Below are positions 1 through 64,000 of a stretch of 64,000 nt of DNA, one piece after another; position 1 is the stretch's first letter, and every line of letters starts with the position of its first letter. The stretch is from Argonema antarcticum A004/B2. Lineage in GTDB: Bacteria; Cyanobacteriota; Cyanobacteriia; Cyanobacteriales; Aerosakkonemataceae. The stretch is taken from NCBI RefSeq assembly GCF_023333585.1, contig NZ_JAIQZN010000019.1:1-64000 (forward strand). Direction: 5' to 3'. The position numbers and the translations under genes were made by a program. The notes under the pieces are model-generated. The model was not told the DNA's origin. It ran no database searches and saw only the letters and a program-made list of their open reading frames with translations.

Positions 1-165
1 TCTTTAATAACGGCAATACTTTAGAGAGTACTGCTATTTGTTTTGAGCTATTTGTATTACCTAATTTAGGGAGAACTTCAAAATAGATGGTCATGGCTGT
101 TTTTTCATAAATTAAACTGACGACTATTAAATTAATTAAACCCCATTGAGTGCGTTTTTACCATA
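1..165 (-). pseudogene. IS4-like transposase fragment, cut by the window edge
   Basis: On the minus strand an open frame reads KRTQWGLINLIVVSLIYEK, then YFEVLPKLGNTN, then VLSKVLPLLK, running off position 1. This matches the DRTQW / INLLVVSL / LPKLGNSN signature around the first catalytic Asp of IS4-type DDE transposases, as I recall it. The Asp of the usual LDRTQW is not present: a stop codon and Lys precede RTQW. The 5' part is therefore missing and the copy is a dead fragment. The rest of the element, if any, lies left of the window. Confidence 0.6.
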
Positions 166-341
166 CTTATATGCGAGCAAAGTAAACCTGGTATACTAGG
201 TTTAATATCACATTTTTTGACTCGAATGCTTTTTTGACAACCACTCACTTAGACGTGATGGGAAGCGATCGCGCTCTAACATAACGCGATCGTCCTATCC
301 CTTACCCAGACGATGTTCGATCGTAAACCGCAGAAATTCTC
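166..341. other. intergenic, no gene seen
   Basis: This AT-rich stretch lies between the transposase fragment and the first gene. It contains scattered GCGATCGC-like HIP1 sites (near 266 and 285). I see no inverted repeat that would mark the end of the insertion sequence. Confidence 0.4.
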
Positions 342-686
342 CTACACATCGATATAATCTAGAATCTCCTTTTTAAACCGTTCCAACAGTTCCTCGCGAG
401 AAGCGGTAAGAATCAGACGGGCCATTTCTGCTTCAGGTAACTCTAGCAGGGGATCGACAATACGGCATAATCCATCTATATCGATCGCCTCGAAACGTTC
501 TTCGAGTACGAGGCTAACTATTTCCGATTGTCCCTGATAGCTTCCTTCATGCAATCCTGCTACCCAACCGTTAAACCATAGATTTACTACAGCATCTCGC
601 CCTTCTCGCTTGATAAGTTCTTCTTGTTCGCGCCAAAAAGCGTCCATCGCCTCCTTGCTATTTGGCTTGTCGTTGTGCTTGTACAT
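342..686 (-). CDS. small DUF4351-like protein
   Basis: This 114-residue protein has a charged N-terminus (residues 1-35). Its C-terminal half (LILTASREELLERF) closely resembles the end of the next gene upstream (LLLTLSREELLERF). Such tails occur in cyanobacterial DUF4351/Rpn-like proteins. The ATG overlaps the stop of the upstream gene (ATGA, positions 684-688), so the two are translationally coupled. No catalytic domain is visible. The pair looks like a full-length protein followed by a duplicated or truncated tail module. The function is unknown. Confidence 0.65.
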   Translation of the reverse strand: MYKHNDKPNSKEAMDAFWREQEELIKREGRDAVVNLWFNGWVAGLHEGSYQGQSEIVSLVLEERFEAIDIDGLCRIVDPLLELPEAEMARLILTASREELLERFKKEILDYIDV

Positions 687-1645
687 CAGTTAGACCCTCC
701 TCCAAACCGTTCCAATAACTCCTCGCGAGAAAGCGTCAACAACAAACGAATCAACTCCTCTGATGGTAGCCGCAACATCGAAGGTATCGCCCCAGCTAAC
801 ACCTCATCCAGCGCACCAAATCGAACCCTTAGCAGATTTTCCACCATTTGGATCTGACCTTGTTGAAGACCTTGTTGAAGACCTTGTTGAAGACCTTGTT
901 GAAGACCTTGTTGAAGACCTTGTTGAAGACCTTCCAGTAAAGTATCTTCCCGCCATTTCAGATAAGCTGGTGATAAGTTCATAAGTACTTCCCTGTCCTC
1001 TTCATCTAAATTTTGACTCATTTGCAAGTTGATGTACCACTTCCCAACAATTTCCAGAATATTCTTTCGGAAAGGATGATTACTGGGTAGCGCTTCTATT
1101 TCCCGCACTGCTTGTTTTTGAGTCTCGCGCCGTCCCATAATTCGCAACCACAAAGTTGCTTCCGTCTTTGGTAACTGATTAATCGCTACCAGTGCCGTTT
1201 TCTGATATTCTGGCAAAAAGTAAACACCTTTAACCCAATTTCCAGAACTATCCAATTTTGCGCCAAAACCATTCAGCAAATTTGCCGAACAGGTAGGTGA
1301 TAAAATCCACAAAATTGGCAGTTCCGCTTCCGAAACAGAATCGTTCTCTCGTCGCGCCTTACGTAAAAGTTCGCCGTGCAGCGAATACAATTTAAGCAAG
1401 CAGTTACGCACGTCAACAGGTTTGGGCTGATTCCGAAAAGGCTCAAACGAACAAGCAGAAGATGCCATTTGTCCCAACAAACCCAAAAGTTGTGCTTCTG
1501 TCGAAGGCGACGCCGTTGGTACAAACCAAACATCCACTTGGCGGATTTCCGGCGATACATCCCGACTCGTTTCCACCTGTCCCAAAGGTGCTAATAATTC
1601 CTCCAGATATTCTTTAGCAAATTGGTCGTGAAGCTGTCGCGTCAT
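686..1645 (-). CDS. Rpn/DUF4351-like conserved cyanobacterial protein with GLQQ repeats
   Basis: The protein has 319 residues. The N-terminal part (about 1-215) has an alpha/beta pattern with VDVWFVPTAS and LPILWILSP strands, reminiscent of PD-(D/E)XK-type Rpn or transposase-like families; no complete catalytic signature can be assigned. Residues about 237-264 are a perfect GLQQ tandem repeat encoded by 12-bp DNA repeats. The tail (about 265-319) is DUF4351-like. Members of this family occur in many copies in cyanobacterial genomes. The gene is the first of a two-gene operon with 342-686. Whether it has nuclease activity is unknown. Confidence 0.6.
   Translation of the reverse strand: MTRQLHDQFAKEYLEELLAPLGQVETSRDVSPEIRQVDVWFVPTASPSTEAQLLGLLGQMASSACSFEPFRNQPKPVDVRNCLLKLYSLHGELLRKARRENDSVSEAELPILWILSPTCSANLLNGFGAKLDSSGNWVKGVYFLPEYQKTALVAINQLPKTEATLWLRIMGRRETQKQAVREIEALPSNHPFRKNILEIVGKWYINLQMSQNLDEEDREVLMNLSPAYLKWREDTLLEGLQQGLQQGLQQGLQQGLQQGLQQGQIQMVENLLRVRFGALDEVLAGAIPSMLRLPSEELIRLLLTLSREELLERFGGGSN
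857..934. repeat. 12-bp tandem repeat inside CDS
   Basis: About six identical copies of ACCTTGTTGAAG occupy 857-928, followed by a partial unit. Because 12 bp is four codons, copy-number change keeps the frame and only lengthens or shortens the GLQQ stretch of the 686-1645 protein. Confidence 0.9.
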
Positions 1646-1971
1646 CTAATTACCCAAGTTAGATTAACTTAAATATATAGCATTATATTTAACAAGAGGC
1701 AGAGCCACAGTAATTTGGTGACCAGGTTGAACCTAGTCACGAGGATAATTTAGTTATTCTGTCGCGTCATTTAATTTCCTAGTTATATCATATCCGGTTA
1801 CATCGGCATTGTCTGTAGGAATCATTGGTTAAATTTAACCGCAGATGAAGACAGATGAACGCAGATGAACGCAGATAAGAAGGGTAATTTTTTAGGTGAC
1901 CGATGCTACCGGACAGGATATTTAGATTATCTTTGCGCTCTTGTTTAGGCATCTGCGTTTTCGATCGTTGT
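1646..1971. other. intergenic with dispersed repeat
   Basis: No convincing gene is present. Positions about 1838-1882 carry a CGCAGATGAACGCAGAT-type repeat. The same family, in the opposite orientation, appears near 50125-50170 and 54500-54545. Confidence 0.5.
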
Positions 1972-2316
1972 TCATGGTAAGTTCCAATTTCTGATAATTT
2001 CTTGAACGCTTCCTTCTGTGGCAAATATAATCTCCTCTGCCTGTTCTATTATTTGTTCCACTAAATTTAAAATCTCAGAACTAAGCGTCGGCTGAGTTTG
2101 AGCTATTTTTAACAGGAGCGTGGCAAATCCAGAGGATAAAGCGTTTGTATTTCGTACAATATTATCGAGTTCCTCTAGTTGCTCAATCGTTTCCCCTGTC
2201 TCGCCAAACCGATCGAATATATTTAATTTGGCTGATGTTGTATAATAGATGATATCCCACATACGTCGCTCTAATTCAAAAATTATTGTTGTGGTTGGTT
2301 CTGGTAATTTTGCCAT
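1972..2316 (-). CDS. hypothetical helical protein
   Basis: This 114-residue protein has no recognised motif. It is almost entirely predicted helix with alternating hydrophobic and acidic residues (IEQLEELDNIV, LSSEILNLVEQIIEQAEEII), consistent with a small helical bundle. That pattern and the lack of competing frames support a real gene. It lies alone between the DUF4351 pair and dps, on the same strand. The function is unknown. Confidence 0.5.
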   Translation of the reverse strand: MAKLPEPTTTIIFELERRMWDIIYYTTSAKLNIFDRFGETGETIEQLEELDNIVRNTNALSSGFATLLLKIAQTQPTLSSEILNLVEQIIEQAEEIIFATEGSVQEIIRNWNLP

Positions 2317-2449
2317 AAGTATTCTCTATGTATAAAATCAGCCGAAAAAGCCCATAAAAAAAGTGCCAGGTGGCACCCAGTTTGGCAATAGTTAAGGTTC
2401 TGCAATTAGTGGAAATGCTTCCCTAACATTGGACTAGCGGACATATCAG

Positions 2450-3007
2450 CTAGTTGCCGTTACGAGCTTGGACAAAGCCCAGGGTAAGGCTATCATGAGC
2501 GAGGAAGTGAGCGAGATGAAATGCTCTATCTTCAGTTTCGTAGAGGATTTTTTCGTACAGATAACGAGTGGCCCGATCGCCTAAACTTTCTGCTTGTGCC
2601 GCTTGACTGCGGATCAGCTTGATGATTGCTTGTTCTGCTTCGAGATCGTGTTGCACCATCTCTGTGCAAGTATAGACGCCATCCGCTTCTGGAGTGAAAC
2701 AGCACAACTCGGCTAGTTTGGTGAAACTAGCTGCCGGAACGCCTCCCAATCCATTCAAGCGTTCGCCAATTTCATGCACGTGCCCTTGTACTTCTTCGTA
2801 GCTGTCTTCAAAGAATTTGTGCAGCGAGTAAAATTCGGCACCTTCAACTACAAAATGATGCTTCTGGTATTGCAGGTACAGCGCCTGAAAACTAGCCAGT
2901 GAAATGTTGAAGCCTTCGCAGATCGGTGTAGTTACAGATTGCTCGAACAAAACTGCATTGTCATACACCCGATCGGCAGACCGTAACAAACCTTGAGCTT
3001 GAGTCAT
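2450..3007 (-). CDS. dps: Dps-family ferritin, His-type ferroxidase centre
   Basis: This 185-residue ferritin-like protein is of the Dps family, which forms 12-subunit cages that oxidise Fe(II) with peroxide and protect DNA and cells from oxidative stress. The ferroxidase residues are visible: His51 (KHHFVVEG), His63 (SLHKFFED), Glu67, then GHVHEIGER. In the last motif position 78 is His, where E. coli Dps has Asp78, followed by the conserved Glu82. This His-type site is known from cyanobacterial DpsA proteins such as that of Thermosynechococcus. The start ATG is preceded by AGAGAGGAAAACC, a good ribosome binding site. The gene is monocistronic. Confidence 0.9.
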
Positions 3008-3263
3008 GGTTTTCCTCTCTTTTTCTTACGAGACTCGGTTGCAGCTACTGTAAATTTATCACTATTACCTTTTGAGTCAACATAGAGTTTTCCAGTTAAT
3101 AACAGTAATTCTCAATAATTAATGACAGATTAAGCTAGAGATTCAACAAGCTATTAAGTAACAATATTCTCAATAGCTGTGCCTGGAAGCCAGTTGAGAT
3201 CGATTCACAGTAAGCAAACAAATAAAAATTTTGTTAAGAATCAGCAAACCAGCAATATTCGTT

Positions 3264-4682
3264 TCAAGCAATTTGACATTGGGCTAGCTTGGACGCCATG
3301 ATAGCGGCGTGACGCCACCACTGATATCCACCAACCCAACTGCGGGAGGGCAGGTGTCCCAAGGGCGCTGATAAACTAAATTTTAAGTAAGGAGTGCGAA
3401 CGTCGTGGGAGGGCCACCCGATGCGATCGCAGAATTTAGCGTAATCTTCCTCAACAAGCTCAAAAATTTGCTTTTGCACGCTCAAACCAAAGCGCCCTTT
3501 ACTGTACTTTACCCACAATCGATCAATGATCTCCAAATCCTCACAAGGCAACTTGTCAATATCGCCACACTGTACGTAACTGCTGGGTGACTTGCCCAAT
3601 ATTTGACACATCAAGGCCCAAGTTTCCCGATCTGCCTGTTCCCATTTACCGACAGCTAGGAAATGTTGCAATTTGCCATAATCAACCCCCGCTTCGGAAA
3701 TTAGATTTCCCCCCGACGGTTTAGCAGCTTGGGGATGTAATAGTTTGGTAAAAAAGTTTACGCGATTGGGTGCGGGTGTTTGCGGCTGAGGAGACGGAAT
3801 AGGTGCCGCTATTGCCTGCAAAACTTCCCCAACAGATTGATAGCGATGACTAAGAGCAGTTTTGAGCAGTTTATCGAGAATTCGACCCATGCGATCGCTC
3901 ACTTGCGTACCGCTAGGTAAAAAATCTCGCCACACCCAGCGATTATCCACGAGATCGAACAAATCCAAGGGAGGAACCCCGGTCAGCAAGTGAATGCAGG
4001 TGACCCCCAAACTGTAAAGATCGCTAGCAGGCAAAGCTTTGCCCTTCAATTGTTCGGGAGACATATATTCTGGGCTACCCACCGCAGTACCAGTGCGAAA
4101 CAGGGCGCTATCGGTAATCTGTTTAGCAACACCAAAATCAATCAGAACGAGTTTGCGATCGATCTTTCTTCGCATAATATTTGCTGGTTTGATATCCCGG
4201 TGCAGCACTTTATTGTCGTGGACAAACTTCAGCACCGGCAGCAAATCTCCCAACAATTCCCAAATCTGCGTTTCTTCAAAAACCCCTTTTTGCCGCGACT
4301 CCTGCTGTAATGTTTGCCCTTCTATAAATTCCTGGATCAGATAAAGTTGCTTTTGCTGTTCAAAATGGGCAAGTAGCGCTGGAATTTGGGGATGCTTGCC
4401 CAACTCTTTTAGCCGCACGGCTTCTTGGAGAAATAGTTGCGTCGCTTTTTTCAAAACCAAAGTGTTTTGACCCTCCAAAAAGAGCTGCTTAATTACACAA
4501 CGCAACTTGGCAGGATCGTCTTCATCAACAGCTAAAAAAGTTCTCCCAAAACCCCCTTTGCCAATAGGTTGTAACGGGCGATATCGGTTTTGTAGCAACA
4601 AATGCGAGCCACATCTCAGGCAAAATCGAGCATTGTCTGGGGATTGGGGGTTGAAGCATCCAGGGATGACACAGTAACTCAT
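3264..4682 (-). CDS. serine/threonine protein kinase with zinc-ribbon head and GUN4 tail
   Basis: The protein has 472 residues. Residues 1-30 form the four-Cys ribbon common in cyanobacterial kinases (C4, C9, C21, C24). The kinase domain (about 34-290) has a Gly loop IGKGGFG, Lys65, catalytic HRDIKPAN (161-168), DFG (182-184) and SPEYMSPEQ. A Pro-rich linker follows. Residues about 332-470 resemble GUN4 (FLAVGKWEQADRETWALM), the tetrapyrrole-binding module that stimulates Mg-chelatase. This couples a phospho-signalling enzyme to a porphyrin-binding domain; which tetrapyrrole it senses, if any, is inference. It lies 26 bp downstream of the DUF4359 gene, probably in one operon. Confidence 0.9.
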   Translation of the reverse strand: MSYCVIPGCFNPQSPDNARFCLRCGSHLLLQNRYRPLQPIGKGGFGRTFLAVDEDDPAKLRCVIKQLFLEGQNTLVLKKATQLFLQEAVRLKELGKHPQIPALLAHFEQQKQLYLIQEFIEGQTLQQESRQKGVFEETQIWELLGDLLPVLKFVHDNKVLHRDIKPANIMRRKIDRKLVLIDFGVAKQITDSALFRTGTAVGSPEYMSPEQLKGKALPASDLYSLGVTCIHLLTGVPPLDLFDLVDNRWVWRDFLPSGTQVSDRMGRILDKLLKTALSHRYQSVGEVLQAIAAPIPSPQPQTPAPNRVNFFTKLLHPQAAKPSGGNLISEAGVDYGKLQHFLAVGKWEQADRETWALMCQILGKSPSSYVQCGDIDKLPCEDLEIIDRLWVKYSKGRFGLSVQKQIFELVEEDYAKFCDRIGWPSHDVRTPYLKFSLSAPLGHLPSRSWVGGYQWWRHAAIMASKLAQCQIA

Positions 4683-4708
4683 AGGTTGGTTATATAGTTT
4701 GCAGTAGA

Positions 4709-5089
4709 TTATTGCATTTCGGCTTGATAAATATAGAAATTTTGAAAAGCTCCCACGGTTTCAAACCGATAAGCAGGCAAAAACGGGCTGATAGACAATT
4801 CTGTCCGATAAATGCTGAAAAATATAAAATTTAGCTGGTAGGTATTCTGGGCAACGATCCGTTTAAGTTTAGGACGCCCAGTATCGACCAGTATGGTGCA
4901 TTGACGCGCTAAAAAGTTATTGAGACCTTTCGGAGCTTCGGTACAGACGTTATTCTTTAAGTATACGGTTAGCTGGGCCAGGGCGTACTCTTCGTAGTCA
5001 GACTGACTGGGATTGCCTAGAGCCATCGACAGTCCCAACCCAGCCAGAGCCACAAGGCCCACAGATTTGAGAATATTTAAGCTTTTCAT
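4709..5089 (-). CDS. DUF4359 family protein
   Basis: This 126-residue protein starts with a hydrophobic segment (SVGLVALAGLGLSMALG, about residues 9-25) that acts as a membrane anchor or signal. A small exported domain with two cysteines follows (C49, C64). The SDYEEYALAQL start of the mature part is typical of cyanobacterial DUF4359 proteins, whose function is not known. It is the first gene of a probable operon with the GUN4 kinase. The start is chosen at MKSLNILKS, the first Met before the hydrophobic segment. Confidence 0.7.
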   Translation of the reverse strand: MKSLNILKSVGLVALAGLGLSMALGNPSQSDYEEYALAQLTVYLKNNVCTEAPKGLNNFLARQCTILVDTGRPKLKRIVAQNTYQLNFIFFSIYRTELSISPFLPAYRFETVGAFQNFYIYQAEMQ

Positions 5090-5198
5090 TGCCGACCTTC
5101 AATGGTGCCTAAATTCCAGGTTAGCCGAGAAAAATCTGTAAATCCAACCAATCCTGTGGATCTCTTTCCTAAATAAGTGCTATAGTAGTTAATGCAAC

Positions 5199-5272
5199 GG
5201 CGGGCGTAGCCAAGTGGTTAAGGCAGTGGATTGTGATTCCACCATCCGGGGGTTCAAGTCCCCTCGTTCGCC
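5199..5272 (+). tRNA. trnH: tRNA-His (GTG)
   Basis: A complete cloverleaf can be drawn. The acceptor stem is GCGGGCG with CGTTCGC (including G-T pairs), the anticodon loop is TTGTGAT inside GTGGA/TCCAC, and the T arm is GGGGG-TTCAAGT-CCCCT. The extra 5' G at 5199 pairs with C73, the identity feature of tRNA-His. CCA is not encoded. Confidence 0.95.
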
Positions 5273-5316
5273 CTTTTATTGTCAAAAGCAATCGTATACT
5301 TTGGTTAGGGAAAGTC

Positions 5317-6648
5317 TCAGTACCCCCCGGAAAAGCTCGATCGCATAGTCTGATGCACTGGAATTTCGATCGCAAACTCTGCTCCTTGACCCGGTGAAGA
5401 ACAACACCTTAGTTGTCCGTGATGTTTTTGCACGACGATTTGATAACTAATCGATAATCCCAATCCCATACCGCTCCCCACCGGCTTTGTGGTAAAAAAT
5501 GGGTCAAATAAACGCGATCGGGCTGACTCTGAAATACCAGGGCCATTATCTGCAATCCGAATTCTGACAGTATCGAAGTCTGTCAGTTCCGTACTAATCC
5601 TAATCCAGGGTTTAGGGTCAGGGGTGTGAGGTGTCAACGGAGTATATTCCCCACACCCAAGTTCTAAGGCGTCGATCGCATTATTCAACAAGTTCATGAA
5701 AACCTGGTTTATCTGACTTACATAACAAGCTATTAAAGGTAGTTTTCCGTAATCTTTGATTACTTCGATCGCAGGACGAATTTCTGTTTGCTTAAGTCTA
5801 TGCTGCAACATCAGGATTGTGCTATCGATACCTTCATGGATGTTGACTAGCTTCACTTCAGCTTCGTCAAGTCTAGAGAAGTTGCGTAAAGAAACAACGA
5901 TCTGTTGGATGCGATCTGCCCCTCTGTGCATTGCACCCATAATGTTTTGTGCATCCTCCAGTAAAAAATTTAAGTCGATATCATTAATTATTTCCTTAAT
6001 TTTTGGTGTAGAATTTGGAAATTCTTCTTGGTAAACTTCGATCAGATTCACCAAATCTTCAATATATTGACTCGCATAAGTAAGATTGCCATAAATGAAA
6101 TTAACAGGATTGTTAATTTCATGGGCAATTCCTGCTACCAACTGCCCCATCGCCACCATTTTTTCATTTTGGATGAGTTGGATTTGAGCGCTCTTTAGTT
6201 CGCTCAGAGTCTGTTCCAGCAAGATATTTTTTTCCTGAAGTTTAATTTGTAGCGATCGCACTTTAATCTGATTTCCAATTCGCGATAAAACTTCCGCCAA
6301 TTGAAAAGGTTTAGTAATATAGTCAACTCCCCCAACATCAAAAGCCTTTACTTTATCTAGAGCATCATTAAGGGCGCTAATAAAAATCACCGGAACCCCG
6401 CGAGTTTTGTCATCGGCTTTCAGCTTTTGACAAACTTGATAGCCATCCATCCCAGGCATCATCACATCTAGTAAAATTAGATCTGGTAAGAGTGTTTTAC
6501 ACGCAGTTAAAGCCATCTGACCATTTAAGGCTTTGCGAACTGTGTACCCCTGTTCGCTCAGCATAGCGGACAAAAGACGTAAGTTATCAGGTGTATCATC
6601 GACCACCAAAATGTTTTCTTTTGAAGTATCTGTCCGATCGGGATTCAT
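5317..6648 (-). CDS. response regulator-histidine kinase hybrid
   Basis: Numbered from the chosen start, the protein has 443 residues. An N-terminal receiver (about 12-130) carries the acidic pair DD and phospho-acceptor Asp61 in ILLDVMMPG. A short coiled coil follows (about 134-165). The kinase region has the H-box GIAHEINNPVN (His176), N-box NLLNNAIDAL, G1 DNGPGIS and G2 GSGMGLGLSIS. There is no sensor domain, so it probably acts downstream of another kinase. An upstream in-frame Met at 6690 exists, but MNPDRTD at 6648 has GGAG upstream and begins the receiver properly. The gene is monocistronic. Confidence 0.9.
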   Translation of the reverse strand: MNPDRTDTSKENILVVDDTPDNLRLLSAMLSEQGYTVRKALNGQMALTACKTLLPDLILLDVMMPGMDGYQVCQKLKADDKTRGVPVIFISALNDALDKVKAFDVGGVDYITKPFQLAEVLSRIGNQIKVRSLQIKLQEKNILLEQTLSELKSAQIQLIQNEKMVAMGQLVAGIAHEINNPVNFIYGNLTYASQYIEDLVNLIEVYQEEFPNSTPKIKEIINDIDLNFLLEDAQNIMGAMHRGADRIQQIVVSLRNFSRLDEAEVKLVNIHEGIDSTILMLQHRLKQTEIRPAIEVIKDYGKLPLIACYVSQINQVFMNLLNNAIDALELGCGEYTPLTPHTPDPKPWIRISTELTDFDTVRIRIADNGPGISESARSRLFDPFFTTKPVGSGMGLGLSISYQIVVQKHHGQLRCCSSPGQGAEFAIEIPVHQTMRSSFSGGY

Positions 6649-6943
6649 GTTGCCAAAAGTTATCTCCAAAAATGCTAATGAACTCGGCACGATGGAGCAA
6701 ACGCCCCTAGCACTACCAGCCTCAACAATATAATTAGCACCTTATGTTATAAATGCTTATCTGATTGATAATATATACTTATTCACCCCCATTTAACAGT
6801 TCCCTTGACAGAAAATATACCTGTTGGGACGCTAGTAGAGAAGAGGGTTATATACCCACAGTATTGATTTCTCTGTCGCTCCTTAGCTTTGTAAAGTTCC
6901 TTGTCATATAGATATCGCCTCGGCGCTAACCTCTCATTCAAAG

Positions 6944-7723
6944 TTAAAACTGACGCCGCGAGAAAACGAGGATAGCGATCGCTAACAACAGGACAATATA
7001 AACCAATCCATAGATAAGATCGATCGCCAGGACTCCTGGATGAGGCAGTAGTTGTATACCATAAACTGCCTCATTTTTCAAATCGAGTCGTGATAAATCT
7101 GGCAATACCAGATAAATTGCTCGCGTCAAACTCTCAATATTGGGGTTTTTGGATATTTGACCCAACTTGACTATATCTGGACTCAGGTGTCCCATCACAT
7201 AGATTGCCAAGGTGAGGAAAGTGGCTAGTAGCGAACTGGTAAATACACCAAATAGAATTGCTACAGCGGTGAGTAAAGACAATTCGACGAACAGGTAGAA
7301 AACTGCGATTAAAATACTCCAGAACGGGAAAGAAATACCATTGAGAAGCAGAACTACCACATAAATTACTGTCATCGAACCTAGCAGTGCTGCCAGTACT
7401 GCCGATAATCCCAGATGTTTGCCAATAATGAATTCTGCGCGACTGACTGGTTTTGCCATTAATACTAGCACCGTCCGCTTTTCAATCTCTTTGTTAACCA
7501 GTCCGGTGCCGACAAATATAACGACGATTAAGCCAAATAAACCAATGCCTGCCAGACCTAGATCGAGAGTAATTTTGGCTTCTGTGCTGGCTGCTACTTG
7601 GGGTAATAGCGCTGCCGCAGCAATAAACAAAATGGCAAATAAGCCAACTAAATAGAGGACGCGATCGCGAATTACTTCTCTAAACACATGAGTCGCAATG
7701 ACCAATATTCTACCCAGACTCAT
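6944..7723 (-). CDS. fraE: FraE-like ABC-2 type permease
   Basis: This 259-residue integral membrane protein has about six hydrophobic helices and the cytoplasmic motif GTGLVNKEIEKRTVLVLMAKPVSR (quoted from GTGL to PVSR in parts: GLVNKEIEKRT, LMAKPVSR) seen in ABC-2 permeases. Its place as third gene behind fraC and fraD identifies it as FraE. In Anabaena, FraE is needed for filament integrity and heterocyst function. No ATPase partner lies next to it. Family membership is clear; the fra name rests on gene order. Confidence 0.8.
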   Translation of the reverse strand: MSLGRILVIATHVFREVIRDRVLYLVGLFAILFIAAAALLPQVAASTEAKITLDLGLAGIGLFGLIVVIFVGTGLVNKEIEKRTVLVLMAKPVSRAEFIIGKHLGLSAVLAALLGSMTVIYVVVLLLNGISFPFWSILIAVFYLFVELSLLTAVAILFGVFTSSLLATFLTLAIYVMGHLSPDIVKLGQISKNPNIESLTRAIYLVLPDLSRLDLKNEAVYGIQLLPHPGVLAIDLIYGLVYIVLLLAIAILVFSRRQF

Positions 7724-7764
7724 ATCAATTTTAGATTTTCAGCTTTAGGTTTAAAATTATATTA

Positions 7765-8856
7765 CTATGGCTTTGCGGTTTTAGGCTGTCCGTTTATGCG
7801 ATCGCTCACCGGCCCGCATTTTACCTGACTCAGAGTCACTGGCGACGGCGCTGCTAACTCTGCTGGTGTAATTGCAGCAGTTGCGGGAGAACCTCCGCGC
7901 CTAACAAAACGAGATTTTGTTCTTCTGATATCCTTCCGTTGCTGACGGAACGCGGTACGCAGCCTTTCTGGTCGGGTAGGCTCAAGTCTGCTAACTGGGA
8001 TAATCTTACAGGATTTCTTTAGATGATACCCATCAGACATAGAACCCAGACCTTGCCACTTGACTAACAATTCTAGATTATAGCCTGAATTGCTTGGCAA
8101 AAACACCTCGCCAAACTTCCAAATAGCATTTTCTTCAACACTAGGAAGTTGTTTCTTAGCTTGTTCTCCCAGTATTTGGATCTTTTTAGAAGCATTCATT
8201 CTCCATTTTTCTACTTCAGACCAAGGTTTTTCATCGATCTGAGTTTTCAGCAGTGACTCCATTGAGTTTAAAATTACTGCCCCTCTTGAATTTGCCTTGG
8301 ATAAAACTTCTATTTTTACTACAAAAGTACTTTTACTAAAATCATCCGCCAGTAAACTTGGATAACGCTCTAACCAATTTTGAATAAAGAAGTTAAATTG
8401 CAACCAACAACTAATGAGGACGTGACTTAAAAACAAAATTATCAGTTTTTGGGAAACTCGTAGCGGCGGAATTTTAAATTTTGCTCCAGGTTGTACAAAT
8501 TCACGCATAACCGCGATCGCTCCTGACGCTGTTGGCCAAATTACTAAAGCAATCGAAGGTATTTGATTGCTCAAACTACCAAACATAAAAATACATATCA
8601 ATCCGCCTGGGAGCCAGGAACTTATAGAAATGCCACTTACCATGAGAGGGTTTTCTACCGCGAACCAAACAGTGCCTATAATTAAAAATAGCCAACTCAA
8701 AAAAGCCAGGATATTTTTTAATTCTCCCGCTGCAAACAAGGCTATTACCCAAATCAAAAAGCTAATTAAAATTCCGGTTTTCCACGAAAATAATTGAGGG
8801 GGTTTGACTAATTTTATAATAAATATTAAAAAATTGATGATTTGTTTCATGATCAC
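7765..8856 (-). CDS. fraD: FraD-like septal-junction membrane protein
   Basis: The protein has 363 residues. The N-terminal part has about five hydrophobic segments (roughly 25-45, 48-68, 72-90, 95-115 and 136-155). A soluble, partly coiled region follows (about 165-300). This is the layout of FraD, the septum-located protein needed for cell-cell communication and septal-junction structure in Anabaena. The last 65 residues are Arg/Pro/Ala-rich, unlike the rest, and may be lineage-specific. The start is GTG at 8856, with AGGAGG eight bases upstream; an ATG lies two codons inside. It follows fraC by 12 bp and precedes fraE by 41 bp. Confidence 0.75.
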   Translation of the reverse strand: MIMKQIINFLIFIIKLVKPPQLFSWKTGILISFLIWVIALFAAGELKNILAFLSWLFLIIGTVWFAVENPLMVSGISISSWLPGGLICIFMFGSLSNQIPSIALVIWPTASGAIAVMREFVQPGAKFKIPPLRVSQKLIILFLSHVLISCWLQFNFFIQNWLERYPSLLADDFSKSTFVVKIEVLSKANSRGAVILNSMESLLKTQIDEKPWSEVEKWRMNASKKIQILGEQAKKQLPSVEENAIWKFGEVFLPSNSGYNLELLVKWQGLGSMSDGYHLKKSCKIIPVSRLEPTRPERLRTAFRQQRKDIRRTKSRFVRRGGSPATAAITPAELAAPSPVTLSQVKCGPVSDRINGQPKTAKP

Positions 8857-8868
8857 ACCGCTAACCTC

Positions 8869-9420
8869 CTATATCTTTTGGATTAAAAAAGAAACAATTA
8901 ATATTAATGTTTGACTATAAACATTAGCTATAAGAAGGCTTTTTGATTTGTTGCGCTCAAGATAATGGTCAATATTTTCTCGTTTAACAGTATTTTTTCT
9001 ACCAGAATCAGAGTTAAAAATAATTGCTTCGTCATTTTTACTGATTGAGTTTAAGTTCATTAAAAGCTCTAGGACTATAAATTCAATTAAAATAATTAAT
9101 AAAAATATTAATAAGCTGAATAACCATAAATCAAAAAACATTATAATTAACGGTAATCCTGATGAGGTAGCGAAATTACCAAACAGAATAAAAATTATCA
9201 ATTTCTTTTGCCAATCTAATGGAAGTAATGGGTGAAAACAAAAGAAAATTAACCAACCGACTATGGTAGAAATTAAGTTAAGAGATGCTGAATACTCTAT
9301 GCTAATTTTACGGGGTATAATCATTCTTTTTTGGATAATAAATGCTTCTACAGCGATCGCAATCAGCAAAAATAAAATTTGGAACATAATTGCCCGCAAA
9401 GGCAACACAGTTACCAGCAT
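8869..9420 (-). CDS. fraC: FraC-like filament integrity protein
   Basis: This 183-residue membrane protein has three strong hydrophobic helices in the first 115 residues (LPLRAIMFQILFLLIAIAVE, LNLISTIVGWLIFF, and a long one near 95-118). A charged cytoplasmic loop and a final C-terminal helix follow. The PLRAI-FQ-LFLLIAI-VEA start and LNL-S-IVGWLIFF match FraC as I recall it. FraC is a septal protein required to keep filaments whole. The start is supported by AAGGAGCATTT directly before the ATG. It is the first gene of the fraC-fraD-fraE operon. Confidence 0.8.
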   Translation of the reverse strand: MLVTVLPLRAIMFQILFLLIAIAVEAFIIQKRMIIPRKISIEYSASLNLISTIVGWLIFFCFHPLLPLDWQKKLIIFILFGNFATSSGLPLIIMFFDLWLFSLLIFLLIILIEFIVLELLMNLNSISKNDEAIIFNSDSGRKNTVKRENIDHYLERNKSKSLLIANVYSQTLILIVSFLIQKI

Positions 9421-9588
9421 AAATGCTCCTTGAAATCAAAAGGATTTGGGGTAATTTAAAATTTTAGATTTTAGATTGCCAATTTAATAAATCTCAAATC
9501 TAAAATTGTTTGGACTGTCATTTTCACGTAATCAATGACATCATTATCTATATAGTACTTATTCACCATAGGCTCGACTACTGAAAAT

Positions 9589-10722
9589 ATGACTAGAACC
9601 GGAATAGGCATTCGCACGGCTCAGATGCGTTTGGAACGTATAGTCGGACAAATCCACGTCTACGATGGCGTAGGTAAAGGAAAATCCAGAGCAGCTTTGG
9701 GGGTGGTTTTGCGATCGATCGGGCTAGGTATTAATGCAAAAACGCACAATAGAGTATTGCTACTGCGTTTTCTCAAAGGCCCAGGACGAATATATGATGA
9801 AGATGGAGCGATCGCAGCGTTACAGCAAGGCTTTCCCCATCTAATAGACCAAGTTCGCACAGGAAGAGCCGAATTTTTCGGGCCTGATGAAATTGTCCGC
9901 TTTGACAGACTAGAAGCGCAACGAGGTTGGGACGTAGCAAAAGGTGCGATCGCTTCCGGCTTGTATTCAGTCATCGTCTTAGACGAACTCAACCCACTGC
10001 TAGACTTAGGTTTGCTACCAGTCGATGAAGTTATCCATACCCTAAAGCATAAACCAGAGGAGTTGGAAATCATCGCCACAGGTAGAGCAGCACCGCCAGC
10101 ACTGCTTGCGATCGCAGATTTGCATTCGGAAATGAAACCCCACTACCATCCAATCGCCATAGAACAAGGAATCGAGGGTATAGAAATTTATACTGGTGCA
10201 GGTAAAGGAAAATCTACAAGCGCCTTGGGTAAAGCCTTGCAGGCGATCGGCAGAGGCATTAGTCAGGATCGGTCACACCGCGTTTTAATCTTACAATGGC
10301 TTAAAGGTGGCTCTGGCTATACAGAAGATGCTGCGATCGCCGCCTTGCAGCAAAGCTACCCCAATTTAGTCGATCATCAACGGTGTGGAGGGGATGCGAT
10401 CGTTTGGCGCGGACAGCAGCGAGAGATAGACTATGTAGAAGCAGAACGAGGCTGGGAAATTGCCAGAACTGCGATCGCCTCCGGTCTATACAAAACCATT
10501 ATCCTCGATGAACTCAATCCCACCGTTGACTTAGAACTACTACCCCAAGAACCGATCGTACAAGCACTCCTGCGTAAACCCCGCGATACCGAAATAATTA
10601 TCACAGGTCGATGCCTCAATACGCCTGCTTATTTTGACCTCGCTAGCGTTCACTCCGAAATGATTTGTCACAAGCACTATGCCGATAAAGGCGTAGAACT
10701 CAAACGAGGAGTAGATTTTTAA
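9589..10722 (+). CDS. tandem CobO/BtuR-like cob(I)alamin adenosyltransferase family protein
   Basis: The 377 residues form two homologous P-loop domains (about 17-190 and 195-372). Each has a Walker A of the CobO/BtuR type (DGVGKGKS at 26-33; TGAGKGKS at 202-209), a Walker B-like LDELNP strand and a final ATGR or ITGR loop. CobO-type enzymes transfer adenosine from ATP to corrinoid cobalt. Single-domain enzymes are about 200 residues and dimerise, so this is a covalent pseudo-dimer. The conserved His/Arg pattern of the active site is not complete, so another function is possible. Divergent from fraC; no cobalamin riboswitch was seen upstream. Confidence 0.8.
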   Translation: MTRTGIGIRTAQMRLERIVGQIHVYDGVGKGKSRAALGVVLRSIGLGINAKTHNRVLLLRFLKGPGRIYDEDGAIAALQQGFPHLIDQVRTGRAEFFGPDEIVRFDRLEAQRGWDVAKGAIASGLYSVIVLDELNPLLDLGLLPVDEVIHTLKHKPEELEIIATGRAAPPALLAIADLHSEMKPHYHPIAIEQGIEGIEIYTGAGKGKSTSALGKALQAIGRGISQDRSHRVLILQWLKGGSGYTEDAAIAALQQSYPNLVDHQRCGGDAIVWRGQQREIDYVEAERGWEIARTAIASGLYKTIILDELNPTVDLELLPQEPIVQALLRKPRDTEIIITGRCLNTPAYFDLASVHSEMICHKHYADKGVELKRGVDF

Positions 10723-10727
10723 TTATA

Positions 10728-10782
10728 GCTAGGGACTAGGGGCTAGGGGCTAGGGGCTAGGGAAGAGGGAAGAGGGAAGAGG
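10728..10782. repeat. heptanucleotide tandem repeats (GGGGCTA, GGGAAGA)
   Basis: About four GGGGCTA units are followed by GGGAAGA units. This is the cyanobacterial short tandemly repeated type. Related arrays occur at 14769-14824 and, on the other strand, at 52036-52100. Confidence 0.85.
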
Positions 10783-10869
10783 TTACTCCGTAAGGGATTA
10801 TGGACTTCATGTAACAGTTGGAGTTGGCTTAATCGCCCTGGCGGTTGCTATAGTTTTGGGTTATAAACT

Positions 10870-10898
10870 AAAAAAATCCCTGGCTGCAAGCCAGGGAG
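10870..10898 (-). terminator. Rho-independent terminator of the PEP-CTERM gene
   Basis: A GC-rich hairpin (CCCTGGCT / AGCCAGGG, loop GCA area) is followed on the minus strand by seven T. It lies about 45 bp past the stop of 10941-11783. Confidence 0.8.
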
Positions 10899-10940
10899 AT
10901 TTTAGTTCGCTTCATGAACTAAAAAATTGCCTTTTCTAGC

Positions 10941-11783
10941 TCAAGCGTCGTTACTTTTATTTGGCACAGCCAAAAGCGTCAGCTTGGCATTTTGTTGGCG
11001 TTGACGTTTCAACATTAAACCGATACCGCACAAGCCAAATACTAACAGACCGCTCACCGTATCTGGTTCGGGCACCTTCGTCGGCTCGACAGATTCTACC
11101 ATAACCACCAAGTCATTAAAGTCGCTGTCGGAATTACCACCTACACGCAACAAATCCTCAAAAGCAATGATAAACTCGTTATCTGTAAATGTCCCCGCGC
11201 TCTTACCGGGAATCTGAAGTTTAGTCTGATTGTTGCCCTGATAAACCACAGCCTGTTGAGAGCCGTTCTGGTTGCGGCCATTCTCAGTATAGAAAACTTG
11301 GCCGTCTTGTCTTTCTAAGTAAAAACCGAAAACGTTGCCAAAGTCCTCATAGTCTGCCGAAGTAAGGTTTCCCGTGTAACCTGGTAAAAAACCCTTGGTG
11401 ATCACCGAGAGGTCGCCGTCGTTGTAGCTCACCAAAGCTTGATCCGACACATCATTAGCGCCGCCAAAAAGTTGAGCTTTGACGCCGCTTGAATTGTATA
11501 TCCCGAACTTATTAGTGGAGGCAAAACCTGCAATCTCGAACATGAAGGTGGCTACAGATCCGCCACTGGCAGTGTTCGTGAACAGATCGTAACCTGTTTG
11601 ACCTCCTACTGTATCGATGTTTGGCCCACTTTTAGTGAGGTTGTTCAACTGCTCTTGGAGCGATTTACCTGGCCCATCGGAAGAAGTACCGAAACTAACG
11701 GCTCCCGCTGAAGCGCCGGAAGAGATCGTTGTGCCTAGAGCGATACACGCTATTGCTGCCGTCTGAGTCAAGAATTTTTTCAT
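10941..11783 (-). CDS. secreted DUF4114 protein with PEP-CTERM sorting tail
   Basis: The 280-residue protein begins with a signal peptide (KKFLTQTAAIACIALG, cleavage near ASA-GAV). A DUF4114-like segment follows (FEDLLRVGGNSDSDFNDLVV, with the acidic DSDFND calcium-type motif). It ends with VPEPDT, a hydrophobic helix and the basic KRQRQ tail, the PEP-CTERM signal handled by exosortase and typical of envelope or extracellular proteins. The start at 11783 is chosen because AGAGGAAG lies just before it; an upstream Met at 11819 would bury the signal peptide. A terminator follows at 10870-10898. Substrate or partner is unknown. Confidence 0.85.
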   Translation of the reverse strand: MKKFLTQTAAIACIALGTTISSGASAGAVSFGTSSDGPGKSLQEQLNNLTKSGPNIDTVGGQTGYDLFTNTASGGSVATFMFEIAGFASTNKFGIYNSSGVKAQLFGGANDVSDQALVSYNDGDLSVITKGFLPGYTGNLTSADYEDFGNVFGFYLERQDGQVFYTENGRNQNGSQQAVVYQGNNQTKLQIPGKSAGTFTDNEFIIAFEDLLRVGGNSDSDFNDLVVMVESVEPTKVPEPDTVSGLLVFGLCGIGLMLKRQRQQNAKLTLLAVPNKSNDA

Positions 11784-12083
11784 AACTTCCTCTGGTTTTT
11801 TAAACGAAATTTGGAACATGGCGATCGCACTTATTCTGATTCGGCAAACGCCATCACCGTAGATCCCACATCAGTAAAATCAAGTGCTTTAACTAAGAAT
11901 CAAAACGAAATAGACCTTTTTCGGAGCGAACACCCAGATTATACGGAACGCTTGACCATATATTTATAAGTCAAAACTGTTATTGCCTACGTTTTTATGC
12001 GTGTATCTGGTTCGCTCTCTCCTATTTAGATTAACCTCACCGTATTTATACTAGCACTACTTTACCGATCGACTTTACCCAGA

Positions 12084-14756
12084 CTAGGCGATCGCACTCC
12101 GCACTAAAATGACTGTGCAATTGCAACCGCGAGCGATCGCTTCTGGAATATTTCCTCTAATCGCCTGCTGCAACATCCCCTCCCGACTGGCACCCAAAAC
12201 AATCACATCGCATTGTTCCTTCTCGGCCAAATCGATCGCAGCCTCCGGGACAGAACGCCCGCAAACAGGTGCAATAATTACGGGACATCTGATTTTGCGG
12301 CGCAGAAAATGAGCGGCTTGTTCTAGCTCATCAGTATTTGATAGAGTTTGAGAAGGTAGAAAAACTTGAGTAAGTCTGATTTCACTGCGATCGGACAAAC
12401 TACACAAAGCAGGTAACAGTTGAATTGCTTGTTGAGCATTCGGGCCACCAGCCATCGGCACCAGCCACCGATTCCATTCGAGAGGAGAGTTTCTATGTAT
12501 ACTTTCTCCCATTCCAGGACTTCCCCACTCTCCCACTCCCCCACTCTCCCGCTCCCCTCCCAATTTCACCAGTATCACGTCGCAAGAAGCTTGGCGGATG
12601 ATTGTATCAACCACACTGCCGAAGATGCGGCCAGGGGTAGGCGGCTCCGCATTCCAGCCCATTACAATCAAATCTATATGTTCTTGTTTAATTGTTTCCA
12701 AAATCGCCTGAGCCGCATCGTGGGCAACCCTTACCTGCGTATGAACCGACAACCCCAACTGACGTCCCAAAATTTCCGCCTGACGCAGTAAACGACGGCT
12801 TTTGGCAGTCCGCACAGATGTTTCGGATGGAGAACTGTGGCGGGGTGCCAGCATTACTTGGAGACACTCTAATTCATAGTCCCGATTCAGAGCAATAGCA
12901 CCTGCCAATCGTAGCAGCGATGGTGCCGTTTGGGGATTAGCCAGAGGCACCAGCAAACGTCCTTTCCCCACAGCGGGCGATCGCGTTTGATACACTACAT
13001 AAGATATTTCCGGCCTAGAGGCTATCCCCTTACCTTCCATTTGGTCTGCCTCTGCCCGAATAATATCGGCACGAGTAATAATTCCAATCAGCTTTCGACC
13101 TTCAATCACTGGTAATCGGCTGAGTTGATATCGATTTAAAAGATAAAGTACATCTGCCAAAGAAGCTTTCGGGCCGATCGTCACTGGTTGCGCCGTCATA
13201 ATTTTTGACAGTGGTGTATTCCCCGATAACTGAAGTTGACCCATTTTGGCAAGGTCTGTCTGAGTGACAATGCCAATCAGCTTGCCATCGTCTACCACCG
13301 GAAAGCCACGATGATGAGAACGGGAGAATGCCTGCACAACTTCATCGAGAATCATTTGGCTACTTAGAGTCTCCACCCGTCGCTGCATCACATCTAGCGC
13401 TTTGATCTCTCCTAAAATTCCTCCTTTGGGCGTTTCTTTGTCTAAATAAATGCCATTCCACTCCAGCAATTGGTCATAAAGAGATCTGGGCGCGATCATT
13501 TCAGCGACTAAATAAGAGGTCACCGAGGCAATCATTAACGGTAGCACCAGATCGAAATTGGTTGTCATCTCAAACACGATCACGATCGCTGTAATCGGCA
13601 CCTTGGAAACCGCGCTAAAAAAGGCTCCCATTCCCGCTAACGCATAGGTAATTGGTGTACCCAATCCCAGGAAATGGCTTGCTAGAAGTCCCACCAGATA
13701 ACCCAAAGCCGACCCCAAAATTAAAGAGGGAGCGAACAATCCTCCCGGTGCTAAGGAGCCAAAGGCAATTAGCGTTAAAATGAACTGAGCTGCAAAAGCG
13801 ATCGCCGCCATCTGCCAAGTAGCATCGCCGTTGAGCAAAAACTCTCGCAGTCCCGTGTTATCCCGAAAGCTATCCGGCAAAAGCGCGATCGCCATTCCAG
13901 AAACCAGCCCTGCCAGCCCGATTCGCCAAGGCAACCCTATACGGATAGTACGTTTGTAGAAAGCCAGACTGACAAAAATACCGCGACAAAACAGCGCCCC
14001 AAAGATACCAGCCAATATTCCCAACACCAAATAACAGGGAATCTCTGGCATAGAAAAGCTAATTTGAACCGCAGTAGAACCCAGGTCTGGGCCGAAGCTT
14101 TGGGAAGAATTGAGATTTAGGCTGCGACCGCCTAACAGCCGGGAAACTACCGCACCGATAAAGGAAGCCAAGATAGCAGTGCCAAGGGTGAAGCCAGAGA
14201 CATCGTGTAAAAGTTCTTCTACCACAAACAGGACACCTGCTAGAGGTGCGTTGAAAGCAGCAGCCAATCCAGCACCCGCACCAGCAGCAATCATCTGGCG
14301 TCGGTGATCCGGGGAAGTGGGAAGCCAGCGACTGAGTTGAGCCGCCAATGCAGCCCCCACCTGTACGGTTGGCCCTTGCCGCCCTACTGTTAGGCCCGAA
14401 CCCAGCGCGATCGTGCTGCTGACTAACTTTACAAATGCGACCCGCCAAGAAAGTTCTATGGGCACTCCAGCGAGTGCAGCTTTGACGTTAGGAATACCGG
14501 AACCTGCCGCTTCCGGTGCTAGGCGTTCTACCAGTAAGCCCGCTGCGAAACCAAAGCAAAGTCCGATCGCCGGTAGTACTAAGTAGGGCGGGTAATTGGA
14601 GGAGATCTGAACCCTCATGGTTCCCAATGTACCCACCCCAACTTTCAGCAAGACTGATGCCAAACCTGCAACTAAACCAATTAAGCAAGCTTCTGCGATC
14701 GCCAGTCGTCGTCTGGGCCGCAATATCTGCCGTAGGCGCTTCGGGATAGTGGGCAT
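12084..14756 (-). CDS. ClC-type chloride channel/transporter with CBS pair and two USP domains
   Basis: The protein has 890 residues. The ClC membrane domain (about 20-430) has GSGIPNVK (86-93), GRQGPTVQ (125-132), the PLAGVLFVVEE proton-glutamate region, GGLFAPS and a C-terminal RSLYDQLLE with the conserved Tyr. In most transporters the second motif is GREGP; here the gating Glu is Gln127 (codon CAA). Two CBS domains follow (about 450-575), then two universal-stress-protein domains (about 597-735 and 760-888). The USP linker is encoded by a heptad repeat (12521-12560). The gene is monocistronic, divergent from purM. The missing gating Glu suggests altered or uncoupled chloride flux, which is inference. 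Confidence 0.9.
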   Translation of the reverse strand: MPTIPKRLRQILRPRRRLAIAEACLIGLVAGLASVLLKVGVGTLGTMRVQISSNYPPYLVLPAIGLCFGFAAGLLVERLAPEAAGSGIPNVKAALAGVPIELSWRVAFVKLVSSTIALGSGLTVGRQGPTVQVGAALAAQLSRWLPTSPDHRRQMIAAGAGAGLAAAFNAPLAGVLFVVEELLHDVSGFTLGTAILASFIGAVVSRLLGGRSLNLNSSQSFGPDLGSTAVQISFSMPEIPCYLVLGILAGIFGALFCRGIFVSLAFYKRTIRIGLPWRIGLAGLVSGMAIALLPDSFRDNTGLREFLLNGDATWQMAAIAFAAQFILTLIAFGSLAPGGLFAPSLILGSALGYLVGLLASHFLGLGTPITYALAGMGAFFSAVSKVPITAIVIVFEMTTNFDLVLPLMIASVTSYLVAEMIAPRSLYDQLLEWNGIYLDKETPKGGILGEIKALDVMQRRVETLSSQMILDEVVQAFSRSHHRGFPVVDDGKLIGIVTQTDLAKMGQLQLSGNTPLSKIMTAQPVTIGPKASLADVLYLLNRYQLSRLPVIEGRKLIGIITRADIIRAEADQMEGKGIASRPEISYVVYQTRSPAVGKGRLLVPLANPQTAPSLLRLAGAIALNRDYELECLQVMLAPRHSSPSETSVRTAKSRRLLRQAEILGRQLGLSVHTQVRVAHDAAQAILETIKQEHIDLIVMGWNAEPPTPGRIFGSVVDTIIRQASCDVILVKLGGERESGGVGEWGSPGMGESIHRNSPLEWNRWLVPMAGGPNAQQAIQLLPALCSLSDRSEIRLTQVFLPSQTLSNTDELEQAAHFLRRKIRCPVIIAPVCGRSVPEAAIDLAEKEQCDVIVLGASREGMLQQAIRGNIPEAIARGCNCTVILVRSAIA
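12521..12560. repeat. CCCACTC-type heptad repeat inside the ClC gene
   Basis: Degenerate units of CCCCACT and CCCACTC encode the linker GERESGGVGEWGSPGMGE between the two USP domains. The same kind of repeat is intergenic elsewhere, for example at 16009-16031. Confidence 0.75.
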
Positions 14757-14768
14757 AATTTTATGAGG

Positions 14769-14824
14769 GTCTAGGGAAGAGGGGCTAGGGGCTAGGGGCT
14801 AGGGGCTAGGGAAGAGGGGGGGGA
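14769..14824. repeat. GGGGCTA heptad repeat
   Basis: Four to five GGGGCTA units are followed by a G-run. It lies between the divergent ClC gene and purM and is of the same family as 10728-10782. AAAATCT-type units follow at about 14836-14865. Confidence 0.8.
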
Positions 14825-14947
14825 AAAGCGTAAGTCCTAAATCTAAAATCTAAAATCTGAAATTCCCCTAGCCCCTAGCGGGTAGAATACATCGTGCAGT
14901 GATATGCAGTTAAGTACACGGTGGCGTAGCGGGCTAGAGCTTTAGTT

Positions 14948-15976
14948 ATGGATTATCGAGAAGCAGGTGTTGATGTTGAAGCGGGTCGTGCTTTTGTGGA
15001 GCAAATCCGCAACTTGGTGCATCGCACCCATAGACCTGAAGTGATCGGCGGACTGGGTGGCTTCAGCGGTTACTTTCAGTTGCCGGGGGGGTTTAAGGAA
15101 CCTGTTTTGGTTTCAGGTACAGATGGCGTTGGCACGAAGCTAAAACTGGCTCATGACCTCAACCGTCATAATACAGTTGGGATTGATTTGGTGGCGATGT
15201 GTGTGAACGATGTTCTGACATCCGGGGCAGAACCTCTGTTTTTTCTGGACTATTTAGCTACTGGGGAACTCAATCAAGCGGAACTGACCCAAGTGGTTGC
15301 CGGTATTTCTGAGGGATGTCAGCTGGCTGGCTGTACGCTGTTGGGAGGCGAGACGGCTGAAATGCCTGGATTTTATCCAGCGGGTGTGTACGATCTAGCT
15401 GGGTTTTGTGTAGGCATTGTAGAAAGGAGTCAGCTGCTCGATCGATCTCAGGTGCAAGTTGGGGATATTGCGATCGGGCTAGCTTCTTCTGGTGTCCACA
15501 GTAACGGTTTTAGTTTGATTCGCAAAATTGTCGATCGCTATAAATTAAGCTGGACCGATCGTCCAGAATTGTTGGGGGGCCAAAGCTTAGGGGAAGTTTT
15601 GCTGACGCCTACTCAAATTTACGTTAAGCCGGTTCTCGCCGCACTCACCGCCGGTCTTCAAATTCATGGTATGGCTCATGTAACTGGTGGGGGATTGCCA
15701 GAAAATTTACCCCGCTGTCTGGCTGAAGGCCAATCTATCCAGATTGACACTAGCACTTGGCCGCTTCCACCTATTTTTGACTGGATAGCTGCCGCTGGTG
15801 AGGTTAGTCCAAATGCTATGTTTAACACTTTCAACATGGGAATTGGATATATGTTGTTGGTGCCACCAGACGAAGCTAGTCAAGCTATCAACTGGTTTTC
15901 GTCCCATAATATACCCGCTTTTGCGATCGGTCACGCGATCGCTGGAGAGGGTGGCGTCCTCGGCCTACCAGATTAA
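14948..15976 (+). CDS. purM: phosphoribosylformylglycinamidine cyclo-ligase (AIR synthetase)
   Basis: This 342-residue enzyme of purine synthesis closes the imidazole ring of FGAM, using ATP, to give AIR in the cytoplasm. The family features are clear: [11 protein letters not shown] start, [21 protein letters not shown] (the Gly/Asp-rich loop), the [21 protein letters not shown] segment in the order VAMCVNDV then [10 protein letters not shown], and [11 protein letters not shown]. The length is normal for PurM. It is a core gene, and the fossil transposon island begins about 60 bp after its stop. Confidence 0.97.
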
Positions 15977-16008
15977 TGATGCTGTTGCCAATCAAACCTG
16001 GTCAAATC

Positions 16009-16031
16009 AAGGGGGGAGTGGGAGAGTGGGA
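16009..16031. repeat. G-rich heptad repeat at the island's left edge
   Basis: GGGAGTGGGAGAGTGGGA-type units lie between purM and the tnsB fragment, just where the missing transposon end would be expected. Confidence 0.5.
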
Positions 16032-16037
16032 CAATAG

Positions 16038-16362
16038 CCAGGATATACGGGGTCAAATGTACAAAAAAGACCAGAAGATGCGGAAAAATCAGCTTGCCTG
16101 ACGCTACGACAGTTAGAGCAGTATTTAGTCCGTTATATCGTTGACAACTACAACCAACGAATTGATGCTCGTATGGGCGACCGAACAAGGTTTCAACGGT
16201 GGGAATCTGGTCTGCTAGCTGTGCCACCTTTAATTGCAGAAAGAGATTTTGGATATCTACTTAATGAAGCAGTCTAGGCGAACGATTCAAAGGGGTGGCT
16301 ACTTACAATTTGAAAACTTGATGTATCGTGGTGAATATTTGGCAGGTTACGCCGGGGAAAGT
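16038..16362 (+). pseudogene. tnsB: tnsB fragment (type V-K CAST transposase)
   Basis: The translated frame gives PGYTGSNVQKRPEDAEKSA, LRQLEQYLVRYIVDNYNQ, DARMGDRTRFQRWESGL. After a one-base insertion at about 16263 it continues MKQSRRTIQRGGYLQFENLM and YRGEYLAGYAGES. This is the end of the integrase core and the beta-barrel region of the Tn7-like TnsB of cyanobacterial type V-K CRISPR-associated transposons (such as the Scytonema hofmannii element), recognised from memory. About 108 codons remain of roughly 580. The N-terminus, catalytic DDE residues and C-terminus are missing. It joins directly to tniQ by deletion. Confidence 0.85.
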
Positions 16363-16363
16363 G

Positions 16364-16615
16364 GGGATGAAGTTGGAACCGATTCGGCTGTGTGGGGCTT
16401 GTTATGCTGAGTCCCCTTGCCATAAGATTGAGTGGCAGTTTAAGACAACAACGGGGTGCGATCGGCATGGGTTGAGGTTGCTCTCTGAGTGTCCCAAGTG
16501 TGGGGCGAGATTTAAGGTGCCGGCGCTTTGGGTGGATGGGTAGTGTCAGAGCTGTTTTATGACATTTGCTGAGATGTTAAAGTATCAGAAGCCTATAGAA
16601 ATATTAAAAGAATAA
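16364..16615 (+). pseudogene. tniQ: tniQ fragment (type V-K CAST), nonsense-mutated
   Basis: The frame starts GMKLEPIRLCGACYAESPCH and continues KIEWQFKTTTGCDRHGLRLL, then ECPKCGARFKVPALWVDG. These are the zinc-finger repeats of the short TniQ of V-K CAST elements. A TAG at 16541 stands where Trp is expected. The frame continues past it as CQSCFMTFAEMLKYQKPI to a natural stop at 16613-16615. The N-terminal half is missing because a deletion joins tnsB to tniQ, in a different frame, within GAAAGTGGGGATG. Not functional. Confidence 0.85.
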
Positions 16616-16729
16616 ATTTGGCTTGCTGATATATCTACCAATTTAGATGAAGTTATTTTGCAATTACTTTACAAGCTAAACTTAGCTAATTTAGTATAGA
16701 TACTGATTAAGTAATTGCGAGTTTTGGAT

Positions 16730-17425
16730 CTATACTGAAGATGTATTAGTAGGAACTGAAGCAATTATTTTTAATAGTAAATGGTGACAACGAAATTCAG
16801 CAGGATATGATTTTCCTGATGGAACTACCCGCTGGTGATCTGAGGTTTTGTGGTCACGGTTTGGAAAATCTGGATGCTCGCTTAATGTGCATGGTACTTT
16901 GCTTGCAATATTGGTAAAAGCTTTGTTTGAATCACCAGAAAAAAGATAACCTAGCATTCCTCCTTGACTAGAAAATGGTGCATATCGGCAAGTTATAAAA
17001 TTTTCATTTATCTCTTTTATATATTCACCTACTGCCCCATCTGTTTTCAAAACCTTAGCTTCTAAAGGCCAGATAATCCTCTCATTAGAGATTAGATAAA
17101 ATGCAATATCATATTGTGGTGGTTGCGCTTGTGCTGATTGACTACTTTCTATTTCATAGACTTCATGTTGAACATCAAATGGCTCATCCCCCGTCATATT
17201 TTTGCGAATTCTGCGCTCAAGAGATTGAGTGATGCTCCTTTCTAACTGCTCCTCATTTCCATCAAAATTAATTTGTGATAAAAACTCAGAAACCAGCAAA
17301 TCATAGCCTTCCCAAACAAGTTTTATCAAAATTGATATTGCATCAGGATTCCATACTTTTGCTAATTCCACAAAATTACCTGTAATTGGATATCTCTTAT
17401 TAAAAATGTTTCCTTTTCTAGCCAC
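16730..17425 (-). CDS. PD-(D/E)XK nuclease-like partner of the methyltransferase
   Basis: The protein has about 231 residues. A QYDIAFYL strand followed by IIWPLEAKVLKTDG gives the D...ExK core of PD-(D/E)XK nucleases. The rest matches nothing I recognise. The start is taken as the GTG at 17425, which overlaps the methyltransferase stop (GTGGCTAG) and gives MARKGNIFNK; an ATG frame extends seven codons further upstream. The tight overlap indicates one restriction-modification-like unit, with this gene the likely cleavage subunit. It sits in the cargo position of the fossil transposon. Target specificity is unknown. Confidence 0.7.
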   Translation of the reverse strand: MARKGNIFNKRYPITGNFVELAKVWNPDAISILIKLVWEGYDLLVSEFLSQINFDGNEEQLERSITQSLERRIRKNMTGDEPFDVQHEVYEIESSQSAQAQPPQYDIAFYLISNERIIWPLEAKVLKTDGAVGEYIKEINENFITCRYAPFSSQGGMLGYLFSGDSNKAFTNIASKVPCTLSEHPDFPNRDHKTSDHQRVVPSGKSYPAEFRCHHLLLKIIASVPTNTSSV

Positions 17426-20400
17426 TATACAACTCCTCCATAACATCTGATTCTATATCAAATGTTGTCCGCCATGTCATAATATCTGCGGCTACTTCAT
17501 CAGCATCTCTTAAAGCCATAGAGCGAGTCCAATAACGAACTTTGTCAGGTTTGATTAAATAAATAGTAGGAATTTTTACTCCATTCAATTCTACAGAATC
17601 ATAAATCCTGGCAACACACTGATAAAAGATGCCGCCGTCTTCTATATTTCCTCTTTCCAGATACAACTGATTTAGGTTCTCCAAGCGTTCCAGTAAATCA
17701 GGGGAGTCAATAGGTTCGATATATACTCCTTTACAGTTAGGTCTATTAAGATAAATTGCAACTAAACGGACAGGAAGAAGAGTCTTAGTTTGTTCCTGAA
17801 ATATGGTGGCACAAACTTGTTTATCTTGTCCAAATCCTGCTTTAAGAACTCGCAAAAAATACTCACAATATGCCGTAAGTTCAGGTTCAGTATTATTCTG
17901 AGATTGACTATTATCTATACGGTGAGTTCTTTTGCGTCCTGGAGAAGCACCATCTCCTTTAAAATCTGGCACAGTGTAATTAAATAGATCATTAATTAGC
18001 ACCCATTCACTATCTTTAAATTCAAAAGCTTGTCGTATGCGCGCATCTATATCATCAATTGTTTTTATATTCTGCAAATCTCCTACCGATAATTCAGGTA
18101 TTGGCACACGCAGTAAATCATCTACATTAACTTTAGGAATATATCCAGAAAATGAACCACTTGAAAGCAGTAGATAGTAGACAGCTAACTTACTGTTGTA
18201 TACTAGACAAGCAGCATTCAATAGTGAAGTATACTCTTCAGGAATATGTATGCTCACATAACTTTCAGAGCAGATAATTCCTTGATTTGTACTATTAGGA
18301 TTAACTATTGCTGAACAAAATCTACCGCTTTTTTTCTGCCAACTTTGCTTTACAATCATTTGTGGCAATTGAAATGCAGATAGGCTACTTAAACCAGTAC
18401 CAGAGTCAATGTATGGATCATTATTTATAGGAAGTATTTTAGCGTTTAGGTAAAGAAAACTTTGGTTCGGAAATTTGGTTGATTTCAAAATTCGTTTATT
18501 CACTACATCATTTTGTAATTTTCTTCTATTACCTCTTTTTACTCCTTGACGGGTCTTAGCAATGCTACGGGATTCAAGTTTGTCAATACTTAATTCTTGA
18601 TTCAATCTTCTGACCAAGGATAGATCACGTCTCCCTCCCCACATTAAAGCTGTCCAAACTAATGGATCTGCGATCGCCTCTTGTGGGTAAATTGTATTAA
18701 CATTGTGTGGCTCAATTACTATATGATAGTCATCCTCATTAGTCATTAATGGTTTTGGACAGATGTATGTTAAAGGTTCACCGTCAGGATGTGTGACTGA
18801 CATTGTGATAACACAAGCTGGAGAAATAGCATCTTTGAAAAGTCCAAAACGCAATGCTGACAAATTAACTATCTCTTCAATTTTGAACTCTGAAAAGAGA
18901 GTTTTACGGAATTTCCTAGCAGGTTTATTTTGATTAAAAATCAAAGCCATTGCTGGTTGCATCATTGCGACCTGTCCACCAGATTTGGTTAAAGAAGCAG
19001 CTTTTGGTAGAAAGAAAAGAGCAATATTACCATAAGATGTATTCCATTTATTCCGATTTTCAGGTCTATTCTTCCAAGAATCTATGTATAAAGATTTCTT
19101 TATAGTATTTTTACCCCAAGGTGCATTACCTACGACTAAATCATATTTACCAGCATCCTGAACAGAACGAAAACCTTCTTTTTCTTCTTCAAAAAAATCA
19201 GCAGCAATTAATTGACGTTGACGTAATCTAGGAAAGCGAAACTCATTCTCCCAATAATCTTGAGGTTCAACTTTATCTAGCATGGTTAAATAAAGACTAA
19301 AAGATGCTACTCTTACTGCTTGAGCATCTACATCAACACCAAATAAATTATTTTCTAGTAAATTTTTTAAATCACTTGGCTGAATTGTTTTTGGATGAGC
19401 TTGTTCCCATCTATGAATTAAACGCTGAAATGCTTTAACCAGAAAAATTCCTGAACCACAAGCAGGATCAAGAATCTTGATATCCCATTCTTGACTATCC
19501 CAAGGTAAAACACCATCTAGGACAAAATCAACTATATGTTCTGGTGTGTAATGAACTCCTGTGCCAGATTCTTTACTAACAAACTCCTCATATATACTGC
19601 TAATAAACTCCAAAGGTATAACGTCAAAATGGTAGTATGGCCATAAACTTAATTGTCCAGTTTCAATGTCTACATGACCACTAACAAAATAAGCCAGTAT
19701 ATTTAAGTGAGTTCCTTTAACTTTTTGTTCTTCTGTTTGCCATTCTGCTTCACGTTCTTCTTTGGTAGCTCCTTTACCTGGGAATAAATCACCATTGAAC
19801 TTGCTATTAAGCCAACGAAAAAATTTATAAGTATCTCTATGATTTCTTAATATGTCAGCTAAATGAGAGTATTTAGCCGATAATTCCCCAATTCTATATA
19901 AATGATCTAGTAAATTTTCATTTAAAGCAGGATTACCTTCAGCTTCTTGACGGTCAAAAAGGAATTGAATGAAAATAATTCTTGCTAATAAATCATGAAT
20001 TGTATCATCATCAAGTTCATTTTTTTGAAGTATTTTCCTAACACTTTTCAGATTTTTCAATAGCATCTGGTCAGCGGCTTGTTTTCGTTGAAATCGCTGG
20101 CTATGTTCTTGAAAAAATTGACCTGATACTAAATCAGCCCAGTGTAACCGCAAAGTTTCAGCAGCTTGACCTGAAAGAGACACCTGATTAAATGACTCTA
20201 TTTCCCGTTTAGAAACGTTAACTACAGGATTGATAATATCATCTTCTTTTGGAGGTTCTTCGTAGCACGTCCAAATTCTTAAGCGATTAGGTTCTGTTGT
20301 AATTAGTGATGGTGTACGAGAAAAACTCCAAGCAAGTTGATAAGTTTTCCTCAGTGTTTCTTCTGATATTTCTGTGGGAAAGTCACACACCAGAGCAATA

Positions 20401-20612
20401 GGTGTTTCTGTCGAGTCACCTTGAGGATTTGCCGACAGCACGCCTATTTGCACACCATCACCACCTGAAAGTTTGCTGATAGTTCTACCTAATTTTTCCC
20501 TAGCGATTCGTGCATAAACACTTGGACCAGCACCAGATGGCTCCAAAATTTCTTGTGGAGTTGGCCAGTGAAGCTTTTCATGTGCTAGTTCAAGTAGTCC
20601 AGACTGTGACAT
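17418..20612 (-). CDS. N6-adenine DNA methyltransferase, Eco57I/type IIG-like
   Basis: The protein has 1064 residues. The N-terminal region (about 1-200) is alpha/beta and may hold a nuclease-like or accessory domain. Residues 352-357 read GVHYTP, the usual lead-in to gamma-type MTases. Motif I is LDPACGSGIFLV (381-392) and motif IV is NAPW (496-499), a variant of NPPY/NPPW. The C-terminal half is a probable target-recognition region (about 700-900) plus a unique tail. It methylates adenine in a specific DNA sequence and is paired with a nuclease-like gene that overlaps its stop. Related large enzymes occur in type IIG, DISARM and BREX systems, but no companion genes of those are here. Confidence 0.85.
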   Translation of the reverse strand: MSQSGLLELAHEKLHWPTPQEILEPSGAGPSVYARIAREKLGRTISKLSGGDGVQIGVLSANPQGDSTETPIALVCDFPTEISEETLRKTYQLAWSFSRTPSLITTEPNRLRIWTCYEEPPKEDDIINPVVNVSKREIESFNQVSLSGQAAETLRLHWADLVSGQFFQEHSQRFQRKQAADQMLLKNLKSVRKILQKNELDDDTIHDLLARIIFIQFLFDRQEAEGNPALNENLLDHLYRIGELSAKYSHLADILRNHRDTYKFFRWLNSKFNGDLFPGKGATKEEREAEWQTEEQKVKGTHLNILAYFVSGHVDIETGQLSLWPYYHFDVIPLEFISSIYEEFVSKESGTGVHYTPEHIVDFVLDGVLPWDSQEWDIKILDPACGSGIFLVKAFQRLIHRWEQAHPKTIQPSDLKNLLENNLFGVDVDAQAVRVASFSLYLTMLDKVEPQDYWENEFRFPRLRQRQLIAADFFEEEKEGFRSVQDAGKYDLVVGNAPWGKNTIKKSLYIDSWKNRPENRNKWNTSYGNIALFFLPKAASLTKSGGQVAMMQPAMALIFNQNKPARKFRKTLFSEFKIEEIVNLSALRFGLFKDAISPACVITMSVTHPDGEPLTYICPKPLMTNEDDYHIVIEPHNVNTIYPQEAIADPLVWTALMWGGRRDLSLVRRLNQELSIDKLESRSIAKTRQGVKRGNRRKLQNDVVNKRILKSTKFPNQSFLYLNAKILPINNDPYIDSGTGLSSLSAFQLPQMIVKQSWQKKSGRFCSAIVNPNSTNQGIICSESYVSIHIPEEYTSLLNAACLVYNSKLAVYYLLLSSGSFSGYIPKVNVDDLLRVPIPELSVGDLQNIKTIDDIDARIRQAFEFKDSEWVLINDLFNYTVPDFKGDGASPGRKRTHRIDNSQSQNNTEPELTAYCEYFLRVLKAGFGQDKQVCATIFQEQTKTLLPVRLVAIYLNRPNCKGVYIEPIDSPDLLERLENLNQLYLERGNIEDGGIFYQCVARIYDSVELNGVKIPTIYLIKPDKVRYWTRSMALRDADEVAADIMTWRTTFDIESDVMEELYSG

Positions 20613-20700
20613 TCCGTTTTTTACGCTGCATTAAAGTATAGTTTCACATTTCAACCATCACACTGATAATCACAATATACAATATCGTGCGACTTTAGTA
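20613..20700. promoter_or_regulatory. AT-rich upstream region of the R-M unit
   Basis: This non-coding stretch lies directly before the methyltransferase. It presumably carries its promoter, but no clear -35/-10 pair was defined. Confidence 0.3.
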
Positions 20701-20820
20701 TTAATCTCCCAATCTACTAATTAACCTTTGATAAATAATATCCAACCACACTGGAATCACAGGCTTACCTTCCACTACGTAAGCGATCGCACTCTCCCTC
20801 TCAAACTCTACCACTTGGAG
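20701..20820 (-). pseudogene. C-terminal fragment duplicated from the neighbouring 20834 gene
   Basis: The minus-strand frame reads LQVVEFERESAIAYVVEGKP then VIPVWLDIIYQRLIS and stops at 20701. It parallels KLVEFDGEKVVAAWAEGKFV-VPVWLDVIYGR of the gene just upstream. Only about 38 codons remain, so this is the tail of a second, diverged copy. Confidence 0.7.
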
Positions 20821-20833
20821 CGATCGCGCTCTA

Positions 20834-21100
20834 CTACTTCACCCTCTCACGCGATCGCCCATAAATCACATCCAACCACACCGGCACAACAAACTTACCC
20901 TCAGCCCAAGCTGCTACTACCTTCTCCCCATCGAACTCTACCAACTTAGCCGCTCCTTCCTGTGATTCTTTGACAAAAATTAACCGCTTTGGCGCTCGAT
21001 CGCTCAAAAGCCCCGGATACTGCTCCTTAAGCGTCTTCAGCACCTCCCGTGCCACCTCAAAGGTAAAACGCCAATAAACCATCGCCCCTAATTCCAGCAA
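20834..21100 (-). CDS. hypothetical protein, 5' end uncertain
   Basis: From a TTG at 21100 the protein has 88 residues. The frame is open back to a TAG at 21197-21199 and reads plausible protein upstream (VVVPAIAETGTGRSIYYSEG), but no ATG, GTG or TTG precedes that part. The gene may be 5'-truncated or use an unusual start. The body (GAMVYWRFTFEVAREVLKTL, VVPVWLDVIYG) matches no family I can name. It lies between the R-M cargo and the transposon terminus, next to a duplicated tail fragment. Confidence 0.5.
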   Translation of the reverse strand: MLELGAMVYWRFTFEVAREVLKTLKEQYPGLLSDRAPKRLIFVKESQEGAAKLVEFDGEKVVAAWAEGKFVVPVWLDVIYGRSRERVK

Positions 21101-21219
21101 ATTTCCCTCAGAGTAGTAAATACTCCTCCCCGTCCCCGTTTCCGCGATCGCAGGGACAACAACGCCAATACTGCGACTGAAGTAACGTACAGCCCGCTAT
21201 CTCCGCCGCCCGATGGACT

Positions 21220-21273
21220 TGTCCGTGTTGACAATAATCTGTCAACACGGACAAATAACTTGACATTATACAA
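21220..21273 (-). mobile_element. type V-K CAST-like transposon terminus
   Basis: Read on the minus strand from 21273, the sequence begins TGTATAATGTCAAGTTAT, then TGTCCGTGTTGACAGATTAT and TGTCAACACGGACA. This follows the published end of the Scytonema CAST (TGTACAGTGACAAATTAT..., TGTC...GTGACAGATTA, as remembered) at most positions: TGTA terminus, then TGTC/GACA-type TnsB-binding repeats. It ends 7 bp from the 3' end of tRNA-Cys, the usual kind of V-K insertion site. The core also forms a perfect 14-bp inverted repeat (21211-21254 region: TGTCCGTGTTGACA with TGTCAACACGGACA). Confidence 0.7.
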
Positions 21274-21280
21274 CTTTAAA

Positions 21281-21351
<71 letters not shown>

Positions 21352-21520
21352 GTAACTCAGGAATACCAATATAACAAATTTCCCTCTCCTTGAAAAGCTA
21401 GATCCAAACAAATCTCACAATGTAAATAAATGTAACAATAATGCAGTCAAAGCGTTTTAATGTCTTGACAGCGGGCTATCTAATCGATAAGGTGATATAC
21501 ATACCCGGGTAGAACGACTG

Positions 21521-21877
21521 ATGAGTCATATGCAAGATAAACAAAAGGTTACGTTGTATCTTTCACCAGAGCTGCATCGTCAACTCAAGATTCGAGCCGC
21601 AATTGACTCAGAGCCGATGTCATCGATTGCCGAACGAGCCATTATCTTCTACCTAACTCACCCAGAAGTGATAGACGAGATAGAGGCATCCTACGGGCAA
21701 ACGCATCGAGTTTACAGTTGTCCGGAGTGTAAGGGTTCCGTCGTAATCCAACAGGGAGATTTAGTTTCCCTAAACAAACAGCCCGGTGTACTTGCAGAAG
21801 AAGAACTTTCGGTTGAAAAGGTGACAGTAACATCTGGAACCGATCAACAGGAAGAGCAAGAGTTGGTTCCCTGCTAA
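21521..21877 (+). CDS. ribbon-helix-helix-like small protein upstream of ycf46
   Basis: The protein has 118 residues. The N-terminal 50 (KVTLYLSPELHRQLKIRAAI then SSIAERAIIFYL) match the strand-helix-helix layout of CopG/RHH DNA-binding proteins. The second part has one CxxC (YSCPECKG) and an acidic tail. It is co-directional with ycf46, 92 bp downstream, as in other cyanobacteria. It may be a repressor of this small operon, which is inference. Confidence 0.75.
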   Translation: MSHMQDKQKVTLYLSPELHRQLKIRAAIDSEPMSSIAERAIIFYLTHPEVIDEIEASYGQTHRVYSCPECKGSVVIQQGDLVSLNKQPGVLAEEELSVEKVTVTSGTDQQEEQELVPC

Positions 21878-21969
21878 AGTCGCAAACTCGATCCCAGCAG
21901 ACAACTATTGAGAAAAATTCTAGCAAGGTCTGCACCGTCTCCATTCGGTCGATAGTAGGTCGTGGCGAA

Positions 21970-23493
21970 ATGAAAGAAGAACTCAGCGTTCTGATTCAAG
22001 CTCAATATCCTCTGATCTACCTCGTGACATCCGAGGAAGAGCGGGCAGAGCAGGCAATAGCGACAATCGCTCAAATGAAACCCCCGCGACGGGTGTTTGT
22101 GTGGACGGTGACTCACGGAATGGTCGAGTATGGCCAACCGCGCCACGTTACCCAGCACAATACCGTTTCGCCGGAAGCAGCGATTGAGTGGGTGATGAAC
22201 CGACAGAAAGACCCTCAGCGAGATTCTAGTATTTTCATCTTCAAGGATCTGCATCCATTTATCGAGTCTCCAGCAACGACGCGATGGTTAAGGGATGCGA
22301 TCGCCAGCTTCAAAGGCACCCAAAAAACCATCATCCTGATGTCCCCGGTGCAAACCATTCCGATTGAACTGGAGAAGGAAGTTGTAGTTCTGGACTTCGC
22401 GCTGCCGGACATGGCAGAGCTCAATCAGGTGTTGACGCAGCATTTAGATCCCAGTCGTGCGCGTAGACTGACGACAGAAGCGCGGGAAAAACTCCTGAGA
22501 GCAGCCCTGGGGCTGACGAAGGATGAAGCAGAAAAGGTGTACCGTAAAGCACAGGTCACCAATGGCCGCCTGACCGAATCAGAAGTAGACATCATACTTT
22601 CCGAGAAAAAACAGTTAATCCGTCGCAACGGTATTCTGGAATATATTGAGGAAGACGAAACGATTGATTCGATCGGTGGCTTAGAAGAGCTGAAACGATG
22701 GCTCAAACAACGCTCCAATGCTTTTACAGAGCGAGCCAGAGAGTATGGTCTGCCTCAGCCAAAGGGGATGCTAATCCTGGGTGTACCGGGTTGCGGCAAG
22801 TCCTTGATTGCTAAGACTACTTCCCGCCTTTGGGGTCTGCCACTTTTGCGATTGGACATGGGCCGCGTGTATGACGGCTCAATGGTAGGTCGCTCAGAGG
22901 CCAATCTCAGAAATGCTTTAAAAACGGCAGAATCTATTTCCCCAGTGATCTTATTCATTGATGAGTTGGACAAAGCTTTTGCGGGTAGCACTGGCTCAGC
23001 CGACTCTGATGGAGGCACTTCTAGCCGCATATTCGGCTCCTTCCTCACATGGATGCAAGAGAAAACCTCACCAGTATTTGTGATGGCGACAGCAAACCGA
23101 GTGGAACGCCTACCTGGGGAATTTTTGAGGAAGGGTCGCTTTGATGAGATTTTCTTCGTAGATTTGCCTACTCCCGAAGAACGCCAGGAGATCTTTAAGA
23201 TTCACATAGGTAAGCGACGCCGAGATGTAGCTCGCTTCGACCTAGAACAATTAGCTAAAGTCTCCGATGGTTTCTCTGGAGCAGAAATTGAGCAGGGATT
23301 AATTGCTTCGATGTACGAAGCCTTTGCTCAAGAACGAGAATTCACCCAGTTGGATATTATTGCCGCAATTAAAGCGACACAGCCGCTGTCTAGAACAATG
23401 ACAGAACAGGTAACGGCCTTGCGAGATTGGGCCAGACAGCGTGCTAGACCAGCTGCATCCTCCGTCGCAGAATATCAGCGAATGGAGTTTTAA
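21970..23493 (+). CDS. ycf46: Ycf46-like AAA ATPase
   Basis: The protein has 507 residues. The N-terminal part (1-235) is the Ycf46 domain, with LIQAQYPLIYLVTSEEERA. The AAA module (about 240-480) has Walker A GVPGCGKS, Walker B ILFIDELDKAF, sensor-1 ATANR and the arginine finger region LRKGRFDEIFFVDLPT. The family is conserved in cyanobacteria and red algal plastids. It has been linked to photosynthesis and carbon-uptake regulation in Synechocystis, but its biochemical target is not established. It is followed 140 bp later by ycf35. Confidence 0.92.
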   Translation: MKEELSVLIQAQYPLIYLVTSEEERAEQAIATIAQMKPPRRVFVWTVTHGMVEYGQPRHVTQHNTVSPEAAIEWVMNRQKDPQRDSSIFIFKDLHPFIESPATTRWLRDAIASFKGTQKTIILMSPVQTIPIELEKEVVVLDFALPDMAELNQVLTQHLDPSRARRLTTEAREKLLRAALGLTKDEAEKVYRKAQVTNGRLTESEVDIILSEKKQLIRRNGILEYIEEDETIDSIGGLEELKRWLKQRSNAFTERAREYGLPQPKGMLILGVPGCGKSLIAKTTSRLWGLPLLRLDMGRVYDGSMVGRSEANLRNALKTAESISPVILFIDELDKAFAGSTGSADSDGGTSSRIFGSFLTWMQEKTSPVFVMATANRVERLPGEFLRKGRFDEIFFVDLPTPEERQEIFKIHIGKRRRDVARFDLEQLAKVSDGFSGAEIEQGLIASMYEAFAQEREFTQLDIIAAIKATQPLSRTMTEQVTALRDWARQRARPAASSVAEYQRMEF

Positions 23494-23633
23494 AAGCTTT
23501 CTCCTGCTCCCAACAGGAGGAAAGGCTAGCTTTTGCTAGCGGGTTAAGAGAATGCCGCGATCGCTCTCATACGCGGCTCGATCGTCACAAAAACGTTGTT
23601 GTTTGTTTGTAACTTCTCTAGGAGGAAATCCCA

Positions 23634-23987
23634 ATGTCTCACTTTAGCACACTGCGTACCAAAATCACCGAATCCGAAATCCTCAAGGCTTCTCTGCGCG
23701 ACCTGGGCATCAGCGTCAAGAGCAATGCCGATGTGCGTGGATACAACGGCCAACGAGTTCGGGCTGACTTGGTTGCAGTTCTGGAAGGCGAATACGATTT
23801 GGGCTGGTCTCGCAATAGCGATGGGTCTTTCGACCTGATTGCTGACCTGTGGGGTGTCGCTAAGAAGCACAACCAGACCGAGCTGATTAATTCCATCAAT
23901 CAGAAGTACGCGGTTAACAAGACTCTGGCTGAAGTGAAGCAGCGCGGTTTGCAAAACGCCAACGTTAAGTTGGTAGTGCAAAAATAA
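23634..23987 (+). CDS. ycf35: Ycf35 / DUF1257 protein
   Basis: This 117-residue protein matches the Ycf35 family throughout (SHFSTLRTKITESEILKASL start, LIADLWGVAKKHNQ). The function is unknown; it is conserved in cyanobacteria and some plastids. AGGAGGAAATCCC lies directly before the ATG, a very strong ribosome binding site, so it is probably well expressed. It is the second gene after ycf46, and a bidirectional terminator follows at 24118-24150. Confidence 0.92.
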   Translation: MSHFSTLRTKITESEILKASLRDLGISVKSNADVRGYNGQRVRADLVAVLEGEYDLGWSRNSDGSFDLIADLWGVAKKHNQTELINSINQKYAVNKTLAEVKQRGLQNANVKLVVQK

Positions 23988-24117
23988 TTGCTCTGTTGCG
24001 TTCCCAAGCTCACGGGTTAATCGACAGGAGGTTAGCCCGTTTCTCTTCCACTTCTAGTCAGCCCCTTTTCACTAAAGGGAAGTAATGAACCAAAAATCTT
24101 CTACCCTGTTAGAAAAC

Positions 24118-24150
24118 AAAAAAGGCCAGCTTTTTAAGCTGGCCTTTCTC
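24118..24150. terminator. bidirectional Rho-independent terminator
   Basis: The hairpin AAAGGCCAGCTT / AAGCTGGCCTTT has A-rich and T-rich flanks on both sides. It separates the convergent ycf35 and aroF. Confidence 0.9.
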
Positions 24151-24151
24151 A

Positions 24152-25210
24152 TTATGCTATAGCAGCAACAGCTTGAGGCCAGCGTTGCATTGCTTTTCCA
24201 ATTACGGCCATTTCTTGCATCAAACGATCGAACCGTTCGGGTGTGAGAGATTGAGGGCCATCAGACAAAGCTTTGGCTGGGTTGGGATGAACTTCAATCA
24301 TCAGGGAGTCTGCACCTGATGCGATCGAAGCCATTGCCATTGCAGGCACGTATTCGGCGCGTCCAGTGCCGTGGCTGGGATCGATCATAATCGGCAAGTG
24401 GGAGAGACTCCGCAAGACGGGTACAGCCGATAAATCGAGCGTATTGCGTGCGTACTGGCGATCGAACGTGCGAATGCCTCGTTCGCAAAGAATCACATTC
24501 GGGTTGCCAGCAGCCAGAATATACTCAGCCGCCATCAACCAATCTTCGATCGTCGCCGCCATCCCCCGCTTCAGAAGAACTGGCTTTTCCTGCGCCCCCA
24601 CTTTTTTGAGCAGAGAGAAATTCTGCATATTGCGGGCTCCGATTTGGATTACGTCTGCATACTCTCCCAGTACTTCCAAATCTGAAGCATCCATCAGTTC
24701 TGTAATAATGCCCAAACCAGTCGCTTCACGGGCCGCTGCTAGCAATTCCAACGCACTCTCACCGTGACCTTGGAAGGCGTATGGGGAAGTACGAGGCTTA
24801 TAAGCACCGCCACGCAGGAACTGCGCCCCAGCTGCCTTTACCCGCCGCGCTGTCTCCACAATCATCTGCTCATTCTCAACAGAACAAGGCCCAGCAACGA
24901 CTACTAGGGGATGGTGCAAACCAATAGAAACAGGCCCGTTGGGAGTAGGAACTACTACTTCCGAAGCTTCGCCGTGGCGATATTCCAGGCTAGCTCTTTT
25001 AAATGGCTGTTCTACCCGCAGCACTTGCTCGATCCAGGGGCTAATTTCCTGCATTTGCAGCGGGTCTAAGTGAGCCGTATCGCCGACTACACCAATCACC
25101 ACTTTATGCTTACCAACAATTTTTTCTGGCGTCAGCCCCCAGGAGCAGAGTTCTTCGGTAAGACGGGCAATCTCGACTTCTGGGGAGCCGATTTTCATGA
25201 CTACGATCAT
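24152..25210 (-). CDS. aroF: 3-deoxy-7-phosphoheptulonate synthase (DAHP synthase)
   Basis: The 352-residue enzyme condenses PEP and erythrose-4-phosphate, the first step of the shikimate pathway. The N-terminal 70 residues form the small ferredoxin-like regulatory domain of the type I-beta class. The barrel carries VAGPCSVE, LRGGAYKPRTSPY, VLLKRGM, ERGIRTF and IDPSHGTGR, all canonical. The length is normal. The gene is monocistronic. Confidence 0.95.
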   Translation of the reverse strand: MIVVMKIGSPEVEIARLTEELCSWGLTPEKIVGKHKVVIGVVGDTAHLDPLQMQEISPWIEQVLRVEQPFKRASLEYRHGEASEVVVPTPNGPVSIGLHHPLVVVAGPCSVENEQMIVETARRVKAAGAQFLRGGAYKPRTSPYAFQGHGESALELLAAAREATGLGIITELMDASDLEVLGEYADVIQIGARNMQNFSLLKKVGAQEKPVLLKRGMAATIEDWLMAAEYILAAGNPNVILCERGIRTFDRQYARNTLDLSAVPVLRSLSHLPIMIDPSHGTGRAEYVPAMAMASIASGADSLMIEVHPNPAKALSDGPQSLTPERFDRLMQEMAVIGKAMQRWPQAVAAIA

Positions 25211-25355
25211 ATTGAAAATCCTTTGTTAAGTTCTTTGGGTGCAGTATGGCTAAAAGCTAACCTATAGGTTCTCATATCAGCCTCAATGGAGCCAACCCGC
25301 GTCTTGCACTTTTGGCATAGGCATATTGCCTGCCGTCATTTTGGCACCAGGAATA

Positions 25356-25853
25356 TTAATTTTTTTGCTTACTCGATCGCCAAGCTGCCGTCATCCGTCC
25401 CCAGTTGGTGGTAAATTGTTCCCACCCTAATTTGCTCCCTGATGTTTCTTCATCCCAGGATGCAGAGAGGACGCCATAGGTCAAGCCTAAGCCACCCAGA
25501 CCGAAAAAGCCCATGCTAACCAAGACAACTGCCGGGTTGGGAAGGTTAAACCAGGCATGACTAACTACGAAGTAGCTGATAATAAACGTGGCAATTCCCA
25601 AAAAAGTGGGAATACCAGAGAAAAGTGCCATCCGCGAGATCATGCGCTGGCTGACCGCTTCTGGAATGGCCATTGCTTCTTTGGAAACCGATCGCGGTTT
25701 ATTATCCTTTTTATCCCCAACGGACGTTACGGGTTGGTTTTTAGCTGGCTTTTTGGCATTTTTCTTGGGTTCAAAGGGTAAGCGTTCCTTAGCTTGGTCA
25801 GACTCCTTTGGAGTGTTGTCAGCTTTGCTTTTGGGTTGAGGTTCCGAAGCCAT
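25356..25853 (-). CDS. PAM68-like photosystem II assembly protein (DUF3464)
   Basis: The protein has 165 residues. The first 65 are highly charged (Lys/Glu/Pro-rich). Two transmembrane helices follow (about 80-103 and 108-130). After these come SASWDEE and LGWEQFTTNWGRM, the conserved PAM68/DUF3464 tail. In Arabidopsis, PAM68 assists early PSII assembly; the Synechocystis homologue is thylakoid-associated. It lies 5 bp behind rpsO, the usual cyanobacterial arrangement. Confidence 0.9.
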   Translation of the reverse strand: MASEPQPKSKADNTPKESDQAKERLPFEPKKNAKKPAKNQPVTSVGDKKDNKPRSVSKEAMAIPEAVSQRMISRMALFSGIPTFLGIATFIISYFVVSHAWFNLPNPAVVLVSMGFFGLGGLGLTYGVLSASWDEETSGSKLGWEQFTTNWGRMTAAWRSSKQKN

Positions 25854-25858
25854 AACCT

Positions 25859-26128
25859 TTAACCGCGAATGCCAAGGCGACCGATTAACCCTTGATAGCG
25901 CTCTGGATTTTCCTTAGAAACAAAGGACAGCAGGCGCTTGCGTTGACCAATCAGCTTCAACAAACCCCGGCGGGAAGCGTGGTCTTTGTGATTGGCTTTG
26001 AGGTGTTCGCTCAGGCGGTTAATGCGTTCCGTCAGTACGGCAATTTGCACATCTGCCGAACCAGTATCTGTCTCATGGATTTGATACTGGTCAATGATCT
26101 CGTGCTTTCGCTCTTGCGTAAGGGTCAT
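25859..26128 (-). CDS. rpsO: 30S ribosomal protein S15
   Basis: The 89 residues have the S15 signature ([39 protein letters not shown]). It binds 16S rRNA in the central domain of the small subunit. The first gene of an rpsO-PAM68 pair. Confidence 0.97.
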
Positions 26129-26238
26129 AGTTTCAGTGTGTGTACGTTAATTCAGCAGCTTTTTATCATACCATAGCCGACCCGGAGTCTGCGTTGGGGT
26201 CGATCGCTACGCCTCTAATCATCAGAGTTGTGAGACTG

Positions 26239-26276
26239 TAATAAAATAAAGTCCCTAAACTCTCGTTTGAGGGACT
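26239..26276 (-). terminator. terminator downstream of cphB
   Basis: The hairpin AGTCCCT...AGGGACT is followed on the minus strand by a TTTATTTTATT tract. It ends the cyanophycinase transcript. Confidence 0.7.
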
Positions 26277-26320
26277 TGTACAATGAACAAATATTAATAG
26301 TTAACTTGAATCAGTTGCTC

Positions 26321-27148
26321 TTAAGCGGCTTTCTGAGCGATTTTCTCAAGGATAGGCTTTCGAGTTTTCAGGTTAAAGCGATATCCGTCTGGAAGAATAT
26401 GCAGCTTGGCTCCGCAAATCGCCAAAGCCTCATCCTTCAAAAGTTCGTCCACATTGATATGGCTAATCTCTGCCACATCGACAATGGTGACAACGCCCGA
26501 ACCCACCACTTGAAACTCGTCGCCCTGCACTACGACAGCTGTATCTTCATCAATGCCGAATCCCAAAACCGCTGGCTGCTGTGCGAGTGCTGAGACTAAG
26601 CGTCCCAAACGTCCGCGCTGCGAGAAATGCTGATCCACCACTATCCCAGGCAGGAAGGCCATACCCGGCCCCATCTCTACAACATTAACGCGGGGATGCG
26701 TCTCGGAGTCTCCTTCCACGATCATTACGTCTGGCATCACAGCTGCTCCCGCACTGGTGCCTCCCACTACAATTCCTTCGGAAAACCGCTTGTGAATAGC
26801 TGTATCCAGTTCGGTATCCTTAATAATGCTGGTGATCCGCGCCTGATCTCCTCCCGTAAAAAATACGCCAGTGGCATTGTTAATAGCTTCTAGGGCAGTG
26901 GATGAACTTGCATCTTCACGAGTTACGGTGTCAAGGATGCGAACAAGTTCGCATCCCAACCGCTCAAATACTTTGATATAGTCTTCTCCCACTTCTCTGG
27001 GTAGTTCGGTTGCGGCTGTCATCACAACAATTCGGGCTTTGGTGCCTCCGGCGCGTCGCACGAATTCCCGAAGCACCTTGCTTTCTCCCTCTTTCTGTTC
27101 CGCTCCACCGATAATGACCAACGGCCCAAGGTTCTTACTCTGCGCCAT
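26321..27148 (-). CDS. cphB: cyanophycinase
   Basis: The 275-residue intracellular serine peptidase (family S51) hydrolyses cyanophycin to beta-Asp-Arg dipeptides. The nucleophile is Ser132 in GGTSAGAA, at the same position as in the Synechocystis enzyme; VFFTGGDQARI and VVDQHFSQRGR are family motifs. The length is normal. A cyanophycin synthetase-like gene lies 8 kb away on the other strand, separated by the GTPase-Hsp70 operon. Confidence 0.95.
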   Translation of the reverse strand: MAQSKNLGPLVIIGGAEQKEGESKVLREFVRRAGGTKARIVVMTAATELPREVGEDYIKVFERLGCELVRILDTVTREDASSSTALEAINNATGVFFTGGDQARITSIIKDTELDTAIHKRFSEGIVVGGTSAGAAVMPDVMIVEGDSETHPRVNVVEMGPGMAFLPGIVVDQHFSQRGRLGRLVSALAQQPAVLGFGIDEDTAVVVQGDEFQVVGSGVVTIVDVAEISHINVDELLKDEALAICGAKLHILPDGYRFNLKTRKPILEKIAQKAA

Positions 27149-27423
27149 ATTAGCTCCAGTCTTTAGTTAATGTAATTTCAATAAAACATACCAATCCAAA
27201 CCCATAAAACATCCAAATGGTAGATATTTATACAGAAAGTCAATTGTTTTTATGGTAATGTAGGTAACCGCCAGATCGATTTAATGTAGTTGCGGGTTCA
27301 AAAACCTACGTCCTACCCTTACCCTCTACCAAACGGTCAGTCTATGTCCGTGGAATGATATTATATTCTTATCCAGAAACCTGGTTTTTTTTGGCGATCG
27401 CGTTTGTATTATGCCTAAAATCT

Positions 27424-30009
27424 ATGAGTTCAGAAAATTTGCGCCAGTTTAAAGAGTATGGCGAATCTATATTTCAAAAGCTAGAATCGGTATCCCAGAA
27501 TTTGTCTTTGCCAGATTCGATTCCAGCGACGCTACCTAAGTGTTTGGATTTAGTCCGGTCAGCTGCCAGTAAAACGATCGATCGGGCCACTTCTCCAGTT
27601 AAAATTGGCGTGATGGGTGAATTCAGCAGCGGTAAAACTTTGCTTTTGGGTAGTTTGATCGGTTACGCAGATGCTTTACCGATTAGCGAGAATCCTACTA
27701 CTGGTAATGTGACTGCAATTCACCTCATTCAGCAAGAAGGTTTCCAAACAACGCAAGTAGAAAAATTTGAAGTTGAATATCTTTCTCACTCGGAAGTGAA
27801 AGAATGTTTGTACTTCATGTTGAAGAAAGCAGAAGAACGAGCGACGGATGCAAGATTAACGCCAGCACAATTAAAAGCGCTGAGAAATTTTAACGCTAAC
27901 GACCCTGGAATTTCTCAGGATATACTGACTTGGTGCAAGTCAGCGTGGAATAGCAGTAAAAATTTGGAATTGCGCTATCTGTTGCGGGAATTGGTGTTAT
28001 TTATTCGCACATATAAAGCGCAGGGAGAAGATATTTGCGGTAAGCATTACCAGAATATAGATCTGGATACGGCGCGTCAAGGTCTTCAGTTAGGTGATGC
28101 TCAAATGGATATCCAAAATCTCCAATTTGAGGATATCCCATTAGCGATATCTCAAAATTCACCAACACAACTTTCCGTGGAATTCTTGCAAAGTAGCTTT
28201 CCGCTAATCCGCCGAGTAAATGTGAAAGTCAAAGTATCAAAAGAAATCTGGGATTTAACTGCACTAGAAGGCGCAGAGGAATTCGTCCTTTTGGATTTTC
28301 CCGGATTGGGTGCTGCTAATTCGGGAGTGAGAGATACTTTCTTGTCTTTGCGGGAATTAGCAGAAGTACAAACAATTTTGATTTTGCTCAACGGTAGAGT
28401 TCCCGGCGGTGCGACGGCGAATAAAATATTCACGATGATGGAGCAGCAAAAACCAGGAATTAACCTGAAAGATCGCATCTTGGTAGGAGTGGGAAGATTC
28501 GATCAACTACCTCTGGAAAATGAGGGAGGAGAAAGAATTTTGGATGAATTGATTGATGAGAGTCCTTTGGAAGATATTATACCATTAGATTCGGAACCGC
28601 TGACCGAAAATAGCGTTCTGGAAAAACTGAAGGTTCTGAAAACTACTGTTGCTACCGCGCAAGCTTTTACAACTCAAAAAGACAGGATTTTTCTGGTTTC
28701 GCCGCTGGTGGAATTGGCGGAATTAAGCAAAAATTCGAGTAACGTGCAAGTTGGTTCACCAGAGTTTCTCGCTGACTTAGATTATCCGCCCGATCGATGG
28801 TCGCAGTCAAGGCGACTGCGGGAAAAATGGAGTCGATTAAGCGAAAAACTAGAACAATCTAAACCGCGCAGTACTTTGGCGAAACAGTTAGCTGATTTTG
28901 CCCAAAATGGTGGTATCGTTACGCTGCGGGAAGCGATTTTGAAGCACGTCAAAGAGCATGGTTTGAAGCAATTGTTGGATGATACTCGCAGTGCTGCTGT
29001 TGCTTTGCAAAGACAACAAGATGTGCTGAAAAATATACTGGAAGGAATTCAGCAAGATATTCCAGCAGAAAGTCCGAATTTTGTCAAGCTACGAGATGCG
29101 ATCGAGAGTTTATCGAAAACTTATGACGAATTCCAAAAAGATTTGGCGATCAAAGTTTTGAAAGATCGACGGGAAGTTGCGGTAAGCGATGCGGTGAAGG
29201 ATGAGTTAATATTTAGGATATATGAATGGTCGCAGTGGAATTTGCTATTTCAACAAGCTGAGAAGGGAATTATTAAATTACCAAAATCTGTTAACAGATT
29301 TGATTCCAAGAGCAACAAAAAAGTGATCGCCACTAAAAGTGATGATTTTTATCCTGTATTTGAAACTGCTGTTTTGGAAGTCGAAAAATTCGCGAACAAA
29401 AGTATACAACAGGCATTTAAAAACTTGTTAGATGAGTTATCCAGCAGAATGCTTGATCGGCGAAATGAAATAGCAGAAATCCTGACTGATGAAAGGTTAC
29501 AGTGGATAGAATCAAATAGTAAAAACTATGAAAGTTCTCACCTGCTGGAAAATTTTGTAAATGGGAATATAGATCCTAAAAATTGGCTTGAAGGGCTTCT
29601 TGAAGAATGCAGTCTTGAAGAAAATAGTTTGTCTACCATCAATCCTGAAACTTTGTTCCCCTTGGTTCGTGCGAACAGTCACGAAAGCAGCCAAGCTTTT
29701 GTCTGGGGAAAGGAAGAAAACAAAAAAGACCAGAAACCCGCAAATAATCAGATTCTAGTATTGCGATTGCGAGACGAAATGATTGCAAGCGCGGGTTTGC
29801 ACCTTGTCGAGATAGTAAGTAAGGCGAATCAACAGCTTAATAATACTCTCGGAGAATGGATAAATAACATTATTGACGTGCTAGGAAGACTCTTGCGAGA
29901 TGAAGTTTTACTAAAAGATGTCGTGTCTGAAGATGAGATCGGGAACCGCTCTATTCCCCAATGGTTACAAATTTTGTGGCAGATTTCCGAGATAAATTTG
30001 CCAAATTAG
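27424..30009 (+). CDS. dynamin-like GTPase, SrfC-like
   Basis: Numbered from MSSENLRQ the protein has 861 residues. G1 is GEFSSGKT (65-72), G2 a Thr in NPTTGNVT, G3 DFPGLG, and G4-like GRFDQ, as in dynamin-family and SrfC-type GTPases. The rest is helical, with a coiled segment around 500-600. The upstream frame from 27355 runs through a dispersed CCAGAAACC repeat, so the inner ATG is preferred. It forms an operon with the two following genes (35 bp gap). GTPase plus Hsp70-like ATPase recalls the SrfB/SrfC pairs of proteobacteria; sequence identity to them could not be checked. The role is unknown. Confidence 0.75.
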   Translation: MSSENLRQFKEYGESIFQKLESVSQNLSLPDSIPATLPKCLDLVRSAASKTIDRATSPVKIGVMGEFSSGKTLLLGSLIGYADALPISENPTTGNVTAIHLIQQEGFQTTQVEKFEVEYLSHSEVKECLYFMLKKAEERATDARLTPAQLKALRNFNANDPGISQDILTWCKSAWNSSKNLELRYLLRELVLFIRTYKAQGEDICGKHYQNIDLDTARQGLQLGDAQMDIQNLQFEDIPLAISQNSPTQLSVEFLQSSFPLIRRVNVKVKVSKEIWDLTALEGAEEFVLLDFPGLGAANSGVRDTFLSLRELAEVQTILILLNGRVPGGATANKIFTMMEQQKPGINLKDRILVGVGRFDQLPLENEGGERILDELIDESPLEDIIPLDSEPLTENSVLEKLKVLKTTVATAQAFTTQKDRIFLVSPLVELAELSKNSSNVQVGSPEFLADLDYPPDRWSQSRRLREKWSRLSEKLEQSKPRSTLAKQLADFAQNGGIVTLREAILKHVKEHGLKQLLDDTRSAAVALQRQQDVLKNILEGIQQDIPAESPNFVKLRDAIESLSKTYDEFQKDLAIKVLKDRREVAVSDAVKDELIFRIYEWSQWNLLFQQAEKGIIKLPKSVNRFDSKSNKKVIATKSDDFYPVFETAVLEVEKFANKSIQQAFKNLLDELSSRMLDRRNEIAEILTDERLQWIESNSKNYESSHLLENFVNGNIDPKNWLEGLLEECSLEENSLSTINPETLFPLVRANSHESSQAFVWGKEENKKDQKPANNQILVLRLRDEMIASAGLHLVEIVSKANQQLNNTLGEWINNIIDVLGRLLRDEVLLKDVVSEDEIGNRSIPQWLQILWQISEINLPN

Positions 30010-30044
30010 TCCTTATTCACCAATCACCCATCACCAAAAATAAT

Positions 30045-33000
30045 ATGTCTGTTGAAATCAGAGTTTTAAATCGTTTCCAACTGCGTCCCAAAAATAGTGA
30101 CGAAAATTTATTAGATCTACCAGTAATTGAATTTGCTCCCACTTCGCAAGTTAATCAACCCCATATTTCTAGCATCACCTGCTTTGTGGAGGGAACGCCA
30201 AGAGAACTAGGAGAGCAAATTCAAGCTGCATATAAAGCCTTCAGAACTAGCCAACCCATTAAATTATATGCTCCTCAACGATTGAGACAAGAACCTTGCA
30301 GCCTGGATAAACCTTTACCGGGAAACGTTAACTGCACTTTGCACGTAAATGTGGAGTATTTTGACTCGGACGAAATGGGTAATCCGCTGCTGGATGTGGC
30401 GAACAATGTTACTAAAAGCTGCTATTTGTTTACCCCGAAAGTTGAAACGCCAACTCCAGTAATCAACCAAGTGAGCGAAATATCTTCACCAAAAACAGAG
30501 TCGGTAGAAAAGCGCAACGAATTTACGGATTGGCTGGCGATCGATTTCGGAACATCCAATTCCACGGTGACACTTTTTGATGCAGCTTCTGTTTCTAACG
30601 AAAATACTTTACCCAAAGAACAAAAAGAACGGTTAGGGGAATTATTGGTAGAATGGCTAAATTCAACAGCCGCCAATGCTTTACCGGGTGTGAGTGTTGC
30701 TGAATGGGAAAAGTTTGTCGGCGATCTTAAAAAAGATTTGGAAATACCGGAAACGGGTACTCTTGATGATATCCCGTTGCTAGCAGCTATCCGCAAAATC
30801 GAAACTTCTTTAGGGAATCGCCCGGAATTGTTTCGCCGCGCCGCTAGCAAACGCTTAAACGAAATTTATCACCAAGTATTTCGCGTACCTCCTTTATCGT
30901 TGCAAAATCTGATGAGAGTTCCGTTGGAGGGTGTGAGTCAAGCTAAGGAAATTCCCAGCGAGTTGGAAATTAAAAGTCTGAATCCTTTAAACGTAATTAT
31001 GGGAGAGAGCGTTATCAGAAAAAGAAAAGAGACTCTTGCTAACACTAAAGGAGACGAAATTAAAGGGAAGTTCCATCATTCGCCAAAACGATATTTTGGT
31101 CAGCAACGCGATGCTATTAAAGTGAAGTTAGAGGGAGTTGAAGCAGAAATTTCAACTAATCAGCTAATTCAAGCTGCTTGGGGTTATCTAATTAATAACA
31201 CGAGAAAATACTACCAAAACATAACGCCTGGTAGATCTTCTCGCCGAGATATCACTACCGCCGTTGTGACTTATCCTGCGGTAGCGCCGCCTGTGGTGCG
31301 CCGGGAAATTGAGGAGATGGTGGGTGCTTTGGGGATGGATTTCGTCAAAACTGATTATGATGAAGCTGTATCGGTGGTGATCTTTTTCCTGTGGCGAGAA
31401 TTCGGCGGCGATTTGAGTATCGGGATTGAATCTTTTAAAACTCGCTGTCACTGGGATGGGAAAAAATGGTCGCAAAATGTGTTGGTTTTGGATATCGGTG
31501 GAGGAACGACGGATTTAGCTTTGATTAACTTGGCGCTGGAAGAAAAAGACCCGTTTGAGCCAAATGAAGATCGGGGTGCTGGGGGAAGATACTATGTGCT
31601 GACTCCCACTTTTATAGGATCTTCGGGTCATTTGCAATTAGGCGGAGAGTTAATTACGCTGCGGATATTTAAGTTGCTGAAAGTTGCGATCGCAGATTGT
31701 TTGCTGACAGCAGTTACGGAAGGTTATCTGGAATGTCAAAAACTGGAAGATGAGATTCTTTTGTTGAGCGATCGCTTTCGCAAAGAGGATAAATATCAAA
31801 TCGGTTCTCTGCTGAAAGCTGCGGAAAAGAAAAACTCCAACCCGGAAAGCGACGCCGCTTACAATGATGCTCTCAAAGATGCAGAAAAAATCTTACCAAC
31901 TCACTGGAAAAATAATCAATCTCGCCTGCAAAGTTTTTATACGCTTTGGGATTATGCAGAAGAGGCCAAAATTCGATTAAACAAAAAGAGCGATCGGGAA
32001 ATTGTGGTACTTGAAGAGAAACAAATTTCTGATTTACTTAGAGAAAGCGAGATTGAATTCAAAGTACAAGATCGCGATCGCCTCAAGGTGAAGATAAGCA
32101 GAGAACAATTTGAAAATGCGGCTTCTCCTGTAATTGAAGATGCAGTACGCATCGCCAAAGAACTGATTAAAAGTCGATTGGATTCCCAGAAAGAAACTCA
32201 GGAAAAAGTCGATTGGTTAATTTTATCGGGACAAACCTGCAAACTTTACTTAGTGGAAGAACAAATCAAACAGGAATTTGGCAAATATGACTATTTTGTC
32301 TGGAATCCAGAACGGGTAACTTTTGTACCGGAATATAGTAAAATGGCTACTTCTGCTGGTGCTTGCTATGCGGAAAAGCTACGCCAATACGGTTTCGATT
32401 TGGAAGCGGCGAAGGAAATGCTGCGTCTGGGTGGAAATCAACTGGATATCGATGTCAAAAATTTGTTTTATTTTCTACCTTGTTCCTTCAAATTGAAGAC
32501 ACAAGGCGAAAAAGATTTGCTTATTTTCCAGAACGGACAACAACTTTATCAACTGAGCGATCGCGATTCAATTGCCAAAATTCGCAGTAATTGGAGGGGA
32601 GTACCCTTAACTATTACTATCTACCGTGAAGATTTTGATGGAGCAATTGAGATGCTTTGGGGTAACTATAATCGTAACAACTTGGTACGGGAATTGGGAA
32701 TGGGAGAAGATGAGTTTAAACGAAAAATTAAAATTCAGTTTGAAATTGACCAAAAACTGCAATTCAAATTACTTTTTTGTGATGGAAATCCTCATTACTT
32801 AATTCCTGCTAAGTCTGCAAGTTTGGATGTGAAAAAAGCGATCGCAGCATCATCCCCCGAATTCGCAAACCAACCAATTATTGGTGATGATGGTAAATTG
32901 TTCTGCGATATCGCCGTTTACGTCATAGAATCACAAACTGTCGATAAACCAACGCCTCATCCAGTATTTAAAGCTGAGGATGACTATAGTAAATCTCTCG

Positions 33001-33359
33001 AAGGTTTTCGGTATGAAGGAGATGCAGAACAAAAACAAGGAACTGGGTTAATTAGCAAACCGTTACCTGATTTTCCCCGGAATGGGAAGCAGACTTTCTA
33101 TTTTCTCGATCCAATAAACGATCGATGGGAACGGATTGGCGAATTGAGCCGACCGGGTGGAAAAACAGAGTACAATTGCAAATATTATGTCACTCTCGAC
33201 GCCAAAGGTATTCTGCGAATTCACGCGGGGGAAATACCTTACTGGACATCGGATAATGCAGAATGTCTCAAACAAGAAGGATGCGTTTTTGAGGATGCGC
33301 TGGGATTGCAACCGAAAGAAATTGATGATAATCGCGATCCGTTCTGTGGGATTCACTAA
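30045..33359 (+). CDS. large Hsp70/actin-fold ATPase, SrfB-like
   Basis: The protein has 1104 residues from MSVEIRVLNRF. About 160 N-terminal residues form an extra domain. Next comes the phosphate-1 loop LAIDFGTSNSTVTLF, phosphate-2 VLDIGGGTTDLALI and an adenosine-type LSGQTCKLYL: the ASKHA (Hsp70/actin) nucleotide fold. Long insertions lie between these. The C-terminal 250 residues are beta-rich and contain HPVFKAEDDY. At this size it exceeds DnaK (about 640) and resembles SrfB-type proteins. It is the middle gene of the trio; a hairpin follows before the third gene. The upstream in-frame Met at 29961 lies inside the GTPase gene, so the start at 30045 is preferred. Confidence 0.75.
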   Translation: MSVEIRVLNRFQLRPKNSDENLLDLPVIEFAPTSQVNQPHISSITCFVEGTPRELGEQIQAAYKAFRTSQPIKLYAPQRLRQEPCSLDKPLPGNVNCTLHVNVEYFDSDEMGNPLLDVANNVTKSCYLFTPKVETPTPVINQVSEISSPKTESVEKRNEFTDWLAIDFGTSNSTVTLFDAASVSNENTLPKEQKERLGELLVEWLNSTAANALPGVSVAEWEKFVGDLKKDLEIPETGTLDDIPLLAAIRKIETSLGNRPELFRRAASKRLNEIYHQVFRVPPLSLQNLMRVPLEGVSQAKEIPSELEIKSLNPLNVIMGESVIRKRKETLANTKGDEIKGKFHHSPKRYFGQQRDAIKVKLEGVEAEISTNQLIQAAWGYLINNTRKYYQNITPGRSSRRDITTAVVTYPAVAPPVVRREIEEMVGALGMDFVKTDYDEAVSVVIFFLWREFGGDLSIGIESFKTRCHWDGKKWSQNVLVLDIGGGTTDLALINLALEEKDPFEPNEDRGAGGRYYVLTPTFIGSSGHLQLGGELITLRIFKLLKVAIADCLLTAVTEGYLECQKLEDEILLLSDRFRKEDKYQIGSLLKAAEKKNSNPESDAAYNDALKDAEKILPTHWKNNQSRLQSFYTLWDYAEEAKIRLNKKSDREIVVLEEKQISDLLRESEIEFKVQDRDRLKVKISREQFENAASPVIEDAVRIAKELIKSRLDSQKETQEKVDWLILSGQTCKLYLVEEQIKQEFGKYDYFVWNPERVTFVPEYSKMATSAGACYAEKLRQYGFDLEAAKEMLRLGGNQLDIDVKNLFYFLPCSFKLKTQGEKDLLIFQNGQQLYQLSDRDSIAKIRSNWRGVPLTITIYREDFDGAIEMLWGNYNRNNLVRELGMGEDEFKRKIKIQFEIDQKLQFKLLFCDGNPHYLIPAKSASLDVKKAIAASSPEFANQPIIGDDGKLFCDIAVYVIESQTVDKPTPHPVFKAEDDYSKSLEGFRYEGDAEQKQGTGLISKPLPDFPRNGKQTFYFLDPINDRWERIGELSRPGGKTEYNCKYYVTLDAKGILRIHAGEIPYWTSDNAECLKQEGCVFEDALGLQPKEIDDNRDPFCGIH

Positions 33360-33364
33360 AGTCC

Positions 33365-33397
33365 AGAAACCCGGTTTCTCCAAGAAACCGGGTTTCT
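33365..33397. repeat. hairpin between operon genes (AGAAACCCGG repeat)
   Basis: AGAAACCCGGTTTCT and AGAAACCGGGTTTCT pair with a 3-nt loop. Each arm is itself a near-palindrome. It lies 5 bp past the Hsp70-like stop and 25 bp before the third gene; relatives occur near 27366 and 37085. It could reduce transcription into the third gene. Confidence 0.8.
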
Positions 33398-33421
33398 AAG
33401 AGTTCAGAGGAAGTGATATTA

Positions 33422-34546
33422 ATGGAAAACCTGAGCAAATTATTAGAAATAGATAATTCTGAGTTGGCCCGATCGGTCCGGTTTTATTTGCATGGTTTGC
33501 GTGGTGGGTTGGAGATGGCTTTAAGCGAATTACCCGCCGATCCGGGAGCAAAGTTCGGTGAGGAATTGCTGAAGGAATTAGAGGAAATTTTGCGATCGCC
33601 AACGGACAAACAGATCGAAAATGATTCTCCTTGGGAAGATGTGTTTGAACCAGTTATCGCAAATTCAAGTAAATTAATCCGTCTTAAGGATGTTTTTGAA
33701 TCCGATAACGAGTTGCGTTCTTCTCTGGGTGCATTCGATCTTAAAAGTACCGCCGATGCGGATTTGTGGAAGGAAATTCAACTAAAATTATTGCGAATTC
33801 CAGAAACTTTGGCCCAGTCTTGGCGCGATCGCACTTTATCCCTTGCAAAAGAAGCTGGCGCTGAAAGCTCAAAGCGATCGCAAATCAAACTCCCCTTCAC
33901 CCGCGAAGAACTCCTCTACCCCGGTTTGAGCGGAACTATCCAAGCTTCCGGTTTGCAATTATCAGCTAAAACACCTTTAGATCCGCGAGTTGCAAGCGGA
34001 GATGGCGATCTCAATTTCCTGGCTGGTGTGGGATCTACTTGGATAAAATTTATCGAAATAGATACTGATTTACACCATGCTTTGAAAAGCGTTTACCGCT
34101 TCGGTGTTAAGTCTTTGGAATCGAAAGACGAGCAGTCTAAGTACATTACAGCCTTAATAGATTGTTTCGATCGGGCCAAAGCAGCTGAGGAAAATACAGA
34201 CCCAGCCGTTACCCTACGTGCCAGAATTGACCTAGACGAAGCCATCCACTCATTAGTATATCTGCCGCCATGCGATCGCGATTCTTGGTGGGGAAAACTA
34301 CAGCAAGAATCGCGGCGCACCCTTAACCAGGTCGCCGACAAAGCGCGTAAAGCCGGTCATACCGTCCAAATTCGCCCGTTATGGGGCCTATATGCCGATA
34401 TTCGCCCTTGGTCAAAGGACGACCTGGAACTGGACAGTGGCAGTAAACCGGGGGAAGTATTAGCTTGTCTGCGGGTTTATGCCAAAATCAACGAAGAAGC
34501 ATTGCCCGGTCGCGTACTTTTTCGCTCTTTCAATCAGCCTGCTTAA
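33422..34546 (+). CDS. unknown third protein of the GTPase-Hsp70 operon
   Basis: The protein has 374 residues and matches no family I recognise. The N-terminal half is helical and acidic (LLKELEEILRSP, WEDVFEPVI). The second half is mixed, with WIKFIEIDTDLHHALKSVY and RARIDLDEAIHSLVYLPP. It ends VLFRSFNQPA. No transmembrane segments and no catalytic motif are visible. The ATG at 33422 has AGAGGAAG upstream; a GTG at 33413 is less likely. Position suggests a scaffold or effector for the GTPase and Hsp70-like ATPase, which is inference. Confidence 0.65.
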   Translation: MENLSKLLEIDNSELARSVRFYLHGLRGGLEMALSELPADPGAKFGEELLKELEEILRSPTDKQIENDSPWEDVFEPVIANSSKLIRLKDVFESDNELRSSLGAFDLKSTADADLWKEIQLKLLRIPETLAQSWRDRTLSLAKEAGAESSKRSQIKLPFTREELLYPGLSGTIQASGLQLSAKTPLDPRVASGDGDLNFLAGVGSTWIKFIEIDTDLHHALKSVYRFGVKSLESKDEQSKYITALIDCFDRAKAAEENTDPAVTLRARIDLDEAIHSLVYLPPCDRDSWWGKLQQESRRTLNQVADKARKAGHTVQIRPLWGLYADIRPWSKDDLELDSGSKPGEVLACLRVYAKINEEALPGRVLFRSFNQPA

Positions 34547-34727
34547 TCAAATTGCGTAAAAAAGAGCGTGCTTTTGCTAAGGGAAAATGCTTCGGTTTGC
34601 CCTGGCAAACAAGCTGGTACTCGTTACTATCCGCCCCATCGCCATAGCCAGAAATAAGTTTGCGGTGGAAAGCTTCTTCGGCCAGTTCTCGAACTCGATC
34701 TCTGAGGTCAGCTTTGGTAATAGTCAT
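34530..34727 (-). CDS. small conserved-looking protein
   Basis: The 65-residue protein is rich in basic and acidic residues (KADLRDRVRELAEEAFHRKL, KPKHFPLAKARSFLRNL). It overlaps the 3' end of the preceding plus-strand gene by 17 bp, convergently. A GAGGAG lies about a dozen bases before the ATG. The balanced composition supports a real gene. Function is not recognised. Confidence 0.5.
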   Translation of the reverse strand: MTITKADLRDRVRELAEEAFHRKLISGYGDGADSNEYQLVCQGKPKHFPLAKARSFLRNLIKQAD

Positions 34728-35015
34728 CTGCTGCGCTCTCTCCTCAATGCTTTCTTAAATTTTCAAATAGTTTGGGTCTTTGCTGTACCTGTCGAAAGTT
34801 ATATCTTATAAATAAAAAATCTGTCTTTATAGTTAATTTAGCAGATGAACACAAAGCTTTCAGAAAGAGGGAAGGAGAAGCGCGATCGCCTGGAAAAGGT
34901 ATACAGAATTTTTGCCATCAAATAAATTAAAAACGCCCTTCGATAGATGAAAAATCCGTTGAATAAAGTTAGTTTAACAAAGTTACAAGGGTGTTTAGCC
35001 AAGTGGAGATAATCA

Positions 35016-36926
35016 ATGGTTCAACAACAACTCATCGATACAGTGCGCGTTAATGCCAGAAAAACCGACGCCTTCGACATTTTCAACCTCAAGCATTACA
35101 TTGGCCCAAACCCATATTTGGAAACGGGGGCGCTAGTATTTGATTTTGCCCTGACTGGGCATTTACCGCCTCGGCCCATTGAGGAATATGTCTCCATTAT
35201 TAGCGATCGCTATCCGCACCTGCGCGATGAAACATCCGAATCCTATGCCCATCTATTCGCCCGAACAGTATCGGAAGTGGGAAAACTCGACATGGGTTTG
35301 CACTTCAACCGTTTGAATTTGAAACAACATCCCGATTATTTCACAATAGCCGCTCAATCAGTTCATTTCCGTACCAGCCGAGCCGTAGTTTATTGCGTTT
35401 GGGACTGGTTTGAAGCTATTACTCAAGACGAAGATTTCAAGTTAGACGATCGCATCAGCAGGCTTCAAGACACATTCCGATACAGCGTTTATGGTGGCCC
35501 GACAGTCTACACCCTATTACGCACAGCCCAAGAGAAAAAAATTCCCGCCTTTTATTTGTGGGACGAAGGGCTAATGCAGTACGGATATGGGAAAAAACTA
35601 ATTCGCGGCGTAGCAACAACATTTGATTGCGATAGCCATCTAGATTCCGATTTTACCACCCGCAAAGATGACTGCAAAGCTTTTTTGAACACGCTGGGCT
35701 TCCCTGTACCAAAAGGTAATGTTGTTGTCTCCCTTGGCGAAGCCAAAGCCGTAGCAGAAAGAATTGGCTACCCGGTGGCAGTTAAACCTGTAGCGGGTCA
35801 CAAAGGCATTGGCGTGACAGCTGATGTACAAAACCCCCAAGAATTAGAATTTGCCTTTAGTAGGGCACTCAAAGCGATTCCAGAAGAACAAGCGATCGCA
35901 ATAATTGTTGAGAAAAGCATCAAGGGCGCAGATTTCCGCCTGCTATGCGTCAACGGCAGATTTGTTGCCGCTACCGAACGGCGTCCCGCATCAGTTACTG
36001 GTGACGGTTATTCAACCATTGCTGAATTAATCAAGCGCGAAAATCGCAAACCCGCACGTTTGGACACACCAACCTCTGCCATGAGTAAGATTCAGTCCGA
36101 CGACGCAATGGAAATGTTCTTATCCGAACAAGACTTGTCATTGGACAGCGTAATTCAGACAGGACGCATCGTTTATCTTCGCAAAGTTGCCAATCTCTCA
36201 GCGGGAGGTTTGAGCATAGATGCAACGCCCACTGTTCACCCAGATAATATCATTTTGGCGCAGGACATTGCACAGCATTTTCGACTCACTTGTCTGGGTA
36301 TCGACGCAATTTCCCCAACTCTGTCTCAATCTTGGAAGTCTGGCAACTTTGGCATTCTCGAAATAAATGCAGCACCGGGCATTTTTATGCACCTTAACCC
36401 CGCTGTTGGCGAAAGCGTCGATGTGCCGTCGCATATTCTGGAAACCTTCTTTAAGTCTGGGGCAGATGCGAGAATACCAACGATCGCTTTCAACCGAATT
36501 TCAGTTGAGGAACTTCAAGAAACTATTGACCATATTCTTCTACAACACCCCGATTGGACTATAGGTGCTGTTTGTCGCGAAGCAGTTTTCGTCAACCGTT
36601 CGGAAAAGATTTTGAATAAGGATTACAACACCAATGTCAAAAATCTATTGCGTAATCCCAGGCTCGATCTGCTGATTGCCGAGTACCCAGAAGATGTGCT
36701 GGAAAGGGATGGAATGTTTTATCAAGGCAACAACATTGTAGTCCTGGATAATCCTACGCAAGCTGAAATGATGCTGACGCGGGATCTCCTCGAAGATTCT
36801 ACCGTGGTTGTTAAGGAAGGAAACAATGTCTCAATCCGACATAAAGGTTTGATAGAACAGTATAGCCTTGGAGAAAGCGAACCATTTACGCGGGTTTATC
36901 TGAAAGAAATCGGAACGATACTGTAA
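35016..36926 (+). CDS. cphA2: short cyanophycin synthetase, CphA2 type
   Basis: The protein has 636 residues. The N-terminal domain and ATP-grasp domain of cyanophycin synthetase are present (VPKGNVVVSL, VAVKPVAGHKGIGVT, GADFRLLCVNGRFVAATERR, GILEINAAPGI). CphA1 is about 870 residues and ends with a Mur-ligase-like domain with a GTNGKT loop; that loop is missing here. This is the CphA2 form, which makes cyanophycin from beta-Asp-Arg dipeptides released by cyanophycinase and isoaspartyl dipeptidase. It would thus work together with the cphB at 26.3-27.1 kb. No cphA1 is in the window. Confidence 0.9.
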   Translation: MVQQQLIDTVRVNARKTDAFDIFNLKHYIGPNPYLETGALVFDFALTGHLPPRPIEEYVSIISDRYPHLRDETSESYAHLFARTVSEVGKLDMGLHFNRLNLKQHPDYFTIAAQSVHFRTSRAVVYCVWDWFEAITQDEDFKLDDRISRLQDTFRYSVYGGPTVYTLLRTAQEKKIPAFYLWDEGLMQYGYGKKLIRGVATTFDCDSHLDSDFTTRKDDCKAFLNTLGFPVPKGNVVVSLGEAKAVAERIGYPVAVKPVAGHKGIGVTADVQNPQELEFAFSRALKAIPEEQAIAIIVEKSIKGADFRLLCVNGRFVAATERRPASVTGDGYSTIAELIKRENRKPARLDTPTSAMSKIQSDDAMEMFLSEQDLSLDSVIQTGRIVYLRKVANLSAGGLSIDATPTVHPDNIILAQDIAQHFRLTCLGIDAISPTLSQSWKSGNFGILEINAAPGIFMHLNPAVGESVDVPSHILETFFKSGADARIPTIAFNRISVEELQETIDHILLQHPDWTIGAVCREAVFVNRSEKILNKDYNTNVKNLLRNPRLDLLIAEYPEDVLERDGMFYQGNNIVVLDNPTQAEMMLTRDLLEDSTVVVKEGNNVSIRHKGLIEQYSLGESEPFTRVYLKEIGTIL

Positions 36927-37041
36927 TACCAAATTCGTGTTTCTTACCCGTTTAATTTTTGGCATAAACATTGTAAAGACGTTTCATCAAACGTCTCTAT
37001 AGCCGCTCGACATAAAGGGGTAATCGTTGCGGATTTGGTAT
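36926..37041. repeat. MITE-like element with 12-bp terminal inverted repeats
   Basis: ATACCAAATTCG and CGGATTTGGTAT (one mismatch) flank about 90 bp. Inside is a hairpin, AGACGTTT / AAACGTCT (36977-36996). It starts at the stop codon of cphA2. Confidence 0.65.
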
Positions 37042-37084
37042 AAGCCTGTCTATATGAAGGTGATTGCGAAAATTCTGTAATGCC

Positions 37085-37117
37085 AAAAACCCGGTTTCTT
37101 AAACAAACCGGGTTTTT
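37085..37117. terminator. bidirectional hairpin terminator
   Basis: AAAAACCCGGTTT and AAACCGGGTTTTT pair with a 7-nt loop, leaving a T-run on both strands. It sits between convergent cphA2 and the GH13 gene and belongs to the same repeat family as 33365-33397. Confidence 0.75.
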
Positions 37118-37122
37118 CCGAA

Positions 37123-38796
37123 TTATTGCCAGACAAATACCTTTGCTTCGTACTCCGCCAGGTCAATCACTATTTGACCGCTGCCAGCTTCCACATCGTG
37201 GTCGTAAGTCCATTCGTGCCATGTGCCATCCGAAGGGAAGTTTGGAACGGTGTAACCAGCTAAATAGTTGTCTGAAAAATTAGCGACGACGACAACGCGA
37301 GAACCTTCATCATTCCAGCGGGTGTATGCTAATACCTTGGCCTCTTCATTCTCATGGAAAAAGTCAATGTTTTCAGTGTAAAGAGCTTGATTGTTTTTAC
37401 GCAGATTAATCAAGCCTTTGTAGTATTCAAATAAGCCGCGATTTAAGTCATTGCTTAGCAGCGCCCACTCAATTTTTGTTGGCTCGATTGTTTTAGGTTT
37501 GTATTCGCCAAACTCTTGTCCCATCCAAAGCATTGGCACACCGACAGATGTCATCAATAGGGCTGCTCCCAACTTGGCACGTTTAAAAGCTTCGCCATCA
37601 AAAATGGTGCGATTTGCCAATTCTACCATGACGCGATTTTGGTCGTGGTTGGTCAGGTAATTAACTACATTGGTGGCACCCATAAAGCCTTGCCGCTTGC
37701 AGTCGATCGCATCTTTGAGCCGCTCTAAATCAAAAGTATCCCCGCAAATGTGTTCGATCATACAGAAACGGTAACTGTCGTGCCAGCAACCATCCATCGG
37801 CCCATCAAAATTCGTGATGCTGGTAGTTTCGGGGATGTGTTCGGCAATGCTATAAAAAGGCTTCTGCCCTGCCGTTTTTTTGGCTTCTTCCACAATCCAG
37901 TACATGAAGTCGTAGTTGGCCATTTGCCGCGCGGCGTCGAAGCGAATGCCATCAATGTGATATTCCTGAACCCAGAAACGCACGGTTTCGCCGATAAATT
38001 TCCACGCAGGTTTTACTTCTAGCTTTTCGTCGTAATGTTCGTAATTAAACTCTGGCCCCCAGTTATTATCAGGGTCGCGGGGAGAGTGGTGATACCAATA
38101 ATCGTGGTCAATTTGGGTGAGAGGACAAGATGCTTCTGAGTGATTAAAAATCCCGTCCATAATGATGCGAATTCCACGAGCGTGGCACTCGTCAATTAGG
38201 TGCTTTAATTCTTCCGTTGTGCCATAACTTGTTTCGGTGGCAAAGAAATAACGCGGGTTATAGCCCCAGCTATAATCGCCCGGATATTCTTTCACTGGCA
38301 TCAATTCAATTGCGTTGATGCCGAGTTCGCAGAGATAATCTAACTTTTCAATAACGTGCTTGTATTGACCGCGAACGTACCGATCGGGTTCGCCGCCGGA
38401 GAAGTCGGCAACATGAAGTTCGTAGATAACTAATTCGCGATCGGCTGGTAGCGGCTTGTCGTCATGCTGCCAAACATAAGTATCGACAATTCTTTCGCTG
38501 TCTTTGATTGTTACGATGCCGACTCCTTTGCTCTCATCAACATTTGTTACATAAGGATCGATGATGTCTACCCATTCATCTGGTTCTTTAAACCAACTTT
38601 TAGATTGAACCCGGAGTTTATATTCATAAATTCCATCTTCCAGTTCAACTTTGGTACGGAAATAACCATCCTTACCTTTTTCCATTGGGATTTCTTTCCA
38701 ATCGGAAAAAGAGCCGATTAAAGCTGCTCCTTTGTTATAGGGTGCAAATAAAGTAAATTCAATGGAACTTGTTTTATGAGGTTTCTTGCTTGCCAT
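37123..38796 (-). CDS. GH13 alpha-amylase-family enzyme with N-terminal CBM48-like domain
   Basis: The protein has 557 residues from MASKKPHK. Residues about 8-95 form an E-set/CBM48-like glycogen-binding domain (IEFTLFAPYNKGAALIGSFS). The GH13 barrel shows DGIFNHSE, the nucleophile region GIRFDAARQ, AEHIPE with the acid/base Glu, and TNHDQNR with the transition-state Asp. It acts on alpha-glucans; branching or debranching enzyme and trehalose-forming enzymes have similar layouts, so the exact substrate is open. The upstream in-frame Met at 38895 is rejected because the added residues have no relation to the family. Confidence 0.85.
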   Translation of the reverse strand: MASKKPHKTSSIEFTLFAPYNKGAALIGSFSDWKEIPMEKGKDGYFRTKVELEDGIYEYKLRVQSKSWFKEPDEWVDIIDPYVTNVDESKGVGIVTIKDSERIVDTYVWQHDDKPLPADRELVIYELHVADFSGGEPDRYVRGQYKHVIEKLDYLCELGINAIELMPVKEYPGDYSWGYNPRYFFATETSYGTTEELKHLIDECHARGIRIIMDGIFNHSEASCPLTQIDHDYWYHHSPRDPDNNWGPEFNYEHYDEKLEVKPAWKFIGETVRFWVQEYHIDGIRFDAARQMANYDFMYWIVEEAKKTAGQKPFYSIAEHIPETTSITNFDGPMDGCWHDSYRFCMIEHICGDTFDLERLKDAIDCKRQGFMGATNVVNYLTNHDQNRVMVELANRTIFDGEAFKRAKLGAALLMTSVGVPMLWMGQEFGEYKPKTIEPTKIEWALLSNDLNRGLFEYYKGLINLRKNNQALYTENIDFFHENEEAKVLAYTRWNDEGSRVVVVANFSDNYLAGYTVPNFPSDGTWHEWTYDHDVEAGSGQIVIDLAEYEAKVFVWQ

Positions 38797-38990
38797 AGAA
38801 TTTTTTGGGGTAATAAAACGCCGACAACCGTATTCTCCACTTCTTAGCTCAGCTATAGTATCGTTCGCTAGAAATAAAAAAGCTTGAGTAAACATCAGTC
38901 TTAAGGCATATTTTCAAAATGTTAAGTTTGAGATTTGAGAGAACCCGTTTTAACCAAAGATACAAAGATTAAAACGAAAACCTCTTAAAA

Positions 38991-39617
38991 TCACCTGCTC
39001 AACCAAGCGATCGCAGCTCGAATCCAATCTTCTGCCTCTTTACTTTTAGCCACCAGTCCATCTTGACTGACTGCGTTGAGCGCCTGCACTACCTCGCTGC
39101 TGGTATATCCCAAGGCTAGTAGCGTCATTTCTACATCTTCGATAATGGCAGGATTTGGGCCACTTGAGGTGGCAGTGGCTACGCCAGCTGAGAGTCGCCA
39201 TTGTGCCAGCTTGGTTTTTAGTTCCAGCGCAATGCGTTCGGCTGTTTTGTTACCGACACCGCGAGTTTTGGCTAAGGCGCGGATATTGCCAGTAACGATC
39301 GCCTGCACCAAGTCTTGCAATCCCAGGGTATCTAAAAGTGCGATCGCCAAAGCCGCACCAATTCCACTCACACTTACCAGCTGGCGAAACAAATCTCGCT
39401 CGGCGGCTGAGGCAAAACCATACAAACTTATCTGATCTTCCCGCACTTGCAAGTGAGTGAAAACTTGGGCGGTTTCTCCCACAGGGGACAAATCCTGGGC
39501 CAAACGCGGCGGGATTTGCAGTTCGTAGCCAATCTGGTTAACTTCCAGAATGAGAGTGACGCGATCGCTACTACTTTTCTGAAAACCTACTACCGTTCCT
39601 TTGAGATAACTAATCAT
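38991..39617 (-). CDS. ruvA: Holliday junction helicase subunit RuvA
   Basis: The protein has 208 residues from [12 protein letters not shown]. Domain I is an OB fold, domain II carries two helix-hairpin-helix motifs ([37 protein letters not shown]), and domain III (about 160-208) is the RuvB-binding part. It tetramerises on four-way DNA junctions and works with RuvB in branch migration. An upstream Met at 39665 lies inside the preceding gene; the ATG at 39617 overlaps that gene's stop (ATGA). Confidence 0.95.
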
Positions 39618-40366
39618 GACAAAAAGCCGAAATGGTACAAACCTTCCAAAATCCCACCAGCACAAGCAGCCTTTGCCAAATACCGATAATCGGCCCGATT
39701 GGCTTCAAGCCACTGGAGGAGTTCAGGCTGAGCATTTCCTACAATAATCCCTCTTGGTTCCCCCACACTAAATAAAGCAATATCGTTTCCAGAATCACCG
39801 CAAACAACTGTCTGCGTTGCATCTATTTCCCAGTGCTGGCGCAGAAACTCTACCGCCAAACCTTTATTGCTTTTGCTGGGCAAAATATCTAAATCTTTGC
39901 CTCCACTGTAGATTAACTGAGCGTATATACCCTGTTCTTTAAGCAGAGATTCTAAGTGCGGGATAACTTCTTTGGCTGCTTGTTCTGTCAAAAAATAACT
40001 AACTTTGAAAGGTCGCTGTTCGGATGCTGGTTGAGGTAAAAGATCCACAAACTTAGTACCTGTAGCTACTACCAAGTCACGGTTCCACCCTGAAGAAAGT
40101 TGTTTTTCCCAAACTGGATCTGGGTTGCTGTCACTGTCGTTGTCATAAATTTCAGTTCCCACCGCCGCAATCAGAGCATCTGGCACCAACAATTCCTTTT
40201 CGGTTAAAAGTTCCCGATAGAGAATGAGAGAACGACCTGTGGCGTAAACGATTTTTGTTCCATGTTCTTGGCGATGCTGGCTCAACTGCTGGTTGAGTTC
40301 TGCCAGAGATCGATCGTCGCCCACAAGGGTATTATCTAAATCTGTCACAAACAAAAATTTTGTCAT
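39614..40366 (-). CDS. sucrose-phosphate phosphatase-like HAD hydrolase
   Basis: The 250-residue HAD-superfamily protein is of Cof/SPP type. Motif I is FVTDLDNTL, motif II ATGRS, and motif [14 protein letters not shown]; the cap includes [14 protein letters not shown]. It matches cyanobacterial sucrose-6-phosphate phosphatase in length and motifs, the last step of sucrose synthesis for osmoprotection. It overlaps ruvA by the ATGA junction, an operon by position only. No sucrose-phosphate synthase lies nearby, so a related sugar-phosphatase function is possible. Confidence 0.85.
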
Positions 40367-40407
40367 AGCAATATTATACTGAAATGCTTTTAGGACTTAC
40401 GCAACTG

Positions 40408-40461
40408 GCACATTATGGTAGGTTGGGTTTTGTTAATAAAACCCAACCTACCATAATGTGC
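40408..40461. repeat. perfect 24-bp inverted repeat
   Basis: Arms at 40408-40431 and 40438-40461 are exactly complementary around a 6-nt loop. They begin GCACATTATGGTAGGTTGGG. This is of the dispersed GGTAGGTTGGGTT family found in many cyanobacteria. It may also act as terminator for the 40496-41119 gene. Confidence 0.85.
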
Positions 40462-40495
40462 TACCAGTTTAAAGAAAAACTGTAGAATCCCTTAG

Positions 40496-41119
40496 TTATT
40501 CGCCAAGCAATTGAGCGAGGCGTTTTAACACGCTTACAACAGTATACAAATCATTTCCCCGCTGAAGTGCAAACGGATAGGACTCAGCATATTTTGGCTT
40601 ACCTTGTTTCGTAAGTTTTAGAAATTTAAACTCCGGGCCATTGCTCACAAAACCAAAGGCAGGTTTTTCAGAATTGGGATTACCCAACATATAAGCCAAT
40701 GCTTGCGGTATCCCCGCTTCCACCGAATATTTTACGCTTTTGGCTTCAATGGCGAGTACCCAAAAAGAAGGCTTAAAAACTAAGAGGTCAAGGCGTCCGT
40801 TTACAATAATACCATCATCCTCCGATGAAATTTTCACCGACTTTTCAGCCGTAATATAAAATGGCGGACGATAAAAACCCGCCAATCTCAACAATGGCCC
40901 TAAGACTACCATTTTGACGATCGGTTCCAGGATGGTATAACGAGACAAATGGAGATAGTCTGCCTTTACTTCATCTAGTGTTTGCTTTTCCAAATCCGTC
41001 AGTTCCGGTAAATCATCTTGCCATTCTCGAAAAAATCGATCGTCGTTAGTGCGTTCTAGACCGAAGTTTTCAATTAACTGGTCAAGAGTGATATCTTGAG
41101 ATTGGATTGTTTCAACCAT
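40496..41119 (-). CDS. PD-(D/E)XK-like protein (annotated elsewhere as type I restriction R-like)
   Basis: The protein has 207 residues. NGRLDLLVFKPSFWVLAIEA-K gives the D...ExK core of PD-(D/E)XK nucleases, preceded by a helical N-terminus (LTDLEKQTLDEVKADYLHLS). Similar single-domain proteins are common in filamentous cyanobacteria and are often labelled restriction subunits, but no methyltransferase or HsdS is near. A nuclease role is inferred from the fold. It is on the same strand as the NB-ARC gene, 121 bp downstream of it. Confidence 0.65.
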   Translation of the reverse strand: MVETIQSQDITLDQLIENFGLERTNDDRFFREWQDDLPELTDLEKQTLDEVKADYLHLSRYTILEPIVKMVVLGPLLRLAGFYRPPFYITAEKSVKISSEDDGIIVNGRLDLLVFKPSFWVLAIEAKSVKYSVEAGIPQALAYMLGNPNSEKPAFGFVSNGPEFKFLKLTKQGKPKYAESYPFALQRGNDLYTVVSVLKRLAQLLGE

Positions 41120-41240
41120 GATTTATCTCTCTTTTCAATTTTGGATTAGATATCTTGCAAAAATCCACTACTTGAGTAACTACCTCTCAGACATTAATTG
41201 CGGTGCTTTATCTCCGCAAGGGGGCGCTTTTTGTTTTGGC

Positions 41241-42593
41241 TTATAAATCTTGACAACAAGTTCTAACATATACTTGAACAACAACAGATAAATCAAACAA
41301 TACTTTCTCTCCTTCTATTCTTTTGAGTAAATAACGTTGACTCAAAGATTGTAACCCATTCATAAAGTCCATTGATGATAGAGATAAACTTTGTCTTAAA
41401 TCTTCTCTTAACACAGGTCGATCGAATTTACTTAATTGTAAAATAATCACTCGTTCTATAGGTGATATTCGGTTGAATAATTCAGTGAAGCGAGATTTCA
41501 TATCTTTAGTGATAATTAAACTATCTTCTCTTAAAAATTCAGCGACTTTACCACCAAAAACATTTTTAATTAAACTGGCGATATCTTTTAAATAAACCGG
41601 ATTGCCTTCATATAAATCAATCAGTCTTTGCCAGCTTTCCTTATCCTTTAACCCATAATCTTTTACGATATCGATATGATCTAACCTTCCTAATTCTAAA
41701 CAATTAATCGGATATAACTCCGCATCTAAGCAAATCATTTCTTGACATTGTTCCTGGGTGATTAATATTAAAGTACTTTGATGTTCTATATCTCTCACCA
41801 TTGCCAATAAGTTTTGATAATTTTTGTGTTCCGGTTTGAATTGTCCTGCAAATTCTCCAGTGATAAATAACTCTTGTACGTCATCAAGGATAATTAAACA
41901 TCTTTGCTGGCGTAAAAGGTTAAAAAATTGAGTTAATTTATTGTCAGATTGAATAAGCTCGGTATTGATACCTGTTAAAATTTCAGTAAGAATACCATCT
42001 AAAGACTGGGATAGTTTGAGACTTTTCCAGACAACTACATCAAATTGTTGTATATTTAGGTCAACAAACTGTTTAACTAGGGTAGTTTTACCAATTCCAC
42101 TTAATCCTAAAACTGAGATGAGACGGGGGTTTTGAGTGGTTAACCAGTGGGATAGGGTTTGGAGTTCGAGAGTGCGATCGTAGAAATGAGTTATTTTAGG
42201 GGCTAGGGTTAGATCGTGATACCCCGTGTTTTTGGTTGTTTTCTCTTCATCAGTGATAGATTGATTTGTATCTGCTTGAGGATGAGAATTACACCAGGTA
42301 ACATTACTGTTGAATAAACCAACAAACTGAGAATTAATAACCCTTTCAATTGTCCAACAAAAATTAGATTTATTAATATCTTCATTTAGCTGTTCGGATA
42401 AAATTTTAAATAACGTTCGGCTAACATCTCCAATATAGTTTTTACTATCATATCCACATTCATCTGCGATTTCACTGTAAGTTTTACCTTGCCAAAGTCC
42501 TTTAATGACAGCTTTTTGTAGATCGTCTAGGTGTTTTCCTGTTTGCTTCTGCACTAACTTATCCACCAACTGTAACACTTCTGTAATAACCAT
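41241..42593 (-). CDS. NB-ARC STAND ATPase with vWA-MoxR-associated N-terminal domain
   Basis: The protein has 450 residues. The N-terminal 85 (LDDLQKAVIKGLWQGKTYSE, DECGYDSKNYIGDVS) form an HTH-like domain found at the start of cyanobacterial vWA-MoxR-associated proteins. The NB-ARC ATPase (about 140-390) has P-loop GLSGIGKTTL and Walker B-like CLIILDDVQELF. A winged-helix part ends the protein; no WD40, TPR or effector repeat follows, so it is short for a STAND protein. It diverges from the vWA-PP2C-kinase operon with a 200-bp shared promoter region. STAND proteins act as switches in conflict and signalling systems. Confidence 0.8.
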   Translation of the reverse strand: MVITEVLQLVDKLVQKQTGKHLDDLQKAVIKGLWQGKTYSEIADECGYDSKNYIGDVSRTLFKILSEQLNEDINKSNFCWTIERVINSQFVGLFNSNVTWCNSHPQADTNQSITDEEKTTKNTGYHDLTLAPKITHFYDRTLELQTLSHWLTTQNPRLISVLGLSGIGKTTLVKQFVDLNIQQFDVVVWKSLKLSQSLDGILTEILTGINTELIQSDNKLTQFFNLLRQQRCLIILDDVQELFITGEFAGQFKPEHKNYQNLLAMVRDIEHQSTLILITQEQCQEMICLDAELYPINCLELGRLDHIDIVKDYGLKDKESWQRLIDLYEGNPVYLKDIASLIKNVFGGKVAEFLREDSLIITKDMKSRFTELFNRISPIERVIILQLSKFDRPVLREDLRQSLSLSSMDFMNGLQSLSQRYLLKRIEGEKVLFDLSVVVQVYVRTCCQDL

Positions 42594-42792
42594 AGAGTTC
42601 AGGTAGGGTATGGATTTTAGCGATTATAGCTTAGTTTCAGCCAATAAAATCAGGTTTTTTCGGGTCGTCTCTTAATATTTTGTTGCAAAAAAGGCCATAA
42701 CATCAGTTTTTTTCAGTTGGCAGCGTTCACAACAGTAGATTTAAGATAAGACAAAGTTCAACATCGGCGAGTGATAATACAGGTAAAAGTTT
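42594..42792. promoter_or_regulatory. divergent promoter region between NB-ARC gene and vWA operon
   Basis: About 200 bp separate the two start codons. It probably carries both promoters, but no clear operator palindrome is seen. Confidence 0.4.
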
Positions 42793-43470
42793 ATGGCTGA
42801 TGGTCAAAGTGTTAAGTATGCAGTGGACTTGGTGATGTGTATTGATGGCACAGGTTCAATGGGCCACTTAATTGAAGAAGTGAAGTCAGCCGCTCTGAAG
42901 TTTTATGAGCGGCTAGAAGCTAGGATAACAGAAAAGGGTAGAAAAATAGATCGACTGAGAGCTAGAGTGATTGTATTTAGGGATTATTGGGCAGATCCAG
43001 CCGATCAGGTGATGCAATGTTCCGAGTTTTTTGATTTGCGATCGCAATCACCAGATTTTGCTAATTTTGTCTCTCAAATTCAAGCTGAAGGTGGCGGCGA
43101 TGAACCGGAAAATGGCTTAGAAGCCGTTGGATTAGCTCTTAAATCTAACTGGGAAAAAGGAGATTTTAGCAAGCAAAGATATGTAATAGTTGTTTACACT
43201 GATGCTAGCGCTCATAGTTTAGATAAACCTCCAAAACCAAAACCCAGTCACTATCCTAATGATATCCCAAAAACCTTTGATGACTTGACCGACTACTGGC
43301 ACGAGATCCCAAAATCAGCTAAGCGTTTATTACTGTTTGCACCTGATGCTGAACCTTGGACAATGATGAGTAGTTGGGAAAATACGATTCATTATGTTTC
43401 GGAAGCAGCTAAGGGATTAGAAGAACTAGAAATGGGTGAGATTTTAGATGCGATCGCCAATAGTGTATAA
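42793..43470 (+). CDS. vWA-domain protein (TerY-like)
   Basis: The 225-residue single vWA domain has a MIDAS motif VMCIDGTGSMG (Asp18, Thr20, Ser22, with Thr in place of the usual first Ser) and a later VYTDASAH carrying the last metal-binding Asp. TerY-type vWA proteins bind metal and protein partners. Together with the following phosphatase and kinase genes it makes the TerY-P triad described for bacterial stress and conflict clusters. No transmembrane segment, so cytoplasmic. The 140-bp gap to the phosphatase still allows one transcript. Confidence 0.8.
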   Translation: MADGQSVKYAVDLVMCIDGTGSMGHLIEEVKSAALKFYERLEARITEKGRKIDRLRARVIVFRDYWADPADQVMQCSEFFDLRSQSPDFANFVSQIQAEGGGDEPENGLEAVGLALKSNWEKGDFSKQRYVIVVYTDASAHSLDKPPKPKPSHYPNDIPKTFDDLTDYWHEIPKSAKRLLLFAPDAEPWTMMSSWENTIHYVSEAAKGLEELEMGEILDAIANSV

Positions 43471-43610
43471 GCGTTAAGCAGTGGGGTGTGTCAGACAAAA
43501 AAGCTATTGTTAAATAATTAACTTAAAAATCTGACGCATCCTACTGGATTAGTATTATTTAAGTTAATTTACTTTTTCGACAAACATAGAACCTCATCAT
43601 AACTTAAATT

Positions 43611-45401
43611 ATGGCTATGACTTACTTTAATTTAGTAGTAAATATAGAAGTTGCCGAAGAGAAAGGCGAAGATGCTAACTTAGCTGAACATTTTGGACAA
43701 ACTTTTTTGATGGGCGTGTTTGACGGTTTAGGAGGTCGATCGGCAGGTTATGATGGGAAAACTGGAGGGCGCATTGCTTCAGAAGTAGCATCTCAAATCA
43801 GCAAAACATTCTTCATCAAACAATGGTATGGTAATATAACGCCAGAAAATGTCATTTTACTGCAACAAGAAATTTGCCAATCACTGAAAATTAAAGCCGA
43901 TACTAATATGCCGAGAACTTCATCTCGGCTAAAAGGTTCTTTAGTGGAACATAAACTCTGTACGACGATCGCGCTGGCTAGCATTCCCAAGCAACAAGGA
44001 CAAGAAAAAATTTTTGAAGTTAACTTAGCTTGGATGGGAGATTCGCGGATTTATTTTCTCAGTCCAACTAAAGGTTTACAGCAACTTACCAAAGATGACT
44101 TAGTAACTCCTAAAGATGCCTTAGAAATGCTGAGACAAGATCCGCCGATGTCTCAATATTTAACTGCCGATATAAATCCAAGATGGCAAATTCATTTTCA
44201 GCACTATAAAATTGAAGAAATTGGCTGTTTTTTAGCTTGTACTGACGGCTGTTTTCAGTATGTTTCTGCCCCTTGGGAATTTGAAAAATTGTTGCTAGAC
44301 ACTCTGTATCAGTCAACAGGCGATCGAATGGATACGAATAATTGGCAAAAATTAATCTGCCAAAAATACACTGATATTAAGCAAGATGATATTTCTTTAA
44401 TTCTCTATCCCGTTGGTTTTAATGGTATAAAACACTTAAAAAGTACTTATCAACAACGTTGGCAGCATCTTCAAGAAAACTTTATTTCTCCTACCGCTAA
44501 TACTCGCTATGATGACTTACAAAGATTGTGGTCAAAATATCGAATTGATTATGAACATTATTTTTCATCAATTCAAGATATTCAGCAAACAACTAATTAT
44601 AAATCGCCAAACTCAGAAAATCATTCCTCAAGTTTAGTCACTTCAACAAGTTCTAGTTTGAGTACAAATACATTTCAAGAAATTACTCAATCATCCAAAC
44701 AGAAAGCAGCAGCTAAGGCTGAGAAAATTAAAAATTTGTTACGTAATGCTAATTATTATTATCAAAAAAATCAGCTAAAAGAAGCCGAAGATTCGTGTGT
44801 GAGAGTCTTAGAAATCGATCCGTATCAAAGTGAAAGTAAATATATTTTAGGATTAATTTACACTAAAACAGCTTTGTACGAAATAGATTCTTCTCGAAAA
44901 GAAAAGTGGTTCAAAAAAGCCGCCTCATACCTGGAGGAAATTAGAAAAGATCGAGCGGAAAAACTTATAGAATCATTACAAACTCTATGTTTTATTTACT
45001 ATCATTTAGAGCAATGGGACAAGGCAGTTTACTCTTATCAAGAATGTTTTAAATGTCCTGGAGCGGAAAAATTAGACCATTGGGAAGAAGACTTAGAAAC
45101 CTTCATTACATCTCTGAGATTAATACTTAATAGAGACGAAGCAGCGAATATAGCAATTCAGTTTTGTCAGCGTCTAGATAGCAATTTACCATACGCAAAA
45201 AATGCTTATCCTTATTACTTTATAGCTGTTTTGCAAGAAATAAAAGGAGAATTAAACGCAGCCTGGAATAGTATTCAAACAGCAGTGGAGATATATAATC
45301 GATCGTCACATCCTATGGAAATTAAGTATGAAAGCCTACAAAAAGCGCGACAAAAGTATCAAGAAATTATGAATAAATTAAAATCCAGAGGGTATTATTA
45401 A
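43611..45401 (+). CDS. PP2C-like phosphatase with C-terminal TPR region
   Basis: The protein has 596 residues. The PP2C domain (about 1-270) shows GVFDGLGGRSAG, MGDSRIYFL, ACTDGCF and KQDDISLILY, covering the metal-binding Asp residues. A Ser-rich linker follows (about 325-355), then helical repeats of TPR type (about 370-590, for example NANYYYQKNQLKEAEDSCVR). The enzyme removes phosphate from Ser/Thr and is presumably the antagonist of the kinase encoded 3 bp later. The repeat region probably holds a partner such as the vWA protein; that is inference. Confidence 0.85.
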   Translation: MAMTYFNLVVNIEVAEEKGEDANLAEHFGQTFLMGVFDGLGGRSAGYDGKTGGRIASEVASQISKTFFIKQWYGNITPENVILLQQEICQSLKIKADTNMPRTSSRLKGSLVEHKLCTTIALASIPKQQGQEKIFEVNLAWMGDSRIYFLSPTKGLQQLTKDDLVTPKDALEMLRQDPPMSQYLTADINPRWQIHFQHYKIEEIGCFLACTDGCFQYVSAPWEFEKLLLDTLYQSTGDRMDTNNWQKLICQKYTDIKQDDISLILYPVGFNGIKHLKSTYQQRWQHLQENFISPTANTRYDDLQRLWSKYRIDYEHYFSSIQDIQQTTNYKSPNSENHSSSLVTSTSSSLSTNTFQEITQSSKQKAAAKAEKIKNLLRNANYYYQKNQLKEAEDSCVRVLEIDPYQSESKYILGLIYTKTALYEIDSSRKEKWFKKAASYLEEIRKDRAEKLIESLQTLCFIYYHLEQWDKAVYSYQECFKCPGAEKLDHWEEDLETFITSLRLILNRDEAANIAIQFCQRLDSNLPYAKNAYPYYFIAVLQEIKGELNAAWNSIQTAVEIYNRSSHPMEIKYESLQKARQKYQEIMNKLKSRGYY

Positions 45402-45404
45402 ACT

Positions 45405-46406
45405 ATGTCTTATAAAAAAGGTGATATTATTGCTGGCAAATATTTAGTAACTCGTGACTTTGATAGTGCTAACGGGGGGCAATGCCAATGGGGCTTTGCT
45501 CTGAATAGTTACGATGGGAATGAATATTTTGTCAAAAAATTTCTCAGTCCAGTCTATCCCGGTGAAGATGCACCAGGGAGCGAAAAAGGGAAACAAAAGC
45601 GGCGCGATCAGTGTGAAGAATTTGCTAGAAAACAACTAGCAATTCAAAATGCGTTATCCGCTTGTGGTGCGGGAGGTTCAGTAGTAGTGATGGTGGATTT
45701 TTTTAAATATGGTGATGACTATGGTGAACATTTCTTCAAAGTCTGCCAAAAAGTCGATACCAGTTCCTTATCAAAGGAGATACATACACTAGAGACAAAA
45801 AAGCGTTTATTTGTCATGCTAACAGCAGCAGGTGCTATGAAAATTTTACACTCAAATGGCATTGTCCATCTGGATTTAAAACCAGATAATGTACTGATCC
45901 AAGAATGGGAAGGAAGGCAAGTTGCTAAAATTATTGATTTTGATAGTAGTATTATTGAAGGAGAATCAATTGCGGCGGAATCTTTAGTAGGCGATCCTGT
46001 ATATTATTCCCCTGAATTTGCTAAACATATTGCCACAGCAGGAAAAACGCCAGCACCAACTAAAAAATCTGATATTTTTTCTCTGGGTTTGATTTTCTGT
46101 CAATATTGGACGGGGAATCGTCCGGTTTTATCAGGAAGCTATACTTATGCTCACGAAGCTGTTCTTGATGGGAAAAAACTTGACTTACCGCCGATTAAAA
46201 CTACAACTAAATTGGGCGGAACTCTCATTAAAAACCCACTAGATACAGAAGTTGGTAAACTCATAAAAAAAATGTTAGCTTTAAGCTATGAAGAAAGACC
46301 TGATATCAATCAAGTTCATCAACAACTCAAATATCTTTATAATAATGGTGTTCCACCTAAAGATGGTAAAAATAAGTTAATCATCAATATGAAGCCTAAA
46401 TTATAA
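45405..46406 (+). CDS. atypical protein kinase of the vWA-PP2C operon
   Basis: The protein has 333 residues. The kinase fold is recognisable: Lys44/45 in YFVKKFLSP, the catalytic loop HLDLKPDNVL (155-164) and SDIFSLGLIFCQYW. The HRD motif is HLD, so this is a non-RD kinase, and DFG is DFD (178-180). The Gly-loop is replaced by NGGQCQWGFAL. These changes are consistent within TerY-P-type kinases but leave activity to be shown. The start lies 3 bp behind the PP2C stop, so translation is coupled. Confidence 0.85.
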   Translation: MSYKKGDIIAGKYLVTRDFDSANGGQCQWGFALNSYDGNEYFVKKFLSPVYPGEDAPGSEKGKQKRRDQCEEFARKQLAIQNALSACGAGGSVVVMVDFFKYGDDYGEHFFKVCQKVDTSSLSKEIHTLETKKRLFVMLTAAGAMKILHSNGIVHLDLKPDNVLIQEWEGRQVAKIIDFDSSIIEGESIAAESLVGDPVYYSPEFAKHIATAGKTPAPTKKSDIFSLGLIFCQYWTGNRPVLSGSYTYAHEAVLDGKKLDLPPIKTTTKLGGTLIKNPLDTEVGKLIKKMLALSYEERPDINQVHQQLKYLYNNGVPPKDGKNKLIINMKPKL

Positions 46407-46419
46407 AGTTTTTGATCCT

Positions 46420-46998
46420 ATGAAAAAAACGTACCAGTGTAAAGGTTGCGGAAATGAAGTTGTTTCACTGATGAAGCCTTCTGAGTGTCAAGTTTGTACA
46501 GGGCGAGAATGGACAATATTAGCTACGAGTAAACCGATTAATTCAGGAGATGAACCTATGGCTATTGATAAAGATATATTCTCTTCATTTAAGTTTCGCT
46601 CGACGATCGAGGGTTACTGCCGAACTATTGGCTGGAATATTTATACTATTGATAATAAAATGGCTGTAATTAAGTTTGATATGGAGTCTGGCAGCACGCA
46701 AACTTTACTTATTCTCAAGTACGATTCAACTCTTGAATTTTCTTGTCCGAGTGGCTTGAAATTCGATGAAATAGATGAGATACCCCATCATTTATCTACG
46801 TTACTACTCAGCCAAAATGCTGAGTATAAAGCTGGTTTCTGGTGCATACAAAAGATCAGCGATAAACTGTTTTATTCCATTATTCATAATGCGGAAATGA
46901 GTTTAATCGATGTTGATTATTTCCGTATGGTAGTCACTCAGTTAATAAAGCAATGTGATGAATTTGAACGACATATAGAAAATTTAATTAACAGCTAA
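46420..46998 (+). CDS. zinc-ribbon protein, last gene of the vWA-PP2C-kinase operon
   Basis: The protein has 192 residues. A rubredoxin-like ribbon (C7, C10, C23, C26) is followed by an alpha/beta domain (about 50-190). Its pattern of strands then a long C-terminal helix (RMVVTQLIKQCDEFERHIEN) resembles YbjN/secretion-chaperone-like folds. It begins 13 bp after the kinase. The four genes together suggest a phospho-regulated complex with this protein as adaptor or substrate; no direct evidence exists in the sequence. Confidence 0.65.
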   Translation: MKKTYQCKGCGNEVVSLMKPSECQVCTGREWTILATSKPINSGDEPMAIDKDIFSSFKFRSTIEGYCRTIGWNIYTIDNKMAVIKFDMESGSTQTLLILKYDSTLEFSCPSGLKFDEIDEIPHHLSTLLLSQNAEYKAGFWCIQKISDKLFYSIIHNAEMSLIDVDYFRMVVTQLIKQCDEFERHIENLINS

Positions 46999-47065
46999 TA
47001 GTTAGAACGCCTGGAAATGAATCATAAACTAAAGATTTAAAATTATAGGTTGGATATTTGTGAAT

Positions 47066-47215
47066 ATGAAATACAACTTTAATGAGTCTAATCCCTTTTT
47101 AAATTCTTGCGATCCTTTCGATCGATTATTAATTGGACAAGCTATAGTTGAAAATGTTTCTATTATTAGTCAAGATTGTATGTTTAATTCATACCCAATT
47201 CACCTTATATGGTAA
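47066..47215 (+). pseudogene. C-terminal remnant of a PIN-domain (VapC-like) toxin
   Basis: The frame reads NSCDPFDRLLIGQAIVENVS (LLIGQAIVEN), then IISQDCMFNSYPIHLIW and stops. DPFDRLLIAQA...IIS-D-F--Y-I--IW is the usual ending of PIN nucleases. The first about 80 residues and the first acidic residues are missing, and no antitoxin is next to it. Confidence 0.75.
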
Positions 47216-47343
47216 AAGTGCGATCGAGGGTGCTTCTTTCAATACCGCTTCTGATTGAGTCTGGCGATTCCAAGCATCGCGATTAATTGCAATATCGAAA
47301 TTAAAGAAGAAAAACATCAGGTTTTTCTTCTTTAATTCCTTAT

Positions 47344-48351
47344 TCAAGTTCTGGTTTGTTGAATGGTTCTGATTGCTTCCTGTGTAGATTGAAGAGCTTG
47401 TGTATTTCCTTGTTCTCGAAAAAGATCGGCTGCTTTTTGGAAATCTCTGATCGCTGCTTGGGTATTTTTTAGGCTGTAGTAAGTAACACCGCGATTGAAG
47501 AAAGCTTCAGCAAAGTCCGGTCTGATCTGGATAGCGCGAGCGTAATCCTGAAGCGCTTCTTGATGTTTTTGCAGTTTGTTGTAGGCAATACCTCGGTTGT
47601 AGTAAGCTTTATCATCATTTGGATCGAGGCGTACTGCCTGGTTGTAATCTTCTATTGCTGCCTGATGTTGTTTAAGGTCATCGCGAGCATTGCCTCGATT
47701 GATGTACGCTTTGGCATTATTTGGATCGAGCCGAATTGCTTCGGTGCTGTCATCGATCGCACCTTGGAAATCCTTCAAGAAATAGCGAGCGTAACCCCTG
47801 TTAACGTAGGCTTGTGTGAGTTCTGGATTGAGCTTTATAGCCGCAGTGTAATCCTCTATTGCGCCTTTATAGTCGCCTTGCTTAGCCTTTTCTATACCCC
47901 GGTTATACAAGTCCACAGCACTCATTTGCGTTCCGGGATTGGTTCCTGGGGTTGACTCTGTGCTGGGAGTTGGGGTAGTGGGAGTAGTTGGCGGGGTTGA
48001 CTCTGTGCTGTTTGGTTGTGACTCACCCCCGGCTGGGGTTGTTGGCTGAGCCTGAGTTGGTTTTGATTCTGTGTCGGCTGGAGTAGACTCTGTACTGGGG
48101 GCTGGTTTTGTTGACCCATCTTGGGTTGGTTTGGGCCGATCGCTAGTTGGGGTTGACTCGTTGCTGCGAGTTGGCTTTGACTGACCCTCGGTTGGGGTTG
48201 ACTCGTTGCTGCGAGTTGGCTTTGACTGCGCCTCGGTTGGCGTTGGTGACTGGGACTGGCTTGGCTTTGACTGCGCCTGAACAACAGGTGAGATGCTACC
48301 CAGTGTAGTGGCGATGCCTAAAATTGCGATCGTTCGGTGAATACGGTTCAT
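47344..48351 (-). CDS. secreted TPR protein with Ser/Thr/Pro-rich linker
   Basis: The protein has 335 residues. A signal peptide (IHRTIAILGIATTLGSISPV, cleaved near VQA-QSK) is followed by a low-complexity region of Ser, Thr, Pro and Gln (about 28-140) with two near-identical KPTRSNESTPT units. Four to five TPR motifs fill the rest (DLYNRGIEKAKQGDYKGAIE and repeats with AYxNRG). TPR arrays bind partner proteins; the linker would place them off the membrane in the periplasm or envelope. Function not assigned. Solitary gene. Confidence 0.8.
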   Translation of the reverse strand: MNRIHRTIAILGIATTLGSISPVVQAQSKPSQSQSPTPTEAQSKPTRSNESTPTEGQSKPTRSNESTPTSDRPKPTQDGSTKPAPSTESTPADTESKPTQAQPTTPAGGESQPNSTESTPPTTPTTPTPSTESTPGTNPGTQMSAVDLYNRGIEKAKQGDYKGAIEDYTAAIKLNPELTQAYVNRGYARYFLKDFQGAIDDSTEAIRLDPNNAKAYINRGNARDDLKQHQAAIEDYNQAVRLDPNDDKAYYNRGIAYNKLQKHQEALQDYARAIQIRPDFAEAFFNRGVTYYSLKNTQAAIRDFQKAADLFREQGNTQALQSTQEAIRTIQQTRT

Positions 48352-48827
48352 GACTTTAGTCCATTGACTTGATGCCAGTATAAATCCAGGTGTGAAAAAA
48401 AGCGCTTCTTGTAGCCTAATAGGATATCAGAATTTTGTAACTATTATTCCACTTCGATCGGCTTCTTCAGAGAGATGCGTCACTATCTTGTCTTTTTTGC
48501 TAGCATCTCTGAATCGCAAGGACAATCTAAGCAATACCCAATTCTGTTGACTTAGCTGCTACAAGCTTATGCCAAATTTCTTTCATAAACTGTCTAAGTA
48601 GATGACTTTTTTAATGCCATCAGACAGAATAGATATTGGGCGTAATGCCGATCGAGACGAACTAAACCTGCTTGTTGTTCCAAATGCCAATGACCTATAC
48701 TATTTTTGACTGAGCTTGACTGACGACTAAAGTCGCGACTACGCAGACTTCTAGAAAAAGTATTATGCCTAGACAGTTACAGATCGAGACTACAACCTCA
48801 ATTATTTGCGTTGATTCTGAAGCCTGA
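48352..48827. other. intergenic with possible gene remnant
   Basis: The minus strand at about 48603-48705 shows a short frame, KNSIGHWHLEQQAGLV then RLDRHYAQYLFCLMALKK, that looks like protein but has no start and no named family. The rest is AT-rich, with ATGACTTTT-like sequence only. Confidence 0.3.
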
Positions 48828-50117
48828 ATGAAATTTTCAAATCGTACCAGATGGCTATCTTGGTTACCTCAGCTAAATCCTCAAGTCTGGATTCTAGCTA
48901 TGGGCAGATTCCTTTCCGATCTTGGCAGTGGTTTCACTCTTTTTTACGCCCCCATCTTTTTTGTTAATCAAGTACATTTATCAGCAACCCAGGTGGGTAT
49001 TGGTTTGGGTAGCGCTTCTATTTCTGGAGTGCTGGGGCGTATACTTGGCGGTTCTTTTGCTGATTCTCGGTTTTGGGGCCGTCGGCGTACTATGTTATTA
49101 TCGGCAGCTGTATCTGCGATCGCATCTTTAGTATTAGCGGTAACCAGTGATTTTTCCAGCTTTACTGCGGGTAACTTGTTGATGGGCTTGGGTATGGGTT
49201 TGTATTGGCCTGCTACGGAAGCCGTAGTAGCAGATTTAACAGCGCCCGAACATCGTCAAGAAACTTATGCGATCGTGCGATTTGCAGATAATCTCGGTTT
49301 GGGAGTAGGCATTATTCTGGGTGGAATATTAATTGGCACAACCGGCGCTTATCGCTCTCTGTTTATAATTGATGCGATTTCTTTTGTGGTATTTTTTGGA
49401 GTAATTTATTTTGCGATTGCAGAAACTTATCGACCAGCAGAAGAAATAAAAAATAAAAAAGTAAAAGTAAAAAATAAAGCATTTTTTCTTTTGCCTATTT
49501 CATGGACTACAGCACTAAGCGATCGACGTCTCCTAGTCTTTATCTGCGTCAATATTATCTTCACAACTTACATTTCTCAGCTACATAGCACCCTTCCTTT
49601 GTACTTGAGCAAGTTTGTGCAAATGGGAAACTCAAAAGTAGGATTTTCCACCACAACTATCAGCGCTTTATTTACCTGGCATACGATTATAGCGATAGTT
49701 ACTTTGATACCAATTGCCCGCTTCTTAAAAAGGTTTAGCCATCCGCAGACTTTAACAGTTTCAGCCATACTGTGGGCAGTAGGATTTAGTTTCATCTGGG
49801 CTACTGCGATCGTCCCGGTCGGCCAACTATACTGGACTATATTGGCAATGGGAATATTGGCGATCGCAACCGTCTCTTACACACCGTCGGCATCTGCCCT
49901 CGTCGCCGACATTGCACCAGCATCCCTGCGCGGCGTCTACCTTTCCATCAACTCCCTGTGCTGGGCAATTGGATACGCTATTGGGCCTCCCTTGGGTGGA
50001 TGGGCAATGGATCGACCCCCAATAATAGCAAACAGCTTTTGGCTGGCTTTAGCATTGAGTGTAGTCATAGTTGTGGCGATTTTGCAATATCTAGACAAAA
50101 TTTTCACCTCACAATAA
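48828..50117 (+). CDS. MFS transporter
   Basis: The 429-residue protein has twelve hydrophobic segments in two halves joined by a basic loop (KNKKVKVKNK, about 208-218). The MFS A-motif-like GRILGGSFADSRFWGRR (in parts GGSFADSRF, WGRRR) follows helix 2, and GPPLGGWAMDR marks helix 11. It exports or imports a small solute; drug/sugar efflux subfamilies are similar. The substrate is unknown. Start at the first ATG gives a complete N-terminus. Monocistronic. Confidence 0.85.
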   Translation: MKFSNRTRWLSWLPQLNPQVWILAMGRFLSDLGSGFTLFYAPIFFVNQVHLSATQVGIGLGSASISGVLGRILGGSFADSRFWGRRRTMLLSAAVSAIASLVLAVTSDFSSFTAGNLLMGLGMGLYWPATEAVVADLTAPEHRQETYAIVRFADNLGLGVGIILGGILIGTTGAYRSLFIIDAISFVVFFGVIYFAIAETYRPAEEIKNKKVKVKNKAFFLLPISWTTALSDRRLLVFICVNIIFTTYISQLHSTLPLYLSKFVQMGNSKVGFSTTTISALFTWHTIIAIVTLIPIARFLKRFSHPQTLTVSAILWAVGFSFIWATAIVPVGQLYWTILAMGILAIATVSYTPSASALVADIAPASLRGVYLSINSLCWAIGYAIGPPLGGWAMDRPPIIANSFWLALALSVVIVVAILQYLDKIFTSQ

Positions 50118-50326
50118 ATCTAGATCTTCATCTGTGTTTATCTGCGTTCATCCGTCTTCATCTGTGGTAAAAAAAATCCACGTTACCAACAAATATCTTT
50201 AAAATCGAAGCGATCGCACAAGTCAATCCCTTTAGCATTAGCGATCGCATCTTTATTGCATCCGCCTTGAGGATGATATTCCTAACGTTATAATTGACTA
50301 AGATAATTTATCTAGTGCTGCTCATG
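50118..50326. repeat. intergenic with CATCTG-type dispersed repeat
   Basis: 50125-50170 carries TTCATCTGTGTTTATCTGCG and related units, of the family also at 1838-1882 and 54500-54545. No gene is seen. Confidence 0.6.
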
Positions 50327-50368
50327 GGTACGTTGTTGCGCTTTAGCGCTAAAGCGCAACAACGTACC
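50327..50368. repeat. perfect 42-bp palindrome
   Basis: Two 21-base arms without spacer read GGTACGTTGTTGCGCTTTAG and onward, exactly complementary around GCGC-type centre. It lies 166 bp before the DUF3386 start. Confidence 0.95.
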
Positions 50369-50533
50369 TAATAACTATCATATAACATTACTGAATCGGT
50401 GTTTTACCATAGCGATATCTTGGTAGCAAGATAAATAAAACCAACTTTCTAATTGAGCGATCGCAAATCGAAGATTGTGTTTGTATTTGTGTTATCCTAA
50501 AATAGGTCGATGACCTTCATCAAGGAGAATTCT

Positions 50534-51184
50534 GTGACCGAGCAAACGAGCGCTAGCCAATTATTTCGAGCCGCTTACGAAAACCGTTACACATGGGACA
50601 CCAACTTTCCCGGCTACAGTGCCGATATTGAACTCAAGCAAGGCGATGAAGTTTACACCGGCAAAGTTCGTATTAACGGCGACTTCAGCGTAGAAGTCAC
50701 GGGTATAGAAAACGAAGAAGTGCAACAAAGCATCTATACCCAAATGCGCGATGTCGTCACCCATCGCAAACGAGGTTCATTCGAGCAGTCTCATGGCAAG
50801 AACCAGTTTAGCCTGGGGGAAAAAGACGCCACAGATGCGATCGAAATTCTGGTTAAAGGCGACGCGATGGGATCGAACTACAAGATCAGAGGCACAGAAA
50901 TTTGCCAGGTAAGCCGGGTAATGGGCCGTATAGCTTTCACGATCGACACCCATCAAAGTCTAAACACCTCTGAAGGCTACCTTTCCAGCCGTTATGATGC
51001 CGTCTTTCGCAATCCTCAGACCAATGAAGTGACTAAACAATTAGAATTTGAGGATACCTACGAAAAAATTGGCAACTACTACATCATGACCCATCAAGTC
51101 GTGCGATCGCAGGAGCAAGGTCAGCCAACGACAACCGAATTTAACTACTCAAACGTAAAGCTGCTCGAACCAGCCGTTGTTTAG
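50534..51184 (+). CDS. DUF3386 family protein
   Basis: The protein has 216 residues from the GTG at 50534, which is preceded by AAGGAGAATTCT, a strong ribosome binding site; the ATG eight codons earlier has none. ARRAAYENRYTWD-like start (SQLFRAAYENRYTWDTNFPG) and FSVEVTGIENEEVQQSIY are typical of cyanobacterial DUF3386. The function is unknown. The protein is soluble, without signal peptide. Solitary. Confidence 0.85.
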   Translation: MTEQTSASQLFRAAYENRYTWDTNFPGYSADIELKQGDEVYTGKVRINGDFSVEVTGIENEEVQQSIYTQMRDVVTHRKRGSFEQSHGKNQFSLGEKDATDAIEILVKGDAMGSNYKIRGTEICQVSRVMGRIAFTIDTHQSLNTSEGYLSSRYDAVFRNPQTNEVTKQLEFEDTYEKIGNYYIMTHQVVRSQEQGQPTTTEFNYSNVKLLEPAVV

Positions 51185-51497
51185 CTTAAACACAAAAGGT
51201 AAACTGCGGTAGTTTTACCGTACTGAGTACTGAGTGCAACGGAAGCCGTGCTGAGTAAGAAAAAGAGTACTCAGCACTTTCGCACTCGGTAAATGCCCCG
51301 CATAGCGAGTGGGCGGAATCTTATCATCAGGAGAAGGTTGATACCCCGCATAGCGAGTGGGCGGTCTTTTAACTCAGCACTCAGCACTTTCAACTCAGCA
51401 CTCTTCATTCCGATATGTTTACTACCCTAGTGCAGGATGGCGGAAATAACTCACCACTAAAAATTGTCAATGATTGTTCTGGAAATCTTGATTTTTA
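51185..51497. repeat. intergenic repeat shared with 63.66-63.86 kb
   Basis: 51228-51410 contains GAGTACTCAGCACTTTCGCA, TGCCCCGCATAGCGAGTGGG (twice) and AACTCAGCACTCAGCACTTT. The same block lies at 63660-63860. It includes a hairpin GTGCTGAGTA/TACTCAGCAC. Confidence 0.85.
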
Positions 51498-51676
51498 CCA
51501 CTGACAACTGACAACTGACAACTGACAACTGACCACTGACAACTGACAACTGACAACTGACCACTGACAACTGACCACTGACAACTGACCACTGACAACT
51601 GACAACTGACCACTGACAACTGACAACTGACCACTGACAACTGACAACTGACAACTGACAACTGACAACTGACCAC
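51498..51676. repeat. ACTGACA heptanucleotide tandem array
   Basis: About 25 head-to-tail copies of ACTGACA, some as ACTGACC, fill the space before nfu. The irregular A/C alternation shows it is drifting. Both antisense reading frames are open only because 21 bp encodes seven residues. Confidence 0.95.
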
Positions 51677-51742
51677 TTGCACTAGAATCAACGATAGCTG
51701 GTACTCAACGAAATATTCTCCAAGCAAACGAGGTTTTTAACT

Positions 51743-51973
51743 ATGGAACTTACAATTGATAACGTCGAAGAAGTTTTGGATGAAATGCGCCCTTACTTAA
51801 TTTCCGATGGCGGCAATGTAGAACTGGTCGAATTGGATGGCCCCGTCGTCAAACTGCGGCTACAGGGTGCCTGCGGTTCTTGCCCCAGCTCGACAATGAC
51901 CCTGAGAATGGGAATTGAGCGCCGCCTGCGCGAAGCTATCCCAGAAATTGCCGAAGTCGAACAGGTCATGTAA
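51743..51973 (+). CDS. nfu: NifU C-terminal-domain (Nfu) iron-sulfur scaffold
   Basis: The 76-residue protein is a single Nfu domain. [19 protein letters not shown] and the CxxC in GACGSCPSS (C44, C47) bind a 4Fe-4S cluster between two subunits. This is the cyanobacterial NfuA/CnfU form, which supplies clusters to photosystem I and other proteins. The length is normal. The repeats upstream end 66 bp before the ATG. Confidence 0.95.
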
Positions 51974-51977
51974 AGTC

Positions 51978-52100
51978 TAAAGGCAAAAGGCAAAAGGCAA
52001 AAAGCAAAAGGAGCAGAGGAACAGAGGAGCAGAATCTTCCCCCTCTTCCCTCTTCCCTAGCCCCTAGCCCCTATCCCCTAGCCCCTTCCCTCTTCCCTCT
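51978..52100. repeat. two heptad repeat tracts (GGCAAAA, CCCCTAG)
   Basis: GGCAAAA-type units at 51980-52012 are followed by CTTCCCT and CCCCTAG units at 52036-52100. The latter directly abut the GH57 start codon and are the reverse complement of the 10.7 and 14.8 kb arrays. Confidence 0.8.
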
Positions 52101-54371
52101 ATGTCTCATCCCCTATACGTCGCCTTCATTTGGCACCAGCATCAACCGTTGTACAAAAGTCGGAGTAGAGACTTTCTAGCCGATCCGACGGCGTTGGTGC
52201 CTAATATGGGCCAATACCATCTGCCTTGGGTGCGGCTGCATGGTACTAAAGATTACTTAGATTTAGTACTCCTGCTGGAACGCTATCCCAAGCTGCATCA
52301 AACAGTCAATTTAGTGCCTTCTCTGATTCTACAACTGGAAGATTATATCGCTGGAACGGCGATGGACCCTTACCTAGCAGTAGCGCTGACACCGACAGAA
52401 CAGCTAAACGAAGAGCAGAAAATATTTATCATTGAGCATTTTTTTGATGCCAACCACCACACTCTGATCGATCCCAATCCTCGTTATGCCGAACTATACA
52501 CGCAACGACAAGAAGAAGGAAGGTCCTGGTGTAGAGAAAATTGGCAGCCCAGAGATTACAGCGATTTGTTAGCTTGGCATAACTTAGCTTGGTTCGATCC
52601 GCTGTTTTGGGATGACCCAGAAATTGCTCAGTGGTTGGAACGAGGGAGAGATTTTAGTTTAAGCGATCGCCAGCGGATTTACTCGAAGCAGCGACAAATC
52701 CTCAGCCGTATCGTTCCCCAGCACCGAAAAATGCAGGAGAACGGGCAGTTAGAAGTAACCACAACACCCTACACCCATCCCATCTTGCCCCTGCTAGCCA
52801 ATACTGATGTGGGACGGGTAGCGGTGCCCAACATGAATCTGCCGCGCTATCGATTCCAGTGGGAAGAAGATATTCCCAGGCACTTACAAAAAGCCTGGGA
52901 TTTTTATGCAGAACGCTTTGGATGCGAGGTTCGTGGCTTGTGGCCCTCGGAAGAAGCGGTTAGTCCCCAGATTTTGCCCTACGTAGCCAAACAAGGATTT
53001 AAGTGGCTAGTTTCTGATGAAGCTGTGTTGGGCAATACCATCAACCACTTTTTCCACCGCGATGGTTCTGGTAATGTTGGCGAACCGGAGTTACTGTACC
53101 GTCCCTATCGCTTGGAAACACCCGCAGGTGAATTGGCGATCGTATTTCGCGATCACCGTCTTTCCGATTTGATTGGTTTTACTTATGCGTCGATGGAACC
53201 GAAGCAGGCCGCAGCCGACTTGGTGGGCCATTTGGAAGCGATCGCACGTTCCCTGAAACATCGTCAATCTAGTGGCGAAACAGCCTTGCAAGAACCTTGG
53301 CTGGTTACAATTGCCCTCGATGGCGAAAATTGCTGGGAACACTACCAACTCGATGGCAAGCCCTTCCTAGAAGCTCTTTATCAGACTTTCAGCGACCATT
53401 CAGAAATAAAACTCGTAACCGTCTCAGAATTTATCGACAACTTCCCTGCAACAGCAACCCTCACCGCAGAGAAGTTGCACACAGGTTCCTGGGTAGATGG
53501 CAATCTCACCACCTGGATAGGCGACCCAGCCAAAAATCACGCCTGGGATCTGCTGACAGAGGCGCGTCAAGTTATGGCAGACCGCCCAGAAGTAACAGAA
53601 GAGAACAATCCAGAAGTCTGGGAAGCATTATATGCCGCCGAAGGTTCCGACTGGTTCTGGTGGTTTGGCGAAGGTCATTCCTCCAATCAAGATGCCATAT
53701 TCGATCAACTGTTCCGCGAACATTTGGCGGGTATTTACCAGGCGTTGAATTTACCAGTTCCAGACAATGTACGCCGACCAGTAGAAGTGCATGAAGCGCG
53801 AGGGGATCACCGACCCGAAAGCTTTATTCATCCGATTATAGATGGAGTGGGTGATGAGCAAGACTGGGATAAAGCCGGTCGCATCGAAATTGGTGGAGCC
53901 AGGGGTACAATGCACCGCAGCAGTGCCATCCAGCGCATCTGGTATGGGGTAGATCACCTCAATTTCTATTTGCGATTGGATTTTCAAACCGGGATTCTGC
54001 CGGGGAAAGGTTGTCCGCCGGAGTTAAATTTGCTCTGGTTTTATCCTGACCGAACAATGTCAAACAGTCCAATTCCGCTGGCAAATCTACCAGAAGAACC
54101 ACCGTTAAATTATCTGTTCCACCATCATCTGGGAATTAATTTACTGACCAATTCACTTTGGTTTCAGGAAGCTGGAGATAATCACCAATGGCATTCCCGC
54201 CCCACTCGCGCTCAAGTCGGACTTGAGAGTTGTTTGGAGCTGGCGATACCTTGGGCAGATTTGCACATTGAGCCAGATTATCCGGTCAGGCTGATCTTAG
54301 TTCTTTCGGAGAGCGGACGTTTTTCTAGTTATATGCCAGAAAATGCGCTGATTCCGATCGAAGTACCGTAG
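52101..54371 (+). CDS. glycoside hydrolase family 57 protein
   Basis: The 756-residue enzyme starts with YVAFIWHQHQPLYKS, the GH57 N-terminal His-X-His motif. GLWPSEEAVS carries the likely nucleophile Glu and ALDGENCWEHY the conserved Asp region. A beta-rich C-terminal domain (about 560-756) of DUF1957/DOMON type follows. The family acts on alpha-glucans (amylase, 4-alpha-glucanotransferase or branching). Which activity is unclear. The ribosome binding site is weak because a heptad repeat precedes the ATG. Confidence 0.9.
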   Translation: MSHPLYVAFIWHQHQPLYKSRSRDFLADPTALVPNMGQYHLPWVRLHGTKDYLDLVLLLERYPKLHQTVNLVPSLILQLEDYIAGTAMDPYLAVALTPTEQLNEEQKIFIIEHFFDANHHTLIDPNPRYAELYTQRQEEGRSWCRENWQPRDYSDLLAWHNLAWFDPLFWDDPEIAQWLERGRDFSLSDRQRIYSKQRQILSRIVPQHRKMQENGQLEVTTTPYTHPILPLLANTDVGRVAVPNMNLPRYRFQWEEDIPRHLQKAWDFYAERFGCEVRGLWPSEEAVSPQILPYVAKQGFKWLVSDEAVLGNTINHFFHRDGSGNVGEPELLYRPYRLETPAGELAIVFRDHRLSDLIGFTYASMEPKQAAADLVGHLEAIARSLKHRQSSGETALQEPWLVTIALDGENCWEHYQLDGKPFLEALYQTFSDHSEIKLVTVSEFIDNFPATATLTAEKLHTGSWVDGNLTTWIGDPAKNHAWDLLTEARQVMADRPEVTEENNPEVWEALYAAEGSDWFWWFGEGHSSNQDAIFDQLFREHLAGIYQALNLPVPDNVRRPVEVHEARGDHRPESFIHPIIDGVGDEQDWDKAGRIEIGGARGTMHRSSAIQRIWYGVDHLNFYLRLDFQTGILPGKGCPPELNLLWFYPDRTMSNSPIPLANLPEEPPLNYLFHHHLGINLLTNSLWFQEAGDNHQWHSRPTRAQVGLESCLELAIPWADLHIEPDYPVRLILVLSESGRFSSYMPENALIPIEVP

Positions 54372-54702
54372 GAAGCGATCGCTTTTTTTGAAAGAACCGC
54401 AAAGGCGCGTTAGCACGAATGGGCGCAGAAAAAGGAAAGAGGTGAAATCCTCCAGCGCCCATTTTTCTTGGCAATAGACAAGATTGCAAAAGTAAAATGT
54501 ATCTATGTTTTCATCTGTGTTTATCTGTGGATATCTGTGGTCAAAAAAATCCTAAATTTCGGTTTTTTGGAAGATGTCTAATAGACCTTTGGCAAGGTCG
54601 TAGCAAAAACAGTTTCGACTTTACCAAAATCACCAAAAGTCCGGGCTATGATAGAACCTTCTCTGCTACAACTACATCAAAGGCTTCCCAACCCCGAACC
54701 CT
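54372..54702. other. intergenic with CATCTG repeat
   Basis: 54500-54545 holds TTCATCTGTGTTTATCTGTG and related units of the dispersed family. No gene is seen. Confidence 0.6.
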
Positions 54703-57700
54703 ATGTCAGAAGTGCCTCTTGCAGTTCGTTTAACCACTGCTCCCCTACCTCCTAATGAAGTAGAACGGCTAGAAGCACTGCGTCGATACAATGTTCTCGA
54801 TACCCCACCTGAAGAAAGCTTCGATCGCATCACTACTCTAGCAGCGCGTCTGTTTGATGTACCGATCGCTCTAGTTTCCTTGGTTGACCAATTTCGAGCC
54901 TGGTTTAAATCCTCATACGGCTTTGAGGGCCGCGAAGTCAGCCGCGAGGACACAATTTGTAGCTTCGCTGTCTTGGCTAATGATGTTTTCGTAGTTCCAG
55001 ATACCAGAAAAGATCCTCGCTTCGCCTGCATCCCTGCGGCGCTGACAGAACCAGGCGTTCGCTTTTATGCGGGTGCTACTCTAGTCACTCAGGATGGCTT
55101 TAATCTGGGAACTCTCTGTATTCTAGACACCAAGCCGCACGACGATTTTAGTGCCGAACAGCGCTCCACTCTGGCTGACTTAGCGGCGATGGTAGTTGAC
55201 GAATTAGAACTACGGCTAGCTTCTCGCCAAATTATCCACTTGAATGCTGCGCTCCAAGAGGTATCTCAGGGAGTCTCCGCTGCGACAGGAAAGGCGTTTT
55301 TCTCCTCGCTGGTACAACACCTGACTAAAGCCTTGGGTGTTGATAACGCCTTCATTTGTGAGCTAGTTGATAAGGATACCGAAACCGTCAAAACTATTGC
55401 CGTCTGCTTGGAGGGGCAGATAGTAGATAACTTTGAATATTGCCTCCGCAATACACTTTGTAGTGATGTTATTAAGCAGCGTAAAATATGTTGCTATCCC
55501 CGTGAAGTTCAAGCCCAATTTCCACAAGCTAACCTGCTTAGAAAAATGGAAATTGAGAGCTACATTGCTGTGCCGTTGTTTAGCTCTACAGGAATGCCAT
55601 TGGGATTGCTGGGGATAATGGATGCAAAACCTTTAGCGAATATCCAACTAGCAGAATCTCTGCTTACTATCTTTGCTACCCGCGTGGCAGCAGAATTGGA
55701 ACGCCAGCAACTTGAAGCAGAACGAGCCCAACTGCTAGCACAGGAACAGGCAGCACGAGCGGAGGCAGAACTACAGCGCACTTACCTGCACTCATTACTC
55801 ATGGAGGCTCCAGCATCTATAGCGATCGTAAACGGGAGTAAGGCTGTTGAACTTGTTTATGAGTTTGCCAACCCACTTTACTATCAACTTGTGGGTAAAC
55901 AAGAACTGATCGGTAAATCACTTGGCGAATTGTTTCCAGAGCTTGAAAACCAAGAAATCTATGAAATTCTTGATGGCGTGATTGCTACTGGCATACCATT
56001 TGTAGGCAAAGAGTTTCCCATCAAGCTGAACAGGCGGGGCAACAGACCAATTGACGAATGGTTCTTCAACTTCGTCTACCAGCCTAAGTACGGTCTGGAT
56101 GGCAAAATTGAAGGCGTGATGGCTTTTGGATTTGAAGTTACCGATCAAGTTTTGTCACGCCAACAAGCTGAGTTACTGGCTGAAGACTTGCGCCATGAAC
56201 AAAAAGCTTTAAAAGAAAGTGAGGAGCGTTATCGCGCTCTGGTAATTGCTACTTCGCAAGCGGTTTGGACAACAAATGCTGAAGGACTTATTATTGATGA
56301 CCTACCATCTTGGCAAAGTTTAACAGGTCAAAGTGCTTCAGAAGTTAAAGGATGGGGTTGGTTGAACGCGGTTCATCCAGAGGATAGAGACTGCACTGCA
56401 AAATGCTGGACTGATGCAGTAGAAACGAAAAGTATCTATGAGATTGAGCATCGGTTGCGGACAGCAGATGGAAATTACCGCTATTTCTTTGCTCGTGGCG
56501 TACCTGTTTTTGCAGAAGATGGCAGTATTCGAGAGTGGGTAGGCGCTCACACGGATATCACTCTGGCTAAGCAAATTGAGTCAGAACGCGCTCAAATCTT
56601 GGCTAGAGAGCAAGCTGCACGCGCCGAAGCTGAAGCAGCGAATCGCATTAAGGATGAATTTCTGGCAGTGCTTTCTCACGAATTGCGATCGCCTCTCAAT
56701 CCCATTCTCGGTTGGGCAAAGCTCCTGCGAACCCGTCAGTTTGACAAAGTGAAGACTGACCAGGCTTTAGAAACGATCGAGCGCAATGCCATGTTGCAGA
56801 CTAGGCTAATAGAAGATTTACTCGACATCTCCCGCATCATGCAGGGCAAAATTAGCTTAAATGTCTGCCCAGTTAACTTAAAATTCCCAATTGAATCAGC
56901 GCTCGAAACTGTACGTTTGGCTGCTGAAGCTAAATCAATCGATTTGAGATTTTCGATTTTGCGCGAAGTGGGCGTCTTGGCGGTTCCCGTCACGATGCCC
57001 ACCTTCGCAAGAGAGGATTTTGGATTGGAGGATGCACCTGAGAACTTCGTATCTATAGAATATGATGAATTTTCCTGTAATCCAAAATCCCAAATCCAAA
57101 ATCCAAAATTCCTCGTTTCAGGCGATGCCAGCCGCTTACAACAGATAGTGTGGAATCTGGTGGGCAACGCGATTAAGTTTACTCCTCCCGGCGGATGCGT
57201 CGAAGTTGAACTTTCATTAGTCGATAGTCCAGAATTCTTAACTCAAAACTCTTATGCTCAGATTCAAGTAAGAGATACAGGCAAAGGGATTAATCCAGAA
57301 TTTCTCCCTCATGTTTTTGAGTATTTCCGTCAAGCAGATGGCTCAATCAATAGAAGGCATGGCGGACTGGGGTTGGGTTTAGCGATCGCACGACATCTGG
57401 TAGAAATGCACGGCGGCACTATCTATGCAGAAAGCGAAGGTGAGGGAAAAGGCGCAACGTTTACAGTGCAACTGCCGCTGATGAAGGTGCAGGCGCAGAC
57501 GATCGAACCCAGGATACCGTTTGACGATGCTCTACAACTCGATGGTTTGCGGATACTTGTAGTCGATGATGAGCCTGATACCTTGGAACTTCACGTTTTC
57601 ATGCTCCAACAGTACGGGGCCCAAGCGATCGGAGCTACATCAGCAGCAGAAGCACTTCAACTCCTCAAAAGACTAAATCCAGATGTGCTGGTAAGTGACT

Positions 57701-57939
57701 TGGGGATGCCAAATGAAGATGGCTACAGTCTCATTCGCCGAGTGAGAGCCTTAGAGTCGCCACAAGGGAGAGCTATTCCAGCCATTGCCTTAACTGCGTA
57801 TGCTAGGGCAGAAGACAGCACAAAGGCTCTGGAAGCGGGATTTGGGAGGCATATTTCTAAGCCAGTCGAGCCAGTTGAATTAGTTGAGGCGATCGCCAAT
57901 CTCATCCGAATTAGGAACAGCCAGAAGCTGATAACCTGA
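54703..57939 (+). CDS. GAF-GAF-PAS-PAS hybrid histidine kinase with receiver
   Basis: The protein has 1078 residues. GAF1 (about 20-170, DTPPEESFDRIT), GAF2 (about 180-335), PAS (about 365-490), PAS with PAC (about 505-635), HisKA with phospho-His in VLSHELRSPLN, HATPase (DTGKGINPEF, GGLGLGLAIARHL) and receiver (about 928-1050, VLVSDLGMP). GAF1 has the cyanobacterial FYAGATLVT form; no bilin-binding Cys was identified. The HisKA-HATPase linker is about 45 residues longer than usual and partly encoded by an AATCCAAA repeat (57077-57113). Orphan kinase, no adjacent regulator. Confidence 0.92.
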   Translation: MSEVPLAVRLTTAPLPPNEVERLEALRRYNVLDTPPEESFDRITTLAARLFDVPIALVSLVDQFRAWFKSSYGFEGREVSREDTICSFAVLANDVFVVPDTRKDPRFACIPAALTEPGVRFYAGATLVTQDGFNLGTLCILDTKPHDDFSAEQRSTLADLAAMVVDELELRLASRQIIHLNAALQEVSQGVSAATGKAFFSSLVQHLTKALGVDNAFICELVDKDTETVKTIAVCLEGQIVDNFEYCLRNTLCSDVIKQRKICCYPREVQAQFPQANLLRKMEIESYIAVPLFSSTGMPLGLLGIMDAKPLANIQLAESLLTIFATRVAAELERQQLEAERAQLLAQEQAARAEAELQRTYLHSLLMEAPASIAIVNGSKAVELVYEFANPLYYQLVGKQELIGKSLGELFPELENQEIYEILDGVIATGIPFVGKEFPIKLNRRGNRPIDEWFFNFVYQPKYGLDGKIEGVMAFGFEVTDQVLSRQQAELLAEDLRHEQKALKESEERYRALVIATSQAVWTTNAEGLIIDDLPSWQSLTGQSASEVKGWGWLNAVHPEDRDCTAKCWTDAVETKSIYEIEHRLRTADGNYRYFFARGVPVFAEDGSIREWVGAHTDITLAKQIESERAQILAREQAARAEAEAANRIKDEFLAVLSHELRSPLNPILGWAKLLRTRQFDKVKTDQALETIERNAMLQTRLIEDLLDISRIMQGKISLNVCPVNLKFPIESALETVRLAAEAKSIDLRFSILREVGVLAVPVTMPTFAREDFGLEDAPENFVSIEYDEFSCNPKSQIQNPKFLVSGDASRLQQIVWNLVGNAIKFTPPGGCVEVELSLVDSPEFLTQNSYAQIQVRDTGKGINPEFLPHVFEYFRQADGSINRRHGGLGLGLAIARHLVEMHGGTIYAESEGEGKGATFTVQLPLMKVQAQTIEPRIPFDDALQLDGLRILVVDDEPDTLELHVFMLQQYGAQAIGATSAAEALQLLKRLNPDVLVSDLGMPNEDGYSLIRRVRALESPQGRAIPAIALTAYARAEDSTKALEAGFGRHISKPVEPVELVEAIANLIRIRNSQKLIT
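57077..57113. repeat. AATCCAAAA repeat inside the kinase gene
   Basis: AATCCAAAATC-type units encode NPKSQIQNPKF in the linker before the HATPase domain. The units resemble AAAATCT intergenic tracts elsewhere (for example 14836-14865 and 61787-61860). Confidence 0.7.
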
Positions 57940-57985
57940 TATCATGCCAAATGGGCAATAGTCTAAATAAAAATCGCAAAAACTT

Positions 57986-58849
57986 ATGGGCAAAATATGG
58001 GAGCTTGACTATTATTCAAAGCCCATTCTGGACGAGAACAAGAAAAAAATATGGGAAGTGCTGATATGCGATAGCCCCCAAAATGTGGTAGAGGAGCCTG
58101 AGTCCATCTTCCGGTATGCTAAGTTTTGTTCCAATCAGCAGGTAAATTCTGTTTGGTTGCGGACGGCTTTGTCGGAAGCGATCGCTCAATCTGGGCAACC
58201 CCCCCAAAAAATCCGCTTCTTCCGCGTCCAGATGAACAATATGATTACCAAAGCCTGCGAAGATTTGGGTATCCCAGCTTACCCCAGCCGCCGCACATTT
58301 AACCTCAATCGTTGGCTCAAAGAGCGCATGGAAGAGGTATATCCACACTACCCCGGCTTTGTGCCTGTTGGCCCCAATCCCTCAGTGCTAATAGAAAGTC
58401 AGCCACCCCAACCCCTACCCGATGCTTTGATCGGACAACAATGGGCTTTTGTTACCTTAGAGGCATCGGCATTTGCAGAAATGCCGGAATGGGACATTAG
58501 CTTTAAAGAAGCTTTTCCTTTGCAGGCGCGGGGAGTGACGCCCGATTCCCGCATTCCAGGTTTGATAATTTTCTCACCTAGAGCTATGCCTTTAGCTGCG
58601 TGGATATCCGGTTTGGAACTAGCTTGCCTCAAATTTGACTCTGTGACTCCGGCGAGATTGCTATTAGAAACAGGTGTTAGCGATCGCTGGATTCTGGCTA
58701 ATATCAAAGATGCAGCCACCATTGCCGAAGCCAAAGGATTTGAAGAAGCCAAGCAAAAAGCCCAAAATGTGCATTTTTTAGCTGTTCAGTCCGATCGTCA
58801 AGCAGAATCTTTTGCCGGTTTCTGGCTCTTGCAAGATGATATCGCTTGA
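57986..58849 (+). CDS. Tab2/Atab2-like RNA-binding protein
   Basis: This 287-residue protein matches the Tab2 family along its length (KIWELDYYSKPILDENKKKI start, RPxxxTFNLNRWLKER). In Chlamydomonas and Arabidopsis the homologue binds psaB-type mRNA and activates its translation for photosystem I. In cyanobacteria the role is less clear. The start at 57986 keeps the conserved N-terminus. Monocistronic, 46 bp after the kinase. Confidence 0.9.
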   Translation: MGKIWELDYYSKPILDENKKKIWEVLICDSPQNVVEEPESIFRYAKFCSNQQVNSVWLRTALSEAIAQSGQPPQKIRFFRVQMNNMITKACEDLGIPAYPSRRTFNLNRWLKERMEEVYPHYPGFVPVGPNPSVLIESQPPQPLPDALIGQQWAFVTLEASAFAEMPEWDISFKEAFPLQARGVTPDSRIPGLIIFSPRAMPLAAWISGLELACLKFDSVTPARLLLETGVSDRWILANIKDAATIAEAKGFEEAKQKAQNVHFLAVQSDRQAESFAGFWLLQDDIA

Positions 58850-59004
58850 CAAAAAATCCACAAGCCTGCATTGCGAGATCTCTGCAAATCGCTTACATCC
58901 CCAGCCTTAAAAGGACGGGGCTATAGCTCGTTTTTTGGTAAGTTTAGATTTGAGAAGAAGAAATTTAATTTTTCAATTTTTCAGTCTAAATCTAAAATCG
59001 CGTT

Positions 59005-60315
59005 ATGGGTTATGACGATTTCCAACCAGAGGCACTAGCAGAACAACTCCTCGAACTAGCAGCCAAATCAGGGGCTCAAGCAGCTGAAGTTTATCAGTCG
59101 CGATCGCTCTCCAAACCAGTATTTTTTGAAGCCAATCGACTAAAGCAACTGGAAAGCGCCCAAGCTGAAGGGACAGCACTGCGACTGTGGAAAAATGGTC
59201 GTCCGGGATTGGCAGTCGCCTACGGGCCAGTGGAACCGAAAGCTTTAGTAGAAAGTGCGATCGCGCTTTCGCACCTCAACGAATCGGAACCAGTAGAACT
59301 GGTCGGGGCTACAAAAGCAATATATCCCGATGTCGGACAAGCCGTAACAGTAGAACAACTGGTAGTTTGGGGAAAAGAAGCTCTAGCCCTAATTCGAGAC
59401 GCCTACCCAGAAGTACTGGTAAGTGCCGAATGGGAATGCGAAGTTGAAACTACGCGCCTAGTCAATTCCCAAGGACTCGATTGTTCCCACACCGATACTA
59501 CCCTCAGCTGCTATCTTGGTGCCGAATGGGTGCGAGGCGATGATTTTTTGAGCGTTGCTGACGGACAAACCCAGCGCGATCGCCTCGACCCTGTAGCACT
59601 GGCGCAACAAATTTTACAGCGGTTGAATTGGTGTAAAGAAAACGTTTCACCTTCCGTCGGTCGAGTGCCGGTATTATTCACCGCCAAAGCCGCCGACATG
59701 ATCTGGGGCACCGTCCAAGCTGCTTTAAACGGCAAAATGGTCATAGAAGGCGCTTCTCCTTGGAGCTCTAGCCACAGCTGCAAGGTAATTTCCGAAGCCC
59801 TGACCCTCGAACAACAGCCCGATCGTGGCCCATTTAGCTGCCCATTCGATGATGAAGGCACTCCCACCCGACCCCTGACCTTTATCAAAAACGGCATCTT
59901 GCAGCTTTTTTACACCGACACCACCACTGGTCGGCGTTTAGGATCGGGCACTACCGGCAACGGATTTCGTCCCGGATTGGGCAGCTATCCCACCCCAGGC
60001 TTATTTAACTTGCTCATTCAACCCGGTAGTGGTTCAATGCTTGACTTAATCGCTCAAATGGATGATGGATTGGTGGTCGATCAAATGCTGGGCGGCAGTG
60101 CCGGGATTTCTGGTGAATTTTCCATCAATATCGATCTTGGCTACCGGGTAAGTGGCGGTCAAATAGTCGGCAGAGTGAAAGATACTATGGCCGCCGGTAA
60201 CGTTTACACAGCCCTCAAGCAAGTAATCGCACTGGGAGGTGATGCCGAGTGGAATGGCAATTGCTACACACCTTCCTTGATCGTAGAAGGTTTATCAGTT
60301 ACAGGAAGACACTAA
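59005..60315 (+). CDS. pmbA: TldD/PmbA-family protein, PmbA-like
   Basis: The 436-residue protein belongs to the TldD/PmbA family of peptide-processing proteases. ALRLWKNGRPGLAVAYG, YLGAEWVRGDDFLSV and the C-terminal GNVYTALKQVIALGG are family features. The HExxxH-like metal site of TldD is missing, so this is the PmbA-type partner, which needs a TldD (not in this window). Function in cyanobacteria is not settled. Confidence 0.85.
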   Translation: MGYDDFQPEALAEQLLELAAKSGAQAAEVYQSRSLSKPVFFEANRLKQLESAQAEGTALRLWKNGRPGLAVAYGPVEPKALVESAIALSHLNESEPVELVGATKAIYPDVGQAVTVEQLVVWGKEALALIRDAYPEVLVSAEWECEVETTRLVNSQGLDCSHTDTTLSCYLGAEWVRGDDFLSVADGQTQRDRLDPVALAQQILQRLNWCKENVSPSVGRVPVLFTAKAADMIWGTVQAALNGKMVIEGASPWSSSHSCKVISEALTLEQQPDRGPFSCPFDDEGTPTRPLTFIKNGILQLFYTDTTTGRRLGSGTTGNGFRPGLGSYPTPGLFNLLIQPGSGSMLDLIAQMDDGLVVDQMLGGSAGISGEFSINIDLGYRVSGGQIVGRVKDTMAAGNVYTALKQVIALGGDAEWNGNCYTPSLIVEGLSVTGRH

Positions 60316-60334
60316 TCCCAACACCTAAGTGCTT

Positions 60335-60420
60335 CTTGAGTGCTGAGTGCTGAGTGCTGAGTGATGAGTGGCGAATGCTGAGTGCTGAGTGCTGAGTGCT
60401 GAGTGGCGAGTGGGGAGTGT
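60335..60420. repeat. GAGTGCT heptad repeat
   Basis: About nine degenerate units of GAGTGCT lie between pmbA and rlpA. The same unit recurs at 63665 onward. Confidence 0.85.
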
Positions 60421-60598
60421 CAAAAAACAATACCGATCCCCAAACACAAAACTTTGTGGTAATCTGTTGCAGTTACAAATTCAGAAGTGTACACGGAACG
60501 AGTACGAGTTTCTAGGGTCGAATTCTACCGTCGGGTGCTTCAACCTGCCATAAAAAGCAAGATCAGTAGCGGCCTCTATCTCGATTCACCACAAACCT

Positions 60599-61774
60599 AT
60601 GAATCTAAAACTTTGGAATGGCCTTATTGCCACCTTACTTACAACTGTATTTAGTACTCCATCATCCAGTCATGCAGAAGCTACTAAGCCAGTTGAGCAA
60701 CAAACTGAAGCCAACTATTTAACGCATCAAGCTTTACCTTCTCTTCCGGCGAAGCAAGAGCCAGTTGATGCAGTCAGGATGGGCACAGGGTATGAGCTTA
60801 ATAGTAAGACAGATCCCCAGGAAAATAAGGCTAACTCACCTACACTTCAAACAAATCGATCTGGTGAAACCAGATCTGGGCTAACACCCAGTTCGCGCCC
60901 CGATCCAGATACTCTAGCCCAGGTTAAACCCCACGAATTCGCAGGTCGTCAGGCTGCAACTCTTTACTTGCGCGATATTCCCATCCTCACCTTCCTTAGT
61001 TCTGCCTCGGCTGGCCAAATCTCAACCGATCCGGTTTGGCGTGCAACGGCGGTGGCGACAAGGTTAAATCAGCTTAATCGCGACAATATAGATGCCAACG
61101 CCATTACAGTTGTCTGGTATGGTACTCGCGATGCTTCTCCAACTCTACCGTCTTCCACAACAAGACTTAACGGACAGCGAGAGTTTCAGTCTGCAATTCC
61201 CTCTACGCGCAATACATCCCAAGCAAGAGAAACAGGCGTAAGCTACATGATCAAAGTAGGTGGTGAAAACCTAGTCGATCTCAATGGAGACACCACCATC
61301 CTTCCAGACTCTACCAACAACCTTGCTGAAGATGCTCTCCAAGTCACAAATCGACTCCGCCGACTGATAGGTAACGCTCCACCCTTGAGGTATATTGCCG
61401 GTATACCTTCGCCAAAGCCAGTACAAGTTACCTTAAGGGCGATTCCAGTGGTATCAAGCTTTAAAGGATTGGCTTCCTGGTATGGGCCGGGCTTTCATGG
61501 CAATCGCAGCGCCAACGGTGAGATTTTCAACCAAAATGCTCTAACCGCCGCCCATCGGACCTTACCCTTTGGAACTCAAGTACGGGTAACAAACCTCAAT
61601 AACGGTCTTTCTGTGGTGGTACGGATTAACGATCGCGGCCCTTATTCTGGGAGACGGATTATCGATCTTTCAGCAGCAGCAGCCCGAACCTTGGGAATGA
61701 TACAAACTGGGGTGGCGACGGTAAGCTTAGAAGTTCTTGGCAAACCGCAAACTGTAGCGATCGATGAAAATTAA
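60599..61774 (+). CDS. rlpA: RlpA-like septal/peptidoglycan lipoprotein-type protein
   Basis: The protein has 391 residues. A signal peptide ([21 protein letters not shown], in parts [13 protein letters not shown]) is followed by a long low-complexity region (about 27-130). A middle domain of unknown type follows. The double-psi beta-barrel of RlpA (about 295-385) shows [30 protein letters not shown] and [16 protein letters not shown]. RlpA-type proteins cleave naked glycan strands at septa. No lipobox Cys is seen at the signal site, so it may be a free periplasmic protein. Neighbour genes unrelated. Confidence 0.85.
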
Positions 61775-61786
61775 CGAGTAAATTTC

Positions 61787-61843
61787 AGATTTTGGATGAA
61801 AGGATTTTGGATTTTAGATTTTAAATCCTTTCATCCAAAATCT
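61787..61843. repeat. 21-bp perfect inverted repeat
   Basis: Arms 61787-61807 and 61823-61843 begin AGATTTTGGATGAAAGGATT and pair exactly around 15 nt. It is followed by AAAATCT heptads and probably ends the rlpA transcript as well. Confidence 0.85.
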
Positions 61844-61885
61844 AAAATCTAAAATTTCCTAATAACTAACAACTAATTAACAAAA

Positions 61886-63454
61886 GTGCTAGTTTTTACT
61901 ACAGTTGCTGCGCTCCGCTGCTATTTGCGTTCTTGCCAGCTTGGAGTAGATCGGATAGAGCAAGCGGTCGGCTTAGTTCCTACGATGGGAGCTTTGCACG
62001 CTGGTCATCTGACGCTTCTAGAACGTGCTAGACAACAAAATTCTATTGTCATTGTCAGCATTTTTGTTAATCCGTTGCAATTTGGACCGAGTGAAGATTT
62101 TCAAAAGTATCCCCGCCAATTAGAACCGGATCGGCAACTATGTGAAAAAGCTGGGGTAGATGTCATTTTTGTCCCCACTCCTGAAGAAATGGGAATGAAT
62201 AATGGGGGAGTCTTCACGGCTTCCGTTGCACTCACCCAGGTTGTTCCTCCAGAATCGATGACATCTGTTTTGTGCGGTCGCTCTCGGCGAGGTCATTTTC
62301 AAGGAGTTGCCACAATTGTGACTAAACTCTTGAACCTGGTACAGCCGACTAGAGCTTATTTTGGTCAGAAGGACGCCCAGCAACTGGCTATCATCCGGCG
62401 TCTGGTGGCAGATCTAAATTTACCTGTGGAAATTGTCGCCTGTCCCATAGTGCGCGAGTCTTCTGGACTGGCGCTGAGTTCTCGCAATCAGTATCTGAGA
62501 GCCCAAGAGAAAGAGGAGGCGTCAGTTTTGTATCGCAGCTTACGGCAAGCGGAACGGGCGTTTTTGGCGGGTGAACGATCGAGTGCCGAATTGATTGCTC
62601 TGGTTAAGCTAGAATTGGCAAAGGTTCCGAGTATTGAACTTGAGTATGTCGAGTCGGTAGACCCTACTACTTTGATACCCTTAGACAAAATTGAGGAGGT
62701 CGCACTTTTGGCTCTAGCCGCGAGGTTGGGTTCCACCCGCCTCATTGATAATATTCTTCTAAGAAACCGTCAGCCTATTGTGGCAATTGACGGTCCAGCC
62801 GGAGCTGGGAAATCTACCGTAGCTCGTCAGGTAGCCCAAGCTTTGGGGCTGCTATATCTCGATACCGGAGCTATGTATCGAGCTGTAACTTGGCTGGTTC
62901 TGCAATCTGATATTCCCATTGAGGATGAATTGTCTATAGCAGAAATTGTGTGCAAGTGTGAAATAATCCTGCGGATGAGCGACGAGACTCTCGCTCCCGT
63001 CCGCGTCTGGATTAACAGTCAGGAGGTCACACAAGCCATTCGCAGTTTGGAAGTAACATCCCAGGTTTCTGCTCTAGCAGCTCAGCTCAGCGTTCGCCAG
63101 GAGCTAGTCAAACAACAGCAGTTGTGGGGTGAAAAAGGCGGTATTGTTGTGGAAGGCCGGGACATTGGCACTCATGTCTTCCCGGATGCAGAACTCAAAA
63201 TCTTCTTAACTGCTTCAGTGCAAGAGCGAGCTAAAAGGCGTCAGCAGGAACTCAAGAATCAAGGTGAGGCAAACCTGAGTTTGGAGCAGATGCAGCAAAA
63301 CCTTGTCTTACGCGACTGGAAGGACACCAACCGCGATATAGCGCCTTTGCAAAAAGCGCCCGATTCTATTGAGATCCTAACTGATGGTCTCACCATAGCT
63401 GAGGTTACCGATCGAATTGTCAGCCTCTACAGGGAAAAGGTGGAACAGGGGTAA
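61886..63454 (+). CDS. panC/cmk: bifunctional pantoate-beta-alanine ligase / cytidylate kinase
   Basis: The protein has 522 residues. Residues 1-285 are PanC, with VPTMGALHAGHLTLLE, VFVNPLQFGPSEDF and the ligase loop SRRGHFQGVAT; it joins pantoate and beta-alanine with ATP in pantothenate (CoA) synthesis. Residues about 290-520 are Cmk, with P-loop DGPAGAGKST and VVEGRDIGTHVFP; it makes CDP from CMP. This fusion is typical of cyanobacteria. The start is GTG at 61886; no ATG fits the family N-terminus better. Confidence 0.96.
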   Translation: MLVFTTVAALRCYLRSCQLGVDRIEQAVGLVPTMGALHAGHLTLLERARQQNSIVIVSIFVNPLQFGPSEDFQKYPRQLEPDRQLCEKAGVDVIFVPTPEEMGMNNGGVFTASVALTQVVPPESMTSVLCGRSRRGHFQGVATIVTKLLNLVQPTRAYFGQKDAQQLAIIRRLVADLNLPVEIVACPIVRESSGLALSSRNQYLRAQEKEEASVLYRSLRQAERAFLAGERSSAELIALVKLELAKVPSIELEYVESVDPTTLIPLDKIEEVALLALAARLGSTRLIDNILLRNRQPIVAIDGPAGAGKSTVARQVAQALGLLYLDTGAMYRAVTWLVLQSDIPIEDELSIAEIVCKCEIILRMSDETLAPVRVWINSQEVTQAIRSLEVTSQVSALAAQLSVRQELVKQQQLWGEKGGIVVEGRDIGTHVFPDAELKIFLTASVQERAKRRQQELKNQGEANLSLEQMQQNLVLRDWKDTNRDIAPLQKAPDSIEILTDGLTIAEVTDRIVSLYREKVEQG

Positions 63455-63865
63455 TTTAAAATTTTAAATTTCAGATTGAAGATTTAAAATAGAAGATTTA
63501 AAATAAAAATTGAAAATCTAAAATCCGAAATCTGAAATCTGAAATTCCAATCATAATTTTATCCCAAATATTTGTTTTATTCAAGAGCAAATTTTAAAGT
63601 TCAGATTTTAGATTTCAAATTTGAAACCTAAAATCTAAACTTTTTCTGTTTACCGAACTCAGTACTGAGTGCTGAGTGCGAAAGTGCTGAGTAAGAAAAA
63701 GAGTACTCAGCACTTTCGCACTCGGTAAATGCCCCGCATAGCGAGTGGGCGGTCTTTTAACTCAGCACTCAGCACTTTCAACTCAGCACTCTTCATTCAG
63801 CACTCAGCACTTTCAACTCAGCACTCTTCATTCAGCACTCAGCACTTTCAACTCAGCACTCTTCA
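63455..63865. repeat. intergenic repeat region
   Basis: First come AAAATCT/GAAATCT heptads (63460-63645). Then the block shared with 51.2-51.4 kb follows, including a perfect 18-bp hairpin (63676-63693 with 63704-63721) and CTCAGCACTTTCAACTCAGC repeats up to 63865. No gene. Confidence 0.85.
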
Positions 63866-64000
63866 TTAAACCGAACTGAGAACTTTTTCTGAATTAACTT
63901 CTGGAGAATCAGCTTCTGAAGGAGGCACAACTTGCCAGAATTTCGGTAAAAATTCTGCCCAGTTCTCAAGCATAAGCTTAGCTTTTTGGCTGCTGGTGCG
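63866..64000 (-). CDS. gltB: 3' end of a gltB-like gene (glutamate synthase large subunit)
   Basis: The last 44 codons on the minus strand read SSQKAKLMLENWAEFLPKFW then QVVPPSEADSPEVNSEKV and end LSSV. The sequence SQKA-LL--W---LPKFW-V-P is the usual end of GOGAT large subunits, as remembered. The gene is cut by the right edge and converges with panC/cmk. The short segment limits confidence. Confidence 0.55.
   Translation of the reverse strand, partial: RTSSQKAKLMLENWAEFLPKFWQVVPPSEADSPEVNSEKVLSSV

Follow-up and report, generated by a model that had tools for sequence, protein, structure and literature searches.

A degraded type V-K CRISPR-associated transposon around an uninterrupted restriction-modification pair beside tRNA-Cys in Argonema antarcticum

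The window analyzed here, 64,000 nucleotides of a contig of Argonema antarcticum A004/B2, carries pieces of CRISPR-associated transposon (CAST) genes together with an uninterrupted restriction-modification (R-M) pair. They fill the interval from just past purM (14948-15976, forward strand; 342 aa, frame open) up to a tRNA-Cys gene (21280-21351, reverse strand). Nearest to purM, on the forward strand, lies a tnsB remnant (16038-16362) that corresponds to ShTnsB residues 336-443 in two frames; its first 335 codons and roughly the last 135 are missing. A PDB search matched 16041-16274 to ShTnsB 337-409 (E 1.4e-30) and, in the shifted frame, 16246-16365 to ShTnsB 406-443 (E 1.3e-16). It is followed on the same strand by the C-terminal zinc-finger part of tniQ (16361-16594), of which 16355-16540 matched ShTniQ 90-149 at E 1.6e-27. 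In PADLOC the V-K models were the top matches, TnsB_0_V-K at E 9.4e-30 and TniQ_0_V-K at E 7.2e-30, both to fragments only. With V-K proteins matched at E values between 1e-16 and 1e-30, and in the order tnsB then tniQ, this homology is not a matter of chance. An earlier note on this DNA had read the region as the fossil of a type V-K CAST in which tnsB and tniQ codons lie head to tail, interrupted by a frameshift and a nonsense codon, and the order of the ShTnsB and ShTniQ matches and the V-K proteins that head both searches bear this out.

The disruptions themselves can be placed precisely. The nonsense TAG in tniQ occupies 16541-16543 (forward strand), exactly where it had been reported. 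The frameshift in tnsB exists but lies about 13 nt to the left of the reported position 16263, in a run of T at 16247-16250 (forward strand) that, judged by eye, is one T longer than in relatives. The junction between the two genes falls, as claimed, inside GAAAGTGGGGATG (16357-16369, forward strand), where GTG alone is common to both parents when compared by eye with locus L034 of Microcoleus vaginatus HSN003, a microhomology of 3 nt. Relatives that have the order tnsB-tnsC-tniQ imply the internal deletion that the note had proposed, fusing tnsB to tniQ with loss of tnsC, and the sequence missing at the join amounts to 1,537 nt relative to locus L033 and 1,504 nt relative to L034. More than this one deletion is needed, however, since tnsB codons 1-335, cas12k and the tracrRNA are lost as well. 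That the loss was fairly recent, as the note also held, is weakly supported by private changes in the tnsB/tniQ relic, of which 10 are synonymous and 9 non-synonymous, compared with 13 and 10 in L033, whose frames are open, all of these being small counts. We considered relaxed selection in the remnant and rejected it on the same small counts, which contain no excess of non-synonymous changes. As a separate observation, L034 holds a second TniQ fragment beside cvkR at 16056-16247 and no cas12k match in the 20-kb stretch analyzed.

The R-M pair occupies 16730-20612 without interruption. Its larger gene (17418-20612, reverse strand, frame open) encodes an Eco57I-type N6 methylase of 1064 aa, which PADLOC assigns to type IIG R-M (REase_MTase_IIG, E 8.5e-54) and Pfam to Eco57I (E 4.3e-24); domain searches reported no nuclease domain in this protein. 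The companion gene (16730-17446, reverse strand, frame open; 238 aa) is a candidate nuclease by motif only: D113, E129 and K131 are invariant in all eight close copies of the pair discussed below, and they form a candidate PD-(D/E)xK motif. The companion had no Pfam match, its best hit in a PDB profile search (E 0.85) is not credible, and its predicted model, with a mean pLDDT of 40.7, is too poor for use. The cargo block as a whole (16692-20665) shares 91.2% DNA identity over 3979 aligned bases with positions 9000-12974 of locus L039, a CAST of Nostoc sp. NMS4, whereas the tnsB, tniQ and second cvkR pieces that neighbor it are 74-78% identical to L039. Synonymous divergence (dS) between the window and L039 is 0.16 for the methylase and 0.37 for the companion versus 1.6 for tnsB, the last over 74 codons and near saturation. 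This contrast argues that cargo and backbone have had different histories. Carriage of the methylase on plasmids was considered and rejected: among 72,556 plasmid records a single one matched it at E 1e-100 (Methylobacterium, 45.6% identical).

Beyond the cargo lie two CvkR fragments in tandem, both on the reverse strand. The one closer to tRNA-Cys (20834-21212) is 79-82% identical to CvkR of L034, has lost its N terminus and is disrupted in frame near 21162-21212; the other (20704-20830) is a C-terminal fragment whose nearest relative is CvkR of L039. The CvkR-/Arc-type regulator is thus represented at the locus by two fragments, and the adjoining cas12k is gone. Since one fragment is nearest L039 and the other nearest L034, two elements, or recombination between them, may have been at the site. 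Next to the tRNA gene we find a transposon end (21229-21272, reverse strand) that matches the tRNA-proximal ends of other V-K elements, at 84% identity in L098 and L039 and 77-78% in L037, L201 and L202; it was unmatched in L203, L205 and the two loci of congeneric genomes considered below. In L039 the match scores 44.0 bits, compared with at most 29.7 bits in 30 mononucleotide-shuffled sequences. This end, like the tracrRNA piece of the congeners, was first recognized by its likeness to ShCAST and was then checked by sequence comparison. Since the earlier note had overlooked the R-M cargo, both pieces of cvkR and the end beside tRNA-Cys, the fossil is larger than it had claimed.

The position of this end relative to tRNA-Cys fits a V-K insertion. 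Passages of PMC9938897 name the tRNA-proximal end LE and place it 46-82 nt from a GTN PAM; here the distance is 62 nt, measured to a PAM, AGTG, within tRNA-Cys. The element L037 of Nostoc sp. MG11, a CAST which also sits at tRNA-Cys and is itself degraded, with tnsC, tniQ and cas12k in pieces, carries beside a truncated repeat a 17-nt spacer that matches tRNA-Cys, and the matching stretch is 57 nt from that element's own end. The corresponding positions in the window are 21318-21334, and the exact 17-nt string is present in the window solely inside the tRNA. Because the anchor spacer is gone from the relic, a guided insertion is argued by analogy with L037. A search of the interval with the tRNA-proximal end as the only query returned no second end, a search that a divergent end could escape, and no target-site duplication was seen by eye; the left boundary is therefore not proven.

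Taken as a whole, the purM-trnC locus is a CAST relic rather than a CAST, given that Cas12k has no match in this genome. TnsC is absent from the window, and the rest of the genome gives a single weak match to it (a 501-aa frame, E 1.5e-5). Eleven stretches downstream of cas12k, used as queries, gave no tracrRNA match in the interval, and no array-like repeat family was seen there, the two longest-shared families reflecting the tandem CvkR fragments. The relic resembles the type V-K elements ShCAST and AnCAST in its TnsB, TniQ and CvkR sequence, its tRNA-proximal end, its tRNA attachment gene, its PAM-to-end distance and the position of R-M cargo between tniQ and cvkR; it differs from them in having no whole transposition gene and only one end found, and in that Cas12k, tracrRNA, CRISPR array and anchor spacer were not found in it. 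The comparison of the purM-trnC interval among related genomes that the note had proposed gave an empty site in two family members, in which purM is followed almost directly by tRNA-Cys, and degraded CAST parts in both congeners. The two empty sites come from five stretches fetched from other genera; the remaining three contained no tRNA-Cys.

Based on these features we consider it highly probable that the locus is a dead V-K CAST beside tRNA-Cys that decayed by deletions while its R-M cargo was kept. The element would have inserted beside tRNA-Cys, most likely through the usual anchor guide. One deletion would then have removed tnsB codons 1-335 together with the tnsB-side end, another the 3' part of tnsB, tnsC and the 5' part of tniQ, and another the 5' end of cvkR along with cas12k, the tracrRNA, the array and the anchor; their number and order may have differed from this scheme. 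The R-M pair, whose frames are open, is most likely still functional, in host defense, as an addiction module or as both, and selection on it would account for the persistence of the island while the transposon genes decayed. What remains cannot transpose by itself, and since one end alone was found it probably cannot be mobilized in trans either.

A search with the methylase in 386 genomes of the phylum at 1e-50 gave 18 matches. Besides this genome they comprise six with identities of 77-86%, a single one at 58% and ten that do not exceed 32%. We define eight close copies, comprising the window, L039 and the six fetched loci at 77-86% (L201-L206); L207, at 58%, is not a close copy. What is new is that six of the eight have CAST parts nearby (the window, L039, L201, L202, L203 and L205), that all eight have both R-M frames uninterrupted, and that each of the six CASTs lacks a whole copy of at least one of tnsB, tnsC, tniQ, cvkR and cas12k. 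Pairwise dN/dS of the methylase is below 1 in all 28 pairs of the eight copies (0.23-0.41), a comparison among copies that does not show selection after the death of the CAST in this lineage. Survival of the R-M pair is partly built into the sample, because the R-M gene or the window was the route by which seven of the eight loci entered it, L039 being the exception, and the decay of the transposons is scored solely among CASTs with this R-M pair. In L203 and L205 the search flagged one TAG in the methylase; the frames, of 1,047 and 1,046 aa, have no internal stops, and we take the TAG to be the probable end codon, 17-18 residues ahead of the end of the window copy. L207 runs counter to the pattern, with one TAG, a methylase in two pieces and a partial companion; no CAST part was found near it.

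The six CASTs differ in how much of them survives. L039, at tRNA-Arg, shares with the relic the R-M pair, its order and orientation and a similar transposon end, and differs in its tRNA and in the open frames of tnsB, tnsC, tniQ and cvkR; a stop interrupts its cas12k at codon 111, and 48 residues are missing from it. The sequence downstream of that cas12k gave no tracrRNA match to the relic of the congeners. In L202 tnsC is the single broken core gene, and the other four are scraps, L205 retaining as its sole CAST part found the first 55-57 codons of cas12k. L201, at tRNA-Thr, resembles the relic in having a tRNA, a transposon end, the 3' part of cvkR, the open R-M pair and the 3' part of tniQ, and differs in its tRNA, family and break points and in that tnsB was not found. 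The window and L201 relics may have decayed independently, which fits a methylase dS that is higher between these two (0.24) than between the window and L039 (0.16).

The strongest competing explanation is that the R-M genes form an independent island that arrived alone beside unrelated CAST scraps. No CAST part was found in the vicinity of two of the eight close copies, L206 and L204 (the latter close to a contig edge), and the dS of the R-M block against L039, far below that of tnsB over its 74 near-saturated codons, indicates that the block at some time moved apart from its backbone. The other six copies are CAST-linked, however; five of these stretches include a tRNA gene, for Cys, Arg (twice), Thr or Pro, and four (the window, L039, L201 and L202) have the pair between tniQ and cvkR sequence in one and the same relative orientation, so that we regard an independent arrival as unlikely. 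Incidentally, the pair in L206 (7941-11811) lies between permease-like and ClpC-like genes, as read from their translations. A second alternative, that the locus is a minimal non-autonomous element still mobile in trans, draws on the one bona fide transposon end that is kept, but this end used as a query found no partner and the genome encodes neither Cas12k nor any TnsC candidate beyond the weak match mentioned above, which makes such mobility very improbable. Finally, although the genome is a draft of 249 contigs, we give hardly any credence to the idea that chimeric assembly of an intact CAST produced the tnsB-tniQ join, given that a frame change, a nonsense codon, a broken cvkR and a missing cas12k coincide in one locus and that two congeners have degraded CAST remnants at the corresponding position.

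We therefore return to a dead V-K CAST with retained cargo as our preferred reading; the relic illustrates what such an element can leave behind, which is its cargo rather than the transposon. The dS of 0.16 for the cargo methylase against 1.6 for tnsB points to cargo exchange between CAST backbones. More broadly, it is conceivable, though we would not call it probable, that V-K CASTs deliver addictive R-M cassettes, that their transposition genes are lost in parallel after homing to tRNA genes while selection keeps the R-M pair, that R-M islands beside cyanobacterial tRNA genes are often the corpses of CASTs, and that cargo can be swapped between backbones. Degenerated Cas12k and frequent R-M cargo are mentioned in passages of PMC9938897; cargo that outlives V-K CASTs did not appear in the titles and abstracts returned by our literature searches. 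With relics that hold one R-M pair near tRNA-Cys, tRNA-Thr and tRNA-Arg, the role of R-M in retaining dead elements becomes testable, and it is the R-M cargo, recurrent and uninterrupted, that merits follow-up.

V-K relics of this sort are common, and this locus is one of many. Within the 386 genomes of the phylum sample, Cas12k was found in 41 and V-K TniQ matches at 1e-5 in 49, with both in 37, Cas12k only in four and TniQ only in 12, this genome included. All 12 of the latter have partial TniQ matches, and 12 of 49 is an upper figure, as TniQ of other types may account for some of the short, weak matches. In one search Cas12k was present in four of ten genomes of the family and in none of the three of the genus.

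In the two other genomes of the genus (G001 and G002) the purM-trnC site is filled by different sequence, 7 to 8.4 kb long, including a type III R-M pair (ResIII and N6_N4_Mtase by Pfam) and Fic-, Uma2- and PIN-like genes named from translations only. The type III stretch covers L083 2652-10845 in G001 and L082 11701-18565 in G002. Both genomes also have a scrap of 26 TnsB codons beside purM, a CvkR C terminus and, next to tRNA-Cys, a 3' part of a tracrRNA, which matches eight of the 11 stretches downstream of cas12k at 70-86% identity (best 86% over 179 nt). This tracrRNA piece lies beside the CvkR remnant, at about 11180-11350 of L083 and equivalently in L082, in genomes without a Cas12k match. 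Between G001 and G002 the synonymous divergence of res and mod (0.26 and 0.37) exceeds that of purM (0.10), which suggests exchange. One old insertion common to the three congeners was considered and is not established, as the cvkR piece diverges more than two other genes: between A. antarcticum and G001, 10 of 53 synonymous sites differ in the cvkR piece, versus 21 of 249 in purM (Fisher p 0.04) and 15 of 361 in the AAA gene (p 0.0004). This excess, and the sequences adjoining the tRNA, which differ between A. antarcticum and the congeners, make a second insertion or recombination possible. Elsewhere in G001, a genome without a Cas12k match, there is a second CvkR-like gene (L096; contig C85, 2046-2465) that is 43% identical to the query.
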